From Sorangium aterium (GTDB lineage Bacteria; Myxococcota_A; Polyangia; Polyangiales; Polyangiaceae), in the NCBI RefSeq assembly GCF_028368935.1, contig NZ_JAQNDK010000003.1, forward strand, positions 62,001 through 126,000: DNA of 64,000 nucleotides, written 5' to 3'. Shown here one piece after another: positions 1 to 64,000 of this stretch. How positions within the stretch are numbered: position 1 is the first letter of the stretch; the number at the start of each line of letters is the position of its first letter. The notes under the pieces are model-generated. The model was not told the origin of the DNA. It did no database searches and worked only from the letters and a program-made list of their open reading frames with translations. A program made the position numbers and the translations under genes.

Positions 1-624
1 CTCGCGTTCAGCGCGGAGCTCCCGCGCAAGCTGCGCTACACCGACGACGCGATCGCGTGGCTGGTCCGGCGGCCCTGGCCCGGCAACGTGCGCGAGCTCC
101 GGAACGTCGTCGAGCGGCTGGGGCTGCTCGCGGACGACGATCTCATCGACGTCCCCACGCTCGAGGAGCTCGCGCGCGAGCGCCCGGTCGTGGACGCCAC
201 CGCGGAGATCGACCGGCTGGCGCGCGCCCTGCTCGCGCTGCCCGAGCGGCTGGGATCGAAGCTCCGCGTGATCGAGCGCGCCGTCCTGCACCACGCGATC
301 GAGAGCTGCGGCGGCAACAAGGCGGCGGCGGCGCGCCTCATCGGCGTCGATCGGAAGATGCTCGAGCGGCGCTGGGACCGGCACACCGGCGAGGAGCCGC
401 CGAGCAGCCGGCGGATGTCGATGCCGACGCCGATCGCCGGGCGCCACCTCGGCGAGGAGCCGCCGAGCAGCCGGCGTCACACGCCCGCGAACGGGACGCG
501 GCACCTCGGCGAGGAGCTGTCGGGCAGCCGCAACCAGACGCCCGCGAACTTGCCGCGGTACGTCGGCGAGGAAGCGCCGACCACCCGCCGCCAGGTGCTG
601 CCGCCAGGCCACGACGACGCCTGA
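1..624 (+). CDS. Sigma-54-dependent activator, C-terminal part (5' end outside window)
   Basis: The reading frame is open from base 1, so the protein starts before the window. The visible part begins in the end of the AAA+ domain, with the conserved WPGNVREL motif at about bases 79-102. A Fis-type helix-turn-helix follows (GGNKAAAARLIGVDRKMLERRW, bases about 310-378). This order is typical of enhancer-binding proteins that activate sigma-54 RNA polymerase by ATP hydrolysis; the N-terminal sensor domain is not visible. The unusual part is the last ~75 residues, after the helix-turn-helix: four units of 19-21 residues, each beginning GEE (units start near bases 388, 451, 508 and 565) and rich in Ser/Arg/Pro. 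Such a tail is not standard for the family. The stop is TGA at 622-624. Confidence in the family is high; the regulated genes are unknown. Confidence 0.88.
   Translation, partial: LAFSAELPRKLRYTDDAIAWLVRRPWPGNVRELRNVVERLGLLADDDLIDVPTLEELARERPVVDATAEIDRLARALLALPERLGSKLRVIERAVLHHAIESCGGNKAAAARLIGVDRKMLERRWDRHTGEEPPSSRRMSMPTPIAGRHLGEEPPSSRRHTPANGTRHLGEELSGSRNQTPANLPRYVGEEAPTTRRQVLPPGHDDA
388..612 (+). repeat. Four-unit protein-coding repeat (19-21 aa units)
   Basis: Units start at 388, 451, 508 and 565, so the spacing is 63, 57 and 57 bases, always a multiple of three. The first two share a long identical stretch encoding GEEPPSSRR. The third and fourth are diverged (GEELSGSR, GEEAPTTRR). The repeat forms the C-terminal tail of the sigma-54 activator. 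Confidence 0.8.
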
Positions 625-668
625 GCGGCGCGGCGCCGCCGGCGTGCCGCGCTATCGGGTTTGGGGTG

Positions 669-1970
669 CTACTTCCTGCCGATGCCCGTGTAAACGAACC
701 CCATGCCGCGGAGCTCGTCCGGCTCCCAGATGTTGCGCCCGTCGAAGAGCGTCGGGGAGCTCAGGATGCGCTTCAGCCGGTGGAAATCCGGGCGCCGGTA
801 CTCGTGCCACTCGGTGACGACGACCAGCGCGTCCGCGCCCTCGGCCGCGCCGTACATGCCGTCGCTCAGGAGGATGCGGTTCCCGTAGATGGCGCGCACG
901 TTCGGCATCGCCTGCGGGTCGTGCGCCTGGACGGTCGCGCCCGCCTCGAGCAGCGCGTCGATGAGCGTGAGCGCCGGCGCCTCGCGGATGTCGTCCGTTT
1001 GCGGCTTGAACGCGAGCCCCCAGACCGCGATCGTCTTCCCCTTCAGCGCGCCGTCGAAGTGGGCGCTCACCTTGCTGGCGAGCAGCCGCTTCTGCCGCGC
1101 GTTGATCCGCTCCGTCGCCCGGACGATCTCCAGATCGTGCCCGACGGAGCCCGCGGTGTAGAGGATGGCCGAGAGGTCCTTGGGGAAGCACGATCCGCCG
1201 AACCCGGGGCCGGCGAACAGGAACTTCGTGCCGATGCGGGGGTCGGCCCCGACGCCCTTGCGCACGAGCTCGATGTCCGCGCCGACCTTCTCCGCGAGCA
1301 CGGCCAGGTCGTTCATGAACGAGATGCGCGACGCGAGCAGCGCGTTCGCGGCGTACTTGGTGAGCTCGGCCGAGCGCGCGTCCATGAGCTGGATGCGGTC
1401 GCTCGCCCGCACGAACGGGTTGTAGAGGTGGCGCAGGATCTCGCGGGCCTTCGGGTCGTCCGAGCCGATGATCACGCGGTCGGGCTTCATGAAGTCGTTC
1501 ACCGCGTCGCCCTCCTTGAGGAACTCCGGGTTCGACGCGACAGCGAACGGCTGGGTGGCGTTCGCGCCGATGATCTGTCGGAGCCGGTCCGCCGTCCCGA
1601 CGGGGACCGTGCTCTTCGTGGCGATCACCTTGAAATTGTTCAGGTTCTTGCCGATCGTCTCGCCGACGGCCTCGACGGCGGAGAGGTCTGCGGAGCCGTC
1701 GTCCGCCTGGGGCGTCCCGACGGCGATGAAGACGATCTCGGCGTCGCGGATGGCGCTGGCGACGTCGGTGGAGAACCGGAGCCTGCCGTCGCGCGTGTTC
1801 TTCGCGATCAGCACGTCGAGGCCGGGCTCGTAGATCGGCACCTCTCCGCGCTTCAGCATCTCGATCTTGGCAGCGGACACGTCGACGCACGCCACGTCAT
1901 TCCCGAAATCCGCGAACCCCGCGCCGGCGACGAGGCCGACATACCCTGTTCCCACGACGGCAAGCTGCAT
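669..1970 (-). CDS. ugd: UDP-glucose 6-dehydrogenase
   Basis: This 433-residue protein oxidises UDP-glucose to UDP-glucuronate with two NAD+, supplying sugar precursors for polysaccharide. The N-terminal Rossmann motif GTGYVGL lies at residues 7-13. The substrate-contact segment around STVPVGTADRLR lies near 120-131. The catalytic cysteine motif GFGGSCFPKD contains Cys261. Length and domain order fit the bacterial Ugd/TuaD family. The start is ATG at 1970, and the Rossmann motif begins six residues in, so no longer form is needed. The gene faces the sigma-54 activator tail to tail and is separated from the next minus-strand gene by about 180 bases, so it may have its own promoter. GDP-mannose dehydrogenase is a related alternative, but the motif set fits Ugd better. 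Confidence 0.95.
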   Translation of the reverse strand: MQLAVVGTGYVGLVAGAGFADFGNDVACVDVSAAKIEMLKRGEVPIYEPGLDVLIAKNTRDGRLRFSTDVASAIRDAEIVFIAVGTPQADDGSADLSAVEAVGETIGKNLNNFKVIATKSTVPVGTADRLRQIIGANATQPFAVASNPEFLKEGDAVNDFMKPDRVIIGSDDPKAREILRHLYNPFVRASDRIQLMDARSAELTKYAANALLASRISFMNDLAVLAEKVGADIELVRKGVGADPRIGTKFLFAGPGFGGSCFPKDLSAILYTAGSVGHDLEIVRATERINARQKRLLASKVSAHFDGALKGKTIAVWGLAFKPQTDDIREAPALTLIDALLEAGATVQAHDPQAMPNVRAIYGNRILLSDGMYGAAEGADALVVVTEWHEYRRPDFHRLKRILSSPTLFDGRNIWEPDELRGMGFVYTGIGRK

Positions 1971-2147
1971 GGGCGGGACGCTACCACGACCCCGGCGCCG
2001 TTCGAGCCGGCAGTCGCACGGACTGTGACCCTCGATCGATCTGTCCTACTCCTCTCGCGTGCGCGCGCGCGCCGAGCGTTCGTGCTGCCCTTGCCCTCCC
2101 TGAGCAAAGGGGCTGCCGGGCGCTCCACGGCAGAGGCGCCGCGCGGC

Positions 2148-3839
2148 TCAGGGGTGGACGAACACCACGGTGCCGGTCAGCGAGCGCGCTGCGCCGTGCC
2201 ATCCCGGCGGGACGGCCGGCTCGGTCCAGAAGAACAGGCGGCGGGCGTCCTCTGGAGACAGGTTGATGCAGCCGTGGCTCTTGGGCCGGCCGAACTTGTC
2301 GTGCCAGTACGCGCCGTGCAGCGCATACCCCTCCTCGAAGTACTGCACGTAAGGCACGTCGCGCAGCTCGAACTCCTCGCCGACGGTGTCCGAGTCCATG
2401 GTGCTCGTGACGAACTTCGTGTGGATACGGAAGATCCCGCGCTTGGTCGCGGTGCTGGACTCGTGATCATCGAGCCCCGCCTCACCGCTCGAGATCAGCG
2501 TCGCATAGACGGGCTTCGTGCCCTCGTAGGCGACGAGCACCTGCTTCGTGATGTTGACGTCGAGCCACTTCTCGCCGTTCTTGCCCCAGGCAGGCATCTT
2601 CTTGGCAGGGTCGATGCGGCCTGCGTGGCGGTCGTCGACCCAGTCGCCGTCCTTCGTCTCGTAGTGCAGCTTGCCGCCGAAGAACTGCTGCTTGCCGGTG
2701 AGCGGCACGGCGGATCGCCACTCGAGCTCTCCGCCGTCGACGAGCTTCTTGCCCACGAGGCGCCACCGCTTGCCCCCGGCGCGGCGCACGAGCGCGAACG
2801 GGAAGTCGACGTCCTTGCCGATCTCGACGCCGTGGAACTCGGAGCCGCGGATGGGGCGGAACCTGTCGGCCGGGATGACGCGCAGATCGGTGGTGACGTT
2901 GTAGCGCCGGCCCTCGTGGAGGAACGACTCGAGGAAGGCCATCCCGTTGCGCCGCGAGACCTCGTCGATCTTCACGGCGTCGCTGGTCTTGATGAGGCCG
3001 GAGAGGTTGGGGGCGCGCCGGCCGTCGCGCAGGTACCAGGGGATCTCGCGATCGGTGATGCGCTGCGCGAGCGCGTCGAGCGCGGGCGGGGCTGGCTCGG
3101 CGCTCCATTTGAGCCAGACGTCGAGGCCGTAGGTGGCGCCGCTCTCCTCGTCCCTGGCCCAGCGATCGAGGTGCTTCTTGAGGTTGGGCTCGAAGCGCGC
3201 GAGATCGTCCTCGGTCGGGATGCGCGCGTAGGCGGGGCCGCCGCGCGTGACGGTCCCGTACATGTACGGGAGCTTGTGGGTGACGTCGGGGCGGCGGGCC
3301 GCAGCGCGGACGATCTCGTCGTCGAGGTCGAGCGTCGCATCGGGGCCGACGCACACGTAGCCGAACGGCTTGATCTTGCGGAAGCCCCCGGGGCACCCGG
3401 ACGTGCCGGCGGGCTCGGGATCCATCTCCACGACCGCGCCGGCGCGCAGGAAGCCGACGGGCTTCGCGTCGGTGCTGGGCCGCGCAAGGACGCGGGTGAG
3501 CATCGAGGTGCTGGCGAGCCGCGGGCGGCCCTCGGGGACCGGCGCCGGCGGGGTGGCGACGCCGCCGAGCGAGACGATCGGCGGGCCCGCGGGCAGGCCG
3601 GGCGGCGGCTCGTCCTCGGCCGGGGCAGACGAGGCGAGGGCCGCAGGGGAGGCGAGGGCGGCGGCGGAGGCGCCCTGGGCCTTCTGGCTTCCGGCGGCGC
3701 CGGGGAGCTCGATGGGCGCGTCGGCGGCGCTCCCGGAGCGGCCGCAGGCCGAGAGAGACGCGGCGAGCGCGAGGAGTGCGAGCGCATGGCGGCTCGCCGC
3801 GAGCGTGGCTGCGGCGCGCGTTCGAGGCGGCGTGTCCAT
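2148..3839 (-). CDS. L,D-transpeptidase (YkuD) lipoprotein
   Basis: The protein (563 residues from the ATG at 3839) has an N-terminal lipoprotein signal: an Arg-containing start, a hydrophobic stretch and the lipobox LSAC. It should therefore be anchored in the cell envelope. The C-terminal YkuD domain carries the catalytic SHGCINL motif (Ser-His-Gly-Cys at about 521-524) with the upstream histidine in HGAYWHDKFG. YkuD enzymes form 3-3 peptidoglycan cross-links or attach proteins to peptidoglycan. The middle 400 residues are not recognised, apart from a possible SH3-like segment near residue 90. A longer form could begin at a GTG at 3920 that overlaps the stop of the upstream gene (GTGA), which would mean translational coupling. 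I prefer 3839 because it puts the signal peptide at the N-terminus. Confidence 0.88.
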   Translation of the reverse strand: MDTPPRTRAAATLAASRHALALLALAASLSACGRSGSAADAPIELPGAAGSQKAQGASAAALASPAALASSAPAEDEPPPGLPAGPPIVSLGGVATPPAPVPEGRPRLASTSMLTRVLARPSTDAKPVGFLRAGAVVEMDPEPAGTSGCPGGFRKIKPFGYVCVGPDATLDLDDEIVRAAARRPDVTHKLPYMYGTVTRGGPAYARIPTEDDLARFEPNLKKHLDRWARDEESGATYGLDVWLKWSAEPAPPALDALAQRITDREIPWYLRDGRRAPNLSGLIKTSDAVKIDEVSRRNGMAFLESFLHEGRRYNVTTDLRVIPADRFRPIRGSEFHGVEIGKDVDFPFALVRRAGGKRWRLVGKKLVDGGELEWRSAVPLTGKQQFFGGKLHYETKDGDWVDDRHAGRIDPAKKMPAWGKNGEKWLDVNITKQVLVAYEGTKPVYATLISSGEAGLDDHESSTATKRGIFRIHTKFVTSTMDSDTVGEEFELRDVPYVQYFEEGYALHGAYWHDKFGRPKSHGCINLSPEDARRLFFWTEPAVPPGWHGAARSLTGTVVFVHP

Positions 3840-3916
3840 GGCGCGCCGACCGTAGTGCACAGGAGGGGGAGGAGGGCCAGTTTTCGGCAGGCGGATGGAG
3901 GTGGGCTCTCGGCGCC

Positions 3917-5314
3917 TCACCTCGGATCAGGCGCCGAGAGCCGCCCTCGCCGCGCCTCCACGCCGGGATCGGCGGCCGCGTCGTGGTGCACGATCAGGGT
4001 GAACGGATACCGATCTTCACCTCTCGTATCGGGATCGTAGGCCCCGGTGGGCAGCGCGGTCACCACGAGCGTTCGTTTCCCGTCCGCTGCGAGCTTCAGC
4101 TCCGCGGAGCCGGACGACAGATCCAGGATCTCGCCGTCCGAGTCGGGCGTCAGACCGGGGACGGCCTGGACGACGAAGCGGCGCCTCGCGTCGTCGGGCG
4201 CCTCGAGCGACACCCGGAGCGATCGAGGCGTGTCCGCGCCCGCCGAGAGCTCGATATAGCTGGTGCCGAGCAACATCGGCGCGCGCTCGCGGATGTCGAT
4301 CCTGCCCGGCCTGGCCTCGACCTGGGCCGCCAGCGAGAGCTTGGCCGCCGCGAGGTTCTCCAGGCCACCCGCGAAGTGCCGGAAATGGCGGTCGTCGATG
4401 TGATCACCGGTGTACCAGCGCCAGCGCGCGAGCTCGGGGACGGCCTCGACATAGCTTGTGCCCGCCGCCTCTCGGAGCATCGCATCGAGCGCATCGACGA
4501 AGTCAGGCTCGTTGGGCTGCGCGCCGTCGCCTGGGCCGGCAGCGTCGCGCGACCCGAGCCACATGCGCGAGACGAACCTCGGATCGCCGTCGAAGAACCG
4601 ATCCTTGAGGTAGAGCAGCACCATGGAGGCGCCGTACATGGACCACGTCTCGTAATGGTCGTTGTGGTCGATGGCCCAGTCCGGGTGCCTCTGGAAATCG
4701 GCCAGGCTCTCGCCCGCGTAGTGATCCGCGCGGACCTGGTCGAGGAACAACGCCGACATCTCGAAGACGACGGGGCTCTCGCTCCAGTCGTCGGCGGCCT
4801 GCGAGGCGTGCGCCATCTCGTGCACCACGGTCTCCTCGAGCGCGGAGCCGCCGTAAGGCCCCCACGGATCGACGATCATGGTGGGATGCCGGTCGTCCCA
4901 CGAGGTCGACGGCTCGCCTCCGAGGACGTCGACGAGGCAGCTGCGGTGGCCTCTCCACACGAACACGTCCAACGCGTCGTCCGGTCCGCACTCTCCACCA
5001 TCGCCGATGGGCGGGCGCATGCCGATCTGGTTCACATGATAGTCCCAGCCCTCCTCGACGAACGCGAGGACCTGGCGCGCGGTGTCGCGCTCTTCCGCCT
5101 TGTAATGATGGACGAGCACCGGGAGCGTCGAGGATCGAAGGGAGAAAGGAAACATCTCCTCGAAGTCGATTCGCCCACAGATGCTCTCGCCTTCCGGCAA
5201 AGGGTGCTTGTACTCCGCAGTTGTGGCCGGGGTCGTGTCATCTCCCTCTGTGCCGCAGCCGACAGGCCCGAGGCCGAGGGTGAAGCAAGCCAGCCAGGGA
5301 AGGGATCTCCGCAT
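3917..5314 (-). CDS. Putative zinc metalloprotease-like lipoprotein
   Basis: This 465-residue protein begins with a short lipoprotein signal ending at Cys20 (GPVGC). The segment VVHEMAHASQ contains an HExxH zinc motif at residues 165-169. A glutamate follows about 16 residues later (VVFEMSALF), and this stretch resembles gluzincin-type active sites. The C-terminal half, from about residue 330, looks beta-rich, and no named domain is recognised there. It is probably an envelope-anchored, secreted hydrolase of unknown substrate. It lies directly upstream of the L,D-transpeptidase gene, and its TGA overlaps a GTG of that gene, so the two are probably one operon. The family assignment rests on the HExxH motif alone and is moderate. 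Confidence 0.65.
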   Translation of the reverse strand: MRRSLPWLACFTLGLGPVGCGTEGDDTTPATTAEYKHPLPEGESICGRIDFEEMFPFSLRSSTLPVLVHHYKAEERDTARQVLAFVEEGWDYHVNQIGMRPPIGDGGECGPDDALDVFVWRGHRSCLVDVLGGEPSTSWDDRHPTMIVDPWGPYGGSALEETVVHEMAHASQAADDWSESPVVFEMSALFLDQVRADHYAGESLADFQRHPDWAIDHNDHYETWSMYGASMVLLYLKDRFFDGDPRFVSRMWLGSRDAAGPGDGAQPNEPDFVDALDAMLREAAGTSYVEAVPELARWRWYTGDHIDDRHFRHFAGGLENLAAAKLSLAAQVEARPGRIDIRERAPMLLGTSYIELSAGADTPRSLRVSLEAPDDARRRFVVQAVPGLTPDSDGEILDLSSGSAELKLAADGKRTLVVTALPTGAYDPDTRGEDRYPFTLIVHHDAAADPGVEARRGRLSAPDPR

Positions 5315-5457
5315 CGAGGCGCTTTAACCGAGCCTCCGGGGAGCTTGCAAGCTTGCAAGGATGCGAGGAGCGGCTGCCAGCATGGCCGCGTGGCGCGAGG
5401 GAGCAGCACCTGGCTGCGTGCGTGCCAGAGGTGCTGCCTCTCACCGCGGCTGGAGTG

Positions 5458-5862
5458 CTAGGCAGACTGGTCGAGCTCTCGCAACACGTCGCGGAGCGCC
5501 TGGGCCTCGGCACGCTCGAGGATCACGGGCGCTGACAGGGGCGTGGGCGCGTGGTCGCGAAACTCCACGGGCTGGAAGGCGGCGAGCGCACCGGACGCGG
5601 TGTAGGCGAGATCCAGGCGCACCGCGGAGGTGTCCGGGTCGCCGTCCTCGTCGAGGGCGAAGGGGAGCTTCGCGATGGCGGCGAAGTCCCGCCTCTCCAG
5701 GGCGGTGGTGAGCGCTCCGATCGGGCAGGTGAAGTAGCGGAAGCCTTCTTCCACCTTCTCACCCGTGGAAGTGTACACGAACTCGCTCAGGATCAGCCAT
5801 TTGCGACGGGTGGTGAAGCGAGGATCGGCGCGCAGGAAGTCGGAAAGGTCTTGGATCGCCAT
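5458..5862 (-). CDS. Hypothetical protein (134 aa)
   Basis: I do not recognise the family. The chosen ATG at 5862 gives 134 residues beginning MAIQDLSDFL. A TTG at 5880 would add six residues and is less likely. The protein has no signal peptide or membrane segment. It is acidic, with a predicted mixed alpha/beta composition and an invariant-looking core around WLILSEFVYTSTGEK and FRYFTCPIGALTTAL. It lies between the start of the metalloprotease-like lipoprotein gene and the end of the phosphatidyltransferase, with its own upstream gap of about 150 bases. Normal codon use supports a real gene. Confidence 0.6.
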   Translation of the reverse strand: MAIQDLSDFLRADPRFTTRRKWLILSEFVYTSTGEKVEEGFRYFTCPIGALTTALERRDFAAIAKLPFALDEDGDPDTSAVRLDLAYTASGALAAFQPVEFRDHAPTPLSAPVILERAEAQALRDVLRELDQSA

Positions 5863-6011
5863 CGTGCGTTCATACCGCAACCGGGCTCAAGATATCCATC
5901 AGTCCGTCGGGGCGGGTCACGCTGCTCGGTCATCGCGCACACGAACGCAGGGTGGGTCGTCTCGATGCGTTGATCTTATGACATGGCCCTACGGCGGGGG
6001 GCGATGAGGGA

Positions 6012-6771
6012 TTACGACCGTCCGAACCTGAGCAGCAGCCCGAGCCAGCCCTTCGCGAGGTAAAGGAGGTTGATCAGCACATACATCCAGAAGAATACGT
6101 CGAGCCGGTCCGCGAGCGCGAACGCCCAGATGTGGCTCGGGTAGTGGTTCAGGAAGCGCAGGAACGTCATCACGAGCGCCGCCGCCCGGGCGGCGGACGA
6201 CCGGGGCCGCTCCTCCGTGGCCGTCTCGTAATAGGCGGAGACCGACGTCTCCTTGCCGCTGATCTCGGGGCGGCGGACGAAGTTCGTCAGCGAGATCGCC
6301 GAGGCGATCACCGCGACCCCGACGACGCCGGCGAGCAGGAAGCGCGGGTCCCCGCCGGGCCAGCGGCCGCCGTCGAGCCCGAGGCCGCCGGCGCTGAAGA
6401 GGCGCATCGAGAGGGCCCCCGAGAGGAGCACCGCCTTGAGCTCGTCCGTGAAGAAGTCGAAGAGGTGGCCCTCCTTCGACGCGAGTTGCTTGTGCCGCGC
6501 CAGCATCCCGTCGGCGCAGTCGAGCAGGTAGCTCAGCTCGAGCACGGCGATGGCGACGAGGCCCCCCCGCCGCCGTGGGCAGCGCGACGAGCAGCGCCGC
6601 CGCGACCACGAACACGGCGAGGTTGAGCAGCGTCACCTGGTTCGGCGTGATCGAGGTCCGCGCGAGCAGCGCGACCACGCCGCCGGCGAGCGGGCGCATC
6701 AGGTACGTGTTGAAGAGCTGATCGTGCTTCTTCCGCGTGGCCAGGTAGATCCGCTTCGCTTCGCCGAGCAT
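6012..6771 (-). pseudogene. CDP-alcohol phosphatidyltransferase, split by a frameshift
   Basis: The N-terminal part (ATG at 6771, starting MLGEAKRIYLATRKKHDQL) contains the cytoplasmic start and first membrane segment. The rest, including the full family signature DxxDGxxARx8Gx3Dx3D (begins DCADGMLARH), continues in another frame and ends at 6012. The switch falls at a run of seven G on the coding strand (C7 at 6562-6568). Removing one G joins the frames into about 252 residues reading ...TAAGGLVAIAVLELS. Enzymes of this family move a phosphoalcohol onto CDP-diacylglycerol, or the reverse, at the inner membrane. The alcohol substrate cannot be told from sequence. Either the gene is inactivated or the homopolymer length is a sequencing error. 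All catalytic aspartates are intact downstream of the shift. Confidence 0.85.
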
Positions 6772-6856
6772 GGCCGGCGCATCCTAGCCGAGCGGCTCGC
6801 GTCTTGCTCGGGCGGCGGCGCCTTCACCCCCGGCTGACGGATCGCCCGCCGCCCGG

Positions 6857-8044
6857 TCAGCGCCGCGCCGGGCGCGAGGCGGGCGCGCCCGCGTCGAGCG
6901 GCTCGTCGCTCCAGTCGACGGCGATCGAGTCCTCCTTGGCGGCCTCGGGGCGCACCCACTCCTTGGTGATGGAGCCGCCGCTCACGGGAGGCTCGTCGCT
7001 CCAGTCGACGGCGATGGAGGTCGAGACGCTCGCGGGGTGCACCGCGATCGTGGCGGGCCCGCCCTCGTCCGCGGCGCCTCGGGGCGACGGCTGCTCTCGC
7101 AGCGTGATCGCGTCCGGAGCGAGCGCATGCGCGAACCGCGACGCGCACGGCGGCGGCTCGCTGCGCAGGAGGGCGCGCACGTCCTCCAGCATCTGGCGCG
7201 CGTCGGGGTAGCGCTGATCGCGGTCGAAGGCGAGCGCGCGATCGACGACGAGGCACACGTCGCGCGGCGCGTACGGCGCGCGCTGCGCGAGCGGCGGCGC
7301 CGGCTCCCTCCCCATCTTCAGCAGGAGGTCGAAGTCGGTGCTCGCCTCGTGGACGTGGCGGCCGGCGATCAGCCGGAACATGGTGGCGCCGACCGCGAAC
7401 AGGTCGGCGCGGGCGTCGATGTCGCGGCCCTTCGCCTGCTCCGGCGGCATGTACGGCGTCGTGCCGAGCACCAGGCCCATCCGCGTGAGCTCCCCCTGGA
7501 GGCTCGAGTCCTGGCGGATCCGCGCGAGCCCGAAATCGAGGACCTTGATGCGCGGGCCGCCGCCTTGCGCGGGCGCGTCCCCCGCGCCGTCGCCGACGAC
7601 GTACAGGTTGGGCGGCTTGATGTCGCGGTGGATGATCCCCTGCGCGTGCGCCGCGGCGAGCGTGTCGAGCACCTGCGCGGTGAAGCGGAGCACCTCGGCA
7701 AGCGGGAGGCCGCCGAGGCGGCGCTCGCGCTGGGCGAGCGACTCGCCCTCGAGCAGCTCCATCACCAGGAACGGCGCCCCGTCCTCGGCGACGTCGATGT
7801 CGCGGATCTCGACGGCGCCCGGGTGGCGGAAGCGGTTCGCGGCCTGGGCCTCGCGCTCGAACCGGTCGCAGATCTCCTTCGACTGCGCGGCCTGCGGGTG
7901 CAGGATCTTGAGCGCGTCCCGGCGGCCGATCCGGTGGACGCCGACGTAGACGGCGGCCATGCCGCCGGCGCCGAGCAGCCGCTCCAGCGTCCACTTGTTG
8001 CGGATCGTGGTCCCCACGCGGTGTGAGGCGGTTTCGCTGCTCAT
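6857..8044 (-). CDS. Serine/threonine protein kinase
   Basis: The 395-residue protein has a complete Hanks-type kinase domain: glycine loop GAGGMAAVY (25-33), ATP-contact Lys46 in ALKIL, catalytic loop HRDIKPPN (139-146), DFG at 170-172 and a PPEQ variant of the APE motif. HRD preceding DIK suggests an RD-type active kinase. The start ATG at 8044 leaves a 19-residue lead before the domain; the frame stays open far upstream, but that stretch has no kinase-like character. There is no transmembrane segment, so the kinase is probably cytosolic. The C-terminal tail holds two copies of SIAVDWSDEP, encoded by 25 identical bases at 6901-6925 and 6991-7015, perhaps a docking motif. The gene is divergent from the 2TM protein gene, with about 75 bases between starts. 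Confidence 0.93.
   Translation of the reverse strand: MSSETASHRVGTTIRNKWTLERLLGAGGMAAVYVGVHRIGRRDALKILHPQAAQSKEICDRFEREAQAANRFRHPGAVEIRDIDVAEDGAPFLVMELLEGESLAQRERRLGGLPLAEVLRFTAQVLDTLAAAHAQGIIHRDIKPPNLYVVGDGAGDAPAQGGGPRIKVLDFGLARIRQDSSLQGELTRMGLVLGTTPYMPPEQAKGRDIDARADLFAVGATMFRLIAGRHVHEASTDFDLLLKMGREPAPPLAQRAPYAPRDVCLVVDRALAFDRDQRYPDARQMLEDVRALLRSEPPPCASRFAHALAPDAITLREQPSPRGAADEGGPATIAVHPASVSTSIAVDWSDEPPVSGGSITKEWVRPEAAKEDSIAVDWSDEPLDAGAPASRPARR
6901..7015 (-). repeat. Two copies of a 25-base coding repeat in the kinase tail
   Basis: The same 25 bases occur at 6901-6925 and 6991-7015, 90 bases apart and in frame. They encode SIAVDWSDEP twice. Conservation at the DNA level, including silent positions, suggests recent duplication. 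Confidence 0.75.
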
Positions 8045-8119
8045 GGGGTCCTTGCGTTCATGGAAGCGGCGCGGCCGCACGCGGTCAAGCGTATGCTCCG
8101 CGCGGTCGCGAGGAGAGCG

Positions 8120-8851
8120 ATGACGAGACCGGGCAAGCAGAGCGGGCGGCAGTACACCGAGGCCGAGGTGCGGGCCATCCTGGAGCGCGCCCTCCGGGAC
8201 ACGCAGGCGCGCGGCGTGAGCCATGACGAACTCGTCGCGGCGGCCGAGGAGATCGGCATCTCGCGGGGCGCCATCGAGGCTGCGTCGCGCGACGTCGAGC
8301 ATGTCCGGGGCGAGGAGGAGGCGCGCGAGGCCATCCTTGCGCGCCGGCGCAAGGGGTTCCGCACGCACCTGTTCTCGTTCCTCCTCGTGAACGCGTTCCT
8401 CTTCGCGGTGAACGCGCTCACGGACGGGCCGTGGTGGTTCTTCTGGCCGCTGCTCGGGTGCGGCCTGGGGCTCGCCTTCCACGCGCTCGGCGCGCTCTCC
8501 AGCGACGTGTCCCCGCGCCAGATCCGCGGGGAGCTCGAGCGCAGCGCCGCGCAGGCGCGGAAAGAGCAGCACCGGCGGCTGAAGGAGCAGCGCAGGGCCG
8601 AGCGCCTCGAGCGCAAGCAGCGCCTCGAGCAGAGCGCGGAGGACTTCGGGCATGCGGTCGAGGAGGGGGTCGCGACGGTGCTCTCGCGGATCGCGCAGGA
8701 GATCCGCGGGAGCGCTCCGCCGCCGGCGCCGGTCGAGGGCGCGTCGAAGCGGTCGCGGATCGCGCCGCTCGACGCGGAGGAGGCGGAGTTCGAGGAGCTC
8801 GGCGAGGAAGAGGCGGATCGCGCGGCCCGGCGAGGCCGCGGCGACCGCTGA
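8120..8851 (+). CDS. 2TM-domain membrane protein
   Basis: I chose the ATG at 8120 because a strong ribosome site (AGGAGAG, 8111-8117) sits just before it. Upstream ATGs at 8060 and 8093 lack one. The product is 243 residues. Residues 11-50 (YTEAEVRAILERAL...SHDELVAAAEEIGIS) are a short helical domain seen ahead of 2TM segments in myxobacterial proteins. Two membrane helices follow at about 83-100 and 106-124, joined by a short TDGPWWF loop, which matches the 2TM domain family. The C-terminal half is a highly charged, probably coiled-coil cytoplasmic region ending in an acidic stretch. The function is unknown. Its divergent position next to a Ser/Thr kinase suggests, but does not prove, a signalling link. 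Confidence 0.75.
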   Translation: MTRPGKQSGRQYTEAEVRAILERALRDTQARGVSHDELVAAAEEIGISRGAIEAASRDVEHVRGEEEAREAILARRRKGFRTHLFSFLLVNAFLFAVNALTDGPWWFFWPLLGCGLGLAFHALGALSSDVSPRQIRGELERSAAQARKEQHRRLKEQRRAERLERKQRLEQSAEDFGHAVEEGVATVLSRIAQEIRGSAPPPAPVEGASKRSRIAPLDAEEAEFEELGEEEADRAARRGRGDR

Positions 8852-8900
8852 CGGCGGCGCGCAGCGCGCGTGGCGCTGACCTTCGCGGCGCGCGAGCACG

Positions 8901-9206
8901 TTGGGCCGGCCTGCCATGGAAGTGGGGCGTCGAGGTCGCCCGCACGCCTCGGTCGCGGTGGTCGAGTCGTCGCTCGACCAGCTCATCCCGGTGGAGTTCC
9001 GGGCTGACCTGGTGCTCGAGCTTCGAGACGCGAATGGCAGACTGGCGTTGGCGATCGTCCTCGAGGTCCAGCGCGACGTGGACCCGGACAAGAAGTTCTC
9101 GTGGCCGACGTACGTCACGGTCGTGCGCGCCAAGAAGCGCTGCGGCACAATCGTCCTCGTGATTAACGTCCTTGGGGCGAAGACCGCCACCGACGTGCTC
9201 TCGTGA
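8901..9206 (+). pseudogene. Remnant of a PD-(D/E)XK-like (Rpn/transposase-associated) family protein
   Basis: The 101-residue frame contains the core of a family common in Sorangium and actinobacteria: an EFRADLVLEL segment followed by LAIVLEVQRD...DKKFSW and a RAKKRCGTIVLV strand. The D...E-x-Q pattern looks like a PD-(D/E)XK nuclease fold. Full-length relatives, as I recall them, are about 250-300 residues, with a helical N-terminus and a longer C-terminus. Here both are missing and the frame stops right after the core. The fragment has no clear ribosome site. I interpret it as a decayed gene, possibly brought in by a mobile element. A small functional protein is the less likely alternative. 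Confidence 0.5.
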
Positions 9207-9540
9207 CGGTCGATCGATGCGGCCCAACAAGGCGATGAAGTGAACGGCCTTTGCCCGCTGATCATCCCCCTGGCGTCCGGATGGCGGACGTCGTGCCGAG
9301 GTAGCTGGCGAGAGGGGGCACCGAACAACGAGAGTTCGCCGCCACGCGTCTCACCCCGCCCTCCGCGCGCTTCACCCCTTCATCCGGAAGGTCAGAGAAG
9401 AACCCGACAGGCATCTGTCGATTTCTTTCGTCGAGCGCTCGTCCAGGCCGCCGCGGGCTTTCGCCCAGCGCCGCTCCCCCACGCCCACCGCCGGCCCCTC
9501 TCGCTTCCGCCTCTCCCCCCGGCGGGCTACCCTCGACGGG
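9207..9540. other. Intergenic region upstream of the Lhr-type helicase gene
   Basis: The region has no convincing coding frame and I see no RNA gene or strong hairpin. It must hold the promoter of the helicase gene, but no clear -35/-10 pair stands out. The last 60 bases are rich in C/T. Confidence 0.4.
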
Positions 9541-12500
9541 ATGTTTCACCCCGTCGTCGACCGGTGGTTCCGTGACCGCTTCGGCGCCCCCGCCCCCGCC
9601 CAGGAGCGCGCCTGGCCGGTCATCGCGGCCGGTCGCGACGCGCTGATCAGCGCGCCGACCGGCGCCGGCAAGACGCTCGCGGCCTTCCTCTTCTGCCTCG
9701 ACCGGCTCGTCCGCGACGCGGCGCGAGGCGCCCTCGAGGACCGCACGGACGTCCTTTACATCTCTCCGCTGAAGGCGCTCTCGCACGACGTCCACCGCAA
9801 CCTCGAGCAGCCGATCGCCGAGATCTCTGCGGCCATGGAGGCGGCGGGCCTGCCCGCGCCGGGCATCCGGGCCGTCGTGCGGACCGGCGACAGCCCCGCG
9901 CAGGAGCGGCGCGCCATGGCGGCCCGGCCGCCGCACGTGCTCGTCACCACACCGGAGTCCGCGTTCATCCTGCTGACCAGCGCGTCGGGGCGGCGCGCGC
10001 TCTCCGGGGTGCGCACCGTGATCCTCGACGAGGTCCACGCGATCGCCGGCGACAAGCGCGGCGCCCACCTCGCGCTCTCGCTCGAGCGGCTCGAGGACCT
10101 CGTGGTCGGCCAGGGCGGCGCCCGCCCGCAGCGCGTGGGCCTCAGCGCCACCGTCCGCCCCATCGAGATCGCCGCCCGGCTCGTCGCCGGCGCGCGCGAG
10201 CTGCCCCAGATCGTCGACGTCGGGCAGCGGCGGGACCTCGATCTCGCCATCGAGGTGCCCCGCGACGAGCTCGGCGCGGTCTGTACGCACGAGCAGTGGA
10301 CCGAGATCTACGACCGCATCGCGGCGCTCGCGGAGGGGGCGCGGTCGACGCTGGTGTTCGTCAACACGCGCCGCCTCGTCGAGCGGGTCGCGCACGCGCT
10401 CGGCGCGCGGCTCGGCGAGGACGTCGTGGCCGCCCACCACGGCAGCCTCTCGCGGGCCCGGCGGCTCTCGGCGGAGCGGCGCCTCAAGGCCGGGGAGCTC
10501 CGCGTCGTCGTCGCGACAGCGTCGCTCGAGCTCGGCATCGACGTCGGCGCGGTCGACCTCGCCTGCCTCGTCGGCTCGCCGCGGTCGATCAACGTCGCCC
10601 TCCAGCGCATCGGCCGCTCGGGCCACGCCCTCGCCGCGACGCCGCGCGGGCGGCTCTTCCCGCTGACGCGCGACCAGCTCGTCGAGTGCGCGGCGATCGT
10701 GCGCGCCGCGCGCCGTGGCGAGCTCGATCGGATGGCGTCGCGCGAGGGGCCGCTCGACGTGCTCGCGCAGCAGATCATCGCCGCGTGCGCGTGCGAGGAG
10801 CGCGACGAGGAGGGCCTCTACGCGCTCGTCCGCCGGGCCGCGCCTTACGAAGGGCTGTCGCGCCGCGACTTCGACGCGGTGGTGGCCATGGTCTCGGGCG
10901 GCGCCGCCGCGGCGGACGACGGCGCGTCCGCGGCCCGCGGCGCGCGGCAGCGGGCCGGGTCGCTCGTCTACCGCGACGCGATCGGCGGCCGGCTGCGCGG
11001 GCGGCGCGGCGCGCGGCTCGCGGCGCTCACCTCGGGCGGGGCGATCCCCGACATCGCGGCCGTCGACGTGGTGCTCCAGCCCGACGGCACCAAGGTCGGC
11101 ACGCTCGACGAGGATTTCGCGATCGAGTCGTCCGGCGGCGACGTCTTCCTGCTGGGCAACACCTCCTGGCGGGTGATCCGGCTGGAGGGCGGGCAGATGT
11201 GGGTCGAGGACGCCCACGGCGCCGCGCCCACGGTGCCGTTCTGGCTGGGGGAGGCGCCGGCGCGCACGCCGGAGCTCTCCGCCGAGGTCGCAGCGCTCCG
11301 CGCCGAGGTCGCGGCGCGCCTCGACGAGGAGCGGGCCGATGGGGCGCGGCCGGCGGCCGAGCGGGGCCAGGGCGGCGAGGAGGCGCGGGCGGCGCGGTCC
11401 CGGGCGGCGCGCTGGCTCATGGAGGCGTGCGCGCTCGACGCGCGCGGCGCGCTGCTCGTGCGCGACTACATCGAGGCGGGGCGCGCGGCGCTGGGCGCGG
11501 TCCCGGGCGGCGCGACCGTCGTGGTCGAGCGCTTCTTCGACGAGGCCGGGGGGCAGCAGATCGTCGTCCACACGCCGCTCGGCGGCCGCGTGAACCGCGC
11601 GCTCGGGCTCGCGCTGCGCAAGCGCTTCTGCCGGTCGTTCGACTTCGAGCTCCAGGCGGCGGCGACCGACGACGGCGTGCTGCTCTCGCTGTCGGCGGAG
11701 CACGGGATCCCGATCGACGAGGTGCTCGATCTCGTCCGCCCCGAGGGCCTCGAGGAGGTGCTCGTCCAGGCGGCTCTCCAGGGCCCGATGTTCCGCACGC
11801 GCTTCCGCTGGGCCGCGTCCCGCGCGCTCGCGCTGCTCCGGTTCCGCGGGGGCCGGCGGGTGCCGCCGGCGCTCCAGCGCATGCGCGCCGACGACCTCCT
11901 GCTCTCGATCTTCCCCGAGCAGCAGGGCTGCCAGGACAACCACGGGCTCTTCGCGCACGTCGAGCCACCGGATCACCCGCTCGTCCGCGAGGCGCTGCGC
12001 GACTGCCTGACCGAGCTGATGGATGTCGAGGGGCTGCGCGCGCTGCTCGTCGGCCTGCGCAGCGGGGCGATCCGGGTCGTCGCGCTCGACACGCCGGAGC
12101 CGAGCGTCTTCTCGCACGAGATCCTGAACGCGAACCCCTACGCGTTCCTCGACGACGCGCCGCTGGAGGAGCGCCGCGCGAGGGCGGTCCGCGTGCGGCG
12201 CGGGCTCCCGGCGGAGGTCGCCGAGCGGCTGGGCGGGCTCGATCCGGCGGTCGTCGCCGAGGTGGTCGCCGAGGCGCGGCCGGACGTGCGCGACGCGGAC
12301 GAGCTGCACGAGCTCCTGCTCGACCGGGTCGCGCTCCCCGCGGAGGAGGGGATCCGGAGCGGCCTCGCGAGGCACTTCGAGGCGCTCTGCGCCGCGGGGC
12401 GCGCGGCCGAGGTGGGCGCCGCCCCGGGCGCGGGCGCCGGCGTGCCGCGCGCGCCGCGCGCGCCGCGCTGGGTGGCGACCGAGCGGCGGCCGCTTGTCGA

Positions 12501-13986
12501 GGTGATCTGGCCGGAGGCGGTGTTTGCGCCCGACGTCGCGGTGCCGCCCGCGGTGCGCGGGGCCGCCGGGGCGGTCGATCGCGGCGCCGCGATCACGGCG
12601 CTCGTCCGCGGCTTCCTGAGCGCCGCGGGGCCGATCTCGACCGAGGATCTCGCGTCGCGGCTCGACGTGCCCGCGTACGAGGCGCTGTCCGCGCTCGCGC
12701 GGATCGAGCTCGCCGGCGGCGCGCTGCGCGGGCGCTTCCTGCCGAGCGCGCCGTCGCGGCCGGCGCAGGCCGCCGCGGGCCCGAGCGATCCGTCGATCGA
12801 GTGGTGCGACCGCCATCTCCTCGCCCGCATCCACCGCCGCACCGTCACCGGCCTGCGCAAGGCGATCGAGCCCGCGACCGCGGCGGAGCTCCTCCGGTTC
12901 CTCTTTGCGTGGCAGGGCGTGCGGCCGGGCACGCAGGCGCGCGGGCCGGGGGGCCTCGGGCGGGTGATCGAGCAGCTGCAGGGCTTCGAGCTCGCCGCCG
13001 GCGCGTGGGAGCAGGCGGTGCTGCCCGCGCGCGTGGCCGGCTACGACGAGGGCCTGCTCGACGCGCTCTGCCTGTCCGGCGAGGTGGCGTGGGGCCGCGT
13101 GGTCCCGCGCGACGCGGCGGCGCCCACGCGCGCGGCGCCGATCACGCTCGCGCTGCGCCGCGATCTCCCGTGGCTCCTCGCGCCGCGGGAGGCCGAGGGC
13201 GCGCCGCCGCCGGCGTCGCTCTCCGAGGCGGCGCAGGGCGTGCTGTCGTTCCTGACGCGCGCGGGCGCGTCGTTCTTCGACGACCTCGTGGGCGGCGTGG
13301 GCCGCTCCCGGGACGAGGTCGAGGAGGCGCTCTGGGAGCTCGTCGCCGCGGGGCTCGTGACCGGCGACGGCTTCGCGGCGCTGCGCTCGCTGCTCGGCGG
13401 CGGCGGCGGCGCGCCCGTCGCGCTGGGCGCGGGCCGCCTGCGCGGCGGGGCGCGCCGGGGCGGCCCCGTCGCGTCGGGCAGGTGGTCGCTCCTTCGATCG
13501 CGCCCGGACCCGTTCGCGCCCGCTGCCGGCGACGCCGGCGAGGGGGCCGAGGGCCCCGACGCCGTCGAGGCGCTCGCGCACCAGTACCTCCGCCGCTACG
13601 GCGTGGTCTGTCGCGAGCTGCTCGCGCGCGAGCCGCGGCCGCCCGCGTGGCGCGACCTCCTCCGGGTCTACCGGCGGCTCGAGATGGCGGGCCAGCTCCG
13701 GGGCGGGCACCTCGTCGCCGGCTTCGTGGGCGAGCATTTCGCGCTGCCCGAGGCGCTCGACGCGCTCCGCGCCGTCCGGCGAGAGCCCCTGTCCGGCGAG
13801 ATCGTGCAGCTCTCGGCGTGCGACCCGCTGAACCTGGTCGGCATCGTCACGCCGGGGCCGCGGGTGCCGGCCGCGCTCGGGAACGTGGTCATCTACCGCG
13901 ACGGCGTGCCGCTCCTGCCCGTGGCCGCGGCCGCGCCGGGCGGGCTGGGACGGGCGATGGCCGTTGCCCCGGGAGCAGCGATGTGA
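9541..13986 (+). CDS. lhr: Lhr-type ATP-dependent DNA helicase (large helicase-related protein)
   Basis: The 1481-residue protein is a superfamily 2 helicase. Motif I is SAPTGAGKT (about 37-45), motif II is DEVH (163-166), motif III contains SATV, and motif VI contains QRIGRSGH. The long C-terminal region includes the bacterial Lhr signature around SACDPLNLVG, shortly before the end. Length and layout match full-length bacterial Lhr (about 1500 residues in E. coli) rather than the short Lhr-core form. Lhr translocates 3' to 5' on single-stranded DNA and unwinds RNA:DNA hybrids; it acts in DNA repair. The ATG at 9541 leads straight into the helicase domain. The middle part is very Ala/Gly/Arg rich, reflecting base composition. 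The gene stands alone, with large gaps on both sides. Confidence 0.93.
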   Translation: MFHPVVDRWFRDRFGAPAPAQERAWPVIAAGRDALISAPTGAGKTLAAFLFCLDRLVRDAARGALEDRTDVLYISPLKALSHDVHRNLEQPIAEISAAMEAAGLPAPGIRAVVRTGDSPAQERRAMAARPPHVLVTTPESAFILLTSASGRRALSGVRTVILDEVHAIAGDKRGAHLALSLERLEDLVVGQGGARPQRVGLSATVRPIEIAARLVAGARELPQIVDVGQRRDLDLAIEVPRDELGAVCTHEQWTEIYDRIAALAEGARSTLVFVNTRRLVERVAHALGARLGEDVVAAHHGSLSRARRLSAERRLKAGELRVVVATASLELGIDVGAVDLACLVGSPRSINVALQRIGRSGHALAATPRGRLFPLTRDQLVECAAIVRAARRGELDRMASREGPLDVLAQQIIAACACEERDEEGLYALVRRAAPYEGLSRRDFDAVVAMVSGGAAAADDGASAARGARQRAGSLVYRDAIGGRLRGRRGARLAALTSGGAIPDIAAVDVVLQPDGTKVGTLDEDFAIESSGGDVFLLGNTSWRVIRLEGGQMWVEDAHGAAPTVPFWLGEAPARTPELSAEVAALRAEVAARLDEERADGARPAAERGQGGEEARAARSRAARWLMEACALDARGALLVRDYIEAGRAALGAVPGGATVVVERFFDEAGGQQIVVHTPLGGRVNRALGLALRKRFCRSFDFELQAAATDDGVLLSLSAEHGIPIDEVLDLVRPEGLEEVLVQAALQGPMFRTRFRWAASRALALLRFRGGRRVPPALQRMRADDLLLSIFPEQQGCQDNHGLFAHVEPPDHPLVREALRDCLTELMDVEGLRALLVGLRSGAIRVVALDTPEPSVFSHEILNANPYAFLDDAPLEERRARAVRVRRGLPAEVAERLGGLDPAVVAEVVAEARPDVRDADELHELLLDRVALPAEEGIRSGLARHFEALCAAGRAAEVGAAPGAGAGVPRAPRAPRWVATERRPLVEVIWPEAVFAPDVAVPPAVRGAAGAVDRGAAITALVRGFLSAAGPISTEDLASRLDVPAYEALSALARIELAGGALRGRFLPSAPSRPAQAAAGPSDPSIEWCDRHLLARIHRRTVTGLRKAIEPATAAELLRFLFAWQGVRPGTQARGPGGLGRVIEQLQGFELAAGAWEQAVLPARVAGYDEGLLDALCLSGEVAWGRVVPRDAAAPTRAAPITLALRRDLPWLLAPREAEGAPPPASLSEAAQGVLSFLTRAGASFFDDLVGGVGRSRDEVEEALWELVAAGLVTGDGFAALRSLLGGGGGAPVALGAGRLRGGARRGGPVASGRWSLLRSRPDPFAPAAGDAGEGAEGPDAVEALAHQYLRRYGVVCRELLAREPRPPAWRDLLRVYRRLEMAGQLRGGHLVAGFVGEHFALPEALDALRAVRREPLSGEIVQLSACDPLNLVGIVTPGPRVPAALGNVVIYRDGVPLLPVAAAAPGGLGRAMAVAPGAAM

Positions 13987-14563
13987 GGGCGGCCTCTTCG
14001 TCTCGGTCAAGGAAGCCTGGAATGGACTCGAGATTGACGCAGACGGGGAGCGCGCGTTCGTCTGCAATGGTCTGGTTCGGGGCTGGGCGATCGATTGAAA
14101 GGGAGGGTGGCTGACGCGGAGCGCATGTCGGCGCTTCTCGGCGGGCCCTGCCAGGGATCTGCCTCGCGAGCGGAGAGAGAGTTCAACGCAAAGGTGCCAA
14201 GAGCGCAAAGGCGCAAAAACGCACGGTGATTGTTCCTTGGTTTGCGTCTTTGCGTCTTTGCGTTGAACTCTCTCTCCGCGGATCCCTGGCCGGCGTAACT
14301 ACGCCATCGGCTCATCGCGGCGACCCACTCTCCGCTGGTCATCACGCGGGAGATGCGCCGGCAGGGCAAGCGTCGCGAGACAGACGTGTAATGTCTCCGT
14401 CACACGCGCGCCGCGCAGGCAGCCGACGTGCGCCAGGCCGGAGCACGGCGGGCTTCTGCGATGAACGAACCGAGCTCGTGTCCCTCAGCGGTGGGCATCG
14501 AGGCGCGCAGCAGGCGTCCTTGACGCTCGACCGCATGGCGCGAGCTGCCGTACTCTCACGCCG
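13987..14563. other. Non-coding region with a long inverted repeat
   Basis: No believable gene is seen in 577 bases. The notable feature is the hairpin at 14151-14289, annotated separately. The remainder has no recognised motif. Confidence 0.5.
14151..14289. repeat. Long inverted repeat with a perfect 23-bp stem
   Basis: The left arm 14171-14193 and right arm 14256-14278 are perfect reverse complements over 23 bases. An outer 9-bp pair (14151-14159 with 14281-14289) extends the stem past an asymmetric bulge. The arms contain runs like AACGCAAAG. The spacer of about 60 bases holds further imperfect copies of GCAAAG and GTCTTTGC. It could act as a terminator after the helicase gene, or be a dispersed palindromic element. 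The second hairpin at 43817 has similar word content (GCCAAGACG, GTCTTGGC). Confidence 0.8.
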
Positions 14564-15442
14564 ATGGCCAGCGAAAAGAAGAAGAAGGCACGAACCGAGG
14601 CCGCCTCGGACGCGGGCACGCAGGGCGAGAAGCCCTCCGCTGAGCCGCAGCGGGGCGGCAAGAAGAAATCGACGCTCACGGCCGCCCAGCGGCAGGAGCT
14701 GCTCGATCTCGATCCCGCCTATGAGGCGCCGATCGACCACCCCGTCTCCGATACGTTGCAGGAGGCGCGGGAGCTCGAGGTCGCCTTGAGCAAGCTCGGC
14801 AAGGAGATCTACAAGAAGAGCAGGCTCTCGAAGGAGGTCGGCACCTCGATCTCTGCCCGGCGCGACCTGCTCGCCGCGGCCGAGTCCGCCTGGACCGAGG
14901 TCCGCACGCTCCCGCTCTCCTCCGACCTGCGCGCGCAGCGCAAGGACGCGGAGGCCCTCAAGCGCGACGCCATCGCGGCGCTCCGCTACTTCCTCGCGGC
15001 GGACGAGGAGGTGGAGCGGCGCGTCGACGGGATCGTCCTTGGCACCGGCGTCGCCGACCTGGTGAGCGATCTGAGCCAGCTCGCCGAGCTGCTCGAGCAG
15101 CACCGCGACGCGCTGGCCAGGGCCGATCTTCCGAAGCGCGCCCCGGAGCGCGCCCGTGAGCTCGCCGCGGCGCTCAGCAGCGGCGCGGCGGAGCGCGCCG
15201 TCGACCCCCAGGGCAACGCCGCGATGGCACTCCGGAATCGCGCCTTCTGGTGGCTGCGCGAGGCCATGGACGACATCCGCGCCGCAGGCCGCTATGTCTA
15301 CCGCGACGAGCGCAAGGTGCTCGCGCTCTTCCGCACATCGAGCGCGCGTGCCCGCGCGCGTCGGCGCGCAGTGAAGCAGGATGAGCCCGAGACGACTGGA
15401 TCGAGCCCGACACCGGCAGCGCCTGAGCCTGAATCGACCTGA
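14564..15442 (+). CDS. Hypothetical protein (292 aa, helical, charged)
   Basis: I do not recognise the family. The start is ATG at 14564. The first 40 residues are Lys/Glu/Gly rich and probably disordered. From about residue 40 to 260 the protein looks almost entirely helical, with heptad-like charge patterns (for example VSDLSQLAELLEQHRDALAR), suggesting a coiled-coil or helical bundle. There is no signal peptide or membrane segment. A conserved-looking core is WLREAMDDIRAAGRYVYRD near 245-262. The tail is rich in Pro/Thr/Glu. The gene is bounded on both sides by repeat-containing non-coding DNA, so it is probably transcribed alone. Confidence 0.6.
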   Translation: MASEKKKKARTEAASDAGTQGEKPSAEPQRGGKKKSTLTAAQRQELLDLDPAYEAPIDHPVSDTLQEARELEVALSKLGKEIYKKSRLSKEVGTSISARRDLLAAAESAWTEVRTLPLSSDLRAQRKDAEALKRDAIAALRYFLAADEEVERRVDGIVLGTGVADLVSDLSQLAELLEQHRDALARADLPKRAPERARELAAALSSGAAERAVDPQGNAAMALRNRAFWWLREAMDDIRAAGRYVYRDERKVLALFRTSSARARARRRAVKQDEPETTGSSPTPAAPEPEST

Positions 15443-15449
15443 CGGCAGC

Positions 15450-15617
15450 GCAATCCGACGCGTCGGCAGCGCGATCGGACATGCAGGGAGCCCGATCCGA
15501 CATGGCAAGAGCGCGATCGGACACGCCGGGAACGCGATCGGACACGGGTGGGGCCCAATCCGATAGGACCGCAGGGCGATCCGACACGTCGAGAGCCCGA
15601 TCCAAGCCGCTTTCGTG
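15450..15617. repeat. 21-bp tandem repeat array (8 units)
   Basis: Units start at 15450, 15471, 15492, 15513, 15534, 15555, 15576 and 15597, exactly 21 bases apart. The shared core is GCGATCGGACA or its near copy CCGATCCGACA at the start of each unit; the second half varies. The array lies between the hypothetical gene and the efflux adaptor gene. A 21-base step is two turns of B-DNA, so each core would face the same side of the helix, as in an operator array. Because 21 is a multiple of three, the array is open in several frames, which can create false open frames. Confidence 0.85.
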
Positions 15618-15733
15618 AAGCGGACACCGCTGCGGCGTGCCCACGCGCACGTTGCGCTCCAACCCTGATGCGTCAATATCGTGCGGCGAACACGCGCTCG
15701 GGGGGGCGTTCCTGGTCATCTGAGGCCGCCGCC

Positions 15734-17002
15734 ATGTGGACTGTCCTTCCCGAGCTTCGCCAGCCTGCCAACTCCCGTCACCGCGCCTCCGGCCCGCCAA
15801 GGGTGCTCTGGACATTGCCGGTCGCGTTCGCGGCCGCTCTGCAGTGCCTCGCATGCAACCAGGGAGCATCTCAGCCCGGCGGCGCGAAGGCGGAGAAGCC
15901 CGCGGCCAGCGTCAAGGAGGTGACGCTCGCCCCCGTGACGGAGCTCGTCATGGAACAGGCCGTCGACATCTCGGGGACCCTCGACGCCGACGAGCAGGTG
16001 ACGCTCGGGGCCAAGGTGGCCGGACGCCTCGCCTCGATCTCGGTCGACCTGGCGAGCCCGGTCCAGCGAGATCAGGTCATCGCTCAGCTGGAGGCGCGGG
16101 ACTACGAGCTGCGCATCGAGCAGGCCACGGCCGCGCTGGCGCAGAGCCGCGCCCAGCTCGGCTTGCCCCCGGACGGGCCTGACAGCGAGCTCGATATCGA
16201 GGGCACGGCGATCGTGAGGCAGGCCCTCGCGACGTTCAAGGAAGCGCAGGCCAACCAGGTGCGGGCGCGGGGGCTCGCCAGGGAAGGGTTGATGTCGGGC
16301 ATGGACCTCGACGCGGCCGAGGCGGCGGCGGTCCGCGCGGAGACCGCCGTGCAGTCGGCGCGGGAGGAGGTGCGCATCCGCGAGGCCGCGGTCCGCCAGC
16401 GGCGCTCCGAGCTGCGCATGGCGCGGCAGCAGCTCACCGACACGATGGTGCGCTCGCCGCTCGATGGAGTCGTCCAGGTGCGGCGAGCGAACGTCGGCCA
16501 GTACCTCGCCGCGGGGGCGCCGATCGTGGATGTCGTCCGGATCGACCCGCTGCGGCTGCGCGTGGCCATCCCCGAGCTCGAGGCGGCGGGCGTGCGCGCC
16601 GGCCAGCCCGTGCGCGTGACCCTCCAGGGAGACGGCGCCACCTATCCGGGGACGGTCGCGCGCCTCGCGCCCGCGCTCGACCCGCAGAGCCGCACCCTGC
16701 TCGTGGAGAGCGACATCAAGAACCCCGGCCACCTGCGGCCCGGCAGCCTCGTCAGCGCGCAGATCGTCGTGAGCTCGAGGCCGGTGCCGACCGTGCCGGC
16801 GACCGCCGTCGTCCGGTTCGCCGGCCTCGCGAAGGTCATCACGGTCGAGGAGGGCAAGGCGAAGGAGAAGCAGGTCACCACGGGAAGGACGTCGGGAGAT
16901 CGGGTCGAGATCGTGTCCGGCGTCGCGGTGGGGGAGTCTGTCGTCGCCCGGCCCGGGTCGCTCCAGCAAGGGCAGCCGGTGCGCGTGGTGGAAGGGGGCT
17001 AG
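15734..17002 (+). CDS. RND efflux periplasmic adaptor (membrane fusion protein)
   Basis: The 422-residue protein is the adaptor linking an inner-membrane RND pump to an outer-membrane channel. It shows the biotinyl-lipoyl-like half motif (GTLDADEQVTLGAKVAGRL), a central coiled-coil hairpin with Arg/Ala-rich helices (about residues 130-250), the return lipoyl half (VRSPLDGVVQVRRANVGQYL) and a beta-barrel domain (LRLRVAIPE). The N-terminus has a hydrophobic segment ending in LAC at residue 41, so it is probably a lipoprotein, although the lipobox is weak. Upstream ATGs at 15668 and 15548 would lengthen it without adding a domain. The next gene begins one base after the stop, so adaptor and pump are co-transcribed and probably translationally coupled. 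Confidence 0.9.
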   Translation: MWTVLPELRQPANSRHRASGPPRVLWTLPVAFAAALQCLACNQGASQPGGAKAEKPAASVKEVTLAPVTELVMEQAVDISGTLDADEQVTLGAKVAGRLASISVDLASPVQRDQVIAQLEARDYELRIEQATAALAQSRAQLGLPPDGPDSELDIEGTAIVRQALATFKEAQANQVRARGLAREGLMSGMDLDAAEAAAVRAETAVQSAREEVRIREAAVRQRRSELRMARQQLTDTMVRSPLDGVVQVRRANVGQYLAAGAPIVDVVRIDPLRLRVAIPELEAAGVRAGQPVRVTLQGDGATYPGTVARLAPALDPQSRTLLVESDIKNPGHLRPGSLVSAQIVVSSRPVPTVPATAVVRFAGLAKVITVEEGKAKEKQVTTGRTSGDRVEIVSGVAVGESVVARPGSLQQGQPVRVVEGG

Positions 17003-17003
17003 G

Positions 17004-20324
<3,321 letters not shown>

Positions 20325-20351
20325 GCGCGGCGGCGCCCGCTGCCGCGCGCC

Positions 20352-20744
20352 TCAGCCCTTCCCCATCCCGAGCGCGGCCACGGCCACCGCGCCCCAGCCC
20401 ACGAGCAGGAGCAGCCCGCCGAACGGCGTGACCGCGCCGAGGACGCGGACGCCGGTCAGGGTCATCGCATAGAGGCTGCCGGAGAAGAGGAGCACGCCGC
20501 CCGCGAAGCAGAAGCCGGCGACCGTCGCCGCGACGCCGCCGGTGCGCGCGGCGAGGTGGGCGGCGAGCGCCAGCGCGAGCGCGTGGGCGAGGTGGTACTG
20601 GGCGCCCGTTTGCCACCAGGAGAGGCGCAGCGCGCCGTCCGCCTGTGCGTCGAGCGTCGACTTGAGCCCGTGGGCGCCGAACGCGCCGAGCGCCACCGCG
20701 AGGAACCCGTAAACGCCCGAGAGCAGGAAGAAGAGACGTTCCAT
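20352..20744 (-). CDS. DUF423 family membrane protein
   Basis: The 130-residue protein is almost all membrane helix. It has about four segments and the family hallmarks GAFGAHGLK near residue 20 and GGLLLLVGW near the end. The central WQTGAQYHLAHALAL stretch is also characteristic of DUF423 (E. coli YgdD relatives). The function is not established. The start is ATG at 20744. It converges with the RND gene, with only 27 bases between their stops. Confidence 0.88.
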   Translation of the reverse strand: MERLFFLLSGVYGFLAVALGAFGAHGLKSTLDAQADGALRLSWWQTGAQYHLAHALALALAAHLAARTGGVAATVAGFCFAGGVLLFSGSLYAMTLTGVRVLGAVTPFGGLLLLVGWGAVAVAALGMGKG

Positions 20745-20902
20745 CGGGCGCGCAGCTTAGCCGATGGCCGGAGCTCGTCACGAGGGGCGCTAGGCGTCTG
20801 GGCACCTATCATTGCGCCACGGCTTCGTGACGGCCCAGCGGACCACCGGCGCGTGCCCTGCCGGCGAGCCGGCGCCGCGCGCCCGCCCGAGCGCGCCACG
20901 CG

Positions 20903-21454
20903 TCAGCCTCCCTCCACCCGCCGCCGCGGGAAGATCGTCCCCCGGATCTCCGCCATCGACGCGCCGAACGTCGCCGCGAGCCGACCGAGGACGAGGCGGT
21001 TCAGCCGGCCGTCCGGCGGCGCCTTGACCGCGATCACGAACGCGGCGTCGATCGGCGTGCCGGCGTGCCTCGCCGCCCGCTCCGCGAGCGCCGCCGCGGC
21101 GACGTCGGACAGCTCCTCCCGCCGTGCCACGCGGATCTTCACGTAGAGCGCCGCCCGCATCAGCGTGTGGTAGCCGTGCATCCACGCCATCCAGCGCTCC
21201 TCCGGGCCCCCGGCGAGGGCCCGTGAGAGCGCGTCGTGGCGCCGCTCGATCTCGTCGAAGGGCAGGTTGTCGAGCTCGTTCAGCGCGCCGGGGAACTCCC
21301 CCGCGAGCGCGCGGAACACCTCCTTGCCGGGGATCGGCTCCCCGGCCGCCCGCGCGCGCCGGAGCTCGGCGAGCGTGAGGTACTTGCGGGCGAGCTGCGA
21401 CAGGACCTCCGGGGAGAGGCGCGTGTCGCCGTCGGGGTCCGCCGCGCCGGTCAC
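20903..21454 (-). CDS. Hypothetical protein coupled to the EpmA-like gene
   Basis: The start is a GTG at 21454 that overlaps the TGA of the upstream ligase gene (GTGA), giving 183 residues beginning VTGAADPDGD. This overlap fixes the start and implies coupled translation. I do not recognise the family. The protein is helical, without signal or membrane segment, with a central charged region (LNELDNLPFDEIERRHDALSR) and a C-terminal LVLGRLAATFGASMAEIR. Its location suggests a role linked to elongation factor P modification or translation, but that is inference from position only. Confidence 0.6.
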   Translation of the reverse strand: MTGAADPDGDTRLSPEVLSQLARKYLTLAELRRARAAGEPIPGKEVFRALAGEFPGALNELDNLPFDEIERRHDALSRALAGGPEERWMAWMHGYHTLMRAALYVKIRVARREELSDVAAAALAERAARHAGTPIDAAFVIAVKAPPDGRLNRLVLGRLAATFGASMAEIRGTIFPRRRVEGG

Positions 21455-22797
21455 AGCCAGCCGTGGGGGAACGCGAGGACGTCGCCGATCGACGCGGCGC
21501 CGAGGCACAGCGCGACGAGGCGATCGACCCCGAGCGCGTTTCCCGCCGCGGGCGGCATGCCCTCCTCGAGCGCGTCGAGGAAGCGCTCGTCGATCGGATA
21601 GACCGGCTTGCCCTGGGCGGCCCGCGCCCCCTGATCGGCGAGGAGCCGCGCGCGCTGCTCGACCGGGTCGGTCAGCTCGCCGAAGCCATTGCAGAGCTCG
21701 ACGCCCGCGACATACAGCTCGAACCTCTCGCAGACCCGCGGATCGCTCGGCTTGAGCCGCGCGAGCGACGCGAGCGGCGCGGGGAAATCGACGAGGAACA
21801 CCGGGTGGGGCAGCGCAGCGATCGCCGGCTCCACCGCGTCCACGAGCAGGCGGAAGAACCGCTCCTCGTCGCTCGACGCGAGCGCGATCGCGTCGTCCGC
21901 GGGCACGCCCGCCCAGCGCGCGAACGCCTCGCCGATCGAGATCCGCGGGAACGGCCGCTCCAAACGTACCTGCTTGCCGGACGTCGAGATCGTGCCATCC
22001 GCGCCGAGCGCGCCCGCGACGCGCTGCACGATCGCCTCGGTGTCGGCCATCACCTCGTCCACGCCGGCGAAGGCGCGGTACCATTCGAGCATCGTGAACT
22101 CCGGGTTGTGCCTGTCGCCGAGCTCCCCGCGCCGGAAGCAACGCGCGAGCTGGAAGCAGCGCGGGACGCCTCCCGAGAGCAGCCGCTTCATCTGGTACTC
22201 CGGGCTCGTGATCAGGAACGTCGGGCGCGCCGCCTGCACCGCGAACGCGTCGAGGTGTAGGTCGAGCCCGGGGGAGGGGACCATGCTCGGCGTCTCCACC
22301 TCGAGGAAGCCGCGCTCGGCGAACAGCGCCCGCACCGCGGCGAGCGCCGCCGCGCGCTGCGCGAGCGCCGCGCCGCGCCCGCGATGGATCGCGCGCTCCG
22401 TCTCGCTCGACGGCGGCGCCGCGGCGCCCGCGCGCGCCCGCGGCGGCCTCCGGGGCGCGATCCGCTCGACGATCCGCGCGGACGTGAGCGCGCAGTCGGT
22501 CGGCGCCGGCGCCGGCGCGCCCTCGACGATCGCGAGATCGCCGACCTCGAGCGGCGGCGCGGGCGCGCCCTCGAGCGCGACGCGCAGCGCGCTGAACGCG
22601 TCGCCGAGGACGACCGCGCCCTCCGCGACCGCGAGCACGCGGCCGCCGACGCGAACCCTTCCGGGCAGCGGCGCACCGGCGGGACACGGGGAACAGGCGG
22701 AGACGATGTCGCTCGGGGCGAACGTCGCCGGGAATCCAATGGAGGTGTTTGTTTCAGAGAGAGCCACGGGAGCCTGCGTTGAAGGTGCCGGAGACAT
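21451..22797 (-). CDS. epmA: EpmA/GenX-like elongation factor P lysine ligase (class II lysyl-tRNA synthetase-like)
   Basis: The 448-residue protein carries the class II aminoacyl-tRNA synthetase catalytic core. Motif 1 lies near LFAERGFLEVETP, motif 2 is FRRGELGDRHNPEFTMLEWY and motif 3 is GNALGVDRLVAL. The text is closer to EpmA (PoxA/GenX), which attaches beta-lysine to a lysine of EF-P, than to housekeeping LysS. It differs from the standard EpmA of about 325 residues by an N-terminal extension. Residues about 45-110 of it look like a beta-rich, possibly OB-fold module (GRVRVGGRVLAVAEGAVVLGDAF). The start ATG at 22797 is chosen for this domain. Its stop overlaps the start of the next gene. 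EpmB and EF-P genes are not in the window. A repurposed lysyl-tRNA synthetase paralogue remains possible. Confidence 0.82.
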   Translation of the reverse strand: MSPAPSTQAPVALSETNTSIGFPATFAPSDIVSACSPCPAGAPLPGRVRVGGRVLAVAEGAVVLGDAFSALRVALEGAPAPPLEVGDLAIVEGAPAPAPTDCALTSARIVERIAPRRPPRARAGAAAPPSSETERAIHRGRGAALAQRAAALAAVRALFAERGFLEVETPSMVPSPGLDLHLDAFAVQAARPTFLITSPEYQMKRLLSGGVPRCFQLARCFRRGELGDRHNPEFTMLEWYRAFAGVDEVMADTEAIVQRVAGALGADGTISTSGKQVRLERPFPRISIGEAFARWAGVPADDAIALASSDEERFFRLLVDAVEPAIAALPHPVFLVDFPAPLASLARLKPSDPRVCERFELYVAGVELCNGFGELTDPVEQRARLLADQGARAAQGKPVYPIDERFLDALEEGMPPAAGNALGVDRLVALCLGAASIGDVLAFPHGWL

Positions 22798-23002
22798 ACC
22801 ACGCAGGTTGACCAGGGAGGTCACGTAACGAGGCAATCGCGGCCACAACTCCTTGATTTTCCGCGAGGACGCCGCGTCGCTTCTCCTTGATGAGCCAACG
22901 CAACTCGTTACGTTGGTCGCGCTCGTCGGTCCGGCCCTGCCGCGCCTCACGCGAGCGCTGCTTGCAGAAAGCCAGCAGAAATCCAGCCGGAGAGAAGAAC
23001 CC
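22798..23002. promoter_or_regulatory. Divergent promoter region between epmA-like and protease genes
   Basis: The 205 bases separate two divergent genes and must hold both promoters. A 9-base inverted pair (22824-22832 and 22904-22912, CGTAACGAG and its complement) and a smaller palindrome around 22896-22917 (CCAACG ... CGTTGG) could be operator half-sites. I see no clear -35/-10 pair. Confidence 0.35.
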
Positions 23003-25261
23003 ATGAGACGACTGCCGCTCTTGCTTCCGTTGACCGCACTCGCAGCCTTGGCCGCTGCGGGGCCCGCCGCCGCGTCCGAGTGGCACACGCTGCGGAAGGG
23101 CTCGCCGGCAGCGGACCTGTCCTTCCGCGGCGCGGAGGGCGCGCGGGGCGCGGCGGAGGCGGCCCTGAAGCACGCCGCTTCAGAGCTCCGCCTCCAGGGC
23201 GTCTCGCTGCGTTACCAGAGCGAGCTCGTCGATGGCGATCACCGCACCGTCCGGTTTGCGCAGGTCCACGCCGGACTGCCCGTGCTCGGCGCCGCCGTGG
23301 CGATCGACGTCACTCGGGAGAACCGCGCCGAGGTCGTGGTGCTCGACGTGGCGCGGGACGTGTCGGTCGCGACGACGCCGACTCACGGGGAGGAGGCCGC
23401 GCGGCGCGCGGTCGAGGCGACGTACGGGATGACGCTCTCGGAGCGGCCGAACGCGGCGCTCGCGGTGCTTCCCGAGGCCGAGACGGGCGGCAAGCTCGTC
23501 TGGGTGGTCGATGTCCGGTCGGATCGCGGCGGGGAGCGCTACCTCGTCGACGCGCACACAGGCAAGCTCGTCCACAGGCGCTCGCTGGCCGTGCACGCGC
23601 GAGGGCGCGTTTACCCCATCAGCTCGGCGGTCACGCCCGAGGTCCAGGATCTCGAGCTCACAAGCCTCGACGCGGCGGATCCCCAGACCTTGAGCGGCTG
23701 GGACGGCAACTTCAAGGTGGTGAATTACGTGGATGGCGACCTCGCCGCCGGCGTCCCGCTCACCCTGGAGCAGAGCGTCGGGCCGAACGCAGGGGAGGAC
23801 TTCCTCTATGACCCGCCCACGAGCGCGGAGGACGCGCACGACCAGTTCGCGCAGGTCGGCATCTATTACCACCTCACCCGGATGCGCGATTACTTCGTGT
23901 CGACCCACCACATCGACATGGGGGCGCCTGGCTGGAAGCTCGTCGCGGTCGCCAACATGCTGGAGGCGGGCCGGCCGATGGACAACGCGTTCTTCTCGGG
24001 AGAGGGGGTGGGCGAGCCCTTCCGCGCGCCGAACCTCATCGCCATCGGCCAGGGCTCGTTCTTCGATTTCTCGGACGACTCCGACGTGTTCCTCCACGAG
24101 TTCACCCATTACGTCTCCGCCAACGCGGTCGGCTACAATGGGGGCCAGTTCGCGATCAACGAATACGGGCTCTCCCCCTGGGCCGGCAGCATCGATGAGG
24201 GCATCGCGGACTATTTCGCCTGCACCGTGAACGGCGACTCCACGCTCGGCGAGGCGACGCTGGCGCCCTTCGGCATGGCGCGCGACCTCGCGAAGGACGC
24301 CAAGACGTGCCCCGGCGATCTGGTGGGCGAGGTGCACGAGGACGGCGAGCTGATCGGCAGCCTCGCGTGGTCCTTGCGCGAGAAATTCGGGGCCAAGGTG
24401 GGCGACAGGCTCGTCTGGGGCGCGGTGACGCTGCTGACCCCCAACGCCTCGTTCGGCGATTTCGCCAAGGCGCTGAAGAGGGCGACCGACAAGCTGGTGA
24501 CCGCCGGTGACCTCACGGAGGCGGACGCCGGCGCCGTCGACGCGCTGATCGAGAGCCGCGGCCTCGACGACTGCGAGGAGGTGCTCGATCTGACCGGGGG
24601 CAAGTCGCAGACGACGAACATGCTCGGGATCGACTCGCTGGTGTTCGGCACCGGGGCGTCGTGCGCGGATTACCGCTCGCAGCTCAGCCTGCAGAGCCTC
24701 TTCCACTTCAAGAGCACGCCGGATCGGGCCGCGAAGGGCGTCCGCTTCACCGTGCAGGTCGATCCCGATCGCGGCCACGACGTCGAGTGGAGCATCTATG
24801 TGAGGACCGGCCGGCACGTCGGCTTCAGGCTGGGCGAGCTCCTGCCGGAGGTCAGGAACTACGATTACAGCGTCGAGGGGATCACGGAGACGAGCGGTGA
24901 GCTCGTCATCGACGAGAGCTCCGAGCCGCCGTTCGATCCCACGCAGACGTACTACCTGGTGATCGGTCACAAGAACTGCCCGTCCTCGTCCGTGACGGTG
25001 GAGAGCGAAGATCTCGGGGTGGAGCCGCCTGTCGAGCCGACGGATCCCGTCGAGCCGGAGCCCGCTGGCTCCACGGGCGGCGCGACGCCGGACCCGACCG
25101 ATCCGATCGAGGATCCCGAGCCGGAGACGGTCGTGGGGTGCGCTTGCCGCGCCGCCGAGCCGAGCGCGCCCGTCGCGCCGTGGACGGCGCTCGCCGGGGT
25201 CGCGCTCGCGGGAGCTGCCGTGCTGAGGCGGCGTGCGCGGGCGCGTCGTGCGCTGGGCTGA
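23003..25261 (+). CDS. Secreted thermolysin-like metalloprotease with MYXO-CTERM anchor
   Basis: The 752-residue protein has a Sec signal (MRRLPLLLPLTALAALAAAG) and an FTP/PepSY-type propeptide (to about residue 200). The peptidase domain contains the zinc motif HEFTH at 365-369 and the third ligand in SIDEGIADY (Glu399). This layout fits gluzincins of the M4/M36 type, which are made as zymogens and cleave proteins outside the cell. A Pro/Glu/Asp-rich linker (VEPPVEPTDPVEPE) leads to a C-terminal GCAC motif, hydrophobic helix and Arg cluster. That is the MYXO-CTERM sorting signal, processed by a rhombosortase-like or myxosortase enzyme for surface attachment. The start ATG at 23003 follows an AGAGAAG ribosome site; an upstream ATG in the same frame would put 50 non-signal residues first. 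Confidence 0.88.
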   Translation: MRRLPLLLPLTALAALAAAGPAAASEWHTLRKGSPAADLSFRGAEGARGAAEAALKHAASELRLQGVSLRYQSELVDGDHRTVRFAQVHAGLPVLGAAVAIDVTRENRAEVVVLDVARDVSVATTPTHGEEAARRAVEATYGMTLSERPNAALAVLPEAETGGKLVWVVDVRSDRGGERYLVDAHTGKLVHRRSLAVHARGRVYPISSAVTPEVQDLELTSLDAADPQTLSGWDGNFKVVNYVDGDLAAGVPLTLEQSVGPNAGEDFLYDPPTSAEDAHDQFAQVGIYYHLTRMRDYFVSTHHIDMGAPGWKLVAVANMLEAGRPMDNAFFSGEGVGEPFRAPNLIAIGQGSFFDFSDDSDVFLHEFTHYVSANAVGYNGGQFAINEYGLSPWAGSIDEGIADYFACTVNGDSTLGEATLAPFGMARDLAKDAKTCPGDLVGEVHEDGELIGSLAWSLREKFGAKVGDRLVWGAVTLLTPNASFGDFAKALKRATDKLVTAGDLTEADAGAVDALIESRGLDDCEEVLDLTGGKSQTTNMLGIDSLVFGTGASCADYRSQLSLQSLFHFKSTPDRAAKGVRFTVQVDPDRGHDVEWSIYVRTGRHVGFRLGELLPEVRNYDYSVEGITETSGELVIDESSEPPFDPTQTYYLVIGHKNCPSSSVTVESEDLGVEPPVEPTDPVEPEPAGSTGGATPDPTDPIEDPEPETVVGCACRAAEPSAPVAPWTALAGVALAGAAVLRRRARARRALG

Positions 25262-25415
25262 AGTGAAGGACTGAGGGTCTGAGGCCGCGGGCGCCACGCG
25301 GCGGGCGACGCATCGACGCGCGCCGCCGTGGCGCCTGCCCTCTACGCAAGCGCGAGGCTCGGAGCGCTCGCGCGTGTCGCTTCTGTGGGTGGGATACGGG
25401 GCCGCTTTCGCTGCG
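25262..25415. other. Short convergent gap, nothing recognised
   Basis: The protease and the Gly-rich lipoprotein gene converge here. No clear hairpin terminator was found in the 154 bases. Confidence 0.3.
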
Positions 25416-25874
25416 CTAGCGTCCGCCCGCGCCGCCCGCGCCGCCGGTACCGCCCGCACCGCCGGTGTCGCCACCGGCGCCACCCGCACCGCCGGCGCCA
25501 CCCGCACCGCCGGCGCCACCCGTACCGCCGCCGCTTCCGCCCTCGCCCGCACCGCCGCCTCCGGCCGTCCCGTTGCCGCCGGTGCCACCGCCGCTGCCGC
25601 TCGTGCTGCTCGTGCTGCCCGTCGTCGGGTTCTGGTTCGGATCGCAGACCTGCGTGGTCACATCCGGTCTGCAGCAACGATGTTGTTGCTGCTGCTGACC
25701 GATGCCCATGCACTCGAGGCCATCGGCGCAGTCATCGTTGCCGTTCGCGATTTCGCAGGGCTCGCCCTCTTGCTGCCGGCTGCAGCTCGCGGCGGAGGCG
25801 ACGATCGCCGCGGCGAGCGCGGCCAGGAGGAGCGCGGGGCGCAAGGCGTTGCGCGATGTCTTCGGGGCTTTCAC
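25416..25874 (-). CDS. Gly/Ala-rich repeat lipoprotein
   Basis: This 152-residue protein starts at a GTG (25874) and has a lipoprotein signal with Cys31 after SAAS. A small cysteine-rich region follows: GEPCEIANGNDDCADGLECMG, a run of five Gln, then HRCC. It resembles the short Cys motifs of other myxobacterial surface lipoproteins. The last 75 residues are a Gly-rich tail built from GGAGGAGG and GGTGG units, encoded by GC-rich codon repeats. The tail may be flexible or a spacer. It lies 44 bases downstream of pgsA in the same direction and could belong to that operon. No enzymatic function is suggested. Confidence 0.7.
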   Translation of the reverse strand: MKAPKTSRNALRPALLLAALAAAIVASAASCSRQQEGEPCEIANGNDDCADGLECMGIGQQQQQHRCCRPDVTTQVCDPNQNPTTGSTSSTSGSGGGTGGNGTAGGGGAGEGGSGGGTGGAGGAGGAGGAGGAGGDTGGAGGTGGAGGAGGR

Positions 25875-25918
25875 GCGCGCTGGTCTAGCAGAACCACGCG
25901 GGCTTGCCTATTGCCCAT

Positions 25919-26575
25919 CTACTGCGGAGGGGTAGGCCGGTTCTTCGCGTCGATGGCGTCGATGAACAGGCCCATGTACTGCGCGGCGCTCGTGATCGAG
26001 AAGATGAGCGATAGATAGATGAGCAGCCGTCCGACGTGCACCACGTCGACCTCTCCGAAGTCGACGCCGAGGTGGATGTGGTACGGGTAACCGAGGATCA
26101 GGCAGACGATCCCGATCATCTGCAGCGCTGTCTTGATCTTCCCGCCGTCGCCCGCCGCGATGACGAGCCCCTCGGTCGAGGCGATCGAGCGGAGCGCCGT
26201 GATCGTGATCTCGCGCGAGATGAGCAGCACCACCGCCCACGCCGGGATCCGGCCCATCGGCACCAGCCACACGAGCGTGGCGGCGACGATGAGCTTGTCG
26301 GCGAGCGGATCGAGGAACTTGCCGAGCACGCTCACGAGGCCCTGCCGCCGCGCCAGGTAGCCGTCGAGCATGTCCGTGATCGCCGCGAGCGAGTAGACGC
26401 CCGCGGCCCAGAAGCAGTCGCGCGGCGCGCCCCTCGAGAGCAGCAAGAGGACGGCTGGGATCATGAGGATCCGGGCGAACGTGAGCAGGTTCGGGAGGTT
26501 CCGCGCGTCTTCCCAGAGCGTGCGCCGCCGCTGCGCCTTGATGCCCCGCAGGGACGTGCCCGCGCTAGCGACCAT
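25919..26575 (-). CDS. pgsA: CDP-diacylglycerol--glycerol-3-phosphate 3-phosphatidyltransferase
   Basis: The 218-residue membrane protein makes phosphatidylglycerol phosphate from CDP-diacylglycerol and glycerol-3-phosphate. The family signature is complete: Asp68, Asp71-Gly72, Ala75-Arg76, Gly85, Asp89 and Asp93 (DMLDGYLARR...GKFLDPLADK). The NLPNLLTFARI N-terminus is typical of PgsA rather than phosphatidylserine synthase. Several hydrophobic helices follow. The ATG at 26575 overlaps the last 11 bases of the upstream TPR-AIM24 gene, so translation is probably coupled. Confidence 0.93.
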   Translation of the reverse strand: MVASAGTSLRGIKAQRRRTLWEDARNLPNLLTFARILMIPAVLLLLSRGAPRDCFWAAGVYSLAAITDMLDGYLARRQGLVSVLGKFLDPLADKLIVAATLVWLVPMGRIPAWAVVLLISREITITALRSIASTEGLVIAAGDGGKIKTALQMIGIVCLILGYPYHIHLGVDFGEVDVVHVGRLLIYLSLIFSITSAAQYMGLFIDAIDAKNRPTPPQ

Positions 26576-28247
26576 CGACGAGGACCATCCCCTCTCCGCC
26601 GAACGTCACGAAGCCCTGCATCCCTCCGGGCGCCTCGGAGGCGGGAAGCGTGCGCGGCAGGAGCCGGCCCATCCACCCGAGCACCGCGGTCGCGCGCGTC
26701 GACGTCGGCCGCGACGGGGTGATCTCCAGCGCTGCGGCGCGCTCGGGCACCGACAGGACCATGTGGCCGCGGCCGCGGAGCTGCACCATCGCGACCGCCT
26801 CGCCCTCGCCGGCCGGCAGGCGGCCGTTCTCGTAGCCGATCGGCAGATCGAAGCCGACGAGGACGTCCTCGCGCAGGTAGATCGGCTCTTCGCCGAGCGT
26901 CACCGGGTGGAGCCGCCGCCCCTCCGGCGCGCCGAGCACGAGCTCGCAGCGCCCGCCGATCTCGACGAAGGGCGTGCTCGGCCCGCCGAGCGGCTCGTCG
27001 AAGATGCGCCCGCGCGCCTGCCGCTTCAGCACGTGCGTGGCGGTCCCGGAGTGCACGCTCATCGTGCGCAGCGCGTCGAGCCGGGCGACGAAGCCCTTCG
27101 CTGCCTGCACGAGCACGACGCCGGTCGGGTGCCGCGTGACCGCGGCCTCGCGCGGGAAGACGAGCAGCCGCTCGCGCGCGAGCGCCGAGAGCGTCTCCAG
27201 CGGCTGCGCCGCCGACGGCGTCGCGGCCGGCGGCGGCGCGGCGGGCGCCGCCGTGGGAGGCGGCAGCGAGGACGACGACGGCCGCCCCGCCGCCTTCCTG
27301 CTCGCCGCCGCCACGTCCGCCGCCCCGGGGACGGCGATCGCGAAGCGGCCCGTCGCGGAGGGCTCCTCGGGCGCCATCGTGCTGCGGCGCACGGTCGGGG
27401 CCACGCTCCCTCCGGGGGGCGCCTGCACGGCGGGCATCGACGGGACCGTCGGCGCCGCGCCGACCCTCGGACCGGGAGCTCTGCTCGCGCCGGGCGCGCT
27501 CGTCGCGCCTCCCGCGCGGTCCGCCCCGAGGCTCTTGAACGACGGCGGCGCCGGGATGGTCGGCATCATCTCGCGGCCAGGCTCGATGGCCGACCATGTC
27601 CCCGACGGGATGCGCGGCAGATCCGAGTCGTGCCGGAAGCCCGCGCCCGCGCGATCGAGCGCCTGCACCGCCTCGCCTGCAGCGCGTTGCACCTCGGCCT
27701 TGGCCTCGATCGGCGGCTGATCCTCGGTGTCGGGCGCCTCCATCGAGTACCGGCCCGTGGCGCCGCCCGTCATGTCGAGCAGGCGGCGCGCCATCGCGTC
27801 GTGGCCGCCCGCCGCGAACGCGTGGCTCGCGCGCTCGTAGTCGCCCATGCGCTGGAACGCGAGCCCCAGGTAGCCCCATGCGCGCTGGTGCTTCGGGTTC
27901 TGCTCGAGCGCCTTCTCGAGCTCGGACCGCGCCTGCGCCGGCTGCCCGGTCTTGAGGTACGAGAGCGCGAGGTTGATGCGCGGCTCGACCGCCTCCGGGT
28001 GGGCCTGGATCAGCCGCTCATAGATCGCGATCGCCCGCGGGTAGAGCCCCAGCCGGAAGTAGACGATCCCGAGCAGGTCTTGCCCCTTGGGATCGCTCGG
28101 CTGGAGCGACAGCGCGCGCTCGAGCTCCGCCTTCGCGGCGTGGACCCGGTTGTCCTGCAGGAGCTCGCTGCCCCGGTGCAGGTGGAACAGGAACTCCTCC
28201 GCCGCGACTTCGCGTGTGGAGGGCCGTGGGTCGTCGCGCTCGTGCAT
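26565..28247 (-). CDS. TPR protein with AIM24-like domain
   Basis: From the ATG at 28247 the product is 560 residues. An alternative GTG at 28280 adds eleven. Residues about 20-150 contain tetratricopeptide repeats (AKAELERALSLQPSDPKGQ, AIYERLIQAHPEAVEPRIN, ALEQNPKHQRAW and a short fourth), which usually bind other proteins. A long Ala/Pro-rich linker follows. The last 220 residues read like an AIM24-type beta domain (LVLGAPEGRRLHPVTL, EPIYLREDVLVGFDLP, GFVTFGGEGMVLVDG). AIM24-like domains are widespread, but their biochemical role is unclear. Hydrophobic regions are few, so the protein is probably cytoplasmic. The gene follows hisA by 37 bases and overlaps pgsA. Confidence 0.72.
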   Translation of the reverse strand: MHERDDPRPSTREVAAEEFLFHLHRGSELLQDNRVHAAKAELERALSLQPSDPKGQDLLGIVYFRLGLYPRAIAIYERLIQAHPEAVEPRINLALSYLKTGQPAQARSELEKALEQNPKHQRAWGYLGLAFQRMGDYERASHAFAAGGHDAMARRLLDMTGGATGRYSMEAPDTEDQPPIEAKAEVQRAAGEAVQALDRAGAGFRHDSDLPRIPSGTWSAIEPGREMMPTIPAPPSFKSLGADRAGGATSAPGASRAPGPRVGAAPTVPSMPAVQAPPGGSVAPTVRRSTMAPEEPSATGRFAIAVPGAADVAAASRKAAGRPSSSSLPPPTAAPAAPPPAATPSAAQPLETLSALARERLLVFPREAAVTRHPTGVVLVQAAKGFVARLDALRTMSVHSGTATHVLKRQARGRIFDEPLGGPSTPFVEIGGRCELVLGAPEGRRLHPVTLGEEPIYLREDVLVGFDLPIGYENGRLPAGEGEAVAMVQLRGRGHMVLSVPERAAALEITPSRPTSTRATAVLGWMGRLLPRTLPASEAPGGMQGFVTFGGEGMVLVDGR

Positions 28248-28284
28248 CGTCGGATGGATCGTACACGAAAACGCACACACGCCG

Positions 28285-29010
28285 TCAGGCGCTCGCCGCC
28301 TCGATCGCCTCGGCGAGCGTGAAGGCCCCCTCGTAGAGCGCGCGGCCCACGATGACGCCGCTGACGCCGGGGATCTGGGCGAGCGCGCGCAGGTGAGCGA
28401 GCGATCCGACTCCGCCGGAGGCCAGGACGGGGAAGCCGCACGAGGCGGCGAGCTCGCGGGTGGCCTCCAGGTTGGGGCCGACCTGCGTGCCGTCGCGGGA
28501 GACGTCGGTGTAGAGGAGCGCCGCGACGGGGGCGCCGGCGAGCGCGCGGGCGACGTCGAGGGCGGTGACGGAGGAGACCTGCTCCCAGCCCTGCACGGCC
28601 ACGCGCCCGTCCTTGGCGTCGACGGCGACCACCACGCGCCCCGGGAAGCGGCCGGCGAGGTCGCGCACGAGCGCGGGATCGTTCACAGCGGCGGTCCCGA
28701 GCACGATGCGATCGGCGCCCAGCGCGAGGTAGCTCTCGGCCGCGGCGGCGGAGCGGATGCCGCCGCCCACCTGCACGCTGCCGCCCTCCACGCCGAAGGC
28801 CGCGATGACGGCGCGGACGGCGTCGGCCTGGACGGGCAGGCCGGCGCGGGCCCCTTCCAGGTCGACCACGTGCAGCCGAGCGCAGGCACGGCGGAGGCGA
28901 GCGGCGAGCGCCGCCGGGTCCTGGTCGTAGACGGTGACCTGATCGTAGCGCCCTTGATGGAGGCGCACGGCCTGGCCTCCGAGGAGATCGATGGCGGGGA
29001 TGAGCTGCAC
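28285..29010 (-). CDS. hisA: Phosphoribosylformimino-5-aminoimidazole carboxamide ribotide isomerase
   Basis: HisA catalyses the Amadori rearrangement of ProFAR to PRFAR in histidine biosynthesis. The 241-residue TIM barrel shows the family start LIPAIDLLGGQAVRL (catalytic Asp at residue 8), the phosphate loops VQVGGGIRS and VLASGGVGSL, and the second acidic site LYTDVSRDGT. The start is a GTG at 29010. Neighbouring hisH and hisB are about 10 kb away. Here it heads a same-strand group with the TPR-AIM24, pgsA and Gly-rich lipoprotein genes. HisF is excluded by the motif set. Confidence 0.95.
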   Translation of the reverse strand: MQLIPAIDLLGGQAVRLHQGRYDQVTVYDQDPAALAARLRRACARLHVVDLEGARAGLPVQADAVRAVIAAFGVEGGSVQVGGGIRSAAAAESYLALGADRIVLGTAAVNDPALVRDLAGRFPGRVVVAVDAKDGRVAVQGWEQVSSVTALDVARALAGAPVAALLYTDVSRDGTQVGPNLEATRELAASCGFPVLASGGVGSLAHLRALAQIPGVSGVIVGRALYEGAFTLAEAIEAASA

Positions 29011-29084
29011 GCGGCGGGTCTAGCGCGCCTCTGCGCCGGCGGGTAGAGGCGGCGAAGGCGGCGGAGGTCCGCGGCGCCGCCGCG

Positions 29085-30092
29085 TCACCACGACCCGCTC
29101 GCCCCGAGCACGACCCCTTCCGGGCTTGCCGCGAGCACCCCTGCGCGGATCCGCCTTGACGTCGCGCCGGCGGTCATGTCGCTCTGCGTCGGCTCGGTCA
29201 GGTAGAGGACCGCCGCCGCCCCGAGCCCGGCCAGCCCCACGCCGAAGCCGATCGTGCTCACGAGCCCGGTGGTGCTCGCGCTCTCCGCCGCGTCCAGGCC
29301 CGTCGGGTCGCAGGCCGTCGGGTCGCTCAGGCCGATCCCGCTGCCGCAGTGCTCGCGGACGACGCTCTTCTTGCCGAGCGTGAGCGCGCCCGTCACCCCG
29401 CCGAGCACGAGCCCCGCGACGCCGACGCCGCCGGCCACGTACACGGCCGCCCGTCGGCTCGAAGGGCTGCTGTCGGCGGGCGGCGCCGCGGCGCCGCTCA
29501 CCTGCAGCTCGACGCGCTTCTTCTCGCCGTGAGCGAGGTGGATCCGCGTCTCCTGGACAGGCCCTCCCGGCGCCTGCGTCGACACGACGTGCTCTCCCGG
29601 ATCCACCGGCACGCTCGCGCCGAGCGCGGCGCTGTCCACCGCGCGACCGTCGCGCTTCACCACCGTCCCCGCGGGGGCTCCCGGCGGGAGGGAGAGCGCG
29701 AGCTCCGGCACGAGCGGGGCCAGCTTCTCGCGCTCCTCCCTGGCGACCTTGGGCCGCTCTCCTTGCCGGCGCTTCTGCTCCGGCGTCAGCTGCTCGTGGA
29801 GCGCAAGGTACTCCCCGAAGTGCGCGAACGCGGTCGCGACGTGGCCCCACCTCGACTCGCAGATGGCCAGCGTGAAGAGCGCCCCCGGCTTGGGCTCGAT
29901 CCGGTGGCTCTCGGCGATCGCGTTGCAGCCCGCCTCGTACCGGCCTGCCTCCATCTCGGCGAGGCCCCGGTTGAAGAGGGCTTCCGCGGTGGCGCTGTCC
30001 TGCGCCGCGGCGGGCGTCGAGGCGGCGAGCGGCCAGAGGACGAGAGCGAGAGGAGCCAACCGGCGCAGGCGACGTGTCATGTTCTGGGGCAT
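29085..30092 (-). CDS. Secreted TPR/PEGA-like protein
   Basis: The 335-residue protein has a cleavable signal (RRLAPLALVLWPLAAS..AAAQ). A TPR-like helical region follows (about residues 35-105, ALFNRGLAEMEAGRYEAGC). Next comes a short PEGA-like beta module (about 150-195), then two hydrophobic segments (about 222-245 and 275-300) that may anchor it in the inner membrane. ATGs at 30092 and 30080 are both possible. It matches the PEGA proteins at 41797 and 49036 in architecture (TPR-like then PEGA-like), although sequence similarity is only modest. The kinase gene ends 64 bases upstream on the same strand, suggesting co-transcription with it. Confidence 0.65.
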   Translation of the reverse strand: MPQNMTRRLRRLAPLALVLWPLAASTPAAAQDSATAEALFNRGLAEMEAGRYEAGCNAIAESHRIEPKPGALFTLAICESRWGHVATAFAHFGEYLALHEQLTPEQKRRQGERPKVAREEREKLAPLVPELALSLPPGAPAGTVVKRDGRAVDSAALGASVPVDPGEHVVSTQAPGGPVQETRIHLAHGEKKRVELQVSGAAAPPADSSPSSRRAAVYVAGGVGVAGLVLGGVTGALTLGKKSVVREHCGSGIGLSDPTACDPTGLDAAESASTTGLVSTIGFGVGLAGLGAAAVLYLTEPTQSDMTAGATSRRIRAGVLAASPEGVVLGASGSW

Positions 30093-30156
30093 CCACGAGA
30101 GAAGGTGTCGAGCGGTGTCGGCGAGGATCGGACCGGCAGCCTGGCGGACATCGGCC

Positions 30157-31833
30157 TCAATCTCGTCCGAGCAAAGGGACTTTGGGGCGAGCGGGGGAGC
30201 CTCTTCGCTCTGTCGACGCGGGCCTCGGCGTCGCCTTCGGGGCAGCGCCCGCCGCCCCGCGCGCGGCCGGCCCCGCGCTGGCGCTCGCGCTGGGCGCGGG
30301 TTGGGCCGCGGCGATCGCCGGCGCGGAGGCGCTGGGCGCCGGCGCCGACGGCTCTGCCGGCGTCGTCGCGCTCGGCGCGGCGGTCGCCGCGGCGCTCGCC
30401 GAGCCGGCGTCCAGCGCAGGGCCCTCCGACGGCGCGGCCGCCGCGGGCTCGGCCTGGGATCCGGCGCGGATCAGGAGCCAGGTCCCTGCGCCGAGCACCC
30501 CGAGCCCGAGGACGACCGCGGCGGCGACGAGCGGGGCTCGGTTCGGCGCCGCCGGCGCGATGTTCCCCGAGGGGACGGACGTCACCGACGTCTCCATCGT
30601 CGCCGCTAGGGGCGCGGCCGGAGCGCGGGACGGGTGCTCGGGCCCCATCGGGCCGATGCTCGTCGCCACCGGCGGCATCATCGCGGGCGCGGTGATCGCG
30701 GGCGCGGTGATCGCGGGCGCGGTGATCGCGGGCGCGGTGATCGCGGGCGCCGGCGTGGCGAGCGCGTGCGCCGAGGGGTTCGCCATGGCCCAGGGCGGCG
30801 TGGTCGGGCGGGGTGAACGGCCGCTGCTGGCCGGCGCGAGGCCGAGCAGCTCCGAGAGCGCCTGCGCCGCCTCGCTCGCCAGGCGGAACCGCGCCGCCGG
30901 ATCGACGGCCGTGGCCCGGGCGAACCAGCCATCGAAGCTCGGCGGCAGCACCACCCGCTGCGACATCGCCCGGTGGACCGGCGGCTCCTGCGGCCCGTGG
31001 ACGACCACGAGCGCGAACGCGATCACGTCGTTCGCGCTGAGCGCCTCCGGGCTCCAGTACGGCGTCCCCACGAGCAGCGTGTACGCGATCATCCCGAGCG
31101 CGTAGATGTCCACGGCGCTGGTGAGCTTCGTGTCGGTGCGGAACTGCTCGGGCGCCATGTAGATGGGCGTCCCGAGGCTGCGCGTGATGCCGGCCGCCGT
31201 CCCGCCCTCGGCGAGCAGCTTCGCCACGCCGAAATCGAGGATCTTCATGCGGGGCGTCCCGTCGTCCCGCTGCGTGACGAACAGGTTCTCGGGCTTGAGA
31301 TCCCGGTGGATGATGGACGCCGCGTGCGTCCGGTCGAGGGCCGACGCGGTCTGCTGGAGGTACGTCGCGACCTCGCCGGGAGGCAGCCTGCCGAGGCGCT
31401 TGAGGCGCTGGCCGAGCTCCTCGCCGCGGAGCAGCTCCATCACGAGGAACGGCATCCCTGTCGGCTCGTCGATGCCCGCGTCGAAGACGTCGACGATGTA
31501 CTCGCTCTCGATGTCCGCCGTGATCTGCGCCTCGCGCTTGAAGCGGCTGCGCATCTCCTCGCTCTGGAAGAGGTACGCGTGCATCACCTTCAGCGCCCGG
31601 CGGCGGTTCGTCTCGATGTGCACCACCTCGTAGACGGACCCCATCGCGCCCACGGCGAGGAGGCGCGCCACGCGATAGCGGTGCGCGAAGATCGTTCCGT
31701 CCGCGAGCGTGCCCGACACGGCGGGAGGGTCGCGCGCGGCGGCTGTCGCGTCAAGGATCCCGGGACCCCGCCAAGGACGGCGCGCGCTGCGCGGAGCGGC
31801 GGCCGCGACGCGCGACCGCGCGACCGCGCGCAT
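30157..31833 (-). CDS. Membrane-bound serine/threonine protein kinase
   Basis: The kinase domain shows a glycine loop (VGAMGSVYEVV), ATP lysine in RRALKVMHA, catalytic loop HRDLKPEN, DFG and MAPEQ. Its C-terminal part has a low-complexity Pro/Ala linker, a membrane helix near residue 450 (VVLGLGVLGAGTWLLI) and a Pro/Ser/Ala-rich outer region. The linker contains five APAIT repeats encoded by a 15-bp DNA repeat. With the start at 31833 (558 residues), TGA of the upstream formylglycine-enzyme gene and this ATG overlap as TGATG, indicating coupling. The first 38 residues are then Arg/Ala-rich and not kinase-like. A GTG at 31719 (520 residues, starting SGTLADGTIF) is the main alternative. Confidence 0.88.
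   Translation of the reverse strand: MRAVARSRVAAAAPRSARRPWRGPGILDATAAARDPPAVSGTLADGTIFAHRYRVARLLAVGAMGSVYEVVHIETNRRRALKVMHAYLFQSEEMRSRFKREAQITADIESEYIVDVFDAGIDEPTGMPFLVMELLRGEELGQRLKRLGRLPPGEVATYLQQTASALDRTHAASIIHRDLKPENLFVTQRDDGTPRMKILDFGVAKLLAEGGTAAGITRSLGTPIYMAPEQFRTDTKLTSAVDIYALGMIAYTLLVGTPYWSPEALSANDVIAFALVVVHGPQEPPVHRAMSQRVVLPPSFDGWFARATAVDPAARFRLASEAAQALSELLGLAPASSGRSPRPTTPPWAMANPSAHALATPAPAITAPAITAPAITAPAITAPAMMPPVATSIGPMGPEHPSRAPAAPLAATMETSVTSVPSGNIAPAAPNRAPLVAAAVVLGLGVLGAGTWLLIRAGSQAEPAAAAPSEGPALDAGSASAAATAAPSATTPAEPSAPAPSASAPAIAAAQPAPSASASAGPAARGAAGAAPKATPRPASTERRGSPARPKVPLLGRD
30680..30754 (-). repeat. 15-bp tandem repeat, five copies, inside the kinase gene
   Basis: The plus-strand unit ATCGCGGGCGCGGTG occurs in near-perfect copies from 30680, 15 bases apart, with the last copy diverged. 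It encodes the ITAPA repeat of the kinase linker on the minus strand. Copy number probably varies between strains. Confidence 0.85.
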
Positions 31834-32951
31834 CACCGCGCTCGTGCGCACCGCAGCCCTGCGCCGGCGAAGTGGCCGGTCGGCGAGCGCTCCTGGAAGG
31901 CCGAGGTGAGCAATGTAGCCTCCTCGCTGCGCCAGCCCCCGCCCCAGATCATGTGGTTCGTGTCGGGCGTGATGACGGCGCAATCCTCGCAATCGAGCGG
32001 GAGCGCGTCGTTCGTCGCGAACGAATCCAGCACCCACTCCCACACGTTTCCCCCCAGGTCCGCCTGTCCCCACCGCCCGTCTCCCCGCGGCGACCTCGAC
32101 CCGCCCGGCTGGAGGTCCGCGATCTCGCACGACCCATCGAGGCCGCACCCGTACACCGCGTAGCTCGCGTCGGGCTCCGGGGCGCTCTCCGGGCCCGACC
32201 ATGGATACGTGCGCTGCTCCTCCCCGCCGGCGGCCGCGTACCGCCGCTCCGCTGCCGTGGGCAGCCGACCGCCGTCCCACGCGCAGAACGCGAACGCCAC
32301 GTACCAGCTCACGCAGGCCGCGGGCAGGAGCTCGTGATCGCCCACCTCGTCGGTCCATGAAAAATAGGGATCCTCGCAGTGCAGCGACGCCGACAGCGCC
32401 GCCCGGTCCACGGGCAGGTCGGCGTCCCACGCAGCGCGCCACCCGCTGTCCGGAATCTTCGGGTGCGCTCCTGCGCCCACCGCCGGCCAGCTCGCCGGGT
32501 ACTCCGAAAGGAACGCCCGGAACCGCCCCACCGTCACCTCGAATCGATCCAGCCGGAAGTCGCTCACCGTCGCCTGGCGCGGCTCCACGTCGCCCCGATC
32601 GAACGTGCCTCCGGGCACCACCAGGCTCCCGCAGCAGCCCTCGTCTCCGCGTGGCCCGCAGATCGCGTCCATCTTCTCGCAGCTCCGAGGGACGGCGCAG
32701 CGCCCGTCATCACACGAGGGCGCCTCCGCCGGGCACTCGGCTCCGTCCTGCCACGCTCCGGCTTCGTCGCACGTCTGCGGCCTGTTCTGCGCGCACCGCA
32801 CCTCGTCCGGCGTGCACGCCTCGACGTCCCCACCGCCGCTTCCGCCGCCCGCCAGGTGGTACGGCTTGTCCACACCCACGATCGCCGTGCAGCCGCCGAT
32901 CACGAGGCATGCCCCCGTCCACATCGCCACCGCAGCCGCCGCGATCTGCAT
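31833..32951 (-). CDS. Formylglycine-generating-enzyme (SUMF1) domain lipoprotein
   Basis: The 372-residue protein has a lipoprotein signal with Cys21 after VIGG. A Cys-rich region is followed by a SUMF1/FGE-sulfatase domain: VVPGGTFDRG near residue 112, FRLDRFEVTVGRFRAFL, the GGRLPTAAERRYAA motif, GGNVWEWV and the closing GHFAGAGLRCAR. Many members of this fold are not true sulfatase-activating enzymes; the fold is also used for other oxidations or for binding. The Cys near the end (GLRC) matches the family's typical closing position. I cannot tell the substrate. It is divergent from the SIR2 gene and overlaps the kinase start by one base, so it probably forms an operon with the kinase. Confidence 0.8.
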   Translation of the reverse strand: MQIAAAAVAMWTGACLVIGGCTAIVGVDKPYHLAGGGSGGGDVEACTPDEVRCAQNRPQTCDEAGAWQDGAECPAEAPSCDDGRCAVPRSCEKMDAICGPRGDEGCCGSLVVPGGTFDRGDVEPRQATVSDFRLDRFEVTVGRFRAFLSEYPASWPAVGAGAHPKIPDSGWRAAWDADLPVDRAALSASLHCEDPYFSWTDEVGDHELLPAACVSWYVAFAFCAWDGGRLPTAAERRYAAAGGEEQRTYPWSGPESAPEPDASYAVYGCGLDGSCEIADLQPGGSRSPRGDGRWGQADLGGNVWEWVLDSFATNDALPLDCEDCAVITPDTNHMIWGGGWRSEEATLLTSAFQERSPTGHFAGAGLRCARAR

Positions 32952-33286
32952 CAGCGCCGCGCTCCGAGGCGCTCGACCAGCGCGGACCGCGCCGCGCGCA
33001 GCGGCCGCCGAGCCACCGTCCCAAGAATCGCCATGCGCGGGATTCTACTGACATTTCGGCTCGCGAGAGGGCCCGCTCGACGCCGCTCTGCCGCCGTGGG
33101 GAGCGAGGTGCGACCGGCGCCCTCCTCCGCAGCGCCGGGCTCTGCCGCGTGTGTCCTGGCTCATCGCGGCTTCTGTCCTTGCGCGCCGGCCGACGTCCGC
33201 GCCGACGTCCGCTCGGGGCGAGTCGTTCCGGCCCGGCGGGCGCTGGTTGCGCGAGGTCGGCGGGCGGATACCATCGCTCGCTGAAG
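32952..33286. other. Divergent intergenic region before the SIR2/HAM1 module
   Basis: The 335 bases separate the minus-strand lipoprotein from the plus-strand SIR2 gene and should contain promoters in both directions. I see no convincing -35/-10 pair, hairpin or repeat. No believable small gene is present. Confidence 0.4.
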
Positions 33287-34129
33287 ATGGCTGTACTGAC
33301 GCTCGAGCAAGCGGCGATCCCGCTCCGACAGGCGTACCGGGAAGGCCGCCTCATTCCCTTTCTGGGCGCCGGCTTCTCTGCCCCGCTCCAGCTCCCGATG
33401 TGGAAGGAGCTGGTGGGGTGGATGGGCGCCGCGCTCGGCTTCGAGCCAGCGCTCTTCGAGCTGCACGGCCTGCCCCCTCAGCTCGCCGGCTTCTTCGCCC
33501 GGGAGTGCGCGGGCGGCCTCGACAGCTTCATCGCCGAGATGCGCGCGCGCTTCCACGCGCGGGAGGTCGACGAGCGGCGCAGGAGCTCGTGCCAGCACAA
33601 GGCCCTGGCGCGCCGCGACTTCTCGACCATCTACACGACCAACTTCGAGCACCACATCGAGGAGGCGCTGCGGGACGCGGGCAAGGAGGCCGTGGCGCTC
33701 GCCAGGTTCGACGACTTCGCGCGGTGCCCGGCGCAGGGGGCGTGCCACGTCATCAAGTTTCACGGCGATCTCGACTGGCCCGAGACGGTGGTGCTCACCG
33801 AATCCCAGTACTTCAGCCGCCTCCGGCTCGAGGCGGCGCCCGATCAGCGCCTGCGGGCCGATCTGCTCAGCAACAGCTTCCTCTTCCTCGGCTACAGCTT
33901 CGGCGACGTCGACATCCGGTACATCTGGTACCGCATGGAGCAGATGCGCATCGAGGGCAGCCCGCAGCTCGCGAAGCGCACGTCGAACCGCCGCGGCTAC
34001 TGGGCGACCTTCGGCGCCGGGCTCGTCCAGCCCGCGCTGCTCGAGGACTGGCACATCGACGTCATCGAGCTCGACCCGAACGACAAGACGAAGAGCGTCG
34101 TGCACTTGCTCGATTCGCTGGGCGGGTGA
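33287..34129 (+). CDS. SIR2-like domain protein (putative NADase effector)
   Basis: The 280-residue protein starts at the ATG at 33287, 26 residues before the first motif. It has the SIR2 signatures: FLGAGFSAP (residues 25-33) for NAD binding, IYTTNFEHHIEEA with Asn119, KFHGDLDW with catalytic His159, and FLFLGYSFGDVDIR (198-211). This matches the SIR2-like family found in bacterial immune systems, where the domain degrades NAD+ and kills or arrests infected cells, rather than deacetylating sirtuins. There is no zinc-finger Cys cluster. The next gene starts 12 bases after its stop (or overlaps it at a GTG), so the two form a bicistronic unit with the HAM1-like gene. A role in phage defence is inference from family and neighbour. 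Confidence 0.82.
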   Translation: MAVLTLEQAAIPLRQAYREGRLIPFLGAGFSAPLQLPMWKELVGWMGAALGFEPALFELHGLPPQLAGFFARECAGGLDSFIAEMRARFHAREVDERRRSSCQHKALARRDFSTIYTTNFEHHIEEALRDAGKEAVALARFDDFARCPAQGACHVIKFHGDLDWPETVVLTESQYFSRLRLEAAPDQRLRADLLSNSFLFLGYSFGDVDIRYIWYRMEQMRIEGSPQLAKRTSNRRGYWATFGAGLVQPALLEDWHIDVIELDPNDKTKSVVHLLDSLGG

Positions 34130-34140
34130 GGGCGGTGGTC

Positions 34141-34683
34141 ATGGTCTATTTCGTCTCCTCGAACCACCGCAAGCTCGCGGACATGACGTATATATGGAAG
34201 GACGCCCCGACGCCGCTCCGCGTCCTCCGGCTCGACGTGCCCCAGATCCTCTCGTCGGATCTCGACACCGTCGTACGCGAGGAGGCCCTCGCCGCCTACC
34301 GGCTCTCCCTCGTTCCGCTCTTCGTCGAGCACGGCGGCCTCTTCATCGAGCACCTGAACGGCTTTCCGGGCCCGCTCGTGATGCCGTTCTGGGAGCGGCT
34401 GCAGGACCGGATTTGCTCCCTCATCCCTCCGGGGCAGTCGCGCGCAGCGCACGTCGTCCAGAAGGTGTGTTATTGCGACGGCCGGACGCTCCGTGTCTAC
34501 ACGGGCAGCGTCCTCGGCGAGATCGCCTGCGAGCGGCGGGGAGACGAGGGCATCCACTGGGAGCCGATGTTCATCCCGGCCGGGCACACGCGCACGCTCG
34601 GGCAGATGCCTCGTGACGAGCGCCTCCGGTGCTCTGCGAGCGCGGAGGCGCTGCGGGCGTTCCGGTTCGATCTCGGGCTGTGA
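34141..34683 (+). CDS. HAM1/ITPase-fold protein, probable nucleotide sensor partner of the SIR2 protein
   Basis: The 180-residue protein aligns by eye with the HAM1/RdgB family of non-canonical purine NTP pyrophosphatases. It shares the opening FVSSNHRKL (compare TGNxxK), GGLFIEHLNGFPGPLV (compare DSGLxVDALNGxPG), and WEPMFIPAGHTRTLGQM followed by EALRAF (compare FGYDPIFxPEG...SHRxKAL). Several catalytic or substrate residues appear changed: the usual ED(S/T)GL reads EHGGL (63-67), FGYDP reads IHWEP (138-142), and the SHR motif reads SAS (165-167). That suggests binding without normal hydrolysis. ATG at 34141 has a GAGGGCGG site upstream; a GTG at 34126 overlapping the SIR2 stop is an alternative. 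The pair resembles the SIR2-HAM1 core of the Kongming system. Confidence 0.72.
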   Translation: MVYFVSSNHRKLADMTYIWKDAPTPLRVLRLDVPQILSSDLDTVVREEALAAYRLSLVPLFVEHGGLFIEHLNGFPGPLVMPFWERLQDRICSLIPPGQSRAAHVVQKVCYCDGRTLRVYTGSVLGEIACERRGDEGIHWEPMFIPAGHTRTLGQMPRDERLRCSASAEALRAFRFDLGL

Positions 34684-34846
34684 TCGCGGAGCGCGGCGCT
34701 CGCGCTCGTCGAGACGCGCGCGGCCGCGACGCCGCCTCCCGGGGCGCCGGCTCCTCCTCACGTCGCCGGGACCTCGCGCCGGACGGGCCGTGCTGGCAGG
34801 CCGCCGCGGCGCGCCGTGCACCTCCCCGTGCTGGACGCGGCGGGGC

Positions 34847-34876
34847 TTGACTTCCGGATCGCTTTGGAGTTCCTAA
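34847..34876 (+). promoter_or_regulatory. Possible promoter of the aldo/keto reductase gene
   Basis: TTGACT at 34847-34852 is a good -35 match. About 18 bases later there is TCCTAA (34871-34876), a poor but AT-rich -10. The reductase start is 96 bases downstream. This is a weak prediction. Confidence 0.25.
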
Positions 34877-34971
34877 CCGTCCACGACCGCGGCAAGGGGG
34901 CGAGATCCTGGTGTCCGGCGCTCCGCTCCCCCGCGCTCAGAGGTTGTCCCCATTTGGCGCGGAGGCGATTC

Positions 34972-36009
<1,038 letters not shown>

Positions 36010-36090
36010 CGGTCGCGGCCCGGCCGCGACCGGCGCCTGACGGCGCCTGATCCTGCGCGGAGGCCCGACACGGGGGCGCCAACCCTCGCC

Positions 36091-36858
36091 GTGGGAGGCG
36101 ATCCCGTGGCGAGGGCAGGTCAGGGCAGCGCGGCGGTGGCGTCCGGCGTGGCGGCGTGCAAATCAGCGGTCGTGCTCATTCTTTGCGACTTCGACGGGAC
36201 CATCACCCGCGACGACCTGACGAACCGGATCTGGGACGCCCACCTTGGCTATGACTGGCGGCAGGTGCTGCTCGCGCCTGCCGTCGGCGGCCAGCTCACG
36301 CCGTTCGAGCTCCTCCGCCGCGGCTACGCCGACGTGGATCGCCCGGCCGCCGAGCTCCTGGACGAGCTGCGCCCGCACGCCGAGCTGCGGTCGGGCTTCG
36401 AGGATCTCCTGGCCCTGTGCGCCCACCGGGCGTGGGTGTTCCACGTGATCAGCCACGGCCTGCCGTTCTACATCCGCGAGTTCCTGCCGCCGGGCACGGC
36501 GTTCTCCTGCTTCGATGCCGTCTTCGATGGGCGCTGGCGCGTGACAGTGCCGGAGGCGGTGCCGCTCGGCCCCGGCGAGGACTTCAAGATCCGCGTGCTC
36601 GATCAGCTGAAGGCGGCCACCGGCGAGACCTCCACGGTCTACATCGGCGACGGCCGGCTGGACTACCCCGCGGCGCGGTGCTGCGATCACGTGTTCGCGG
36701 TGCGGGACAGCGCCCTCGACGTGCTCTGCGCCCGCGAGGGGATACCGTATACGCCCTTCGACAGCTTCGCCGAGATCTGCGCGGCGCTCGAGGGCCGCGG
36801 CACCCCCGATGGGGAGCGCGCACGGCGCGCGGCCGGCGCCACGCCGACAGCTGGCTGA
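36091..36858 (+). CDS. HAD-superfamily phosphatase (MtnX-like)
   Basis: The protein is at most 255 residues from a GTG at 36091; other GTG starts at 36106 and about 36169 are possible, because the domain begins only near residue 28. HAD motif I is LCDFDGTIT, motif II is VISHGLPFY and motif IV is YIGDGRLDYPAA. The pattern is that of MtnX/phosphoserine-phosphatase-like enzymes, which remove phosphate from a small metabolite. No methionine-salvage gene is next to it, so the MtnX role is tentative. The C-terminal tail is Arg/Ala rich. Confidence 0.75.
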   Translation: MGGDPVARAGQGSAAVASGVAACKSAVVLILCDFDGTITRDDLTNRIWDAHLGYDWRQVLLAPAVGGQLTPFELLRRGYADVDRPAAELLDELRPHAELRSGFEDLLALCAHRAWVFHVISHGLPFYIREFLPPGTAFSCFDAVFDGRWRVTVPEAVPLGPGEDFKIRVLDQLKAATGETSTVYIGDGRLDYPAARCCDHVFAVRDSALDVLCAREGIPYTPFDSFAEICAALEGRGTPDGERARRAAGATPTAG

Positions 36859-36939
36859 TCCATCCGGGGTTCATCCAGCCCAGGCGCCACCTCGCCTCGG
36901 GTCACGCCTGCTCGATCGCCGCCCCGGGGGCGGCGCGGA

Positions 36940-37485
36940 TCAGATGTGCTTCGGCGGGTTCAGCTTGTCTTCCGCCGATCTCCGCTGGACGAGCGCCTTG
37001 GCCTTCTCGTAGAGGACCCGCAGCCGGCCGCCCTCGGGCTCCCAGTACTCGGCGCGCTCGACATAGAGCTTCAGGAAGGCGGCGTGAGGGTGGGTGGGGC
37101 CGGCCGGCAGCCACGCCTTCCACGACGGCTTCCAGAGGCTCCGGATCTTCTCCTCGTTCCTCTCGACCGTCGCGCGCGCCGAGATCGAGATGTACGCCCG
37201 GTCCCGCGGCCTGTAGCAGCAGACCGCCACCTGGTGCTCGCGGGTGATCTCGCCTGTCTTCGCCGCCTCGTCCTCCGTCACGAACCAGAGATCGCAATCC
37301 ATCAGCTCGGCCGGCTCCTGGATCTCCATGGGCCGCCCTCGCATCAGCCCCTCCGGGGTCATCGTGACGAGCATGGCAGTGTCGAACTCCCTGAGGAGCG
37401 CGTGCAGCTCGCTCATCGATCCACGGACCTGAGCCTTGGCACCCGGCTCCACACTCCGGTGTTGCTCTTCACTCTGGTGTTGCAT
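36940..37485 (-). CDS. Pyridoxamine 5'-phosphate oxidase-like (general stress protein 26) family protein
   Basis: The split-barrel flavin-binding fold is visible from LREFDTAMLVTMTPEGLMRGRPM through LWFVTEDEAAKTGEI, CCYRPRDRAYISISARA, and the C-terminal AAFLKLYVERAEYWEPEG. This last segment is typical of the GS26/PNPOx-like group, which bind FMN or F420 and probably reduce small molecules. The ATG at 37485 gives 181 residues; an ATG at 37416 would give 158 and is also plausible. The in-frame extension further upstream is not protein-like. The gene is divergent from the histidine kinase. Confidence 0.8.
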   Translation of the reverse strand: MQHQSEEQHRSVEPGAKAQVRGSMSELHALLREFDTAMLVTMTPEGLMRGRPMEIQEPAELMDCDLWFVTEDEAAKTGEITREHQVAVCCYRPRDRAYISISARATVERNEEKIRSLWKPSWKAWLPAGPTHPHAAFLKLYVERAEYWEPEGGRLRVLYEKAKALVQRRSAEDKLNPPKHI

Positions 37486-37796
37486 GCGGACAAAGCTGCT
37501 CCGCGGACCCTGGCCCGCAAGCAGGGGTGCGCCCTTACCCGTGTACCGCTGCAGCCTGGCGGCGCTCCGGCGTGACCCGAGGCGCTGCCCCTGGCTCGCG
37601 GTCCAGGCGGCTCGGCTTGCCTCGCGGGGTTTTGCGCAGTGGACGGCGCAATGCGACGCCTTGACGCGCGTCCGCTCGGCAGATGTGGCGTTCTCCTGCC
37701 GCCAGAAGTGCCAATCCGCGAGCCCTGCGGGGGTGGCACACTCCATGCGTTCGCCGGCGCGGGGGCACACCACAACTCCGCCCAGCAGGCTCTGCC
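37486..37796. other. Divergent region between PNPOx-like and histidine kinase genes
   Basis: The 311 bases carry no convincing gene. Promoters for both genes should be here, but I cannot point to them. No hairpin or repeat was seen. Confidence 0.35.
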
Positions 37797-38729
37797 ATGA
37801 CCGCGTTTTTTGACGACGTCGACCCTCGTATCCCCGCCGTCCCCATCCGGGACGACACCGCCCGGATCCGGGAGGACTTCCTCGTGCTCGCCGCGCACGA
37901 GATCAGGACGCCCGTGACCTCGCTCCTCCTGCAGCTCCAGCTGACGAAGCGGATGAGCGAGCAGGAGCCCGAGAAGACCCCGGCGTGGGCGGCGGCGATG
38001 CTGGCCGTCTTCGACCGTCAGCTCGGCCGCCTCGCCCGGCTCTGCGACGACATGTTCCAGGCGAGGCACGGCGGCCTGGCCCACGGCGCCCCGGCCCGCC
38101 AGCCGCTCGATCTCGTCGGGCTCATCCGCGAGGTGGTCGCGACGGCGGTCGCGCATCGGCCGGCCGCGTGCGGCGCCATCTCGGTCGCGGCCGAGGGCTC
38201 GGTGATCGGCTGGTGGGACCGGTCCCAGCTCGAGCGCATGACGTTCCACCTGATCAAGAACGCGATCACCTTCGGCGAGGGCAAGCCGATCGCGATCGAG
38301 GTGCGCGCCACGCGCGCGCGGGCGCGGCTCATCGTGCGCGACCACGGCATGGGGATCGCCCGGGAGGACCACGAGCGGATCTTCGCGCGCTTCGAGCGGG
38401 CCGTCCCGGTGGAGCGCTTCGGCGGCCTGGGGCTCGGCCTGTACATCGCGCACGTCGCCGCGCGCGCGCACGGCGGCGCGATCCGCGTCGAGAGCGAGCT
38501 CGGCTGCGGCGCTGCGTTCATCGTCGATCTCCCGCTCGCCCCGCGGCGGCCGCAGCGGGTGAGGGCGGCGCGGCGCTCCTCGTCGATCTCCTCGCCGATT
38601 CCGCCCTCGCGCCCGGCGCGGGCGCGGCGCGGCGCGAGCGCGGCGCGCGCGCCCGAGCTTCCCCGGGGGGCGCGCCTCAAGCTCGCGCAGGTCAAGCAGG
38701 TGCACCAGCGCCTGCTGCGCCCGCACTGA
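37797..38729 (+). CDS. Sensor histidine kinase (no sensor domain)
   Basis: The 310-residue protein has a HisKA dimerisation region with His34 in LAAHEIRTPVTSL and a complete HATPase domain: N-box HLIKNAITFG, G1 RDHGMGI, F-box ARFERA and G2 GGLGLGLYIA. There is no membrane segment or visible input domain; only about 24 residues precede the HisKA helix. It is therefore a soluble kinase that may be driven by partner proteins, or respond via a distinct sensor. The C-terminal 50 residues after the domain are Arg/Ser/Pro rich. No response regulator gene is adjacent. It converges with hisH, with 10 bases between their stops. Confidence 0.88.
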   Translation: MTAFFDDVDPRIPAVPIRDDTARIREDFLVLAAHEIRTPVTSLLLQLQLTKRMSEQEPEKTPAWAAAMLAVFDRQLGRLARLCDDMFQARHGGLAHGAPARQPLDLVGLIREVVATAVAHRPAACGAISVAAEGSVIGWWDRSQLERMTFHLIKNAITFGEGKPIAIEVRATRARARLIVRDHGMGIAREDHERIFARFERAVPVERFGGLGLGLYIAHVAARAHGGAIRVESELGCGAAFIVDLPLAPRRPQRVRAARRSSSISSPIPPSRPARARRGASAARAPELPRGARLKLAQVKQVHQRLLRPH

Positions 38730-38739
38730 GGCGCGCGGG

Positions 38740-39417
38740 TCAGCCGTCGAGGAAGCGGGCGAGCAGGCGCAGGCCGGCGGCCTGGCTCTTCTCGGGGTGG
38801 AACTGCGTCGCGGTGACGTTGTCCCGCTCGATCGCGGCGGTGATGCGGTGCGGGCCGTGCTCCGTCGTCGCCGCGACCAGCGCGGGGTCGAGCGGGACGG
38901 CGTGGTAGCTGTGGACGAAGTAGACGAAGGGGCGCTCGCCCGCGAACACGCCGAGCGGGCCCGCCACCTCGCGCGCGAACGCGATGCGGTTCCAGCCCAT
39001 GTGGGGGATCTTGATCCCGACCCACGGCTGGCCGGCGACCGCGTCCGCCTCGGCCGCGCTCGGCTGAGGCGTGAGGCGCTTGACGGTGCCGGGGAACACG
39101 CCGAGCCCGCGCGCGCCCTCCGCCTCCTCGCTCCCGTCGAAGAGCGCCTGCATGCCGAGGCAGATGCCGAGGTAGGGCGTCCCCTTCCGGATCTGCGCGC
39201 GCAGCGCCTCGCCGATGCCGCTCTGCAGCGCCGCGGCGCAGTCGCGGAAGGCGCCCTGGCCGGGCACCACCACCTTGTCGGCCCGGCCGATGATCTCCGG
39301 GTCGCCCGAGCGCGTCACCGCGCACGACGCGCCGGAGTCCTCGGCGGCCTGGAGGAGCGCCCGCTCCACGGAGCGCAGGTTGCCCATCCCGAGATCGACG
39401 AGCGCGATGGCTTGCAT
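38740..39417 (-). CDS. hisH: Imidazole glycerol phosphate synthase glutaminase subunit
   Basis: HisH supplies ammonia from glutamine to HisF for imidazole-glycerol phosphate synthesis. The 225-residue class I glutaminase shows VDLGMGNLRSV at the start, the oxyanion loop VPGQGAF, the nucleophile Cys in YLGICLGMQ and the His-Glu pair in FHPEKS. HSYH near residue 180 is also characteristic. The ATG at 39417 is three bases after the hisB stop, so the two genes are co-transcribed. hisF is not in the window. Confidence 0.95.
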   Translation of the reverse strand: MQAIALVDLGMGNLRSVERALLQAAEDSGASCAVTRSGDPEIIGRADKVVVPGQGAFRDCAAALQSGIGEALRAQIRKGTPYLGICLGMQALFDGSEEAEGARGLGVFPGTVKRLTPQPSAAEADAVAGQPWVGIKIPHMGWNRIAFAREVAGPLGVFAGERPFVYFVHSYHAVPLDPALVAATTEHGPHRITAAIERDNVTATQFHPEKSQAAGLRLLARFLDG

Positions 39418-39420
39418 GGC

Positions 39421-40008
39421 TCAGAGGCTCCCCTTGGTGGACGGGATGCCGGCGACGCGCGGCTCGATCCGGGTCGCCTTCATCAGCGCCTTGGCGAACG
39501 ACTTGAAGCAGATCTCGACGATGTGGTGCAGGTTGTCCCCCTCGATGAGGCGGACGTGGAGGTTCGCGCCGACGCCGCGCGCGAAGCCCTCGAAGAACAC
39601 CGGGGCCAGCTCGACGTCCCAGGTGCCGAGCTTCGCCTTGGGCAGCGGCACGCGCCAGACGAAGTACGGCCTGCCCGAGAGGTCCAGCGCGCACTGCGCG
39701 AGCGCCTCATCCATGGGGAGCGTCGCCTCGCCGTAGCGGGCGATGCCCGCCTTGTCGCCGAGCGCCTTCTGCACGGCCGTGCCCAGGGTGATGCCGCAGT
39801 CCTCGGTCGTGTGGTGGCCGTCGATCTCGACGTCGCCCTCGGCGTGGATGGTGAGGTCGAACAGGCCGTGGCGGGCGATCTGATCGAGCATGTGCGTGAG
39901 GAAGGGGAGCGGCGTCTTGATCTCCGAGCGGCCCTGGCCGTCGAGATCGATCTCGATGCGGATGTCGGTCTCGCGCGTCTTGCGCTGGACGTTGGCGATG
40001 CGGGGCAT
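39421..40008 (-). CDS. hisB: Imidazoleglycerol-phosphate dehydratase
   Basis: The 195-residue protein dehydrates imidazoleglycerol phosphate to imidazole-acetol phosphate. Both metal-binding HH motifs are present (DGHHTTEDCGITLG and DNLHHIVEICFKSFAKAL), along with FLTHMLDQIARHGLFDL. Length fits the monofunctional bacterial enzyme. The start ATG at 40008 leads directly into the family N-terminus (MPRIANVQRKTRET). It is the first gene of the hisB-hisH unit and is divergent from a kinase gene 178 bases away. Confidence 0.95.
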   Translation of the reverse strand: MPRIANVQRKTRETDIRIEIDLDGQGRSEIKTPLPFLTHMLDQIARHGLFDLTIHAEGDVEIDGHHTTEDCGITLGTAVQKALGDKAGIARYGEATLPMDEALAQCALDLSGRPYFVWRVPLPKAKLGTWDVELAPVFFEGFARGVGANLHVRLIEGDNLHHIVEICFKSFAKALMKATRIEPRVAGIPSTKGSL

Positions 40009-40186
40009 GGCGCGTAGGGTAGTCGCGCTTGGCGGCAAGGGAAGCGGCGTGATCCCGATGACTCCCGATGACGCGGCAGGTAACGCGGCAACGGCCTTGG
40101 ATGCGAGCGTCGGATCGCATAAGGTGGCCCCCTGAATAACGTGGCGGTGGTGGCGCCCTGGAGGCAGCCCCAGCGCAGGAGCGTCC

Positions 40187-41800
40187 GTGAGCTCACCGGT
40201 CACCGAAGGTCAAATTCTATCGGGAAAATACCGGGTCGAGCGCATCCTCGGGCAAGGGGGCATGGGCGTCGTCGTCGCCGCGCTGCACGAGCAGCTCCAC
40301 CAGCGGGTCGCCATCAAGCTGCTCCACCCCGGCGCCAACGACGAGATGGTGGAGCGCTTCGTGCGCGAGGCGCGCGCGGCGGTGCGCCTGAAGAGCGAGC
40401 ACGTCGCGCGCGTGCTCGACGTCGGGACGCTCGAGACGGGCGCGCCGTTCATGGTGATGGAGTACCTGGAGGGGAGCGACCTCCAGGAGACGCTGCGGCG
40501 GAGCGGCCCGCTCGAGCTGGAGGAGGCCGTGGGCTACGTGCTCGAGGCCTGCGAGGCCATCGCCGAGGCGCACGCGGCCGGCATCATCCACCGCGATCTC
40601 AAGCCGGCGAACCTCTTCCTCACGCGGGCGGCGGACGGCAGCGGCATGGTGAAGGTGCTCGATTTCGGCATCTCGAAGGCGCTGGCGGACCCGTCGACGG
40701 CCGGGGCCGAGCCGGAGCTCGGGCTGACGAAGACGGCGATGGTGCTCGGCTCGCCGCTCTACATGGCGCCCGAGCAGATGCGCTCGGCGCGCTCGGTCGA
40801 CGCGCGCGCGGACATCTGGTCGCTCGGCGCCATCCTCTACCAGCTGCTCACCGCGCGTGTCCCCTTCGACGCGAGCTCGCTGTCCGAGCTCATCCTGATG
40901 ATCAACACCGAGCCGCCGCCGCCCCCGACGACGTTCCGGCGCGACCTGCCGCCGGGCCTCGAGGCGGCGATCCTGCGCTGCCTCGAGAGGGACGTCACGA
41001 AGCGCTTCAAGTCGGTCGCCGAGCTCGCGGGCGCCATCGTCGATTTCGGGCCTCCGCTCGCGCTGGCCTCGCTGGAGCGGATCGAGCGGACGCTGGGGCT
41101 CGTCCCCGCGGTCTCGTTCCGGGACCGGGCGAGCTCCGTGCGCGAGCGCATGAGCACGCCGCCCGCCTGGCAGACGTCGCAGGACCGCGCGAGCGGCGTC
41201 CCCGCGGCGACAGCGCGGCACAGCGCGGCGCCGCCTGCCGGCGCGACGGCGGGCGGCGCGGTCGGCCACACCGCAGGCCCGGCGGGCACCGCGCCCGGCT
41301 GGGCGGCCGGGGGCGCCGCGCCCGGGGCGCGCTCGCGGAGCGGCGTCGTGCTCGCGCTGGCCGTGGTGGGCGTCGCCGTGGTGATCGGCGGGGTCCTGCG
41401 CTTCGTCACGTTCCATGGCGGCGCGGACGCTCCTCCCGCCGACCCGTCGGCCGTGGCGGCGACCGCCTCCGCCGAGCCCTCCGCGCCCGCGACGCCGGCT
41501 CCCCCTCCTGTCGCACCTCCGGAGGTGACCGCGGAGCCGCAGCCGCCGGCGACCGCGGCGCCGTCGGCGACCGTGTCCCCGGTGGCGACCGCCGCGCCGG
41601 TGGCCACCGCTGCGCCGCTGTCGACCGCCGGGCCGAAGGCGCCGGCGAGCGCGACGCCGGTCGCCACCGGGCCTCGGCCGAAGCCCACCGCCGCGCCCTC
41701 GGCCGCGCCGGCCGCGACCGCCGCGCCGACCGCGACCGCGACCGCCGCGCAGCCGGGGAGCATCTTCGATGTGCTGAACGACAAAGGTAAGCCCAGATGA
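40187..41800 (+). CDS. Membrane-bound serine/threonine protein kinase
   Basis: The start is a GTG at 40187, followed within 20 residues by the kinase glycine loop GQGGMGVVV (22-30). Lys44 sits in VAIKLLHP. The catalytic loop HRDLKPAN starts at 135, then DFG and MAPEQ. After the domain (to about residue 285) comes a linker, a membrane helix near 388-408 ([16 protein letters not shown]) and an Ala/Pro/Thr-rich outer tail of about 130 residues. The tail may sense the envelope. Its TGA overlaps the next ATG as ATGA at 41797-41800. Length is 537 residues. Confidence 0.93.
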
Positions 41801-42906
41801 GTTGGCCAGGAAGCGAACGGCTCCCGCTGTGGAGCAGCAGGAGCCTGCGCGTCGGCGCCGCGGTCGCGCTCGGCGGCGCCGTGCTGACGGCCCTCGCGCC
41901 CGCGGGGGCGCAGCCGGCGCCGGCGGGAGCGCAGCCGGCGCCGGTGGCGGCGCAGCCCGCTCCTGCCGCTGGCGCGCCGGCCGCGGGCGCTCCTGCTGCC
42001 CAGGGGCCGCTGTCCGCGACGCTCACCGGCGAGGCGAAGGCCGAGTACGAGGCCGCGCGGATCCTCTTCAACGACGGCGACTACCGCAACGCCATCATCA
42101 AGTTCGAGCGTTCCTTCGAGCTCTCCGGCGACCCGCGGCTGCTCTGGAACATCGCCCTCTGCCAGAAGAACCTGAAGCGCTACGCGCGCCTCCTCGGGAC
42201 GGTCGAGAAGCTCCTCAGGGACGCCGGCCCCCAGCTCGGGGAGCAGGATCGCAAGGACGCCGCCGCGCTCATCGAGGCGACGAAGGCCTACGTGAGCCGG
42301 CTCGATCTGAAGGCCAGCGAGGCGGGGGCCACGGTCTTCGTCGACGGCGAGGAGGTCGGCCAGACGCCGCTGAGCGAGCCCGTGCTGCTCGACGTCGGCA
42401 CCCGGAAGATCCGGGTGACCAAGAAGGGCTTCAAGGACGTCGAGGTCTCCCAGCAGGTGACGGGCGGCGGTGACGTCACGGTCACGGCCACGCTGGAGAA
42501 GGAGGTCCACCAGGGGCGCCTCATCGTCACGGCGGCGCCGGACGCGGTCATCTCCATCGACGGCCGCGTGGTCGGCCGCGGCGGCTACGACGGGCCCGTG
42601 CCGAGCGGCGGTCACGCGCTCCGCGTCACGGCGTCCGGGATGGTGTCGCACCAGTCCGAGGTGATGATCCAGGACGACCAGACGCGCCGCGTGCAGGTCA
42701 CGCTGGCGCCGCAGCCCAAGCAAGGGAACGTCGAGACCTGGCTCTGGATCGGCGGCGGTGTGCTGGTGGCCGCGGGCGCGGTCCTCGTCGCCACGGGGGT
42801 CTTCGGGCCGGAGCCGCCGGTCGAGGGCCGCACGTCGCCCGGCTCGGTCGCCCTGTCCCGGAAGGGCGGCGCCACGTTCACGATCCCCTTCGGGGGTGGC
42901 CGATGA
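41797..42906 (+). CDS. Secreted TPR/PEGA-domain protein (copy 1)
   Basis: The ATG overlaps the kinase stop (ATGA), so translation is coupled. The 369-residue protein has a signal-like segment, an Ala/Pro/Gln-rich stretch (residues 35-70) and a TPR-like helical region (residues 75-150, AARILFNDGDYRNAIIKFERSF). One or two PEGA beta modules follow (SEAGATVFVDGEEVGQTPL and SGGHALRVTASGMV), then a membrane segment near 310-330. PEGA domains are found on cell-surface proteins. The 3' end overlaps the next lipoprotein gene by four bases (ATGA, 42903-42906). It is clearly paralogous to the gene at 49036. Confidence 0.83.
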   Translation: MSWPGSERLPLWSSRSLRVGAAVALGGAVLTALAPAGAQPAPAGAQPAPVAAQPAPAAGAPAAGAPAAQGPLSATLTGEAKAEYEAARILFNDGDYRNAIIKFERSFELSGDPRLLWNIALCQKNLKRYARLLGTVEKLLRDAGPQLGEQDRKDAAALIEATKAYVSRLDLKASEAGATVFVDGEEVGQTPLSEPVLLDVGTRKIRVTKKGFKDVEVSQQVTGGGDVTVTATLEKEVHQGRLIVTAAPDAVISIDGRVVGRGGYDGPVPSGGHALRVTASGMVSHQSEVMIQDDQTRRVQVTLAPQPKQGNVETWLWIGGGVLVAAGAVLVATGVFGPEPPVEGRTSPGSVALSRKGGATFTIPFGGGR

Positions 42907-43811
42907 GCGCCGCTGCCCGGGCGGCGCTCGCCGCGCTCGTCGCTGTCGCGGCCTGCGGGTGCTCTCCGCCGGACGAGATCATGCTCGCCGTCTCGACGGA
43001 TCTCGCCATGCCCGACGACTTCAGCGCCCTCCAGGTGCAGGTGTTCGAGGGCGGCACGCCCAAGTTCTCGGCGTCCTACGAGCGGCTCGGCGAGTCCGAC
43101 GCCGCCGCGCGCCTGCCGGCGACGATCGGCTTCTTCTCCGCGAGCGGCGGCGGCGACTCGATCCGGATCAAGGTCAGCGCCCGCATCGGGGACGAGCTCG
43201 GCGCGGTGCGCGTCCTGCGCGAGGCGGTCACGAGGATCCCGAAGAACCGCGTCGCGCTGCTGACGCTGCCGCTCAACTTCCTCTGCGACGACTCGGGCGA
43301 GATCGACGAGAGCGGCGACGTGGTGAACAAGCACTGCTCGGAAGGGCAGACCTGCGTCGCCGGGGCGTGTGTGTCGAGCGAGGTCGATGCGGGCGCGCTC
43401 CCCGACTACGCGCCCGGCGACGTCTATGGCGGCGGAGACGGAGACGGCGACGGCGATTGCTTCGACGTGACGGCCTGCTTCCAGGGCACGGCGCCTGCGG
43501 AGGTCGACGCGGCCTGCTCGATCGCTGGCGAGGCCGGGGTCCCGCTCAACGTGGCGCTGGAGACCGCCGCGGGCGACGGGATCTGCGATGACGCCGACCG
43601 TTGCCTTGTGGCGCTCGACGCCGGCAGCGCCGATGGCTTCCGGGTGGAGGACGACGGGCGGATCCAGCTGCCGACCGCCGTGTGTGAGCACGTGGCCGCG
43701 GGGAAGATCGCGGCTGTCGTGACGTCGCCCGTGACGGCCGCGTGCGTCCAGAAGACCGCGGGCCTGCCGACGTGCGGGCCGTGGTCGGCGTCGGGCTCCG
43801 CGAAGCCGTGA
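42903..43811 (+). CDS. Cysteine-containing lipoprotein (short paralogue)
   Basis: The 302-residue protein has a lipoprotein signal ending near Cys18/Cys20. The region LAVSTDLAMPDDFSALQVQVF leads into a beta-rich domain and then a Cys-rich module, CSEGQTCVAGACV. This whole architecture recurs in the first half of the protein at 50085. The TGA at 43809-43811 is followed after five bases by a strong hairpin. Function is unknown; it is probably a surface protein co-translated with the PEGA protein. Confidence 0.72.
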   Translation: MSAAARAALAALVAVAACGCSPPDEIMLAVSTDLAMPDDFSALQVQVFEGGTPKFSASYERLGESDAAARLPATIGFFSASGGGDSIRIKVSARIGDELGAVRVLREAVTRIPKNRVALLTLPLNFLCDDSGEIDESGDVVNKHCSEGQTCVAGACVSSEVDAGALPDYAPGDVYGGGDGDGDGDCFDVTACFQGTAPAEVDAACSIAGEAGVPLNVALETAAGDGICDDADRCLVALDAGSADGFRVEDDGRIQLPTAVCEHVAAGKIAAVVTSPVTAACVQKTAGLPTCGPWSASGSAKP

Positions 43812-43816
43812 TGATG

Positions 43817-43888
43817 GAACCGCCAAGACGCCAGAAGACGCCAAGAAAAACACAAAAATCTTGGCGTCTTCTGGCGTCTTGGCGGTTC
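43817..43888. repeat. Perfect 30-bp inverted repeat (hairpin), possible terminator
   Basis: Arms 43817-43846 and 43859-43888 are exact reverse complements; the loop is 12 A-rich bases (43847-43858). The stem begins five bases after the lipoprotein stop codon. This hairpin could terminate the upstream operon, but a 30-bp perfect stem is longer than a usual rho-independent terminator and there is no U-run. It may be a dispersed palindrome similar in word content to the one at 14151-14289. Confidence 0.88.
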
Positions 43889-43951
43889 AAAAGACCCTGC
43901 CTTTGGCCGAAGTACCCCTCCACCCATCCGAGCGCTCGCCGTCCGGCGTTT

Positions 43952-44270
43952 CGGCAGGTCGCGATCTGGGAAAGCGGTCGATATCGACGTGCCGTCGAGA
44001 GCGTGACCTGACCTGACGCTCGTCGTCGAGCGTTCCGGCAGGTCGCGATCTGGGAAAGCGGTCGATATCGACGTGCCGTCGAGAGCGTGACCTGACTCGA
44101 CGCTCGTCGTCGAGCGTTCCGGCAGATCGCGATCTGGGAGGACGCTTGAACCCGGATGTCCCGTCGAGAACGTGACCTGAGCCGACGCATGTCATCAGGC
44201 GCTCGCCCAGGTCGCGATCAGCCCGAGCGCCGGAGCTCGACGTGCCGGCAAGATCGCGATCTTCCCGGGA
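43952..44270. repeat. 84-bp tandem repeat, about 3.5 copies
   Basis: Copies start at 43952, 44036 and 44120, exactly 84 bases apart, with a decayed fourth copy from about 44204. The first two are nearly identical over the whole unit, including GGTCGCGATCTGGGAAAGCG. Because 84 is a multiple of three, the repeat stays open in several frames, yet it has no plausible gene start and I treat it as non-coding. Confidence 0.85.
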
Positions 44271-44545
44271 CATTGCCGCGAACGCTGTGCCCAGGTCCCC
44301 ACCTGGGCTTCCCTTCAAAATTACGCTGAGCGCCAGATCGGGGCCGCCTTCCTCACGGCTCTCGTGAGCCTCGGCCCATGACGAGCGCCTGTGAGGGCCG
44401 TCACCTCACGTCGGTCGCCCCGAAGCGCGACTCGGGGCCGCGCTGCGCGCTCCGCGGTTGCTCCTGTAATCGGGTGTCATCGACAGGACATGAGACCGGC
44501 GCTTCCCTGGCACGACGCGCTGTCCCCCACGTGGAGGTCTGTCCC

Positions 44546-45394
44546 ATGTTGAAACACCTGATGATTGAAGAGATGGTCGCCCTCGTCGCTCCGTGGATCG
44601 AGGATGCCCAGCGGAAGCGGCTGTTCCTGTCGATCCCGGAGATCGCCGGGCTGCACGACAAGGTGGCCGAGGTCCACGGCGCCGTGCTGGCGGTTCGCCC
44701 GAGCAAGACGGGCGTGTCGGCCGGGATGACGGCCCTGAACGACGAGCTCGCGAAGGTCGACGAGCGCCACGATCACCTGGCCAAGGCGGTCTCGTACGGC
44801 ATCGACGCGCACCGCGAGCACTGTCTGGCGGAGGAGCCGCCGGACGTCGGGGGGGCGGAGGCGTGTGATCAGGCCCAGGGCCGGCTGTTCCCGACCGGGC
44901 TCGCCATCATCAAGGCGTCGCCCACCGCGGAGTCGGGCAACACGGCGCGTATCGCCCGGCTCCTCGACGAGGAGCCCTCGACCGCCGCGCTCCTCAAGGC
45001 GATCCCGGCGCCGGGCAAGACGACGCTGCTCCACACCGTGCAGCGGTGGATCGCGTCGGGCAAGGAGCTCGCGACGATCGAGCACCGGCGGGACGCGCTC
45101 GCCGCCAAGGAGAAGACCGCGCCGGTCGTGAACGCGACGATCCTGGCGGCGCGCAATCAATGGCTCCGCGTCGTCGCCGCGGTGCTCTCCAACCTGGAGA
45201 TCTCCAGCGCTCCGGCGGAGGCCATCGAGACGATCCGCGGCCCCGTCCTGAAGGCGTCCGAGCGAGCCGGCAGGCGCTACGCCAGCGGCAAGGCCGGGGG
45301 CGCCGGCGCCGAAGGGCCTCGCCAGCCCGCGGCAGCGGGGGAGGGGGGCGCCGCCGCCGGGGGCGCGCCCGGGGCCAGCCCGCCCGTGGAGTGA
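44546..45394 (+). CDS. Hypothetical protein (282 aa, helical)
   Basis: I do not recognise the family. The ATG at 44546 is chosen because GGAGG lies at 44533-44537, eight bases upstream; earlier ATGs in the frame lack one. The protein is predicted to be helical, with no signal or membrane segment, and a conserved-looking middle (AALLKAIPAPGKTTLLHTVQ). The text GKTTLL looks like a nucleotide-binding loop by chance, but there is no full Walker A motif, so I do not call it an ATPase. The last 45 residues are Gly/Ala rich. Confidence 0.6.
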   Translation: MLKHLMIEEMVALVAPWIEDAQRKRLFLSIPEIAGLHDKVAEVHGAVLAVRPSKTGVSAGMTALNDELAKVDERHDHLAKAVSYGIDAHREHCLAEEPPDVGGAEACDQAQGRLFPTGLAIIKASPTAESGNTARIARLLDEEPSTAALLKAIPAPGKTTLLHTVQRWIASGKELATIEHRRDALAAKEKTAPVVNATILAARNQWLRVVAAVLSNLEISSAPAEAIETIRGPVLKASERAGRRYASGKAGGAGAEGPRQPAAAGEGGAAAGGAPGASPPVE

Positions 45395-45425
45395 CGCCAC
45401 GTGAGGGACGGCCCGGCGGCGCGCG

Positions 45426-47561
45426 TCACCCGCGCCGCCGCCGCCACCGCGCGAGGAGCGCCGCGGCGGCCAGCCACGCCGCCGCAGAGCCAGCCGCCCC
45501 GTCGGTGCCCGCCGCGAGCCCGCAGCCGTTGCCGTGCGCCCGGGGGTCGCCGCGCAGGGGCCTGGGGGCGGCGCCCTCGCCGCCCGAGCCGTCTTCGCCG
45601 CCCTGGCCTCCGCCGCCCGCACCGGCGTCGCCGCCGCCCGGGCCCGCGTCGCCGCCGCCCGGGCCCGCATCACCGCCGCCCGCACCGGCGTCGCCGCCGC
45701 CCGCACCGGCGTCGCCGCCCGCGCCGCCGCCTCCGCTGCCGGCGTCATCGGGCACGCAGCCGCCGGCCACGCAGGTGCCGCCGGGGCAGCGGGCGCCCTC
45801 CTTGGGGAGGAGCGCGCACTCGCCGTGCCTCGGGTGGCACTGCGCGGAGGTGCAGACGTTCCCGGAGGGCGCGCACACGACCGGATCGCCGCCCTTGCAG
45901 ACGCCGCCGTCGCAGGCGTCGTTCCGGGTGCAGGGGTTGCCGTCGTCGCAGGGCGTGCCGTCGGGCTTCGCCGGCGCGCTGCAGTCGCAGGCGTCGCCCA
46001 CGTGGTCGCCGTTCGCGTCCTCCTGCCCCTCGTTCGAGAGGAAAGGGCAGTTGTCGTCGGCGTCGGGCGCGCCGTCGCCGTCGTCGTCGTCGTCGCACCG
46101 GTCGCCGTAGCCGTCGCCGTCGCCGTCGCTCTGGCTCGGGTTGGCCACGAGCGGGCAGTTGTCGCCGTCGTCGGGCGCGCCGTCGCCGTCGTCGTCGATG
46201 TCGCACGCGTCGCCCTCGCCGTCGCGGTCGAGATCGGACTGGTCGGGGTTCGGGACGGAGAGGCAGTTGTCCGCGCCGTCCTCCACGCCGTCGTCGTCCC
46301 TGTCCAGCGCGTTCAGGTCGCACGCGTCGCCCCGGCCGTCCGTGTCGGCGTCGGCCTGATCGGGGTTGGGGACGAGCGGGCAGTTGTCGACCTCGTCGCC
46401 AAGACCGTCGTTGTCGTCGTCGTCGTCGCACGCGTCGCCGCTGTCGTCCGGCGGCGACTCGTCCTTGTTGTTCTCCTGCCCCGCGTTGGGCGTCGACGGG
46501 CAGTTGTCGAGGTCGTCGGGCACGCCGTCGCCGTCGTCGTCGGGATCGCAGGCGTCGCCCGCGCCGTCGCCCTCGAGGTCCGCCTGATCGCGGTTCGCCG
46601 TGAGCGGGCAGTTGTCGTCGCCGTCGAGCACGCCGTCGCCGTCGTCGTCGGGATCGCAGGCGTCGCCCGCGCCGTCGCCGTCGGCGTCGGCCTGATCCGG
46701 GTTCGGCGCCGACGGGCAGTTGTCGTCGAGGTCCTTCACGCCGTCGTCGTCGTCATCGCCGTCGCCGTCCGCGTCCCAGTTGACGACGTAGGCCCGCTCG
46801 CGCACCGACATCCCGGCGAGCGCCGGCGCCGGGAGCGCGTCGAGGTGGGCCGCGCCCGCGTGGGAATCGGCCCGGCTCGCGCGCTGGCCGCCGAAGTGCA
46901 TGACGATCCGCGTCGCCCCGGGCGGCAGCTTCAGGGTGAACTCGACGGCGGGCCCCTGCGTCGCCGCGCAGTCGAAGGTGGTCATCCCGACGCTCCCCGG
47001 CACGATCGCCGCGGAGGGCCCGAAGAAATTGAAATGGAGGCTCGGATCCCCCGCCATGTCGACGGTGTCGTCCGTGGCGAGCCATCGGTCCGCCGGCGTG
47101 AACTCCAGATCGCCCGTGTACGACTGCGTGATGGTGGTGCCGTTGTCGGACCCGACGTTCGTCTCGATCCGCACGACCGTCACCCGCTCGCCGGCGGTGG
47201 GGTTGTGGAGGATCTCCAGGAAGCGCGCCCACCCCTCGTCGGTCGGCACGTAGATCTTCCGGGTGACCTCGAGCTCGCCCATCAGCGCCGGCCCGTGGAC
47301 GAGCTGCCGCCCGTCCATCTCCTCGGCCCGGGTCGACGAGGGGAAGGTGCTCCCGTCCACCCGCAGCATCATGCCGGTGTCGAAGGCGTCGTTCGTCCCG
47401 TCGCCGATCACCCCGTCCGTCCCGACGTCCCACCGGAAGGAGAGACCATCGATGAGGTCCTGCAAGGGGCCCGCGGCGGAGCACTGCGCGGCCGCGCTAC
47501 GCGGCGCCGCAGCGAGCGCCAGCGTGACGCCGAGCGCGGTGGCCATCACGGTTCGCTTCAT
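45426..47561 (-). CDS. Thrombospondin type-3 repeat protein with MYXO-CTERM signal
   Basis: From ATG at 47561 the protein is 711 residues and has a Sec signal ([15 protein letters not shown]). Residues about 30-240 form a beta-rich N-terminal domain of unknown function. From about 260 there are roughly seven TSP3 repeats rich in Asp and Asn ([22 protein letters not shown]), each a Ca2+-binding loop. A short Cys-rich EGF-like segment ([16 protein letters not shown]) and a Gly/Ala/Asp linker ([12 protein letters not shown]) follow. The end is a GNGCG motif, hydrophobic helix and Arg run, the MYXO-CTERM surface-sorting signal. An ATG at 47600 is a longer alternative. It lies on the same strand directly after the outer-membrane protein gene. 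Confidence 0.88.
45980..46790 (-). repeat. TSP3 protein-repeat tract (DNA-level repeat)
   Basis: The GTCGTCGTCG- and CGTCGCC-rich tract encodes about seven Asp-rich TSP3 units of roughly 35 residues. DNA similarity is high because Asp/Gly codons are limited in a GC-rich genome, so this is a coding repeat rather than a mobile element. Confidence 0.7.
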
Positions 47562-47622
47562 CCTCTTCACCCTCTCTCGCCACGCAGGGCCGCGTCGCAT
47601 GGCCCGATCACGCTCGTCCTCG

Positions 47623-48837
47623 TCACCGCGCCGCGCCGCCCGCGGCCGGCTCCTGCTCGCCTTGCGCCTGCTCCGGGCAGCCGCGCCGCGACGGGTCGCC
47701 GCCCGCGGAGCCCGCGGCCGCCCGGGGGCAGAGGTCGTCCTGATCGGCGACGCCGTCCTCGTCCTCGTCCTCGACGGGACAGCCGTTCCTCTTCGCGTCG
47801 GCGCTGGCCGGGCCGTGCGCGTACGGGCACGCGTCCCGCGCGCCGGGGATGCCGTCCATGTCCGGATCCGCGTTCGCTTCGACGTCCGCCGCCGCGCCGG
47901 CGGGCGGCCGCGCCGGGGGAGCCCACGCCACCGTGCCCATCGCGCGGAACGACGGCGTGCCGATCGCGTCGCCGATCCCCGGCCCGGCGGCCGCTCCGAC
48001 GACGAGGCCGGCGAGGGGGCGGAGCCGGGCGCCGATCAGGAGCTCGGCGCTCGTCGTCCTCTCCACCTCGACCCGCTCGCGCGCGGTGAGCGACAGGGAG
48101 CCGCCCTGGAGCATCGTCTCGGCGTACACCTCCGGGCCGACCTGCAGCCGCTCGTCCCAGAGGAGCACGCCCGCGCCGCCGCCGTAAGCGAGCGTCGAGG
48201 GGCTCTCGGAGCTCCGCATCACCGCGCCGGCCGCGACGCTCCACACGACGCGCGCGACCCGCCCGCCGAGCAGGAGCTGCGGCGTGACGCGGACCGCGCC
48301 CTCGCCCATGTACGCGTCCGAGCTGCCCGTGGGCAGGTGCAGGGACGCGCTCGTGCCGATCTGGAAGGGGTCGCCGTCGTCGCCGAGCAGCCGGACCCGC
48401 ACGCCGAGGCGCAGATCGCCGAGCGCAGGGGACGAGGGGGCCTCGGGCGCGCCCGCGCCGGCCGCCGCCGCGGCGCCGTCGCCGCTCTGGGCGAGCGCGA
48501 GCGGCAGCGAGGCCGAGACGAGCAGCCGATCCCACAGCGAGAGGGAGCCGCCGACGTGGAGGAGCGACTGGCTGCCGACGATCACCCGCTCGGGCGAGGC
48601 GCCATCGGAGAGCGTGAGCGGATCCTCCGCGTGGTCGAACAGGGCGAGCCCGCGCGGGACCAGGTGCCCTCCGATGAACGGCGACGGCACACCGAAGAGC
48701 GGATCGCCCGCCGGTGTCGGCTCGAACCGGCTGAGCGCGACGGCGCCAGGCCCCTCCGCGCGCGCGGAGGACGGGCCGAGGGCGATGCCGAGGAGCGCGC
48801 CCGCAAGCGCCGCGCCCACCGTGATGAGGCCTCTCAT
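47623..48837 (-). CDS. Outer-membrane beta-barrel protein with TSP3-like tail
   Basis: The 404-residue protein begins with a signal peptide ([21 protein letters not shown]). Residues about 30-330 look like alternating beta strands with Gly/aromatic patterns ([50 protein letters not shown]), typical of an outer-membrane barrel of the OmpA-N/transporter type. The C-terminus has two Asp-rich TSP3 loops ([15 protein letters not shown] and [15 protein letters not shown]) and no OmpA peptidoglycan-binding domain. The start ATG at 48837 is chosen for the signal peptide. It is the first gene of a two-gene unit with the TSP3/MYXO-CTERM protein and is divergent from the second PEGA operon. Confidence 0.7.
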
Positions 48838-48934
48838 GGGCGCCGGATGGTATCCCCGCCACCGCAAGCGGAGCAAAGGCGATTTGTCCGAGACGTTTCC
48901 AACAGTTGCTTGCGCGGCGCGCGCATCGGGTAGC

Positions 48935-48980
48935 ATCGCGGTGATCCCAGCCGGAGAATCGCGGTGATCCCAGTCGGAGA
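48935..48980. repeat. Short direct repeat (two 23-base units) in a divergent promoter
   Basis: Units at 48935-48957 and 48958-48980 share 22 of 23 bases (ATCGCGGTGATCCCAG core), and a third partial copy follows. The repeat lies between the outer-membrane protein gene and the second PEGA gene and could be a tandem operator. No protein is known to bind it. Confidence 0.6.
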
Positions 48981-49035
48981 ATCGGAGAGTCGGAGCACGG
49001 CCCGCGCGGTGTGCCTCCGCCAGCAAGGAGCATCG

Positions 49036-50085
49036 ATGCGAGGGAAGCACCTGGGCCGTTGGGGGCGCGCCGTCGCGGCCGCGCTCGGCGTGGGGCTCGC
49101 GGCGGGCGCGGCCGCGGCCCAGCCGGCGCGCTCCGCGCCCGCAAAGGCGCCGCCCGCAAAGGCGCCGCCCGCAGCGACGCCGCCCGCAGCGACGCCGCCC
49201 GCGCCGCCCGCGGAGACGCCGCTCGCGGAGTCGCTGACCGGGATGGCCAGGGCCGAGCACGGGGCGGGCGCGGCGCTGTTCGACGACGGCGACTACGCGG
49301 GCGCGCTCGCGCGGTACGAGCGCGCCTACGAGCTGTCGCGCGATCACCGGCTCCTCTGGAAGATCGCGCTCTGCCAGAAGAACCTGCGGCGCTACGCGTC
49401 GATGCTCGCGACGCTGCGCCGGCTGGAGGCCGAGGGGGGCGCCGCGCTGTCGGCGCGCGACAGGCAGGACATCGCCGATCTGCTCAAGGCCGCCGGGATC
49501 TTCGTGTCCCTCCTCGCGATCACGGCGAGCGAGCCGGGGGCCGCGGTGTTCGTGGACGAGGAGCGGGTCGGGACGACGCCGCTCGCCGCGCCGGTGCCGA
49601 TCGACATCGGCGAGCGCCGCATCCGCGTGTCGAAGCCCGGCTTCGTCGATTTCGTCCGCCAGGTGAAGGTCGTGGGCGGCGACAGCGTCGCGCTCGTGGT
49701 GCAGCTCGACCGGGCGGTGCACCGGGGGCGGCTCGCCATCGCGGCGGGGCAGGACGATCTCATCGCGATCGACGGCAAGGTGGTGGGCAAGGGCCGCTGG
49801 GAGGGCTCGGTGCAGAGCGGGACCCACGCGCTGCGGGTGACGGCGCCGGGGATGGCGCCGCACGAGGCGCAGATCCTGGTCCGCGACGACGAGCGCCGCC
49901 GGATCGACGTGTCGCTGGAGCGCGCCGCGCAGCGGGGCGGCGCGAGCAAGTGGCTCTGGATCGGCGGCGGCGCGGCGATCTTCGCGGGCGCGCTCGTCGC
50001 GGGCGCGCTGCTCTTCGAGCCGGGGACGCCGGTGGAGCAGGGCAGCCTGGGCACGGTCCCGCTCAGCTTCGGAGGGAGACGTTGA
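49036..50085 (+). CDS. Secreted TPR/PEGA-domain protein (copy 2)
   Basis: The 349-residue protein starts at ATG 49036, five bases after AAGGAG. It is a clear paralogue of the protein at 41797. It has a signal-like segment, a Pro/Ala repeat stretch (AKAPPAKAPPAATPPAATPP), a TPR-like region (AALFDDGDYAGALARYERAYELS), the same LLWKIALCQKNLRRYA motif, PEGA beta modules (ASEPGAAVFVDEERVGTTPL and QSGTHALRVTAPGMA) and a C-terminal membrane segment near 310. The stop overlaps the ATG of the next lipoprotein gene (TGATG). Unlike copy 1, it is not preceded by a kinase gene. Confidence 0.83.
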   Translation: MRGKHLGRWGRAVAAALGVGLAAGAAAAQPARSAPAKAPPAKAPPAATPPAATPPAPPAETPLAESLTGMARAEHGAGAALFDDGDYAGALARYERAYELSRDHRLLWKIALCQKNLRRYASMLATLRRLEAEGGAALSARDRQDIADLLKAAGIFVSLLAITASEPGAAVFVDEERVGTTPLAAPVPIDIGERRIRVSKPGFVDFVRQVKVVGGDSVALVVQLDRAVHRGRLAIAAGQDDLIAIDGKVVGKGRWEGSVQSGTHALRVTAPGMAPHEAQILVRDDERRRIDVSLERAAQRGGASKWLWIGGGAAIFAGALVAGALLFEPGTPVEQGSLGTVPLSFGGRR

Positions 50086-52052
50086 TGCGGATGAAACGGA
50101 CGAAGCGGACCAGGTCGATGTCGGCGGCGGTGTGGCTCTCGCTCGCCGCGGCGGCTGGGCTCTCGGCCTGCGGCGGGGAGAAGGGGCAGCTCATGGTCGT
50201 CTTCCAGACGGACATGTCGCTGCCGAAGGACATCGATACGGTCCGGATCGAGGCGACGCTCGACGGGTCCGTCGTCTACGACGAGACGTTCGAGCGGCTC
50301 GGGAGCGACGGGTCGATCCGCCTTCCGGCGACGCTGGGCTTCCTCACGCCCGACGAGCCGTCGCAGGCGCTCCGGGTGCGCGTCATCGCCAGCCGCGGCG
50401 GGAAGGACGGGGTGCGCCTGCTCCGCGAGGTGCTGACGACCGTGCCCGAGGGGCGCACGGCGACGCTGCACATGCCCATCCAGTTCCTGTGCGACGGCTC
50501 GGCCGAGGTCGAGCGCGACGCGCAGGGCAACGCGCTGCGCGACGCGGACGGCAACGTGCTCGTCAAGAACAGCTGTCCCGAGGGCCAGAGCTGCGTCGCG
50601 GGCTCGTGCGTGCCGCGCGAGGTCGACTCGCGCGAGCTGCCCGATTACGAGGCCGTGGCCGTGTTCGGCGGCGGGTCGGGCGACGGCGACGGGCTCTGCT
50701 TCGACACCCTGCGGTGCTTCGCCGCCGCCGCGTCGGCGCCGGTCGATCTCGAGGCGTTCGCCGCGGACGGCACCGTCTGTCGGGCCGCCGCCCCGAGCGG
50801 CGACGTGAACGTCGCGCTGCTCACGCAGGGCGGCGGCATCTGCGGCGAGAGCGCGTGCTTCGTGCCGCTCGACGCGGAGAGCGACGCGGGCTTCCGGGTG
50901 GAGGAGGGCAACGTGCTCCGGCTGCCCGTCGAGGTGTGCAGGCGCGCGCAGAGCGGCAAGCTCGCGGGGCTCGCGATCGTAGCCGCGGGCGAGGGGAAGT
51001 GCCGCAGGAAGGGGACGGACCTGCCGACGTGCGGCCCGTGGTCGGCGCTGCAGGGCGGCGAGTCCACGGTGCCCGACGCGTCGGCGCCCGTCCCCGTGGC
51101 GGTGGCGCAGGTCCACCCGGTGTCGCTGCAGGTGGCGGCGGGCGGCGTGACGTGGATCGCGGGCGCCACGTTCGACGGGGAGGGGATGGCCCAGGAGGAC
51201 GGGGAGCTGAAGACGGCGCCCGTCGACGGCGGGGAGCCGCTGATCCTCGGCGCGACGCAGGCCTCGCCGCGGGATCTCGCGATCGACGAGGCGCGGCAGG
51301 TGGCCTTCTGGACGAACGCGGAGGACGGCACGCTGAGGGTGGTCCCGCTCGCGGGCGGCGAGCCGCGGGTGCTGCTCGCCGATCTGGAGCAGCCCGAGGG
51401 GCTCGCGCTCTCGGGCGGCGCGCTCTCGTGGACCGAGCTCTGGGGAGGCGGCGTGTTCCGGGCGCAGCTGAGCGGCAGCGGCGCGGAGGTCGAGCTCGGC
51501 GCGCCGGAGGAGCTGACGCCGACCGGCACGGCGTTCTCGTCGCCCTACCGCGTGGCCAGCGCGGGGGACACCGTGTGCTGGACGTACCAGGGCACGCTGG
51601 GCAGGACCGACGGGGCGGTGGCGTGCCGCGTGGGCGAGGCCTCGGTGACGATCGCGGCGGAGCAGCTCACGCCGCGCGAGATCGCGCTCGACGTGGACGG
51701 GGAGGGGAACGCGGCGGCTGTCTACTGGGCGAGCTTCGAGGGCGGCAGCGTCTTCCGGGCGGATCTGAGCGGGGCGGAGGTCGGCGCGCCCGAGGAGATC
51801 GCGTCGGATCAGGGCCAGCTGAACGGCCTCGCTGTGGACGAGGGGCACGTGTACTGGACGCGGCGCGACGCGGGGACGGTCGTGCGCATGCCGAAGGGCG
51901 GCGGCGAGCAGGAGGTGCTGGCCTCGGGGCAGGCGCGGCCGGGCGACATCGCTGTGGACGAGGCGACCGTCTACTGGATCAACGAGGGATCGCCGGACGG
52001 CAGCGACGGCGCGCCGGTGAAGGACGGGGCGGTGCTGAAGCGCGCGAAGTGA
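50085..52052 (+). CDS. Lipoprotein with Cys-rich domain and beta-propeller
   Basis: The 655-residue protein has a lipoprotein signal ending at Cys29 (GLSACG). The first half (to about residue 325) is a paralogue of the 302-residue protein at 42903, with the same order including CPEGQSCVAGSCV. The second half (about 345-650) is a six- to seven-bladed beta-propeller of the NHL/SMP-30-like type (RDLAIDEARQVAFWTN, LAVDEGHVYWTRRDAG, DIAVDEATVYWINEG), repeating about every 45-50 residues. Propellers often bind glycans or proteins. ATG at 50085 overlaps the PEGA stop; an ATG at 50091 is also possible. The fusion of the two halves is the notable feature. Confidence 0.8.
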   Translation: MRMKRTKRTRSMSAAVWLSLAAAAGLSACGGEKGQLMVVFQTDMSLPKDIDTVRIEATLDGSVVYDETFERLGSDGSIRLPATLGFLTPDEPSQALRVRVIASRGGKDGVRLLREVLTTVPEGRTATLHMPIQFLCDGSAEVERDAQGNALRDADGNVLVKNSCPEGQSCVAGSCVPREVDSRELPDYEAVAVFGGGSGDGDGLCFDTLRCFAAAASAPVDLEAFAADGTVCRAAAPSGDVNVALLTQGGGICGESACFVPLDAESDAGFRVEEGNVLRLPVEVCRRAQSGKLAGLAIVAAGEGKCRRKGTDLPTCGPWSALQGGESTVPDASAPVPVAVAQVHPVSLQVAAGGVTWIAGATFDGEGMAQEDGELKTAPVDGGEPLILGATQASPRDLAIDEARQVAFWTNAEDGTLRVVPLAGGEPRVLLADLEQPEGLALSGGALSWTELWGGGVFRAQLSGSGAEVELGAPEELTPTGTAFSSPYRVASAGDTVCWTYQGTLGRTDGAVACRVGEASVTIAAEQLTPREIALDVDGEGNAAAVYWASFEGGSVFRADLSGAEVGAPEEIASDQGQLNGLAVDEGHVYWTRRDAGTVVRMPKGGGEQEVLASGQARPGDIAVDEATVYWINEGSPDGSDGAPVKDGAVLKRAK

Positions 52053-52116
52053 CGGGGGCGGCGGCGAGCGCAGGGGGCGGCGCCGCGCCGTCTGCGCGCT
52101 CGCCGCCGCGTGTGCT

Positions 52117-53010
52117 ATGGGCCGATCCGTGAAACGCACGGCGCTTCTCCTGTTCGCCCTCGCGCTCCCCGCGTGCGGATCGAGCTACGCACAGCAGGGC
52201 CCGAGCGACACGCTCCGGGCCTACGCGCAGGCGCTCCAGGAGGGGCGCGTCGACGCGGCGTACCGGCTGCTCTCGGACGAGGCCAAGCGGTCGATGTCGC
52301 TCGAGGCCTTCCGGCGCGCGGTGCGGGACAACCCGGACGACGCGCTCGAGATCGCCCGCGCCATCGCGCGGCCCGCGGCCGATCCGGTGGTGACCGCGAC
52401 GGTCACCATGCCGAACGGCGAGGAGCTCCTGCTCGTCTTCGAGGGCGGCCGCTGGCGGCTCGACGCGGCGGCGGTCGATCTCTACGGTCAGGCGACGCCC
52501 CGGCAGGCGCTGGTGGGGTTCCTGCGGGCCTTCGAGCGGCGACGCTACGACGTGATCATGCGCTACGTTCCCGACGCCGAGCGGGAAGGCCTCGTCGAGC
52601 CCGCAGGCGCTGCGCCCGACGAGGTGGGCGCGCCCGCCGAGGCGAGCTCCGCGCGGGGTGGCGAGAGCCCGGCGCAGCCCGCCGGATCTGGAGCCGCGCC
52701 GCCCGGCGCGGGAGCCGGACCTGGAGCCGCGCCGCCCGGCGCGGGAGCTGACGCGGCGCAGAAGCCGGGCGGTCGGCCCGGGACGGTCAAGGCCGCGGCC
52801 GACGCGGGGCAGCTCACGCCCGAGAAGCTGAAGAGCGCCTGGGAGGGGCCGCAGAAGGAGCAGATCAACCGGGTCGTCCAGGCGATCAAGGCGGCGCTGC
52901 CGACCGCGACCATCGAGGAGACGGGGGACAGCGCGTCGATGGCCTACGGCGCCGGCGGTACGGTCGCTTTCACGCGCGAGCACGGGGTCTGGAAGATCAA
53001 GGACTTCTAG
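52117..53010 (+). CDS. Lipoprotein with low-complexity linker, function unknown
   Basis: The 297-residue protein begins with a lipoprotein signal (LLLFALALPAC, Cys20). A domain of about 110 residues, YAQALQEGRVDAAYRLLSD through WRLDAAAVDLYG, resembles the NTF2-like/DUF4878 fold used by small secreted or lipid-binding proteins. A second related-looking portion follows (ALVGFLRAFERRRYD). The middle carries a Gly/Ala/Pro linker with a 33-base direct repeat (52688 and 52721). The C-terminal part (RVVQAIKAALPTATIEETGDS to WKIKDF) is a short beta domain. A GTG at 52129 is an alternative start. It is upstream of lon on the same strand, 52 bases away. Confidence 0.55.
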   Translation: MGRSVKRTALLLFALALPACGSSYAQQGPSDTLRAYAQALQEGRVDAAYRLLSDEAKRSMSLEAFRRAVRDNPDDALEIARAIARPAADPVVTATVTMPNGEELLLVFEGGRWRLDAAAVDLYGQATPRQALVGFLRAFERRRYDVIMRYVPDAEREGLVEPAGAAPDEVGAPAEASSARGGESPAQPAGSGAAPPGAGAGPGAAPPGAGADAAQKPGGRPGTVKAAADAGQLTPEKLKSAWEGPQKEQINRVVQAIKAALPTATIEETGDSASMAYGAGGTVAFTREHGVWKIKDF

Positions 53011-53062
53011 CGGCGCGCCCGCGTCATGGCTTCGAGAAGAGCGCTGTACTAGGGTTGTCTGC

Positions 53063-55480
53063 ATGCCGACCGGCGATCCTTCTTCGCGAACGCCTCCCTC
53101 GCCCGACGCGGATAGCGTCCCGATCCTCCCGCTGCGCAACTCGGTGCTGTTCCCGATGTCGGTCGTGCCGATCAACGTCGGCCGGCCGCGGAGCGTGCGC
53201 CTTGTCGAGGATCTCCTCGGCCGCGAGCGCGCGCTGGTCGGCGTGATCAGCCAGAGGTCGCCCGACGTGGACGAGCCCACGTTCAAGGAGCTCTACGCCG
53301 TCGGGACCGTCGCGCGCGTGGTGAAGGTCATCCGGCTCGGCCCGAACAACTACTCGGTCGTGCTGAACGGGCTCGGCCGCTTCCGGGTGAAGTCGGCCTT
53401 CTCGCTGGAGCCGTACATGCGCGCGCGGATCGAGCGCATCCCGGAGTCGCTCGTGCGCGACGTGGAGCTCGAGGCGCTCGGCGCCGGCCTGCGCGAGGCG
53501 ACGCGCGAGGTGCTCGGCCTGATGCCGAACCTGCCGCGCGACACGGCGGGCATCCTCGACAACGTGCGTGAGCCGGGCGCGCTCGCCGATCTGATCGCCT
53601 CGAACTTCCCGCAGGCGCAGGCCTCGGTCGGCGACAAGCAGGAGATCCTCGAGGCGTTCGACGTGAAGGCGCGCGTCCGCCTCGTGCTCGCGATGGTCGG
53701 CCGCCAGCTCGAGGTGCTGCGGGTCAAGAAGGAGATCTCCTCCATGGTGCAGGAGGAGATGGGCAAGTCGCAGCGCGAGTACATCCTCCGGCAGCAGATG
53801 AAGTCGATCAAGGAGGAGCTCGGCGAGGGCGGCGACGACGACGAGATCGAGGAGCTCCGCGAGCGCATCCGGCGCGCCAAGGTGCCGGCGGAGGTCGACA
53901 AGGTGGTCCGCAAGCAGCTCAGCCGGCTGCGCTCGATGGCGCAGCAGTCGGCCGAGTTCAACGTGACCAAGACGTACCTCGAGTGGATCGCGGATCTGCC
54001 GTGGTCCAAGACGACGGTGGACAAGCTGAGCGTCGAGAGCGTGCGGCGCTGCCTCGACGAGGATCACCTCGGGCTGGAGAAGGTGAAGAAGCGGATCGTC
54101 GAGTACTCGGCGATCCGGCAGCTCCGCACGGACAAGAAGGGGCCGATCCTGCTCTTCATCGGGCCGCCCGGCGTCGGCAAGACGTCGCTCGGCAAGTCGA
54201 TCGCGCGCAGCATGGGGCGCCGCTACGAGCGGATCGCGCTCGGCGGCGTGCGCGACGAGGCGGAGATCCGCGGGCACCGGCGCACGTACGTGGGCGCGCT
54301 GCCCGGGCGCATCCTGCAGGCGCTGAAGAAGGCGGGCACCAAGAACCCGGTGCTCGTGCTCGACGAGGTCGACAAGATGGGCGTCGACCTGCGCGGCGAT
54401 CCGGCGGCGGCGCTCCTCGAGGTGCTCGATCCGGAGCAGAACTCGACGTTCCAGGACCACTACCTCGACCTGCCGTTCGATCTGTCGCAGGTGATGTTCC
54501 TCGCGACCGCGAACAACTGGGACGGCATCCCGGGGCCGCTCGTCGACCGCATGGAGGTCATCGAGGTGCCCGGCTACACGCGGACCGACAAGCTGGGGAT
54601 CGCGCGGGAGTTCCTGGTGCCGAAGCAGCTGTCGGCGCACGGTCTCACGGACGAGCGCCTGGAGTTCACGGAGCCGGGCATCGAGGCGGTCGTCGACCAC
54701 TACACGCGCGAGGCGGGCGTGCGCGGCCTGGAGCGGCAGATCGCGGCGGTGTGCCGCGCGACGGCGGTGAAGGTCGCCGAGGGCCACGACGTGCGCGAGG
54801 TGGCGACGCCCGAGCACGTGGAGCAGGTGCTCGGCCCGCACAAGCACCGCCCCGAGATCGCCGAGCGGACGCTCCAGCCCGGGGTCGCGACCGGCCTCGC
54901 GTGGACGCCGGCGGGCGGCGAGATCCTCTTCATCGAGGCGACGAAGATGCCGGGCAAGGGCAACGTGGTGCTCACCGGCAACATGCGGAACGTGATGCAG
55001 GAGTCGGCGAGCACGGCGGTGAGCTTCGTGCGCAGCAAGGCCGATCGGCTGCACCTCGATCCGGAGTGGCTCAAGGAGATCGATCTGCACGTGCACATCC
55101 CGCAGCACGGCACGCCGAAGGACGGGCCGAGCGCGGGCGTGACGATGTTCGCGGCGGTGGCGTCGCTGCTGCTGGGGGCGTCGGTGCGCAGCGACGTCGC
55201 GATGACGGGGGAGATCTCGCTGCGCGGGCGGGTGATGCCGGTCGGGGGGGTCAAGGAGAAGCTGCTCGCGGCCCACCGCGCCGGGATCCGGCACGTGCTC
55301 ATCCCGGCGAAGAACCGGCGTGACCTCGAGGACGTGCCGCAGGACGTCAAGGATCAGATCAAGATCACGATGGTGTCGTCGATGGAGGAGATCCTGCCGA
55401 TCGTGCTGGAGCCGCCGCGGCGCGCTCCGGCGCAGAGCGCGTCGCCGGAGGAGATCGAGGAGCAGGCGGGGGCGCAGTAG
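53063..55480 (+). CDS. lon: ATP-dependent protease Lon
   Basis: The 805-residue protein degrades misfolded and regulatory proteins in the cytosol as a hexamer. Domains are in order: N-terminal substrate-binding LON domain (LPLRNSVLFPMSV near residue 20), AAA+ with Walker A GPPGVGKT (367-374) and Walker B VLVLDEVDKM, and protease domain with Ser690 in KDGPSAGVTM and the catalytic Lys at about 733 in VKEK. Length matches bacterial LonA. The ATG at 53063 gives a short disordered lead before the domain. It is one base composition class with its neighbours, and there is no sign of transfer. In myxobacteria a Lon paralogue (BsgA) is needed for development, so a regulatory role is plausible. It is convergent with addA. 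Confidence 0.96.
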   Translation: MPTGDPSSRTPPSPDADSVPILPLRNSVLFPMSVVPINVGRPRSVRLVEDLLGRERALVGVISQRSPDVDEPTFKELYAVGTVARVVKVIRLGPNNYSVVLNGLGRFRVKSAFSLEPYMRARIERIPESLVRDVELEALGAGLREATREVLGLMPNLPRDTAGILDNVREPGALADLIASNFPQAQASVGDKQEILEAFDVKARVRLVLAMVGRQLEVLRVKKEISSMVQEEMGKSQREYILRQQMKSIKEELGEGGDDDEIEELRERIRRAKVPAEVDKVVRKQLSRLRSMAQQSAEFNVTKTYLEWIADLPWSKTTVDKLSVESVRRCLDEDHLGLEKVKKRIVEYSAIRQLRTDKKGPILLFIGPPGVGKTSLGKSIARSMGRRYERIALGGVRDEAEIRGHRRTYVGALPGRILQALKKAGTKNPVLVLDEVDKMGVDLRGDPAAALLEVLDPEQNSTFQDHYLDLPFDLSQVMFLATANNWDGIPGPLVDRMEVIEVPGYTRTDKLGIAREFLVPKQLSAHGLTDERLEFTEPGIEAVVDHYTREAGVRGLERQIAAVCRATAVKVAEGHDVREVATPEHVEQVLGPHKHRPEIAERTLQPGVATGLAWTPAGGEILFIEATKMPGKGNVVLTGNMRNVMQESASTAVSFVRSKADRLHLDPEWLKEIDLHVHIPQHGTPKDGPSAGVTMFAAVASLLLGASVRSDVAMTGEISLRGRVMPVGGVKEKLLAAHRAGIRHVLIPAKNRRDLEDVPQDVKDQIKITMVSSMEEILPIVLEPPRRAPAQSASPEEIEEQAGAQ

Positions 55481-55544
55481 GAGAGAGGTCGTCGAGGGCC
55501 TTACCGTCGTCTGTCGATGGGGGGTTGGGGGTTGGGGGGGCGCG
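55481..55544. other. Convergent gap with a G-quadruplex-like tract
   Basis: The lon and addA-like genes converge here. Three runs of G (6, 5 and 7 bases at 55519-55524, 55527-55531 and 55534-55540) are separated by TT. The G7 run could supply the fourth run, so a G-quadruplex on the plus strand is possible. Confidence 0.55.
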
Positions 55545-58500
55545 CTAGCCGTGGCAGGCGCGCACGAAGCCGCAGCGCAGCTTGCGGCATGCCTCGACCG
55601 GGACGCCGTCGAAGCGATCCTCGGACCTCGCCTCGGCGAAGCGCTCGGCGAGGCGGGCTAGCTCGCGCTCGAACCGCGCGTGCTCGTCGTCGGTGAGGGT
55701 CCCCATGGGGCCCGCGGCAGCGAGCCACACGGGCTCGACCTCGGCGCCGACGAAGAGCACGCCAGCGCGGATGGGGCGGTCGGGGTGACGCCTCCTGAGC
55801 GCGAGCGCGCACGCGCGCAGGCGGAGCTCGTACGGCGAGAGATCCGCGCGGGGGCGCGCGCGCTTGTACTCGACGACGTCGATCTGGCCGCCCGGGTGCA
55901 GGATGGCGAGATCGATGGCGAGCGAGAGCGCGAGCCTCGCGCCGCGCCGCCGTCCCGCGCGCTGGGGCTCGACGTCGAGCACGAGCGCCTCCTCCCGGAG
56001 GAGCGACGCCTCCTCTCCGCGCACCTGGCGCGCGTAAGGGCCGTCCAGGAAGCGCGCGACGCGCTCCGCGGTGCGCAGCACGTCCGGGCCGTGCGGCGGG
56101 AAGCCCTCGAAGGCGAGGCGGGCGGCGACCTCCTCGGCCTCGGTCGGCTCACCCCAGCGCGCGCGAGGCCAGCGCTGGAGCACCCGGTGCACGGCGCGGC
56201 CAGGAGGGCGAGGGTCCGCGCCGTCCTCGAGCTCGACGCGCTCCTCGCCCGGGAGCTCGGGCGGGCCCTCGACGTCGAACAGGCCGAGCTGACCCTCGCC
56301 GGCAGGCTCGCCGATCCCGAGGAGGTGGCGCAGCCGGAAGCGGCGCGGGCACGCCTGGAACGCCGCCAGCGACGCCGCCGCGACCAGCACGGTCTGCGCG
56401 CGCGCAGGCCCCGTCGCCGGCGGCGCACGGGGGGCCGGCGCGGCGCGTGCGTACGCGTCGGTGCCGGGCGCGGGCGCCTTCGCCCCGGCGAGCAGCGAGC
56501 TGGCGTCGAGCGTCGTGCGGATGGTGCCGGCCAGCGGCGTGGAGGCCTCGATGTCGACCGCCGCCGCGGTCCGGGGGTCGGCGTCGACCGCCGCCGCGGT
56601 CCCGGGGTCGGCGTCGACCGCCGCCTTCAGCGTGAGCCAGGCCGAGCCGCTCCGCGGCTTCGCCTCGGCGCCGACGAGCACGAGCTCGCGGCGGGCGCGC
56701 GTGATCGCGACGTACGTGAGCCGCTGCCGCTCAGCGCGCTCCCGCGCCCGCACCTCGGCGCGCGCCGCCTGGAGCGCGGGCGTGCTGATGGGCAACGACG
56801 GCCCGCGCGCCGACGCCTCGGCGTCGTGGAGCGAGCCGGTCCGCAGCCGCCCGTCGATCACCTGCACGTAGTGGCGCACGAGCAGCGCGGCAGGCCGGTC
56901 CCCCGCGGCGGGGACGTAGCTCAGGCCAGGCTGGGCCGCGCGGGGCTCCGCGTTGAGATCCAGGAGCACGACGGCCGGGAAATCGAGCCCCTTGCTGGCG
57001 TGGATCGTCGTGAGCCGCACGGCGTCGTCCTCGGGCGAGAAGACGGCGGCCTCGGGCTCGTCCGCCTCGTCGCGGATGCGGCGATCGAGCCAGCGGACGA
57101 AGCTCGCGAGCGAGCCGCCCCGGCGGCGGGCGATCGAGACCAGGCGGTCGACGTTGCCGAGGCGGGCCTGGGCGCGAGGGAGCGCCGCGAGGACGCGGTC
57201 GAGATCGAAGGCGGTGACCGCGGCGCGGATCGCCTCGCCGGGCGTCGAGCGGAGCGCGGCGCGGCGCAGGCCGGCATAGCGGGCGCGGAACGCCTCGAGC
57301 CGCTCGCGATCCCCCGCGGGCAGGCGCGCGAGCGCGGGGAGCGGGCGCCCGTCGTCGAGCTCGGCGTCGTCGGGCGAGGGCGACCGGCCCCCCTGCGCGA
57401 GCGCGGCGGCGGACCAGCGGCCGAGCAACGGGACCGCGAGGCCGCGGCCAGGAGGCGCGAGGAGCGCAAGCGAGGTGTCCGAGAGCGCCACCACCGGGCC
57501 GCGGAGGACGGTCGCCAGGGCGAGGCGATCGCGCGGATCGAGCAGGAGGCGGAGGATCGCGGCCAGATCGCGGACCTCGGCCGCGTCGAAGAGCGCGCGG
57601 CCGGCCACCACGTACGGGATCTCGAGGCGCGCGAGCGCCAGCTCGACGAGCGGGATCGTGCTCCTCCGCCGGGTGAGCACGGCGACGTCGCGGAAGCGCA
57701 GATCGCCGGTCGCGGCGCCGTCGCGGCCTACAGCGCCGTCGCGGCCCGCAGCGCCGTCGCCGCCCGCGCCGCGGACGCGCCGCGCGATGTACGCTGCCGC
57801 GATCAGCGCCTCGCGCAGCTGTCCGCGCGCGTCCCGGACCAGGGCGTCGACCCCGTCCGGAGCGCCGCCGCCGTCGCTGACCAGCACGACGTCCGTCGGG
57901 CCCTCCGCGGCCCTGCCCGGCGCCGCGACGAGGTGCTCCGCCGCGCTGTAGGCGATCTCGAACTCGCGCGGCGGACTTCCAGCCTCGCGCGCTCCCGCGT
58001 CGCCGTCGCCCGCGCCGCCATCGCCCGAGCCGCGATCCTGGGCGAAATCGCGCGCGGAGAAGGCGTTGATGAACGCGAGCAGCTCGGGTGTCGACCGGCG
58101 GCTCTCGCGGAGCGCCACGAAATCGGCGCTCGGATCCGGCGACCAGAGCGCGGGCGCGAGCTCGAGCGCGCGGCCCGCGGCGGCGCCGGCGAGCTCCGCG
58201 CAGACGCGGCAGAAGATGGAGACGTCGGCCCCGCGGAACCCGTAAATGGATTGCTTGCGATCGCCGACGAGGAACAGGCCGTGGCCCGACAGACCGGCCG
58301 CCGTCGGGGCCACGCCGGCCGGGCGCGCGAGGGCGGCGTCGTCCCGCTCGCGCAGGAGGTACACGAGATCGCGCTGCACCGCGCTCGTGTCCTGGAACTC
58401 GTCGACGAGCAGCACGTCGACCGAGCCGCGGACCGCCGCGCCGATCGCCGGATCGTCCCGCAGGCCGTCGCGGGCGGCGCGCAGGAGATCGCCGAACCCG

Positions 58501-59621
58501 AGGCCGCCCTCGGTGCGGCGGATCGCCGAGAGCCGCTCGCGGATCTCCTCCAGCAGCTCGATGATCCGCGCCTCGCGGCGCGACAGGGCCGGGGCCTCGC
58601 GGAGGAAGCCGAGCAGCTGCTGCGCCTTGTCGCGGTGCTTCTCGCCCGGCAGCGCCTCGCGGAAGGCGATGAGCGCCTCGTCGGCCGGCGTGGACTTGCT
58701 CTTGTGCGGCTTGCGCTGCGTGAGGAGCTCGATGAGCGGGGCGCTCGCGGCGCCCGCGGGGAAGGGCGCGCCGCCGTCCTCGCGGCCGAGCGCCGCAACG
58801 AGCGCCGCCGCCGGCGCGCGGAAGGCGGCGCTGCCGAGCGCGGCGCTCCCGGCGGCGAGGCGGCGGAGCTCCCGCGCGAGCGCGCTGGCCTCGGCGGCGT
58901 GGTCGGTCACGGAGAGCCGGCGCGGCGCGAGGCCGTCCTCGTCGAGCCGGTCGAGCAGCCGCGTGACCTCGCTCCGCGCGGCCTCGACGCCGCCCGTGGC
59001 GGCGATGAGCGCGCGCGCGGCGTCGGCGCGCTCGCCCCCCTCGGCGAGCGCGCGGCTCAGCGCCTCGTCGACCGCGAGGTCGCTGAGCGCCTGCGCCTCC
59101 TCCTCGTCGAGGATCCGGGCCGAGGGCGAGAGCCCCATCGCGATCGCGTGCCGGTCCACGATCTGCTTGGCGACGCCGTGGAGCGTGTCGATGCGCGCGG
59201 CGGGGAGGCGGGCGAGCGCCTCCTCCGCGCGCTTGCGCAGCTCGGCGACGGGCAGCGAGGCGCCGGGGAGGCCGGCGACGGCCGCCTGCCGCGCCCGGAG
59301 GATGTCGGCGAAGGGGATGTCCGCCTCGCCGTTCCAGCGGGCGATCTCGCGGAGCGATCGCTCGACGCGGTGGGCGATCTCCCGCGCCGCGGCGCGCGAG
59401 AACGTCGTCGCGACGATGCGGTCCGGCGGCACGGGCGGCGCGGCGGACGCGGCGTCGGGCAGGCCGAGGGAGGTGAGGCCGAGCGTGAGCAGCACGTAGA
59501 GCGCCGTGAGGCGGTGCGTCTTGCCGGTGCCGGCGCTCGCGGCGACCACGACGTTGCGGCGGAAGGCGTAGATGAGCGCGTCGCCCTCGGCGAGCTCCGC
59601 GCCGCGCGGCGCGAAGCTCAC
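55545..59621 (-). CDS. addA: AddA-like ATP-dependent helicase/exonuclease subunit
   Basis: The 1358-residue protein starts at a GTG (59621) that overlaps the TGA of the addB-like gene. It is a UvrD-type helicase with Walker A ASAGTGKT (28-35), Walker B LLVDEFQDTS, and TTIHASKGLDFPAVVL. A C-terminal PD-(D/E)XK nuclease follows, with LAIDLAILHP and VVEYKRARPR near residue 1260. AddAB processes double-strand ends for RecA-dependent repair. The nuclease domain also holds ACPRRFRLRHLLG upstream, and CRKLRCGFVRACHG at the very end, giving four cysteines in a pattern (C...Cx4Cx5C) like the 4Fe-4S clamp usually seen in AddB. Long Ala/Gly-rich stretches exist. RecB-like or AdnB-like are possible names. 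Confidence 0.85.
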   Translation of the reverse strand: MSFAPRGAELAEGDALIYAFRRNVVVAASAGTGKTHRLTALYVLLTLGLTSLGLPDAASAAPPVPPDRIVATTFSRAAAREIAHRVERSLREIARWNGEADIPFADILRARQAAVAGLPGASLPVAELRKRAEEALARLPAARIDTLHGVAKQIVDRHAIAMGLSPSARILDEEEAQALSDLAVDEALSRALAEGGERADAARALIAATGGVEAARSEVTRLLDRLDEDGLAPRRLSVTDHAAEASALARELRRLAAGSAALGSAAFRAPAAALVAALGREDGGAPFPAGAASAPLIELLTQRKPHKSKSTPADEALIAFREALPGEKHRDKAQQLLGFLREAPALSRREARIIELLEEIRERLSAIRRTEGGLGFGDLLRAARDGLRDDPAIGAAVRGSVDVLLVDEFQDTSAVQRDLVYLLRERDDAALARPAGVAPTAAGLSGHGLFLVGDRKQSIYGFRGADVSIFCRVCAELAGAAAGRALELAPALWSPDPSADFVALRESRRSTPELLAFINAFSARDFAQDRGSGDGGAGDGDAGAREAGSPPREFEIAYSAAEHLVAAPGRAAEGPTDVVLVSDGGGAPDGVDALVRDARGQLREALIAAAYIARRVRGAGGDGAAGRDGAVGRDGAATGDLRFRDVAVLTRRRSTIPLVELALARLEIPYVVAGRALFDAAEVRDLAAILRLLLDPRDRLALATVLRGPVVALSDTSLALLAPPGRGLAVPLLGRWSAAALAQGGRSPSPDDAELDDGRPLPALARLPAGDRERLEAFRARYAGLRRAALRSTPGEAIRAAVTAFDLDRVLAALPRAQARLGNVDRLVSIARRRGGSLASFVRWLDRRIRDEADEPEAAVFSPEDDAVRLTTIHASKGLDFPAVVLLDLNAEPRAAQPGLSYVPAAGDRPAALLVRHYVQVIDGRLRTGSLHDAEASARGPSLPISTPALQAARAEVRARERAERQRLTYVAITRARRELVLVGAEAKPRSGSAWLTLKAAVDADPGTAAAVDADPRTAAAVDIEASTPLAGTIRTTLDASSLLAGAKAPAPGTDAYARAAPAPRAPPATGPARAQTVLVAAASLAAFQACPRRFRLRHLLGIGEPAGEGQLGLFDVEGPPELPGEERVELEDGADPRPPGRAVHRVLQRWPRARWGEPTEAEEVAARLAFEGFPPHGPDVLRTAERVARFLDGPYARQVRGEEASLLREEALVLDVEPQRAGRRRGARLALSLAIDLAILHPGGQIDVVEYKRARPRADLSPYELRLRACALALRRRHPDRPIRAGVLFVGAEVEPVWLAAAGPMGTLTDDEHARFERELARLAERFAEARSEDRFDGVPVEACRKLRCGFVRACHG

Positions 59622-62600
59622 GCGACCTCCTCCGCGGCCTCGTCGCTCGGCACGACCGCGGGGCGGCGGCACACGTCGCGCGCGTCGCACCGCGCGCACA
59701 TCGTCGAGAGCGTCGGCCGCGGCGCGGCCTTGCCCTCCCAGAGCGCGACGACCGCGGCCCGCGCCGTGCGCGCAGCCTCGGCCCAGCCCTCGGCGAGCGC
59801 GCGCTGCTCGTCGGCCGTGCGCGGCCACAGCTCGATGAGCCCGCGCTGGCGCACGCCGATGTAGACGGCGCGCACCTCCTCCGCGCCCAGCGCGCGCGCC
59901 GCGATGGCGCTGTACAGCGGCAGCTGGAGCGCCCTCCGCCGCTCCTTGGCGTCGGGGAGCTTGCCGGTCTTGTAGTCGACGACCCGCACGACGCGCTGGT
60001 CGGTCGATCGATCGAGCCGGTCGATCTGGCCGTCGACCCACAGGCTCGGGCCGCCCTCCTCGTCGAACGGGGGGAGCTCCAGCGGCTGCCAGGGCGGCGG
60101 CTCTCCGGCCCCGAAGCGCCGCTCGGCCAGGAAGAAGCGGAGCTCGGGCGACGCGTCCTCCCCGTCGAGCGTGCGGGCCACGACCTCCATCACGTCCGCG
60201 ATCGCCTTCTCGACCGCCTCGCGGCGGAGCGGGGCCATGGGCGCCGAGACGCCGAGCGCCGCCTCGGCCGCGGCGCGCGCCGCCGCGAGCTGCTCGGCCG
60301 GATCGCGCTCCGGGCCGAGCTCGCGCAGGGCCTCGAACGAGGCCTGCAGGGCGCGGTGGATCAGCGTGCCGCGCTCGCGCGCGTCGGCCGACTCGGCGAG
60401 GTCGTCGGCGCGGCGCACGTGCAGGACGCGGCGGGCGAACGCCGCGAAGGCGCAGCCCACGGCGCGCTCGATGTGGGTGACCGCGATCGGCCTGCCGGGG
60501 TGCGCCCCGCCGATCGCGGCCCTGAGCTGCGCGGCGAGCGCGGGATCGCCGTCGACGAGGACGCGGCCCGTGTGGAGGTCGATCGGCGCGCGCGGATCGA
60601 GGAAGAAGTCCGCGCGGGCGCGCTCGATCCGGATCCGCTCCGCGAGGTCCGCCGGCGGCCGCCCGCCGCCCGCGAGGGCGATGAGCTCCGCGTCGCGCGG
60701 GCCGAGGGGCGCCGCGTCCGGGGCGACGCGCGAGGCGGGCTCCGTGCGCTGGGGCGCGCCGGCCGCCGCGGCCGCGACGAAGAGCGGGTGCGGCTCGTTC
60801 GGCTCGCTGTCGTCCCCGCGCGTGAAGCAGAGGGCGACGCGCCGGGCGCCGGCGAGCGCCCAGCCGAGCTCCGCGCGCTGGGCCGCCTGGCGCTCGCGCC
60901 CCGACGCGGGGCGGCTCGGCGCCGCCAGCCTCCCGCGGAGCGCCTCGCCGAGCAGCGTCTCGTCCGCGCCCGGGCTGCCGCCGTAGGCGCGCGCGTCGAG
61001 CCCGGTCACCACCACCACGTCGTGCTCGAGCGCCGTGAAGCCGGCGGCGACGTCGATGCGCACGGCGCCGGCGCGCCCCGCGTCGCCGCGCGGCCCGGCG
61101 CCCTGCTCGGCCGCGGCCCGCTCGAGCTCCGCGTAGATCTCGGCCGCGGTGGCGGGGCGCTCCTCGCAGCCGAGGTCGTACGCGGCCCGCGCGAGCGCCT
61201 CGGCCTGCTCGCGGATCGCGCGCGCGGCCCGCGCGCCTTGTCCCATCGCGCCCATCGCCTCGAGCGCGAGCGCGCCGCCGCTCCGCCGCTCGCCGCGCAG
61301 CGCGGCGCGGAGCTCCTCGATCCCGGGCTCGCCGAAGCCCAGCTTGTCGAGGAGCGACAGGAAGCGCCGCACGATCTCGGGCCGCGTCGCCGCCTCGCCG
61401 ATCCAGCGGGCGCTGGCCAGCAGCCGCTCCAGCGCGTGCGGCATCCACGCCTCGTCGTCGCCGTCCTCGTCGCCGTGCGCGCCGCGCAGCACCTCGAGGC
61501 CCAGGGCGAGCTCCGCGTCGCTCAGCGCCTCCTGCGCGGTCGCCGGCGGCGTCCGCGCCGTCCCTGCGCGGCGGTCCGCGCGGCGGGCTGCCACGACCGA
61601 GATGAGGCCGTCGATGAGCAGCCGGCCCGTGCGATCCACCTCGACGGGCACGTCGCGCAGCCGGTGGGCCAGGTCGGTCGAGCGCCGCTCCGCCTCCGTG
61701 GCGGACGTGCGGTCCATCCAGGCGCCGGCGTGGACCCCCGGGGCGCGGAGGATCTCGATCGCCTGCTCGCGGCGCACCGGCCCGACGGCGAGGCGCAGGA
61801 TGGCGAGCGCGACGCGCCCATCGGGGCAGCTCGCGGCGGCGCGGCCGCGCGGCTCCGAGGCGCGGACGCCCGCGTCGGCCAGCGCGGCGCGGAGGGGCTC
61901 GAGCGCGGCGTCGTCGAGCGCCGGCACGACGAGGGCGATCCGCTCGGGCGGGATCCCGCGGCCGAGCGCGGCGGCCACCTCGGCGGCGGCGGCGCGCGCC
62001 TCGCCCTCCGGGGTCCTCGCCGTGATGGCGGCGAGCGGCTCCGCTCCGCCGTCGGGCACCCACGCGATCTCCGGCGCGTCCTCGAGCGAGGCCCAGCGCC
62101 GCTCCAGGGCGTCGGCGACCGGCGCCGCGCCGTCGTCCGGGAGCGCGGGCAGCTCGACGGTGACGCCCGCGCCGCCGCGGGCGCGGACCGCGGCGTGCAG
62201 CGCCTCGACCCAGGCGAGATCGTCGGGCTCCCAGGCCACGGCGCCGCGGATCGTGACCTTGCGCGGGAGCGGGAGCGCGGCGGACGCGCCGGCCGAGCGG
62301 AGCGCCCGTGCGAGCACGGACCCCGCGCAGCGCGGGTCGACGAGGCGCGCTGCCCGCAGGGCGGCGTCCGCCCGATCGAGGACCTCGGCGATGGCGATCG
62401 CGTACGGGGTCCCCAGCGCCCGCAGGTCCGCCGGGGAGGTCCCGGCGCGCCGGAAGCTCCCGAGGGCGCGGTCGATGGCGTGCGCGAGCGCGACGCGCGC
62501 GGCGGGCTCGGCCGGCTGACGCAGCCGATCCGGCGGCAGGGCGTCGAGGGCGAGCCGGGTGGCGAGGCGGCTCGTGTGAAGGCTCGCTATGGCGGCGTCC

Positions 62601-62752
62601 GGCGCCAGCAGGGCGAGCGCCTCGGAGACGAAGCTCCACCGTGAGCGGATTTCCTGGCCTGCGGTACGCGGGTCGCGCAGATCGAGCGAGGCGAGCTCGC
62701 GTTCAACGTGCCGCTCGGTCGGGACGATGAGGAGCGATGTTCTGCTCACCAC
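59618..62752 (-). CDS. addB: AddB-like nuclease/helicase-scaffold subunit
   Basis: The 1044-residue protein starts at a GTG at 62752, with another GTG three bases on. Its C-terminal nuclease domain has DGQIDRLDR...RVVDYKTGK, the PD-(D/E)XK core. It also has Cys residues in ERAVGCAFAAFA and CARCDARDVCRRP (Cx2Cx5C), as in the Fe-S-bound AddB nuclease. The N-terminal half lacks a clear Walker A, as in AddB rather than AddA. It is the first gene of a two-gene unit, and its stop overlaps the start of addA. Together they should form the end-resection complex. The gene is shorter than B. subtilis AddB (about 1166). Confidence 0.82.
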   Translation of the reverse strand: MVSRTSLLIVPTERHVERELASLDLRDPRTAGQEIRSRWSFVSEALALLAPDAAIASLHTSRLATRLALDALPPDRLRQPAEPAARVALAHAIDRALGSFRRAGTSPADLRALGTPYAIAIAEVLDRADAALRAARLVDPRCAGSVLARALRSAGASAALPLPRKVTIRGAVAWEPDDLAWVEALHAAVRARGGAGVTVELPALPDDGAAPVADALERRWASLEDAPEIAWVPDGGAEPLAAITARTPEGEARAAAAEVAAALGRGIPPERIALVVPALDDAALEPLRAALADAGVRASEPRGRAAASCPDGRVALAILRLAVGPVRREQAIEILRAPGVHAGAWMDRTSATEAERRSTDLAHRLRDVPVEVDRTGRLLIDGLISVVAARRADRRAGTARTPPATAQEALSDAELALGLEVLRGAHGDEDGDDEAWMPHALERLLASARWIGEAATRPEIVRRFLSLLDKLGFGEPGIEELRAALRGERRSGGALALEAMGAMGQGARAARAIREQAEALARAAYDLGCEERPATAAEIYAELERAAAEQGAGPRGDAGRAGAVRIDVAAGFTALEHDVVVVTGLDARAYGGSPGADETLLGEALRGRLAAPSRPASGRERQAAQRAELGWALAGARRVALCFTRGDDSEPNEPHPLFVAAAAAGAPQRTEPASRVAPDAAPLGPRDAELIALAGGGRPPADLAERIRIERARADFFLDPRAPIDLHTGRVLVDGDPALAAQLRAAIGGAHPGRPIAVTHIERAVGCAFAAFARRVLHVRRADDLAESADARERGTLIHRALQASFEALRELGPERDPAEQLAAARAAAEAALGVSAPMAPLRREAVEKAIADVMEVVARTLDGEDASPELRFFLAERRFGAGEPPPWQPLELPPFDEEGGPSLWVDGQIDRLDRSTDQRVVRVVDYKTGKLPDAKERRRALQLPLYSAIAARALGAEEVRAVYIGVRQRGLIELWPRTADEQRALAEGWAEAARTARAAVVALWEGKAAPRPTLSTMCARCDARDVCRRPAVVPSDEAAEEVA

Positions 62753-63263
62753 CGCGAAACGGCCGAGTGCCGCTCCCGGGAAGCGCAGGCGCCCGCCAGG
62801 GCAGGCGGCTGAGAGGGCGCCGGCGCGTCTGAATGCACGTCCAGCATGGGGGACCTCACGGCAGACGCTTTACTTCATGCATCCGTCCCCTCGCAACCTC
62901 TGCCGGGGGCGCGCCTTGTTGAAAAAGTCCCGCGGAATGTGGGAATTCTTGTGGGGAAAAGGGAATGCGTGTTGAAAAACCTGTTGAGAACCCCGGACGG
63001 TCCGGGTCGCAGCGCGCCGTAGACCTGCGGAATTGCACGCAGCGAGGGCGGGCCAGAGCACGCCCGGGGCGCTCTGCAGTTTTCAACAGGCTCAGCGGTG
63101 GTCGGCGGCGATCGGAGGCGACCGGGCGTCACGACGGGGCGTGAGCCGCCTCGGTAGGCCGAGCGGGGCAGGGCGGACGGAAGGAGGAAAGGGGGAGGGG
63201 GGCTGGGCGCTCCGTCGCGAGGCGCCCTCTCGGTTGCGTCGGTTTGCGTCGGTTGCGAGGGGA
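62753..63263. other. Non-coding region with AT-rich patch and TGTTGAAAA repeats
   Basis: The 511 bases have no believable gene. The base composition drops to a relatively AT-rich stretch at about 62915-62990. The motif TGTTGARAA occurs four times (62917-62925, 62970-62978, 62982-62990, and inverted at 63080-63088). No other repeat or hairpin is recognised. Promoters for addB and perhaps other elements are expected here. Confidence 0.45.
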
Positions 63264-64000
63264 CTAGCGGCGCGCCACGTCCTTGTCGCGGCGGACGCTG
63301 GTGTCGTCGGCCGGCGGCAGATCGGACACGCTGGCCGGCGGCATCGCTGGCGGCAGCAGCGTGGGAGCCGCCGTCGCGCTGCCCTGGTCGCCGCCTCGCG
63401 CGGCGGGACCGGCGCCGGCCGGCGCGGCGGCGGACGCGCTCGTCACGGCGCCCGGCGAAGCATCGGAGGCGGCGGGTGAAGCACCGGAGGCGGCGGTGGT
63501 CGCTTGCGTGCCGGGGGGCGCCTCGGACTGTGCGCGATTCCGCACGGCGGTCACCGCCTTGTCGGCCGCCTTGACGAGCTGTGTCGTCACGACCGAGGGC
63601 GGGAAGGGGAGCTTCGGGGCGACGAAGAGCTCGAGCTTCAGGATCGTGTGGTGCTCGTCGACGGCGCGGAGCCGCCAGCGGGCGCGGAAGTCGGCGACGT
63701 TGCCGCGCTTGTGGCGGCCGGAGATCACCTCGTCGGCGCCGTCCTTGGTGGGCGGCGACATGTCGGCGACCGTCCAGATGTGCGCGGCGCCGTTCAGGAT
63801 CGGCACCTGGAGATAGACCTCGCTCGTGCCCTTGCGCTTCGCGAGCACGCGGCTCTGGTCGAAGGGGCCGATGAACGTCTTGTAGCTGCCGTAGGAGGTG
63901 ACGATCTTCCGGACCGCCGACAGGGGCGCTTTCACGAGGATCGCTGCGCCCCCGGTGTCGATCGCGGCGACGGGCCCGGTGGTCTTCAGCGTGTACCGGA
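63264..64000 (-). CDS. SRPBCC-fold protein, 5' end outside window
   Basis: The frame remains open to base 64000, so the start lies beyond the window. The visible 245 residues begin in a START/SRPBCC (polyketide cyclase/lipid-binding) fold: LVKAPLSAVRKIVTSYGSY, FDQSRVLAKRKGTSEVYL, FRARWRLRAVDEHHTILKLEL. The fold typically binds a hydrophobic ligand in a helix-grip cavity. A GTG at 63935 could be an internal start but would truncate the domain, so I regard the protein as extending upstream. The C-terminal 80 residues are Ala/Ser/Pro-rich and probably disordered. Substrate is unknown. Confidence 0.72.
   Translation of the reverse strand, partial: RYTLKTTGPVAAIDTGGAAILVKAPLSAVRKIVTSYGSYKTFIGPFDQSRVLAKRKGTSEVYLQVPILNGAAHIWTVADMSPPTKDGADEVISGRHKRGNVADFRARWRLRAVDEHHTILKLELFVAPKLPFPPSVVTTQLVKAADKAVTAVRNRAQSEAPPGTQATTAASGASPAASDASPGAVTSASAAAPAGAGPAARGGDQGSATAAPTLLPPAMPPASVSDLPPADDTSVRRDKDVARR

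Follow-up and report, generated by a model that had tools for sequence, protein, structure and literature searches.

A helically phased 21-bp array in Sorangium aterium may be the private array of the preceding gene, a member of a predicted helical protein family

The stretch of Sorangium aterium DNA analysed here (64,000 nucleotides, called the window) contains a tandem array of eight 21-bp units, array W, between a gene for a predicted helical protein and an RND efflux operon. Our preferred reading, to which we give a probability of roughly 0.55, is that array W is private to the preceding gene and that each protein of this family binds its own array every two or four helical turns. Many relatives of the gene have arrays of their own at two- or four-turn spacing, which suggests a protein recognising its own array. 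The features of this region are:

14564..15442, + strand: array-associated family gene, 292 aa with a predicted all-helical core, the proposed partner of the array
15429..15449, + strand: degenerate ninth unit, in register, within which the preceding gene ends at its TGA stop (15440-15442)
15450..15617, + strand: array W, eight 21-bp units with the core [GC]CGATC[CG]GACA and a variable half
15648..15738, + strand: conserved 5' block of the RND adaptor gene (context, outside the array), from alignment with three sister species
15734..17002, + strand: RND efflux adaptor gene (context), from the conserved ATG; its orthologs lack the array
17004-20324: pump gene (context), directly after the adaptor gene

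The exact 21-base spacing of eight units, claimed in the preliminary description, was confirmed. The units of array W keep their register with zero indels, and TRF reports period 21, 7.7 copies and 0% indels. Identity at lag 21 is 0.61, whereas 2000 simulated sequences (first-order Markov, local composition) reached at most 0.48 at any lag from 10 to 60. Column counts give a unit of [GC]CGATC[CG]GACA followed by about 10 variable bases, with CAATC instead of CGATC in two of the eight units and a decayed last unit (CCGATCCAAGCC). The conserved first half described earlier is borne out by these core columns, but the second half is not freely variable, being partly constrained with G at column 13 in 8/8 units. 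The degenerate ninth unit matches the adjoining unit at 13 of 21 positions (counted by hand). Array W is non-coding, ends 117 bp before the adaptor's conserved ATG (15734), and gave no RNA structure (z -0.23). It had also been called unusual, but its period is not: an unbiased 864-kb sample of the same genome (G000) held 146 tandem arrays, 16 of them with period 21, the other common periods being 12, 15, 18, 24 and 27, so that period 21 alone is neither rare nor evidence of function. Among other repeats noted, a 15-bp perfect tandem repeat lies at 30680-30750 of the window (4.7 copies, 100% matches), and dispersed short arrays of period 12/24 around AACGTTTACGTGGTCGTGG are found in the 3' flank of locus L225 and in several intergenic places of the sampled contigs C1 and C2 of G000.

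The array does lie directly upstream of the RND adaptor gene, as first described, and this position together with the 21-bp phasing favours its proposed role as a cooperative operator of the efflux operon, a role that we nevertheless consider very improbable. The adaptor ortholog was found in G003 and in Sorangium cellulosum So ce26, So0157-2 and So0008-312 (G001, G004 and G005), and a 21-bp array precedes it in none of these four judged sister species; G002 was left out of the comparison, its contig beginning inside the adaptor gene. Homology before the adaptor restarts at 15633-15648, past array W, in G001, G004 and G005, where different genes occupy the place of the gene preceding the array, and at 15870 in G003. 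The efflux operator was rejected on these grounds, the orthologs having no array before them and homology restarting only after array W. A separate block of about 90 bp (15648-15738), which abuts the adaptor start and contains TGATGCGTCAATATC ... CGCTCGGGGGGGCG ... CATGTGG and a run of seven G, is strongly conserved in three sister species. It sits nearer the adaptor than array W and, judged from this conservation, is more likely to be the site of adaptor control, as a candidate operator or promoter. A genome search for the unit found four more arrays inside unrelated genes, the kind of outcome that the preliminary description had named as refuting its idea, and it goes against an efflux link. 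Array W thus probably does not control the neighbouring drug-efflux genes.

The protein encoded at 14564-15442 is lysine-rich in its N-terminal part and arginine-rich in its C-terminal part, and its gene is the only family gene that a profile search found in the 64-kb window. Homologs with 28-37% identity occur in four of five sister species, and their flanks contain exact 21-bp arrays of other units, directly 3' of the gene in G004, G005 and G001 and directly 5' in three further members. A family profile was therefore built from nine members and used to search 144 genomes of the order at E <=1e-5. It found members in 53 of the 144 genomes, with 12 matches in G000. A family profile whose alignment included the window's protein matched that protein at 2.9e-61.

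Neither Pfam nor PHROG gave a family match for this protein or the members tested, and no PADLOC model of anti-phage defence genes matched four members at E <=1. A known DNA-binding domain was not found in the family, and a profile of 60 members gave nothing below E 0.45 against PDB sequences. The L101 protein had no relative in phages and viral contigs, and no relative of the L261 or L101 protein was present in 72,556 plasmids. NCBIfam NF052641 ('PQLLE family protein') matches 5 of 60 members weakly at E <=1e-3 (best 7.6e-7), the best member, L097, scoring 29 bits where the curated cut-off is 80; the window's protein has no match to it. The structural model of the window's protein is weak (pLDDT 57), and that of the So0157-2 homolog (pLDDT 78) is all-helical with a disordered N-terminal tail; Foldseek returned zero matches at E <=0.001 for either model. 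The central domain compares with S23/IVP-type four-helix bundles at VIA Z 8.1 (rmsd 2.9, 92 aligned) for 2rld and 7.9 (3.3, 91) for 2gsc, but the vinculin tail and talin score the same, and all of these are below the tool's telling level for helical bundles. The family is predicted from the models to be all-helical and appears to be undescribed. Literature on Sorangium or myxobacterial repeats and on PQLLE, with subscription papers mostly outside reach, yielded no report of the gene-array pairing.

Association with arrays was scored at a first set of 79 loci, made up of the window's gene, eight sister homologs and 70 loci from the 144-genome search. For each locus the strongest lag from 10 to 69 was determined in the 900 bases before and 600 after the match; sides of <150 bases were skipped, and several family loci were cut by contig ends. 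Two hundred random called genes of G000 served as controls, excluding genes shorter than 450 bp and those less than 1 kb from the end of a block. A period 21 or 41-43 array lay directly 3' or 5' at 36 of the 79 family loci, and at five of the 200 controls, two of which proved to be family arrays (W and C4:1089k). Without W and the two family arrays, the comparison is 35/78 loci vs 3/198 controls (Fisher 3e-19). Above-threshold sides of the first set (49 of 155) had lag 21 in 20 cases, 42 in seven, 43 in six and 41 in three, 36 in all, with lag 65 in four; among control arrays, periods of 12-27 bp dominate. A second control of 40 sister-species loci, a set partly chosen for arrays, gave four positives. 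The criterion having been fixed beforehand, 38 further loci, mostly weaker members, were then used as a held-out set: 17 were positive, and 17 of the 22 positive sides had periods of 21, 41, 42 or 43, although 17/38 is an upper figure, since the L282 repeat reads as a coding coiled coil and L279 and L289 are apparent orthologs. Most of the fetched family loci (64/117 over both sets) have no array by this criterion.

The arrays fall into classes. Direct 21-bp repeats stand 3' of the gene in the first (W, L097-L099, L191-L193, L197 and L219) and 5' of it in the second, where several have a GACA-type core and a variable half. The third class has units of 41-43 bp, many with dyads (GGTGTCGACACC, GCTCTCGAGAGC, AGCGATCGATCGCT, AACCGGATCCGGTT). 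A 65-bp class (four sides) comprises three G000 paralogs and one So ce26 member; 65 is not a multiple of 10.5. RNA folding was absent from the 21-bp arrays (mean z -0.4/-0.7, n=20), and in 41-43-bp arrays both strands fold alike (mean z -3.9/-4.2, n=16), which is the behaviour of palindromes. Two other arrays were noted: a second intergenic array in the window (43928-44247; period 84, sub-period 42), with AGGTCGCGATCT-type dyads resembling the 41-43-bp class, and one at L200, about 360 bases 3' of the family match, with a 61-bp period and GTGGTCCCCGC...GCGGGGATGAGCC, which we take to resemble a CRISPR array.

Array side and period class agree with the tree of the proteins, built from 60 of the 79 in the first set. 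Side requires four changes (mean 12.2 and minimum 8 in 300 shuffles), period class four (13.9 and 10) and the two jointly seven (21.0 and 17), the latter two likewise from 300 shuffles each. Unit sequence tracks the protein among close relatives only: unit and protein similarity correlate overall (Mantel r 0.28, 0/2000 permutations as high) but do not co-vary below 45% identity (r 0.05, p 0.15). L219, from another taxonomic family, is an exception: its protein shares 25% identity with W's, and the W model finds its 3' array at 2.5e-11. L231, the closest relative of W's protein (50% identical), has only three degenerate CCGATCGATC copies, and So ce26 has an A9-type array (see below) and no W-like gene above 33% identity. 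A universal core motif was rejected. In 30 of 40 arrays retained after removal of near-duplicates, GGACA and GACAC were enriched but failed correction, GGACA occurring in 10/30 arrays vs 8/125 (p 2.7e-4; correction limit 9.8e-5).

Array units differ in sequence between family loci, and since 21 and 42 (±1) bp correspond to two and four turns of B-DNA, what the loci have in common is their geometry rather than a sequence. Periods of 41 and 43 bp are not divisible by 3, so the spacing is not dictated by coding. The earlier idea of helically phased sites thus gains ground from the concentration of periods at 21 and 41-43 bp across the family despite differing sequence. From linkage, phasing and tree fit, we infer that the family protein would bind the double-stranded DNA of its own array, the half-site being direct in 21-bp arrays and arranged as dyads in many 41-43-bp arrays. 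Bound copies of the protein, two or four turns apart, would then all face the same side of the helix and could assemble cooperatively. The simplest role would be self-regulation, a local nucleoprotein anchor, or both. Iteron arrays and partition sites (Rep/iterons, ParR/parC) likewise have a protein gene beside a tandem array of sites, presumed sites in our case, at whole-turn spacing. The present family differs from them in being chromosomal, with about a dozen G000 paralogs that have different units, no plasmid match and no known domain; a replication initiator was sought in Pfam and NCBIfam without any Rep family match.

A pattern search and a 53-nt sequence model together found five W-type arrays in the 13.5 Mb of G000, W and four others (A9-A12). 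All 22 model matches at E <=1.1e-4 fall within these five, and the remaining 31 matches have E 0.02 or worse. Pooled over the 51 units, the core columns read [GC]-C-G-A-T-C-[CG]-G-A-C-A. The host proteins of the four were named by reading of their sequence:

A9, C5:515.6k: in a long ORF whose first part is anti-sigma-like and which closely follows a sigma-factor-like ORF
A10, C5:1193.8k: inside a Ser/Thr kinase domain, between DFG and TPHYLPPE-like segments; the repeat spans 56 residues (L010 ~9768-9935)
A11, C1:899.4k: behind a kinase domain
A12, C2:1576.1k: in the linker of a nuclease/helicase-type protein

All four lie inside protein genes and are read in two frames, as RSDxxxx heptads in A9-A11 and as NPGPTAP in A12. 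The Arg codon CGA is used in 30 of the 34 units of A9-A11 and for 7% of Arg codons in a genome sample, a codon usage suggesting that the arrays share an origin or are constrained as DNA. Rickettsia palindromic elements also place one DNA unit in coding sequence, in different frames, and in intergenic DNA, but the W-type unit forms a tandem array tied to a gene family, not a single palindrome. A10 is missing at the orthologous site in 4/4 sister species and A11 in 2/2 judged species (G003 was aligned by one flank only). In So ce26 the ortholog of A9 contains eight nearly perfect units in which CGG replaces CGA, and 27-bp repeats occupy the A9 site in G003 and G004. At the A12 site there is a 21-bp repeat of another unit in G003, other repeats in G004 and a shorter sequence in G001, with G005 aligned by one flank only. 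These four arrays may be secondary sites, or copies spread from one another.

Several related observations concern other arrays. The linker of the nuclease/helicase-type protein is hypervariable, with tandem repeats that are unrelated from one Sorangium species to another (L113 in G003, L112 in G004, and L012). Dispersed copies of the unrelated 21-bp array at the G003 A12 site were considered and rejected, as it occurs at a single locus only. R1 matches in relatives (L046, L048, L049 and L051) were rejected as W-type, being different 21-bp arrays; the entire contigs of L046 and L049 contained no family gene. At L048/L130 (G048) an ORF on the opposite strand, read from its sequence as DNA polymerase III tau/gamma-like, has a 21-bp GGTCCGACAGCGCTCGCTACC array in its linker. 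Arrays of AACCGGATCCGGTT with 42/43-bp units are dispersed, namely L153 and the L228 array.

These additional loci could also be the offspring of a self-spreading repeat pair, in which the protein promotes amplification or dispersal of its array; we think this unlikely. The empty orthologous sites of A10 and A11 and the keeping of the core, with its CGA bias, in two reading frames and in non-coding DNA are in its favour. So is a second dispersed family: the 42-bp AACCGGATCCGGTT array of L153 (C2:1043736-1044029, seven units) shares its unit type with the array beside family gene C4:1089621, and the sampled sequence around it (C2:1000001-1200000) contains no family gene. The logic is that of REP/REPIN and RAYT, where a gene is flanked by its own repeat and extra copies occur elsewhere in the genome (PMC3116915), but here the arrays are tandem and phased and dispersed copies are very few, with just five W-type loci in the genome. 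No transposase family match, including Y1 (HUH), was obtained at E <=1 for seven members, no nuclease domain was matched, and ectopic gene conversion alone could spread the units. Of lower probability, and in our judgement improbable, is an RNA-based system resembling TIGR-Tas, in which transcribed units of the array would serve the adjacent protein as small guide RNAs. For TIGR-Tas, PMC12045711 describes an array beside a protein gene, with short conserved repeats, variable spacer-like segments and 36-nt dual-spacer guides, and the likeness extends to segments that vary between loci here. The conserved core and variable half of W, L101, L102, L200 and L243, the basic-tailed helical protein that adjoins the array, and the hairpins formed by 41-43-bp units would suit such a system. 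Set against them are the near-identical units of many arrays (L097, L099, L104 and L219), the unfolded 21-bp class, periods of 21 and 41-43 bp in place of the 36 nt of tigRNAs, the occurrence of arrays on either side of the gene, and the lack of any Nop-domain match at E <=1 in seven members.

Also improbable is an ordinary minisatellite, with W one of many slippage arrays that by chance lies beside an orphan gene, akin to the simple VNTR that the preliminary description had thought equally possible. Such arrays are plentiful in the 864-kb sample, and the A12 linker has unrelated ones in other species. Slippage does not account, however, for the phased arrays beside relatives of the adjoining gene, and the enrichment and period restriction beside the family, the held-out replication and the protein-tree fit all argue against it. 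In arrangement, the gene and its array resemble iteron and partition-site arrays and partly REP/RAYT; the defining protein domains of these systems and of TIGR-Tas were not matched.

The preferred reading, in which the protein recognises its own array, would correct an annotation error that is easily made, in which arrays of this kind are taken for operators of the operon that follows. A wider proposal, which we offer tentatively as speculation, is that this myxobacterial order has undescribed chromosomal array systems: about a dozen helical paralogs in the window's genome, each with a private, fast-changing and helically phased array that is read as DNA or RNA and is maybe copied to new sites, including coding regions of kinases and a sigma-factor partner. 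If the pairing is real, a single bacterial order carries many orthogonal protein-array pairs with a common geometry and differing sequence. They would form a natural series for the joint change of DNA-recognition specificity and its sites, and would supply candidates for orthogonal DNA-binding modules, while a large orphan family would gain a function.

What the first reader, a model, noticed from the sequence alone, without database searches (positions are those of the whole stretch)
34141..34683. HAM1-fold protein with altered catalytic residues
Residues 63-67 (EHGGL), 138-142 (IHWEP) and 165-167 (SAS) differ from the conserved ED(S/T)GL, FGYDP and SHR of active ITPases, whereas the N-terminal phosphate-binding text is conserved. 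Partial conservation is expected of a sensor or regulatory homologue.
Basis: partly seen in the sequence, partly recalled or inferred. Interest (0 to 1): 0.7.

Follow-up and report, generated by a model that had tools for sequence, protein, structure and literature searches.

The report
KomB-like nucleotide sensor paired with NADase
The gene encodes a catalytically altered cousin of a nucleotide-cleaning enzyme that sits beside a SIR2 NAD-destroying enzyme, so it is most likely the sensor half of a Kongming-type anti-phage alarm (KomB plus KomC), here lacking the usual signal-making enzyme KomA.

Summary
34141-34683 (+) encodes a 180-aa HAM1-fold protein with EHGGL, IHWEP and SAS where active ITPases have ED(S/T)GL, FG(Y/W)DP and SHR. 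The two are 45% and 56% identical to the chains of PDB 9v0g ("Helical structure of KomBC Complex"; mutant 9v12 "with dITP and NAD"), and 31-33% to Kongming KomB/KomC. So this is a KomB sensor plus KomC NADase, not an ITPase.

The Asp-to-His change is shared by 49 of 50 SIR2-linked HAM1 proteins compared, but by none of seven HAM1 proteins not linked to KomC. Loss of SHR marks one clade only: KomC-KomB gene order, no KomA in the locus, mostly Myxococcota, monophyletic in both protein trees. No KomA ortholog exists in the host genome. Both genes are syntenic in five Sorangium genomes and under purifying selection. The window protein has lost three further charged residues (E35Q, K48E, K81M).

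Best explanation: a catalytically dead (d)ITP-type sensor that switches on an NADase. Unresolved: what makes the signal without KomA. A new variant of a known kind, moderately interesting.

The parts
33287..34129 (+). KomC-like SIR2_2 NADase (280 aa, P0003); catalytic Asn119 (33641-33643) and His159 (33761-33763) intact
   Evidence: PF13289 E 5.5e-28; 56% identical to 9v0g chain E, 33% to KomC 8zsf; N119 and H159 invariant in 50 of 50 aligned sequences; AF2 model pLDDT 89.8, top fold matches 9v12, 9v0g, 8zsf
34141..34683 (+). KomB-like HAM1-fold sensor (180 aa, P0001), the finding
   Evidence: PF01725; 45% identical to 9v0g chain A and 31% to Kongming KomB 8zsg; AF2 model pLDDT 92.8, Z 27.9 to 9v0g
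34327..34341 (+). EHGGL, residues 63-67: catalytic-position Asp replaced by His64 (34330-34332)
   Evidence: His in 13 of 13 CB-order and 36 of 37 BC-order KomB; Asp in own RdgB and Mj0226 and in five HAM1 proteins without a KomC neighbour
34552..34566 (+). IHWEP, residues 138-142: altered FG(Y/W)DP base-pocket motif
   Evidence: D141E is shared by all five Sorangium, residue 138 varies among them (I, V, A)
34633..34641 (+). SAS, residues 165-167: lost SHR signature
   Evidence: BC-order KomB keep S-M-R (R in 34 of 34 rows with the column); CB-order rows keep R in 1 of 13

Best explanation
The gene encodes a KomB-type sensor: a HAM1/ITPase fold that has lost the catalytic aspartate and binds, rather than hydrolyses, a non-canonical purine nucleotide, most likely dITP or a close relative. 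It works with the SIR2 NADase encoded 11 nt upstream (KomC type). On binding the nucleotide that appears during phage infection, the KomB-KomC helical complex activates the SIR2 site (Asn119/His159), NAD+ is destroyed and the infected cell dies or stalls. The pair belongs to a KomA-less, order-swapped (KomC-KomB) clade, so the nucleotide must come from a source other than a dedicated neighbouring deaminase: the phage, host metabolism, or a gene elsewhere. Shown here: pairing, homology, fold, intact NADase residues, altered KomB catalytic residues, clade, absence of a KomA ortholog, purifying selection. Shown by others for relatives: dITP signalling in Kongming, and a deposited dITP/NAD complex for a member of this clade. 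Inferred: lack of ITPase activity, ligand identity, NADase activation and anti-phage role of this locus.
For: PDB matches of both proteins to the same complex 9v0g, titled 'Helical structure of KomBC Complex', with 9v12 'KomBCMUT in complex with dITP and NAD', 9xvc 'dITP-KomBC(H146N) Complex with NAD Fragments' and 8zsi 'HAM-SIR2 with dITP and NAD fragment'. Kongming mechanism: dITP binds KomB and activates KomC to deplete NAD+ (PMC12948488, PMC12774641). Adjacency of the two genes in this order in 11 fetched loci plus the window, across Myxococcota, Bacteroidota and Acidobacteriota. The KomC-KomB clade is monophyletic in the KomB tree (98/87) and in the KomC tree (SH-aLRT 92). D-to-H and loss of SHR; [quoted passage not shown] A canonical RdgB elsewhere in the genome covers housekeeping. 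Purifying selection on both genes.
Against: No activity, binding or phage-defence data exist for this locus. KomA, which makes the signal in Kongming, is absent from the window and the host genome. The window KomB has lost three more charged residues that its clade keeps (E35Q, K48E, K81M), so its ligand binding could differ or be failing. The flanking genes examined are not known defence genes, and the pair sits at one syntenic site in Sorangium, unlike a typical mobile defence island.
Confidence: 0.82

Rival explanations
1. It is still an active house-cleaning ITPase with an unusual active site, and the SIR2 neighbour is coincidental.
For: Full-length Ham1 match and fold; N8, K11 and E63 kept.
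Against: The general-base position is His; SHR is lost; below the NCBIfam equivalog cut-offs (77.7 against 145.35 bits for TIGR00042); a canonical RdgB is present in the genome; pairing with the SIR2 gene is conserved across phyla.
Confidence: 0.06
2. It is a KomB-like sensor whose ligand in this clade is not dITP but another nucleotide, or a phage protein, which would explain the absence of KomA and the loss of the base-reading Arg.
For: KomA missing from all CB loci and, as an ortholog, from their genomes; R of SHR lost in 12 of 13, the Lys53-equivalent replaced, and window-specific E35Q, K48E, K81M. In Bacteroidota and Acidobacteriota the same pair travels with a HARE-HTH/AAA protein and two methyltransferases instead.
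Against: 9v12, a member of this clade (88-89% identical to the Archangium pair, with SPL in place of SHR), was deposited in complex with dITP and NAD.
Confidence: 0.25
3. The window copy of KomB is a decaying remnant, and the NADase is silent or constitutively off.
For: Three charge-changing substitutions at otherwise conserved positions, each absent from the other four Sorangium; a related genome (G375) carries a pair collapsed by deletion into one frame.
Against: Intact frame and dN/dS of 0.20-0.28, comparable to the neighbouring aldo/keto reductase (0.14-0.23); KomC shows no strain-specific departures.
Confidence: 0.12

Closest known systems
KomBC of PDB 9v0g / 9v12 (source organism not shown by the tools; about 88-89% identical to the Archangium violaceum pair)
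   Same: Same two proteins (KomB 45%, KomC 56% identity), same clade by both trees, H64 present, SHR absent, catalytic N/H of SIR2 present
   Different: 9v0g keeps E35, K48, K81, F138 and D141, which the window protein has changed; 9v12 carries Ala at the two SIR2 catalytic positions
Kongming system KomA-KomB-KomC (PDB 8zsf/8zsg/8zsi/9xvc)
   Same: KomB HAM1 fold with Asp-to-His, KomC SIR2 NADase, adjacent genes
   Different: Here no KomA, gene order KomC-KomB rather than KomA-KomB-KomC, SHR fully lost instead of SMR, only 31-33% identity
RdgB/ITPA/Ham1 non-canonical purine NTP pyrophosphatases
   Same: Fold (Z 19.6-25.9 to E. coli, human and Pyrococcus enzymes), N8 and K11
   Different: Catalytic Asp is His, FG(Y/W)DP is IHWEP, SHR is SAS, genetically tied to a SIR2 gene
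Thoeris ThsA (SIR2-SLOG) and DSR SIR2 NADases
   Same: SIR2_2 NADase domain homologous to KomC
   Different: They carry their own sensor domain; here sensing is by a separate HAM1-fold protein

Membership tests
Active RdgB/HAM1 ITPase | HAM1 fold / PF01725 | tested here: met
   98 bits against cut-off 22.5; AF2 model matches ITPases
Active RdgB/HAM1 ITPase | Catalytic Asp in ED(S/T)GL | tested here: not met
   His64
Active RdgB/HAM1 ITPase | SHR base-recognition signature | tested here: not met
   S165 A166 S167
Active RdgB/HAM1 ITPase | NCBIfam equivalog score (TIGR00042, NF011396) | tested here: not met
   77.7 against 145.35 and 94.3 against 203 bits
Active RdgB/HAM1 ITPase | ITP/dITP/XTP hydrolysis | not testable with these tools
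   needs an enzyme assay
Kongming KomBC sensor-effector module | HAM1-fold KomB with His at the catalytic Asp position | tested here: met
   H64, shared with 49 of 50 SIR2-linked KomB
Kongming KomBC sensor-effector module | Adjacent SIR2 KomC with intact catalytic Asn and His | tested here: met
   N119 and H159; 11 nt apart
Kongming KomBC sensor-effector module | dITP binding activates NADase, helical assembly | not testable with these tools
   Seen in PDB titles for relatives only
Complete Kongming system | KomA adenosine-deaminase-family gene upstream of KomB | tested here: not met
   No KomA-profile hit in the window; the only hit in the genome is housekeeping Ada on another contig, 139 bits against about 570 for true KomA
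Complete Kongming system | Anti-phage activity | not testable with these tools
   needs phage challenge

The most novel reading that the evidence does not exclude
The KomC-KomB clade without KomA is a distinct type of Kongming-like immunity: the same sensor-NADase module reads a nucleotide delivered by the phage itself, or by unlinked or alternative modules, rather than one made by a dedicated deaminase, and the Sorangium pocket has shifted ligand specificity.
Probability: 0.3. Interest if true: 0.65.

Novelty: new variant of a known kind. Interest (0 to 1): 0.45.

Why it matters
Kongming was described as needing a dedicated deaminase (KomA) to make its alarm nucleotide. A conserved, selected clade that keeps only the sensor and the NADase would mean the alarm can be triggered without KomA, possibly straight from phage nucleotide metabolism. 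It also gives a sequence rule for telling sensors from house-cleaning enzymes among the many genes annotated as 'non-canonical purine NTP pyrophosphatase': ED(S/T)GL turned into EH(T/G)GL next to a SIR2 gene.

Tried and rejected
Active ITPase: rejected on residues, family cut-offs and gene pairing. KomA in trans: searched by Pfam A_deaminase, AMP_deaminase and a KomA profile; only housekeeping Ada found. Alternative ligand because SHR is lost: weakened when 9v12, from the same clade and also without SHR, turned out to be titled a dITP complex. The three-gene cassette seen with this pair in Bacteroidota and Acidobacteriota (HARE-HTH/AAA, methyltransferase, D12 methyltransferase) as a hidden partner: the AAA protein has no full-length match in the Sorangium, Archangium or Pyxidicoccus genomes, only a 77-residue HARE-type stretch in Sorangium. 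Phage-borne copies: no match in annotated phages; viral contigs gave only KomA-KomB-KomC loci. No Rfam RNA in 28-40 kb and no promoter or terminator match near the pair. Papers describing 9v0g/9v12 were not found in the library.

Full report
What is there. The frame 34141-34683 (+) gives a 180-residue protein that matches PF01725 Ham1 along its whole length (98 bits). The same genome has a second, canonical RdgB on another contig with EDSGL, FGYDP and SHR, so this gene is not the cell's house-cleaning enzyme.

The missed partner. Immediately upstream, 33287-34129 (+), ending 11 nt before the HAM1 start, is a 280-aa SIR2_2 protein. Against solved structures the HAM1 protein hits first 9v0g chain A (4.7e-43), then Kongming KomB 8zsg (1.4e-22), then ordinary ITPases. 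The SIR2 protein hits 9v0g chain E (1.5e-96), then KomC 8zsf (9e-41), then ThsA. AlphaFold2 models (pLDDT 92.8 and 89.8) have 9v0g or its mutant 9v12 as their best fold match, and the fold library supplies titles: 9v0g 'Helical structure of KomBC Complex', 9v12 'Helical structure of KomBCMUT in complex with dITP and NAD', 9xvc and 8zsi with dITP and NAD fragments. The published Kongming mechanism is that KomA, phage nucleotide kinases and host NDK make dITP, dITP binds KomB, and KomC depletes NAD+ (PMC12948488, PMC12774641).

Two architectures. One scan of 84,980 species gave 80 KomC-related loci; 47 have a KomB next to KomC. In 36 the order is KomB-KomC, and 16 of these have a KomA-type deaminase directly upstream. 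In 11 (four Sorangium, Archangium, Pyxidicoccus, a Deltaproteobacteria bin, three Bacteroidota, one Acidobacteriota) the order is KomC-KomB, as in the window, and none has KomA in the fetched locus. The KomC-KomB clade, with 9v0g inside it, is one side of a branch in the KomB tree (98/87) and the KomC tree (SH-aLRT 92); some members, notably L061 and L013, have long branches. A KomA profile over the host genomes gives 574 and 572 bits in two true Kongming hosts and at most 142 bits in the KomC-KomB hosts; AMP deaminase is absent from the window's genome.

What the residues say. His replaces the catalytic Asp in 13 of 13 KomC-KomB and 36 of 37 KomB-KomC proteins. Asp is present in RdgB, Mj0226 and five HAM1 proteins of related bacteria that have no KomC beside them (EDAG(L/F), FGW, SHR). 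The change is therefore tied to the NADase partnership. In related Maf enzymes mutation of the general-base Asp abolishes activity (PMC3899018). SHR becomes SMR in the KomB-KomC group, keeping Arg, but is lost in the KomC-KomB group (Arg in 1 of 13); the Lys at the RdgB Lys53 place is also replaced there. [quoted passage not shown] but 9v12, of this same clade and also lacking SHR, is titled a dITP complex, so loss of SHR does not exclude dITP. The window protein alone among 13 has Q35 and M81, and shares E48 with only one distant relative. KomC shows no such strain-specific departures, and its catalytic N119 and H159 are invariant in 50 of 50 sequences.

Conservation. The pair lies between the same neighbours (FGE-like gene upstream, aldo/keto reductase downstream) in the Sorangium genomes compared, with local inserts in two; five of six genomes of the genus have KomC. 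dN/dS is 0.14-0.21 for KomC and 0.20-0.28 for KomB, against 0.14-0.23 for the aldo/keto reductase. This argues against decay.

Conclusion. It is not filed as an ITPase (catalytic features tested and not met) nor as a complete Kongming system (KomA tested and not met), but as the KomBC module in a KomA-less, order-swapped variant. Ligand, NADase activation and anti-phage function of this particular pair remain inferences.

Wider pattern. The KomB-KomC module sits behind different upstream genes: KomA (16 loci), RADAR RdrA-RdrB (L015, L029), or a PF06189 5'-nucleotidase (L047, L066). RADAR makes ITP and dITP during infection (PMC9994260), so its RdrB next to a dITP sensor is consistent with KomBC being an exchangeable inosine-nucleotide reader.

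Noticed in passing
L015:3-6771 (Enterovibrio) and L029:2-6789 (Rahnella): RADAR genes RdrA and RdrB lie directly upstream of KomB-KomC (PADLOC RdrB 1480 and 1060 bits), which would couple a known (d)ITP generator to a dITP-sensing NADase; no mention of this was found in the papers searched.
   Followed up: partly
L066:4397-5374, L047:92-1027, L034:3255-4247, L059:7030-8034: A PF06189 5'-nucleotidase (L066 matches PADLOC candidate PDC-S08) sits next to KomB-KomC, or upstream of KomA, in several loci.
   Followed up: partly
L010, L011, L012 (Bacteroidota) and L061 (Acidobacteriota), about 3.7-8.3 kb and 2.8-7.5 kb: KomC-KomB pairs are embedded with a conserved cassette: HARE-HTH/AAA protein (NUDIX-like stretch in L061), a class I methyltransferase and a D12 DNA adenine methyltransferase, in different orders in the two phyla.
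   Followed up: partly
L068:5299-6876 (Oceanirhabdus): KomB and KomC are encoded in one 526-aa frame, a natural sensor-NADase fusion.
   Followed up: no
L085:1327-2247 (genome G375, same family as the host): The N-terminal half of KomC is joined in frame to the C-terminal half of KomB by a deletion of about 650 bp; a remnant, or an assembly fault.
   Followed up: partly
L090, L091, L092 (IMG/VR contigs): KomA-KomB-KomC loci lie on predicted viral (prophage) contigs, with KomB matching the solved 8zsg sequence.
   Followed up: no
G387:C33:351495-352478 and G388:C41:20118-21086: Pyxidicoccus and Archangium, unlike Sorangium, have a second adenosine-deaminase-like gene (107-111 bits to the KomA profile) away from their KomC-KomB pair; it could supply inosine nucleotides in trans.
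   Followed up: no
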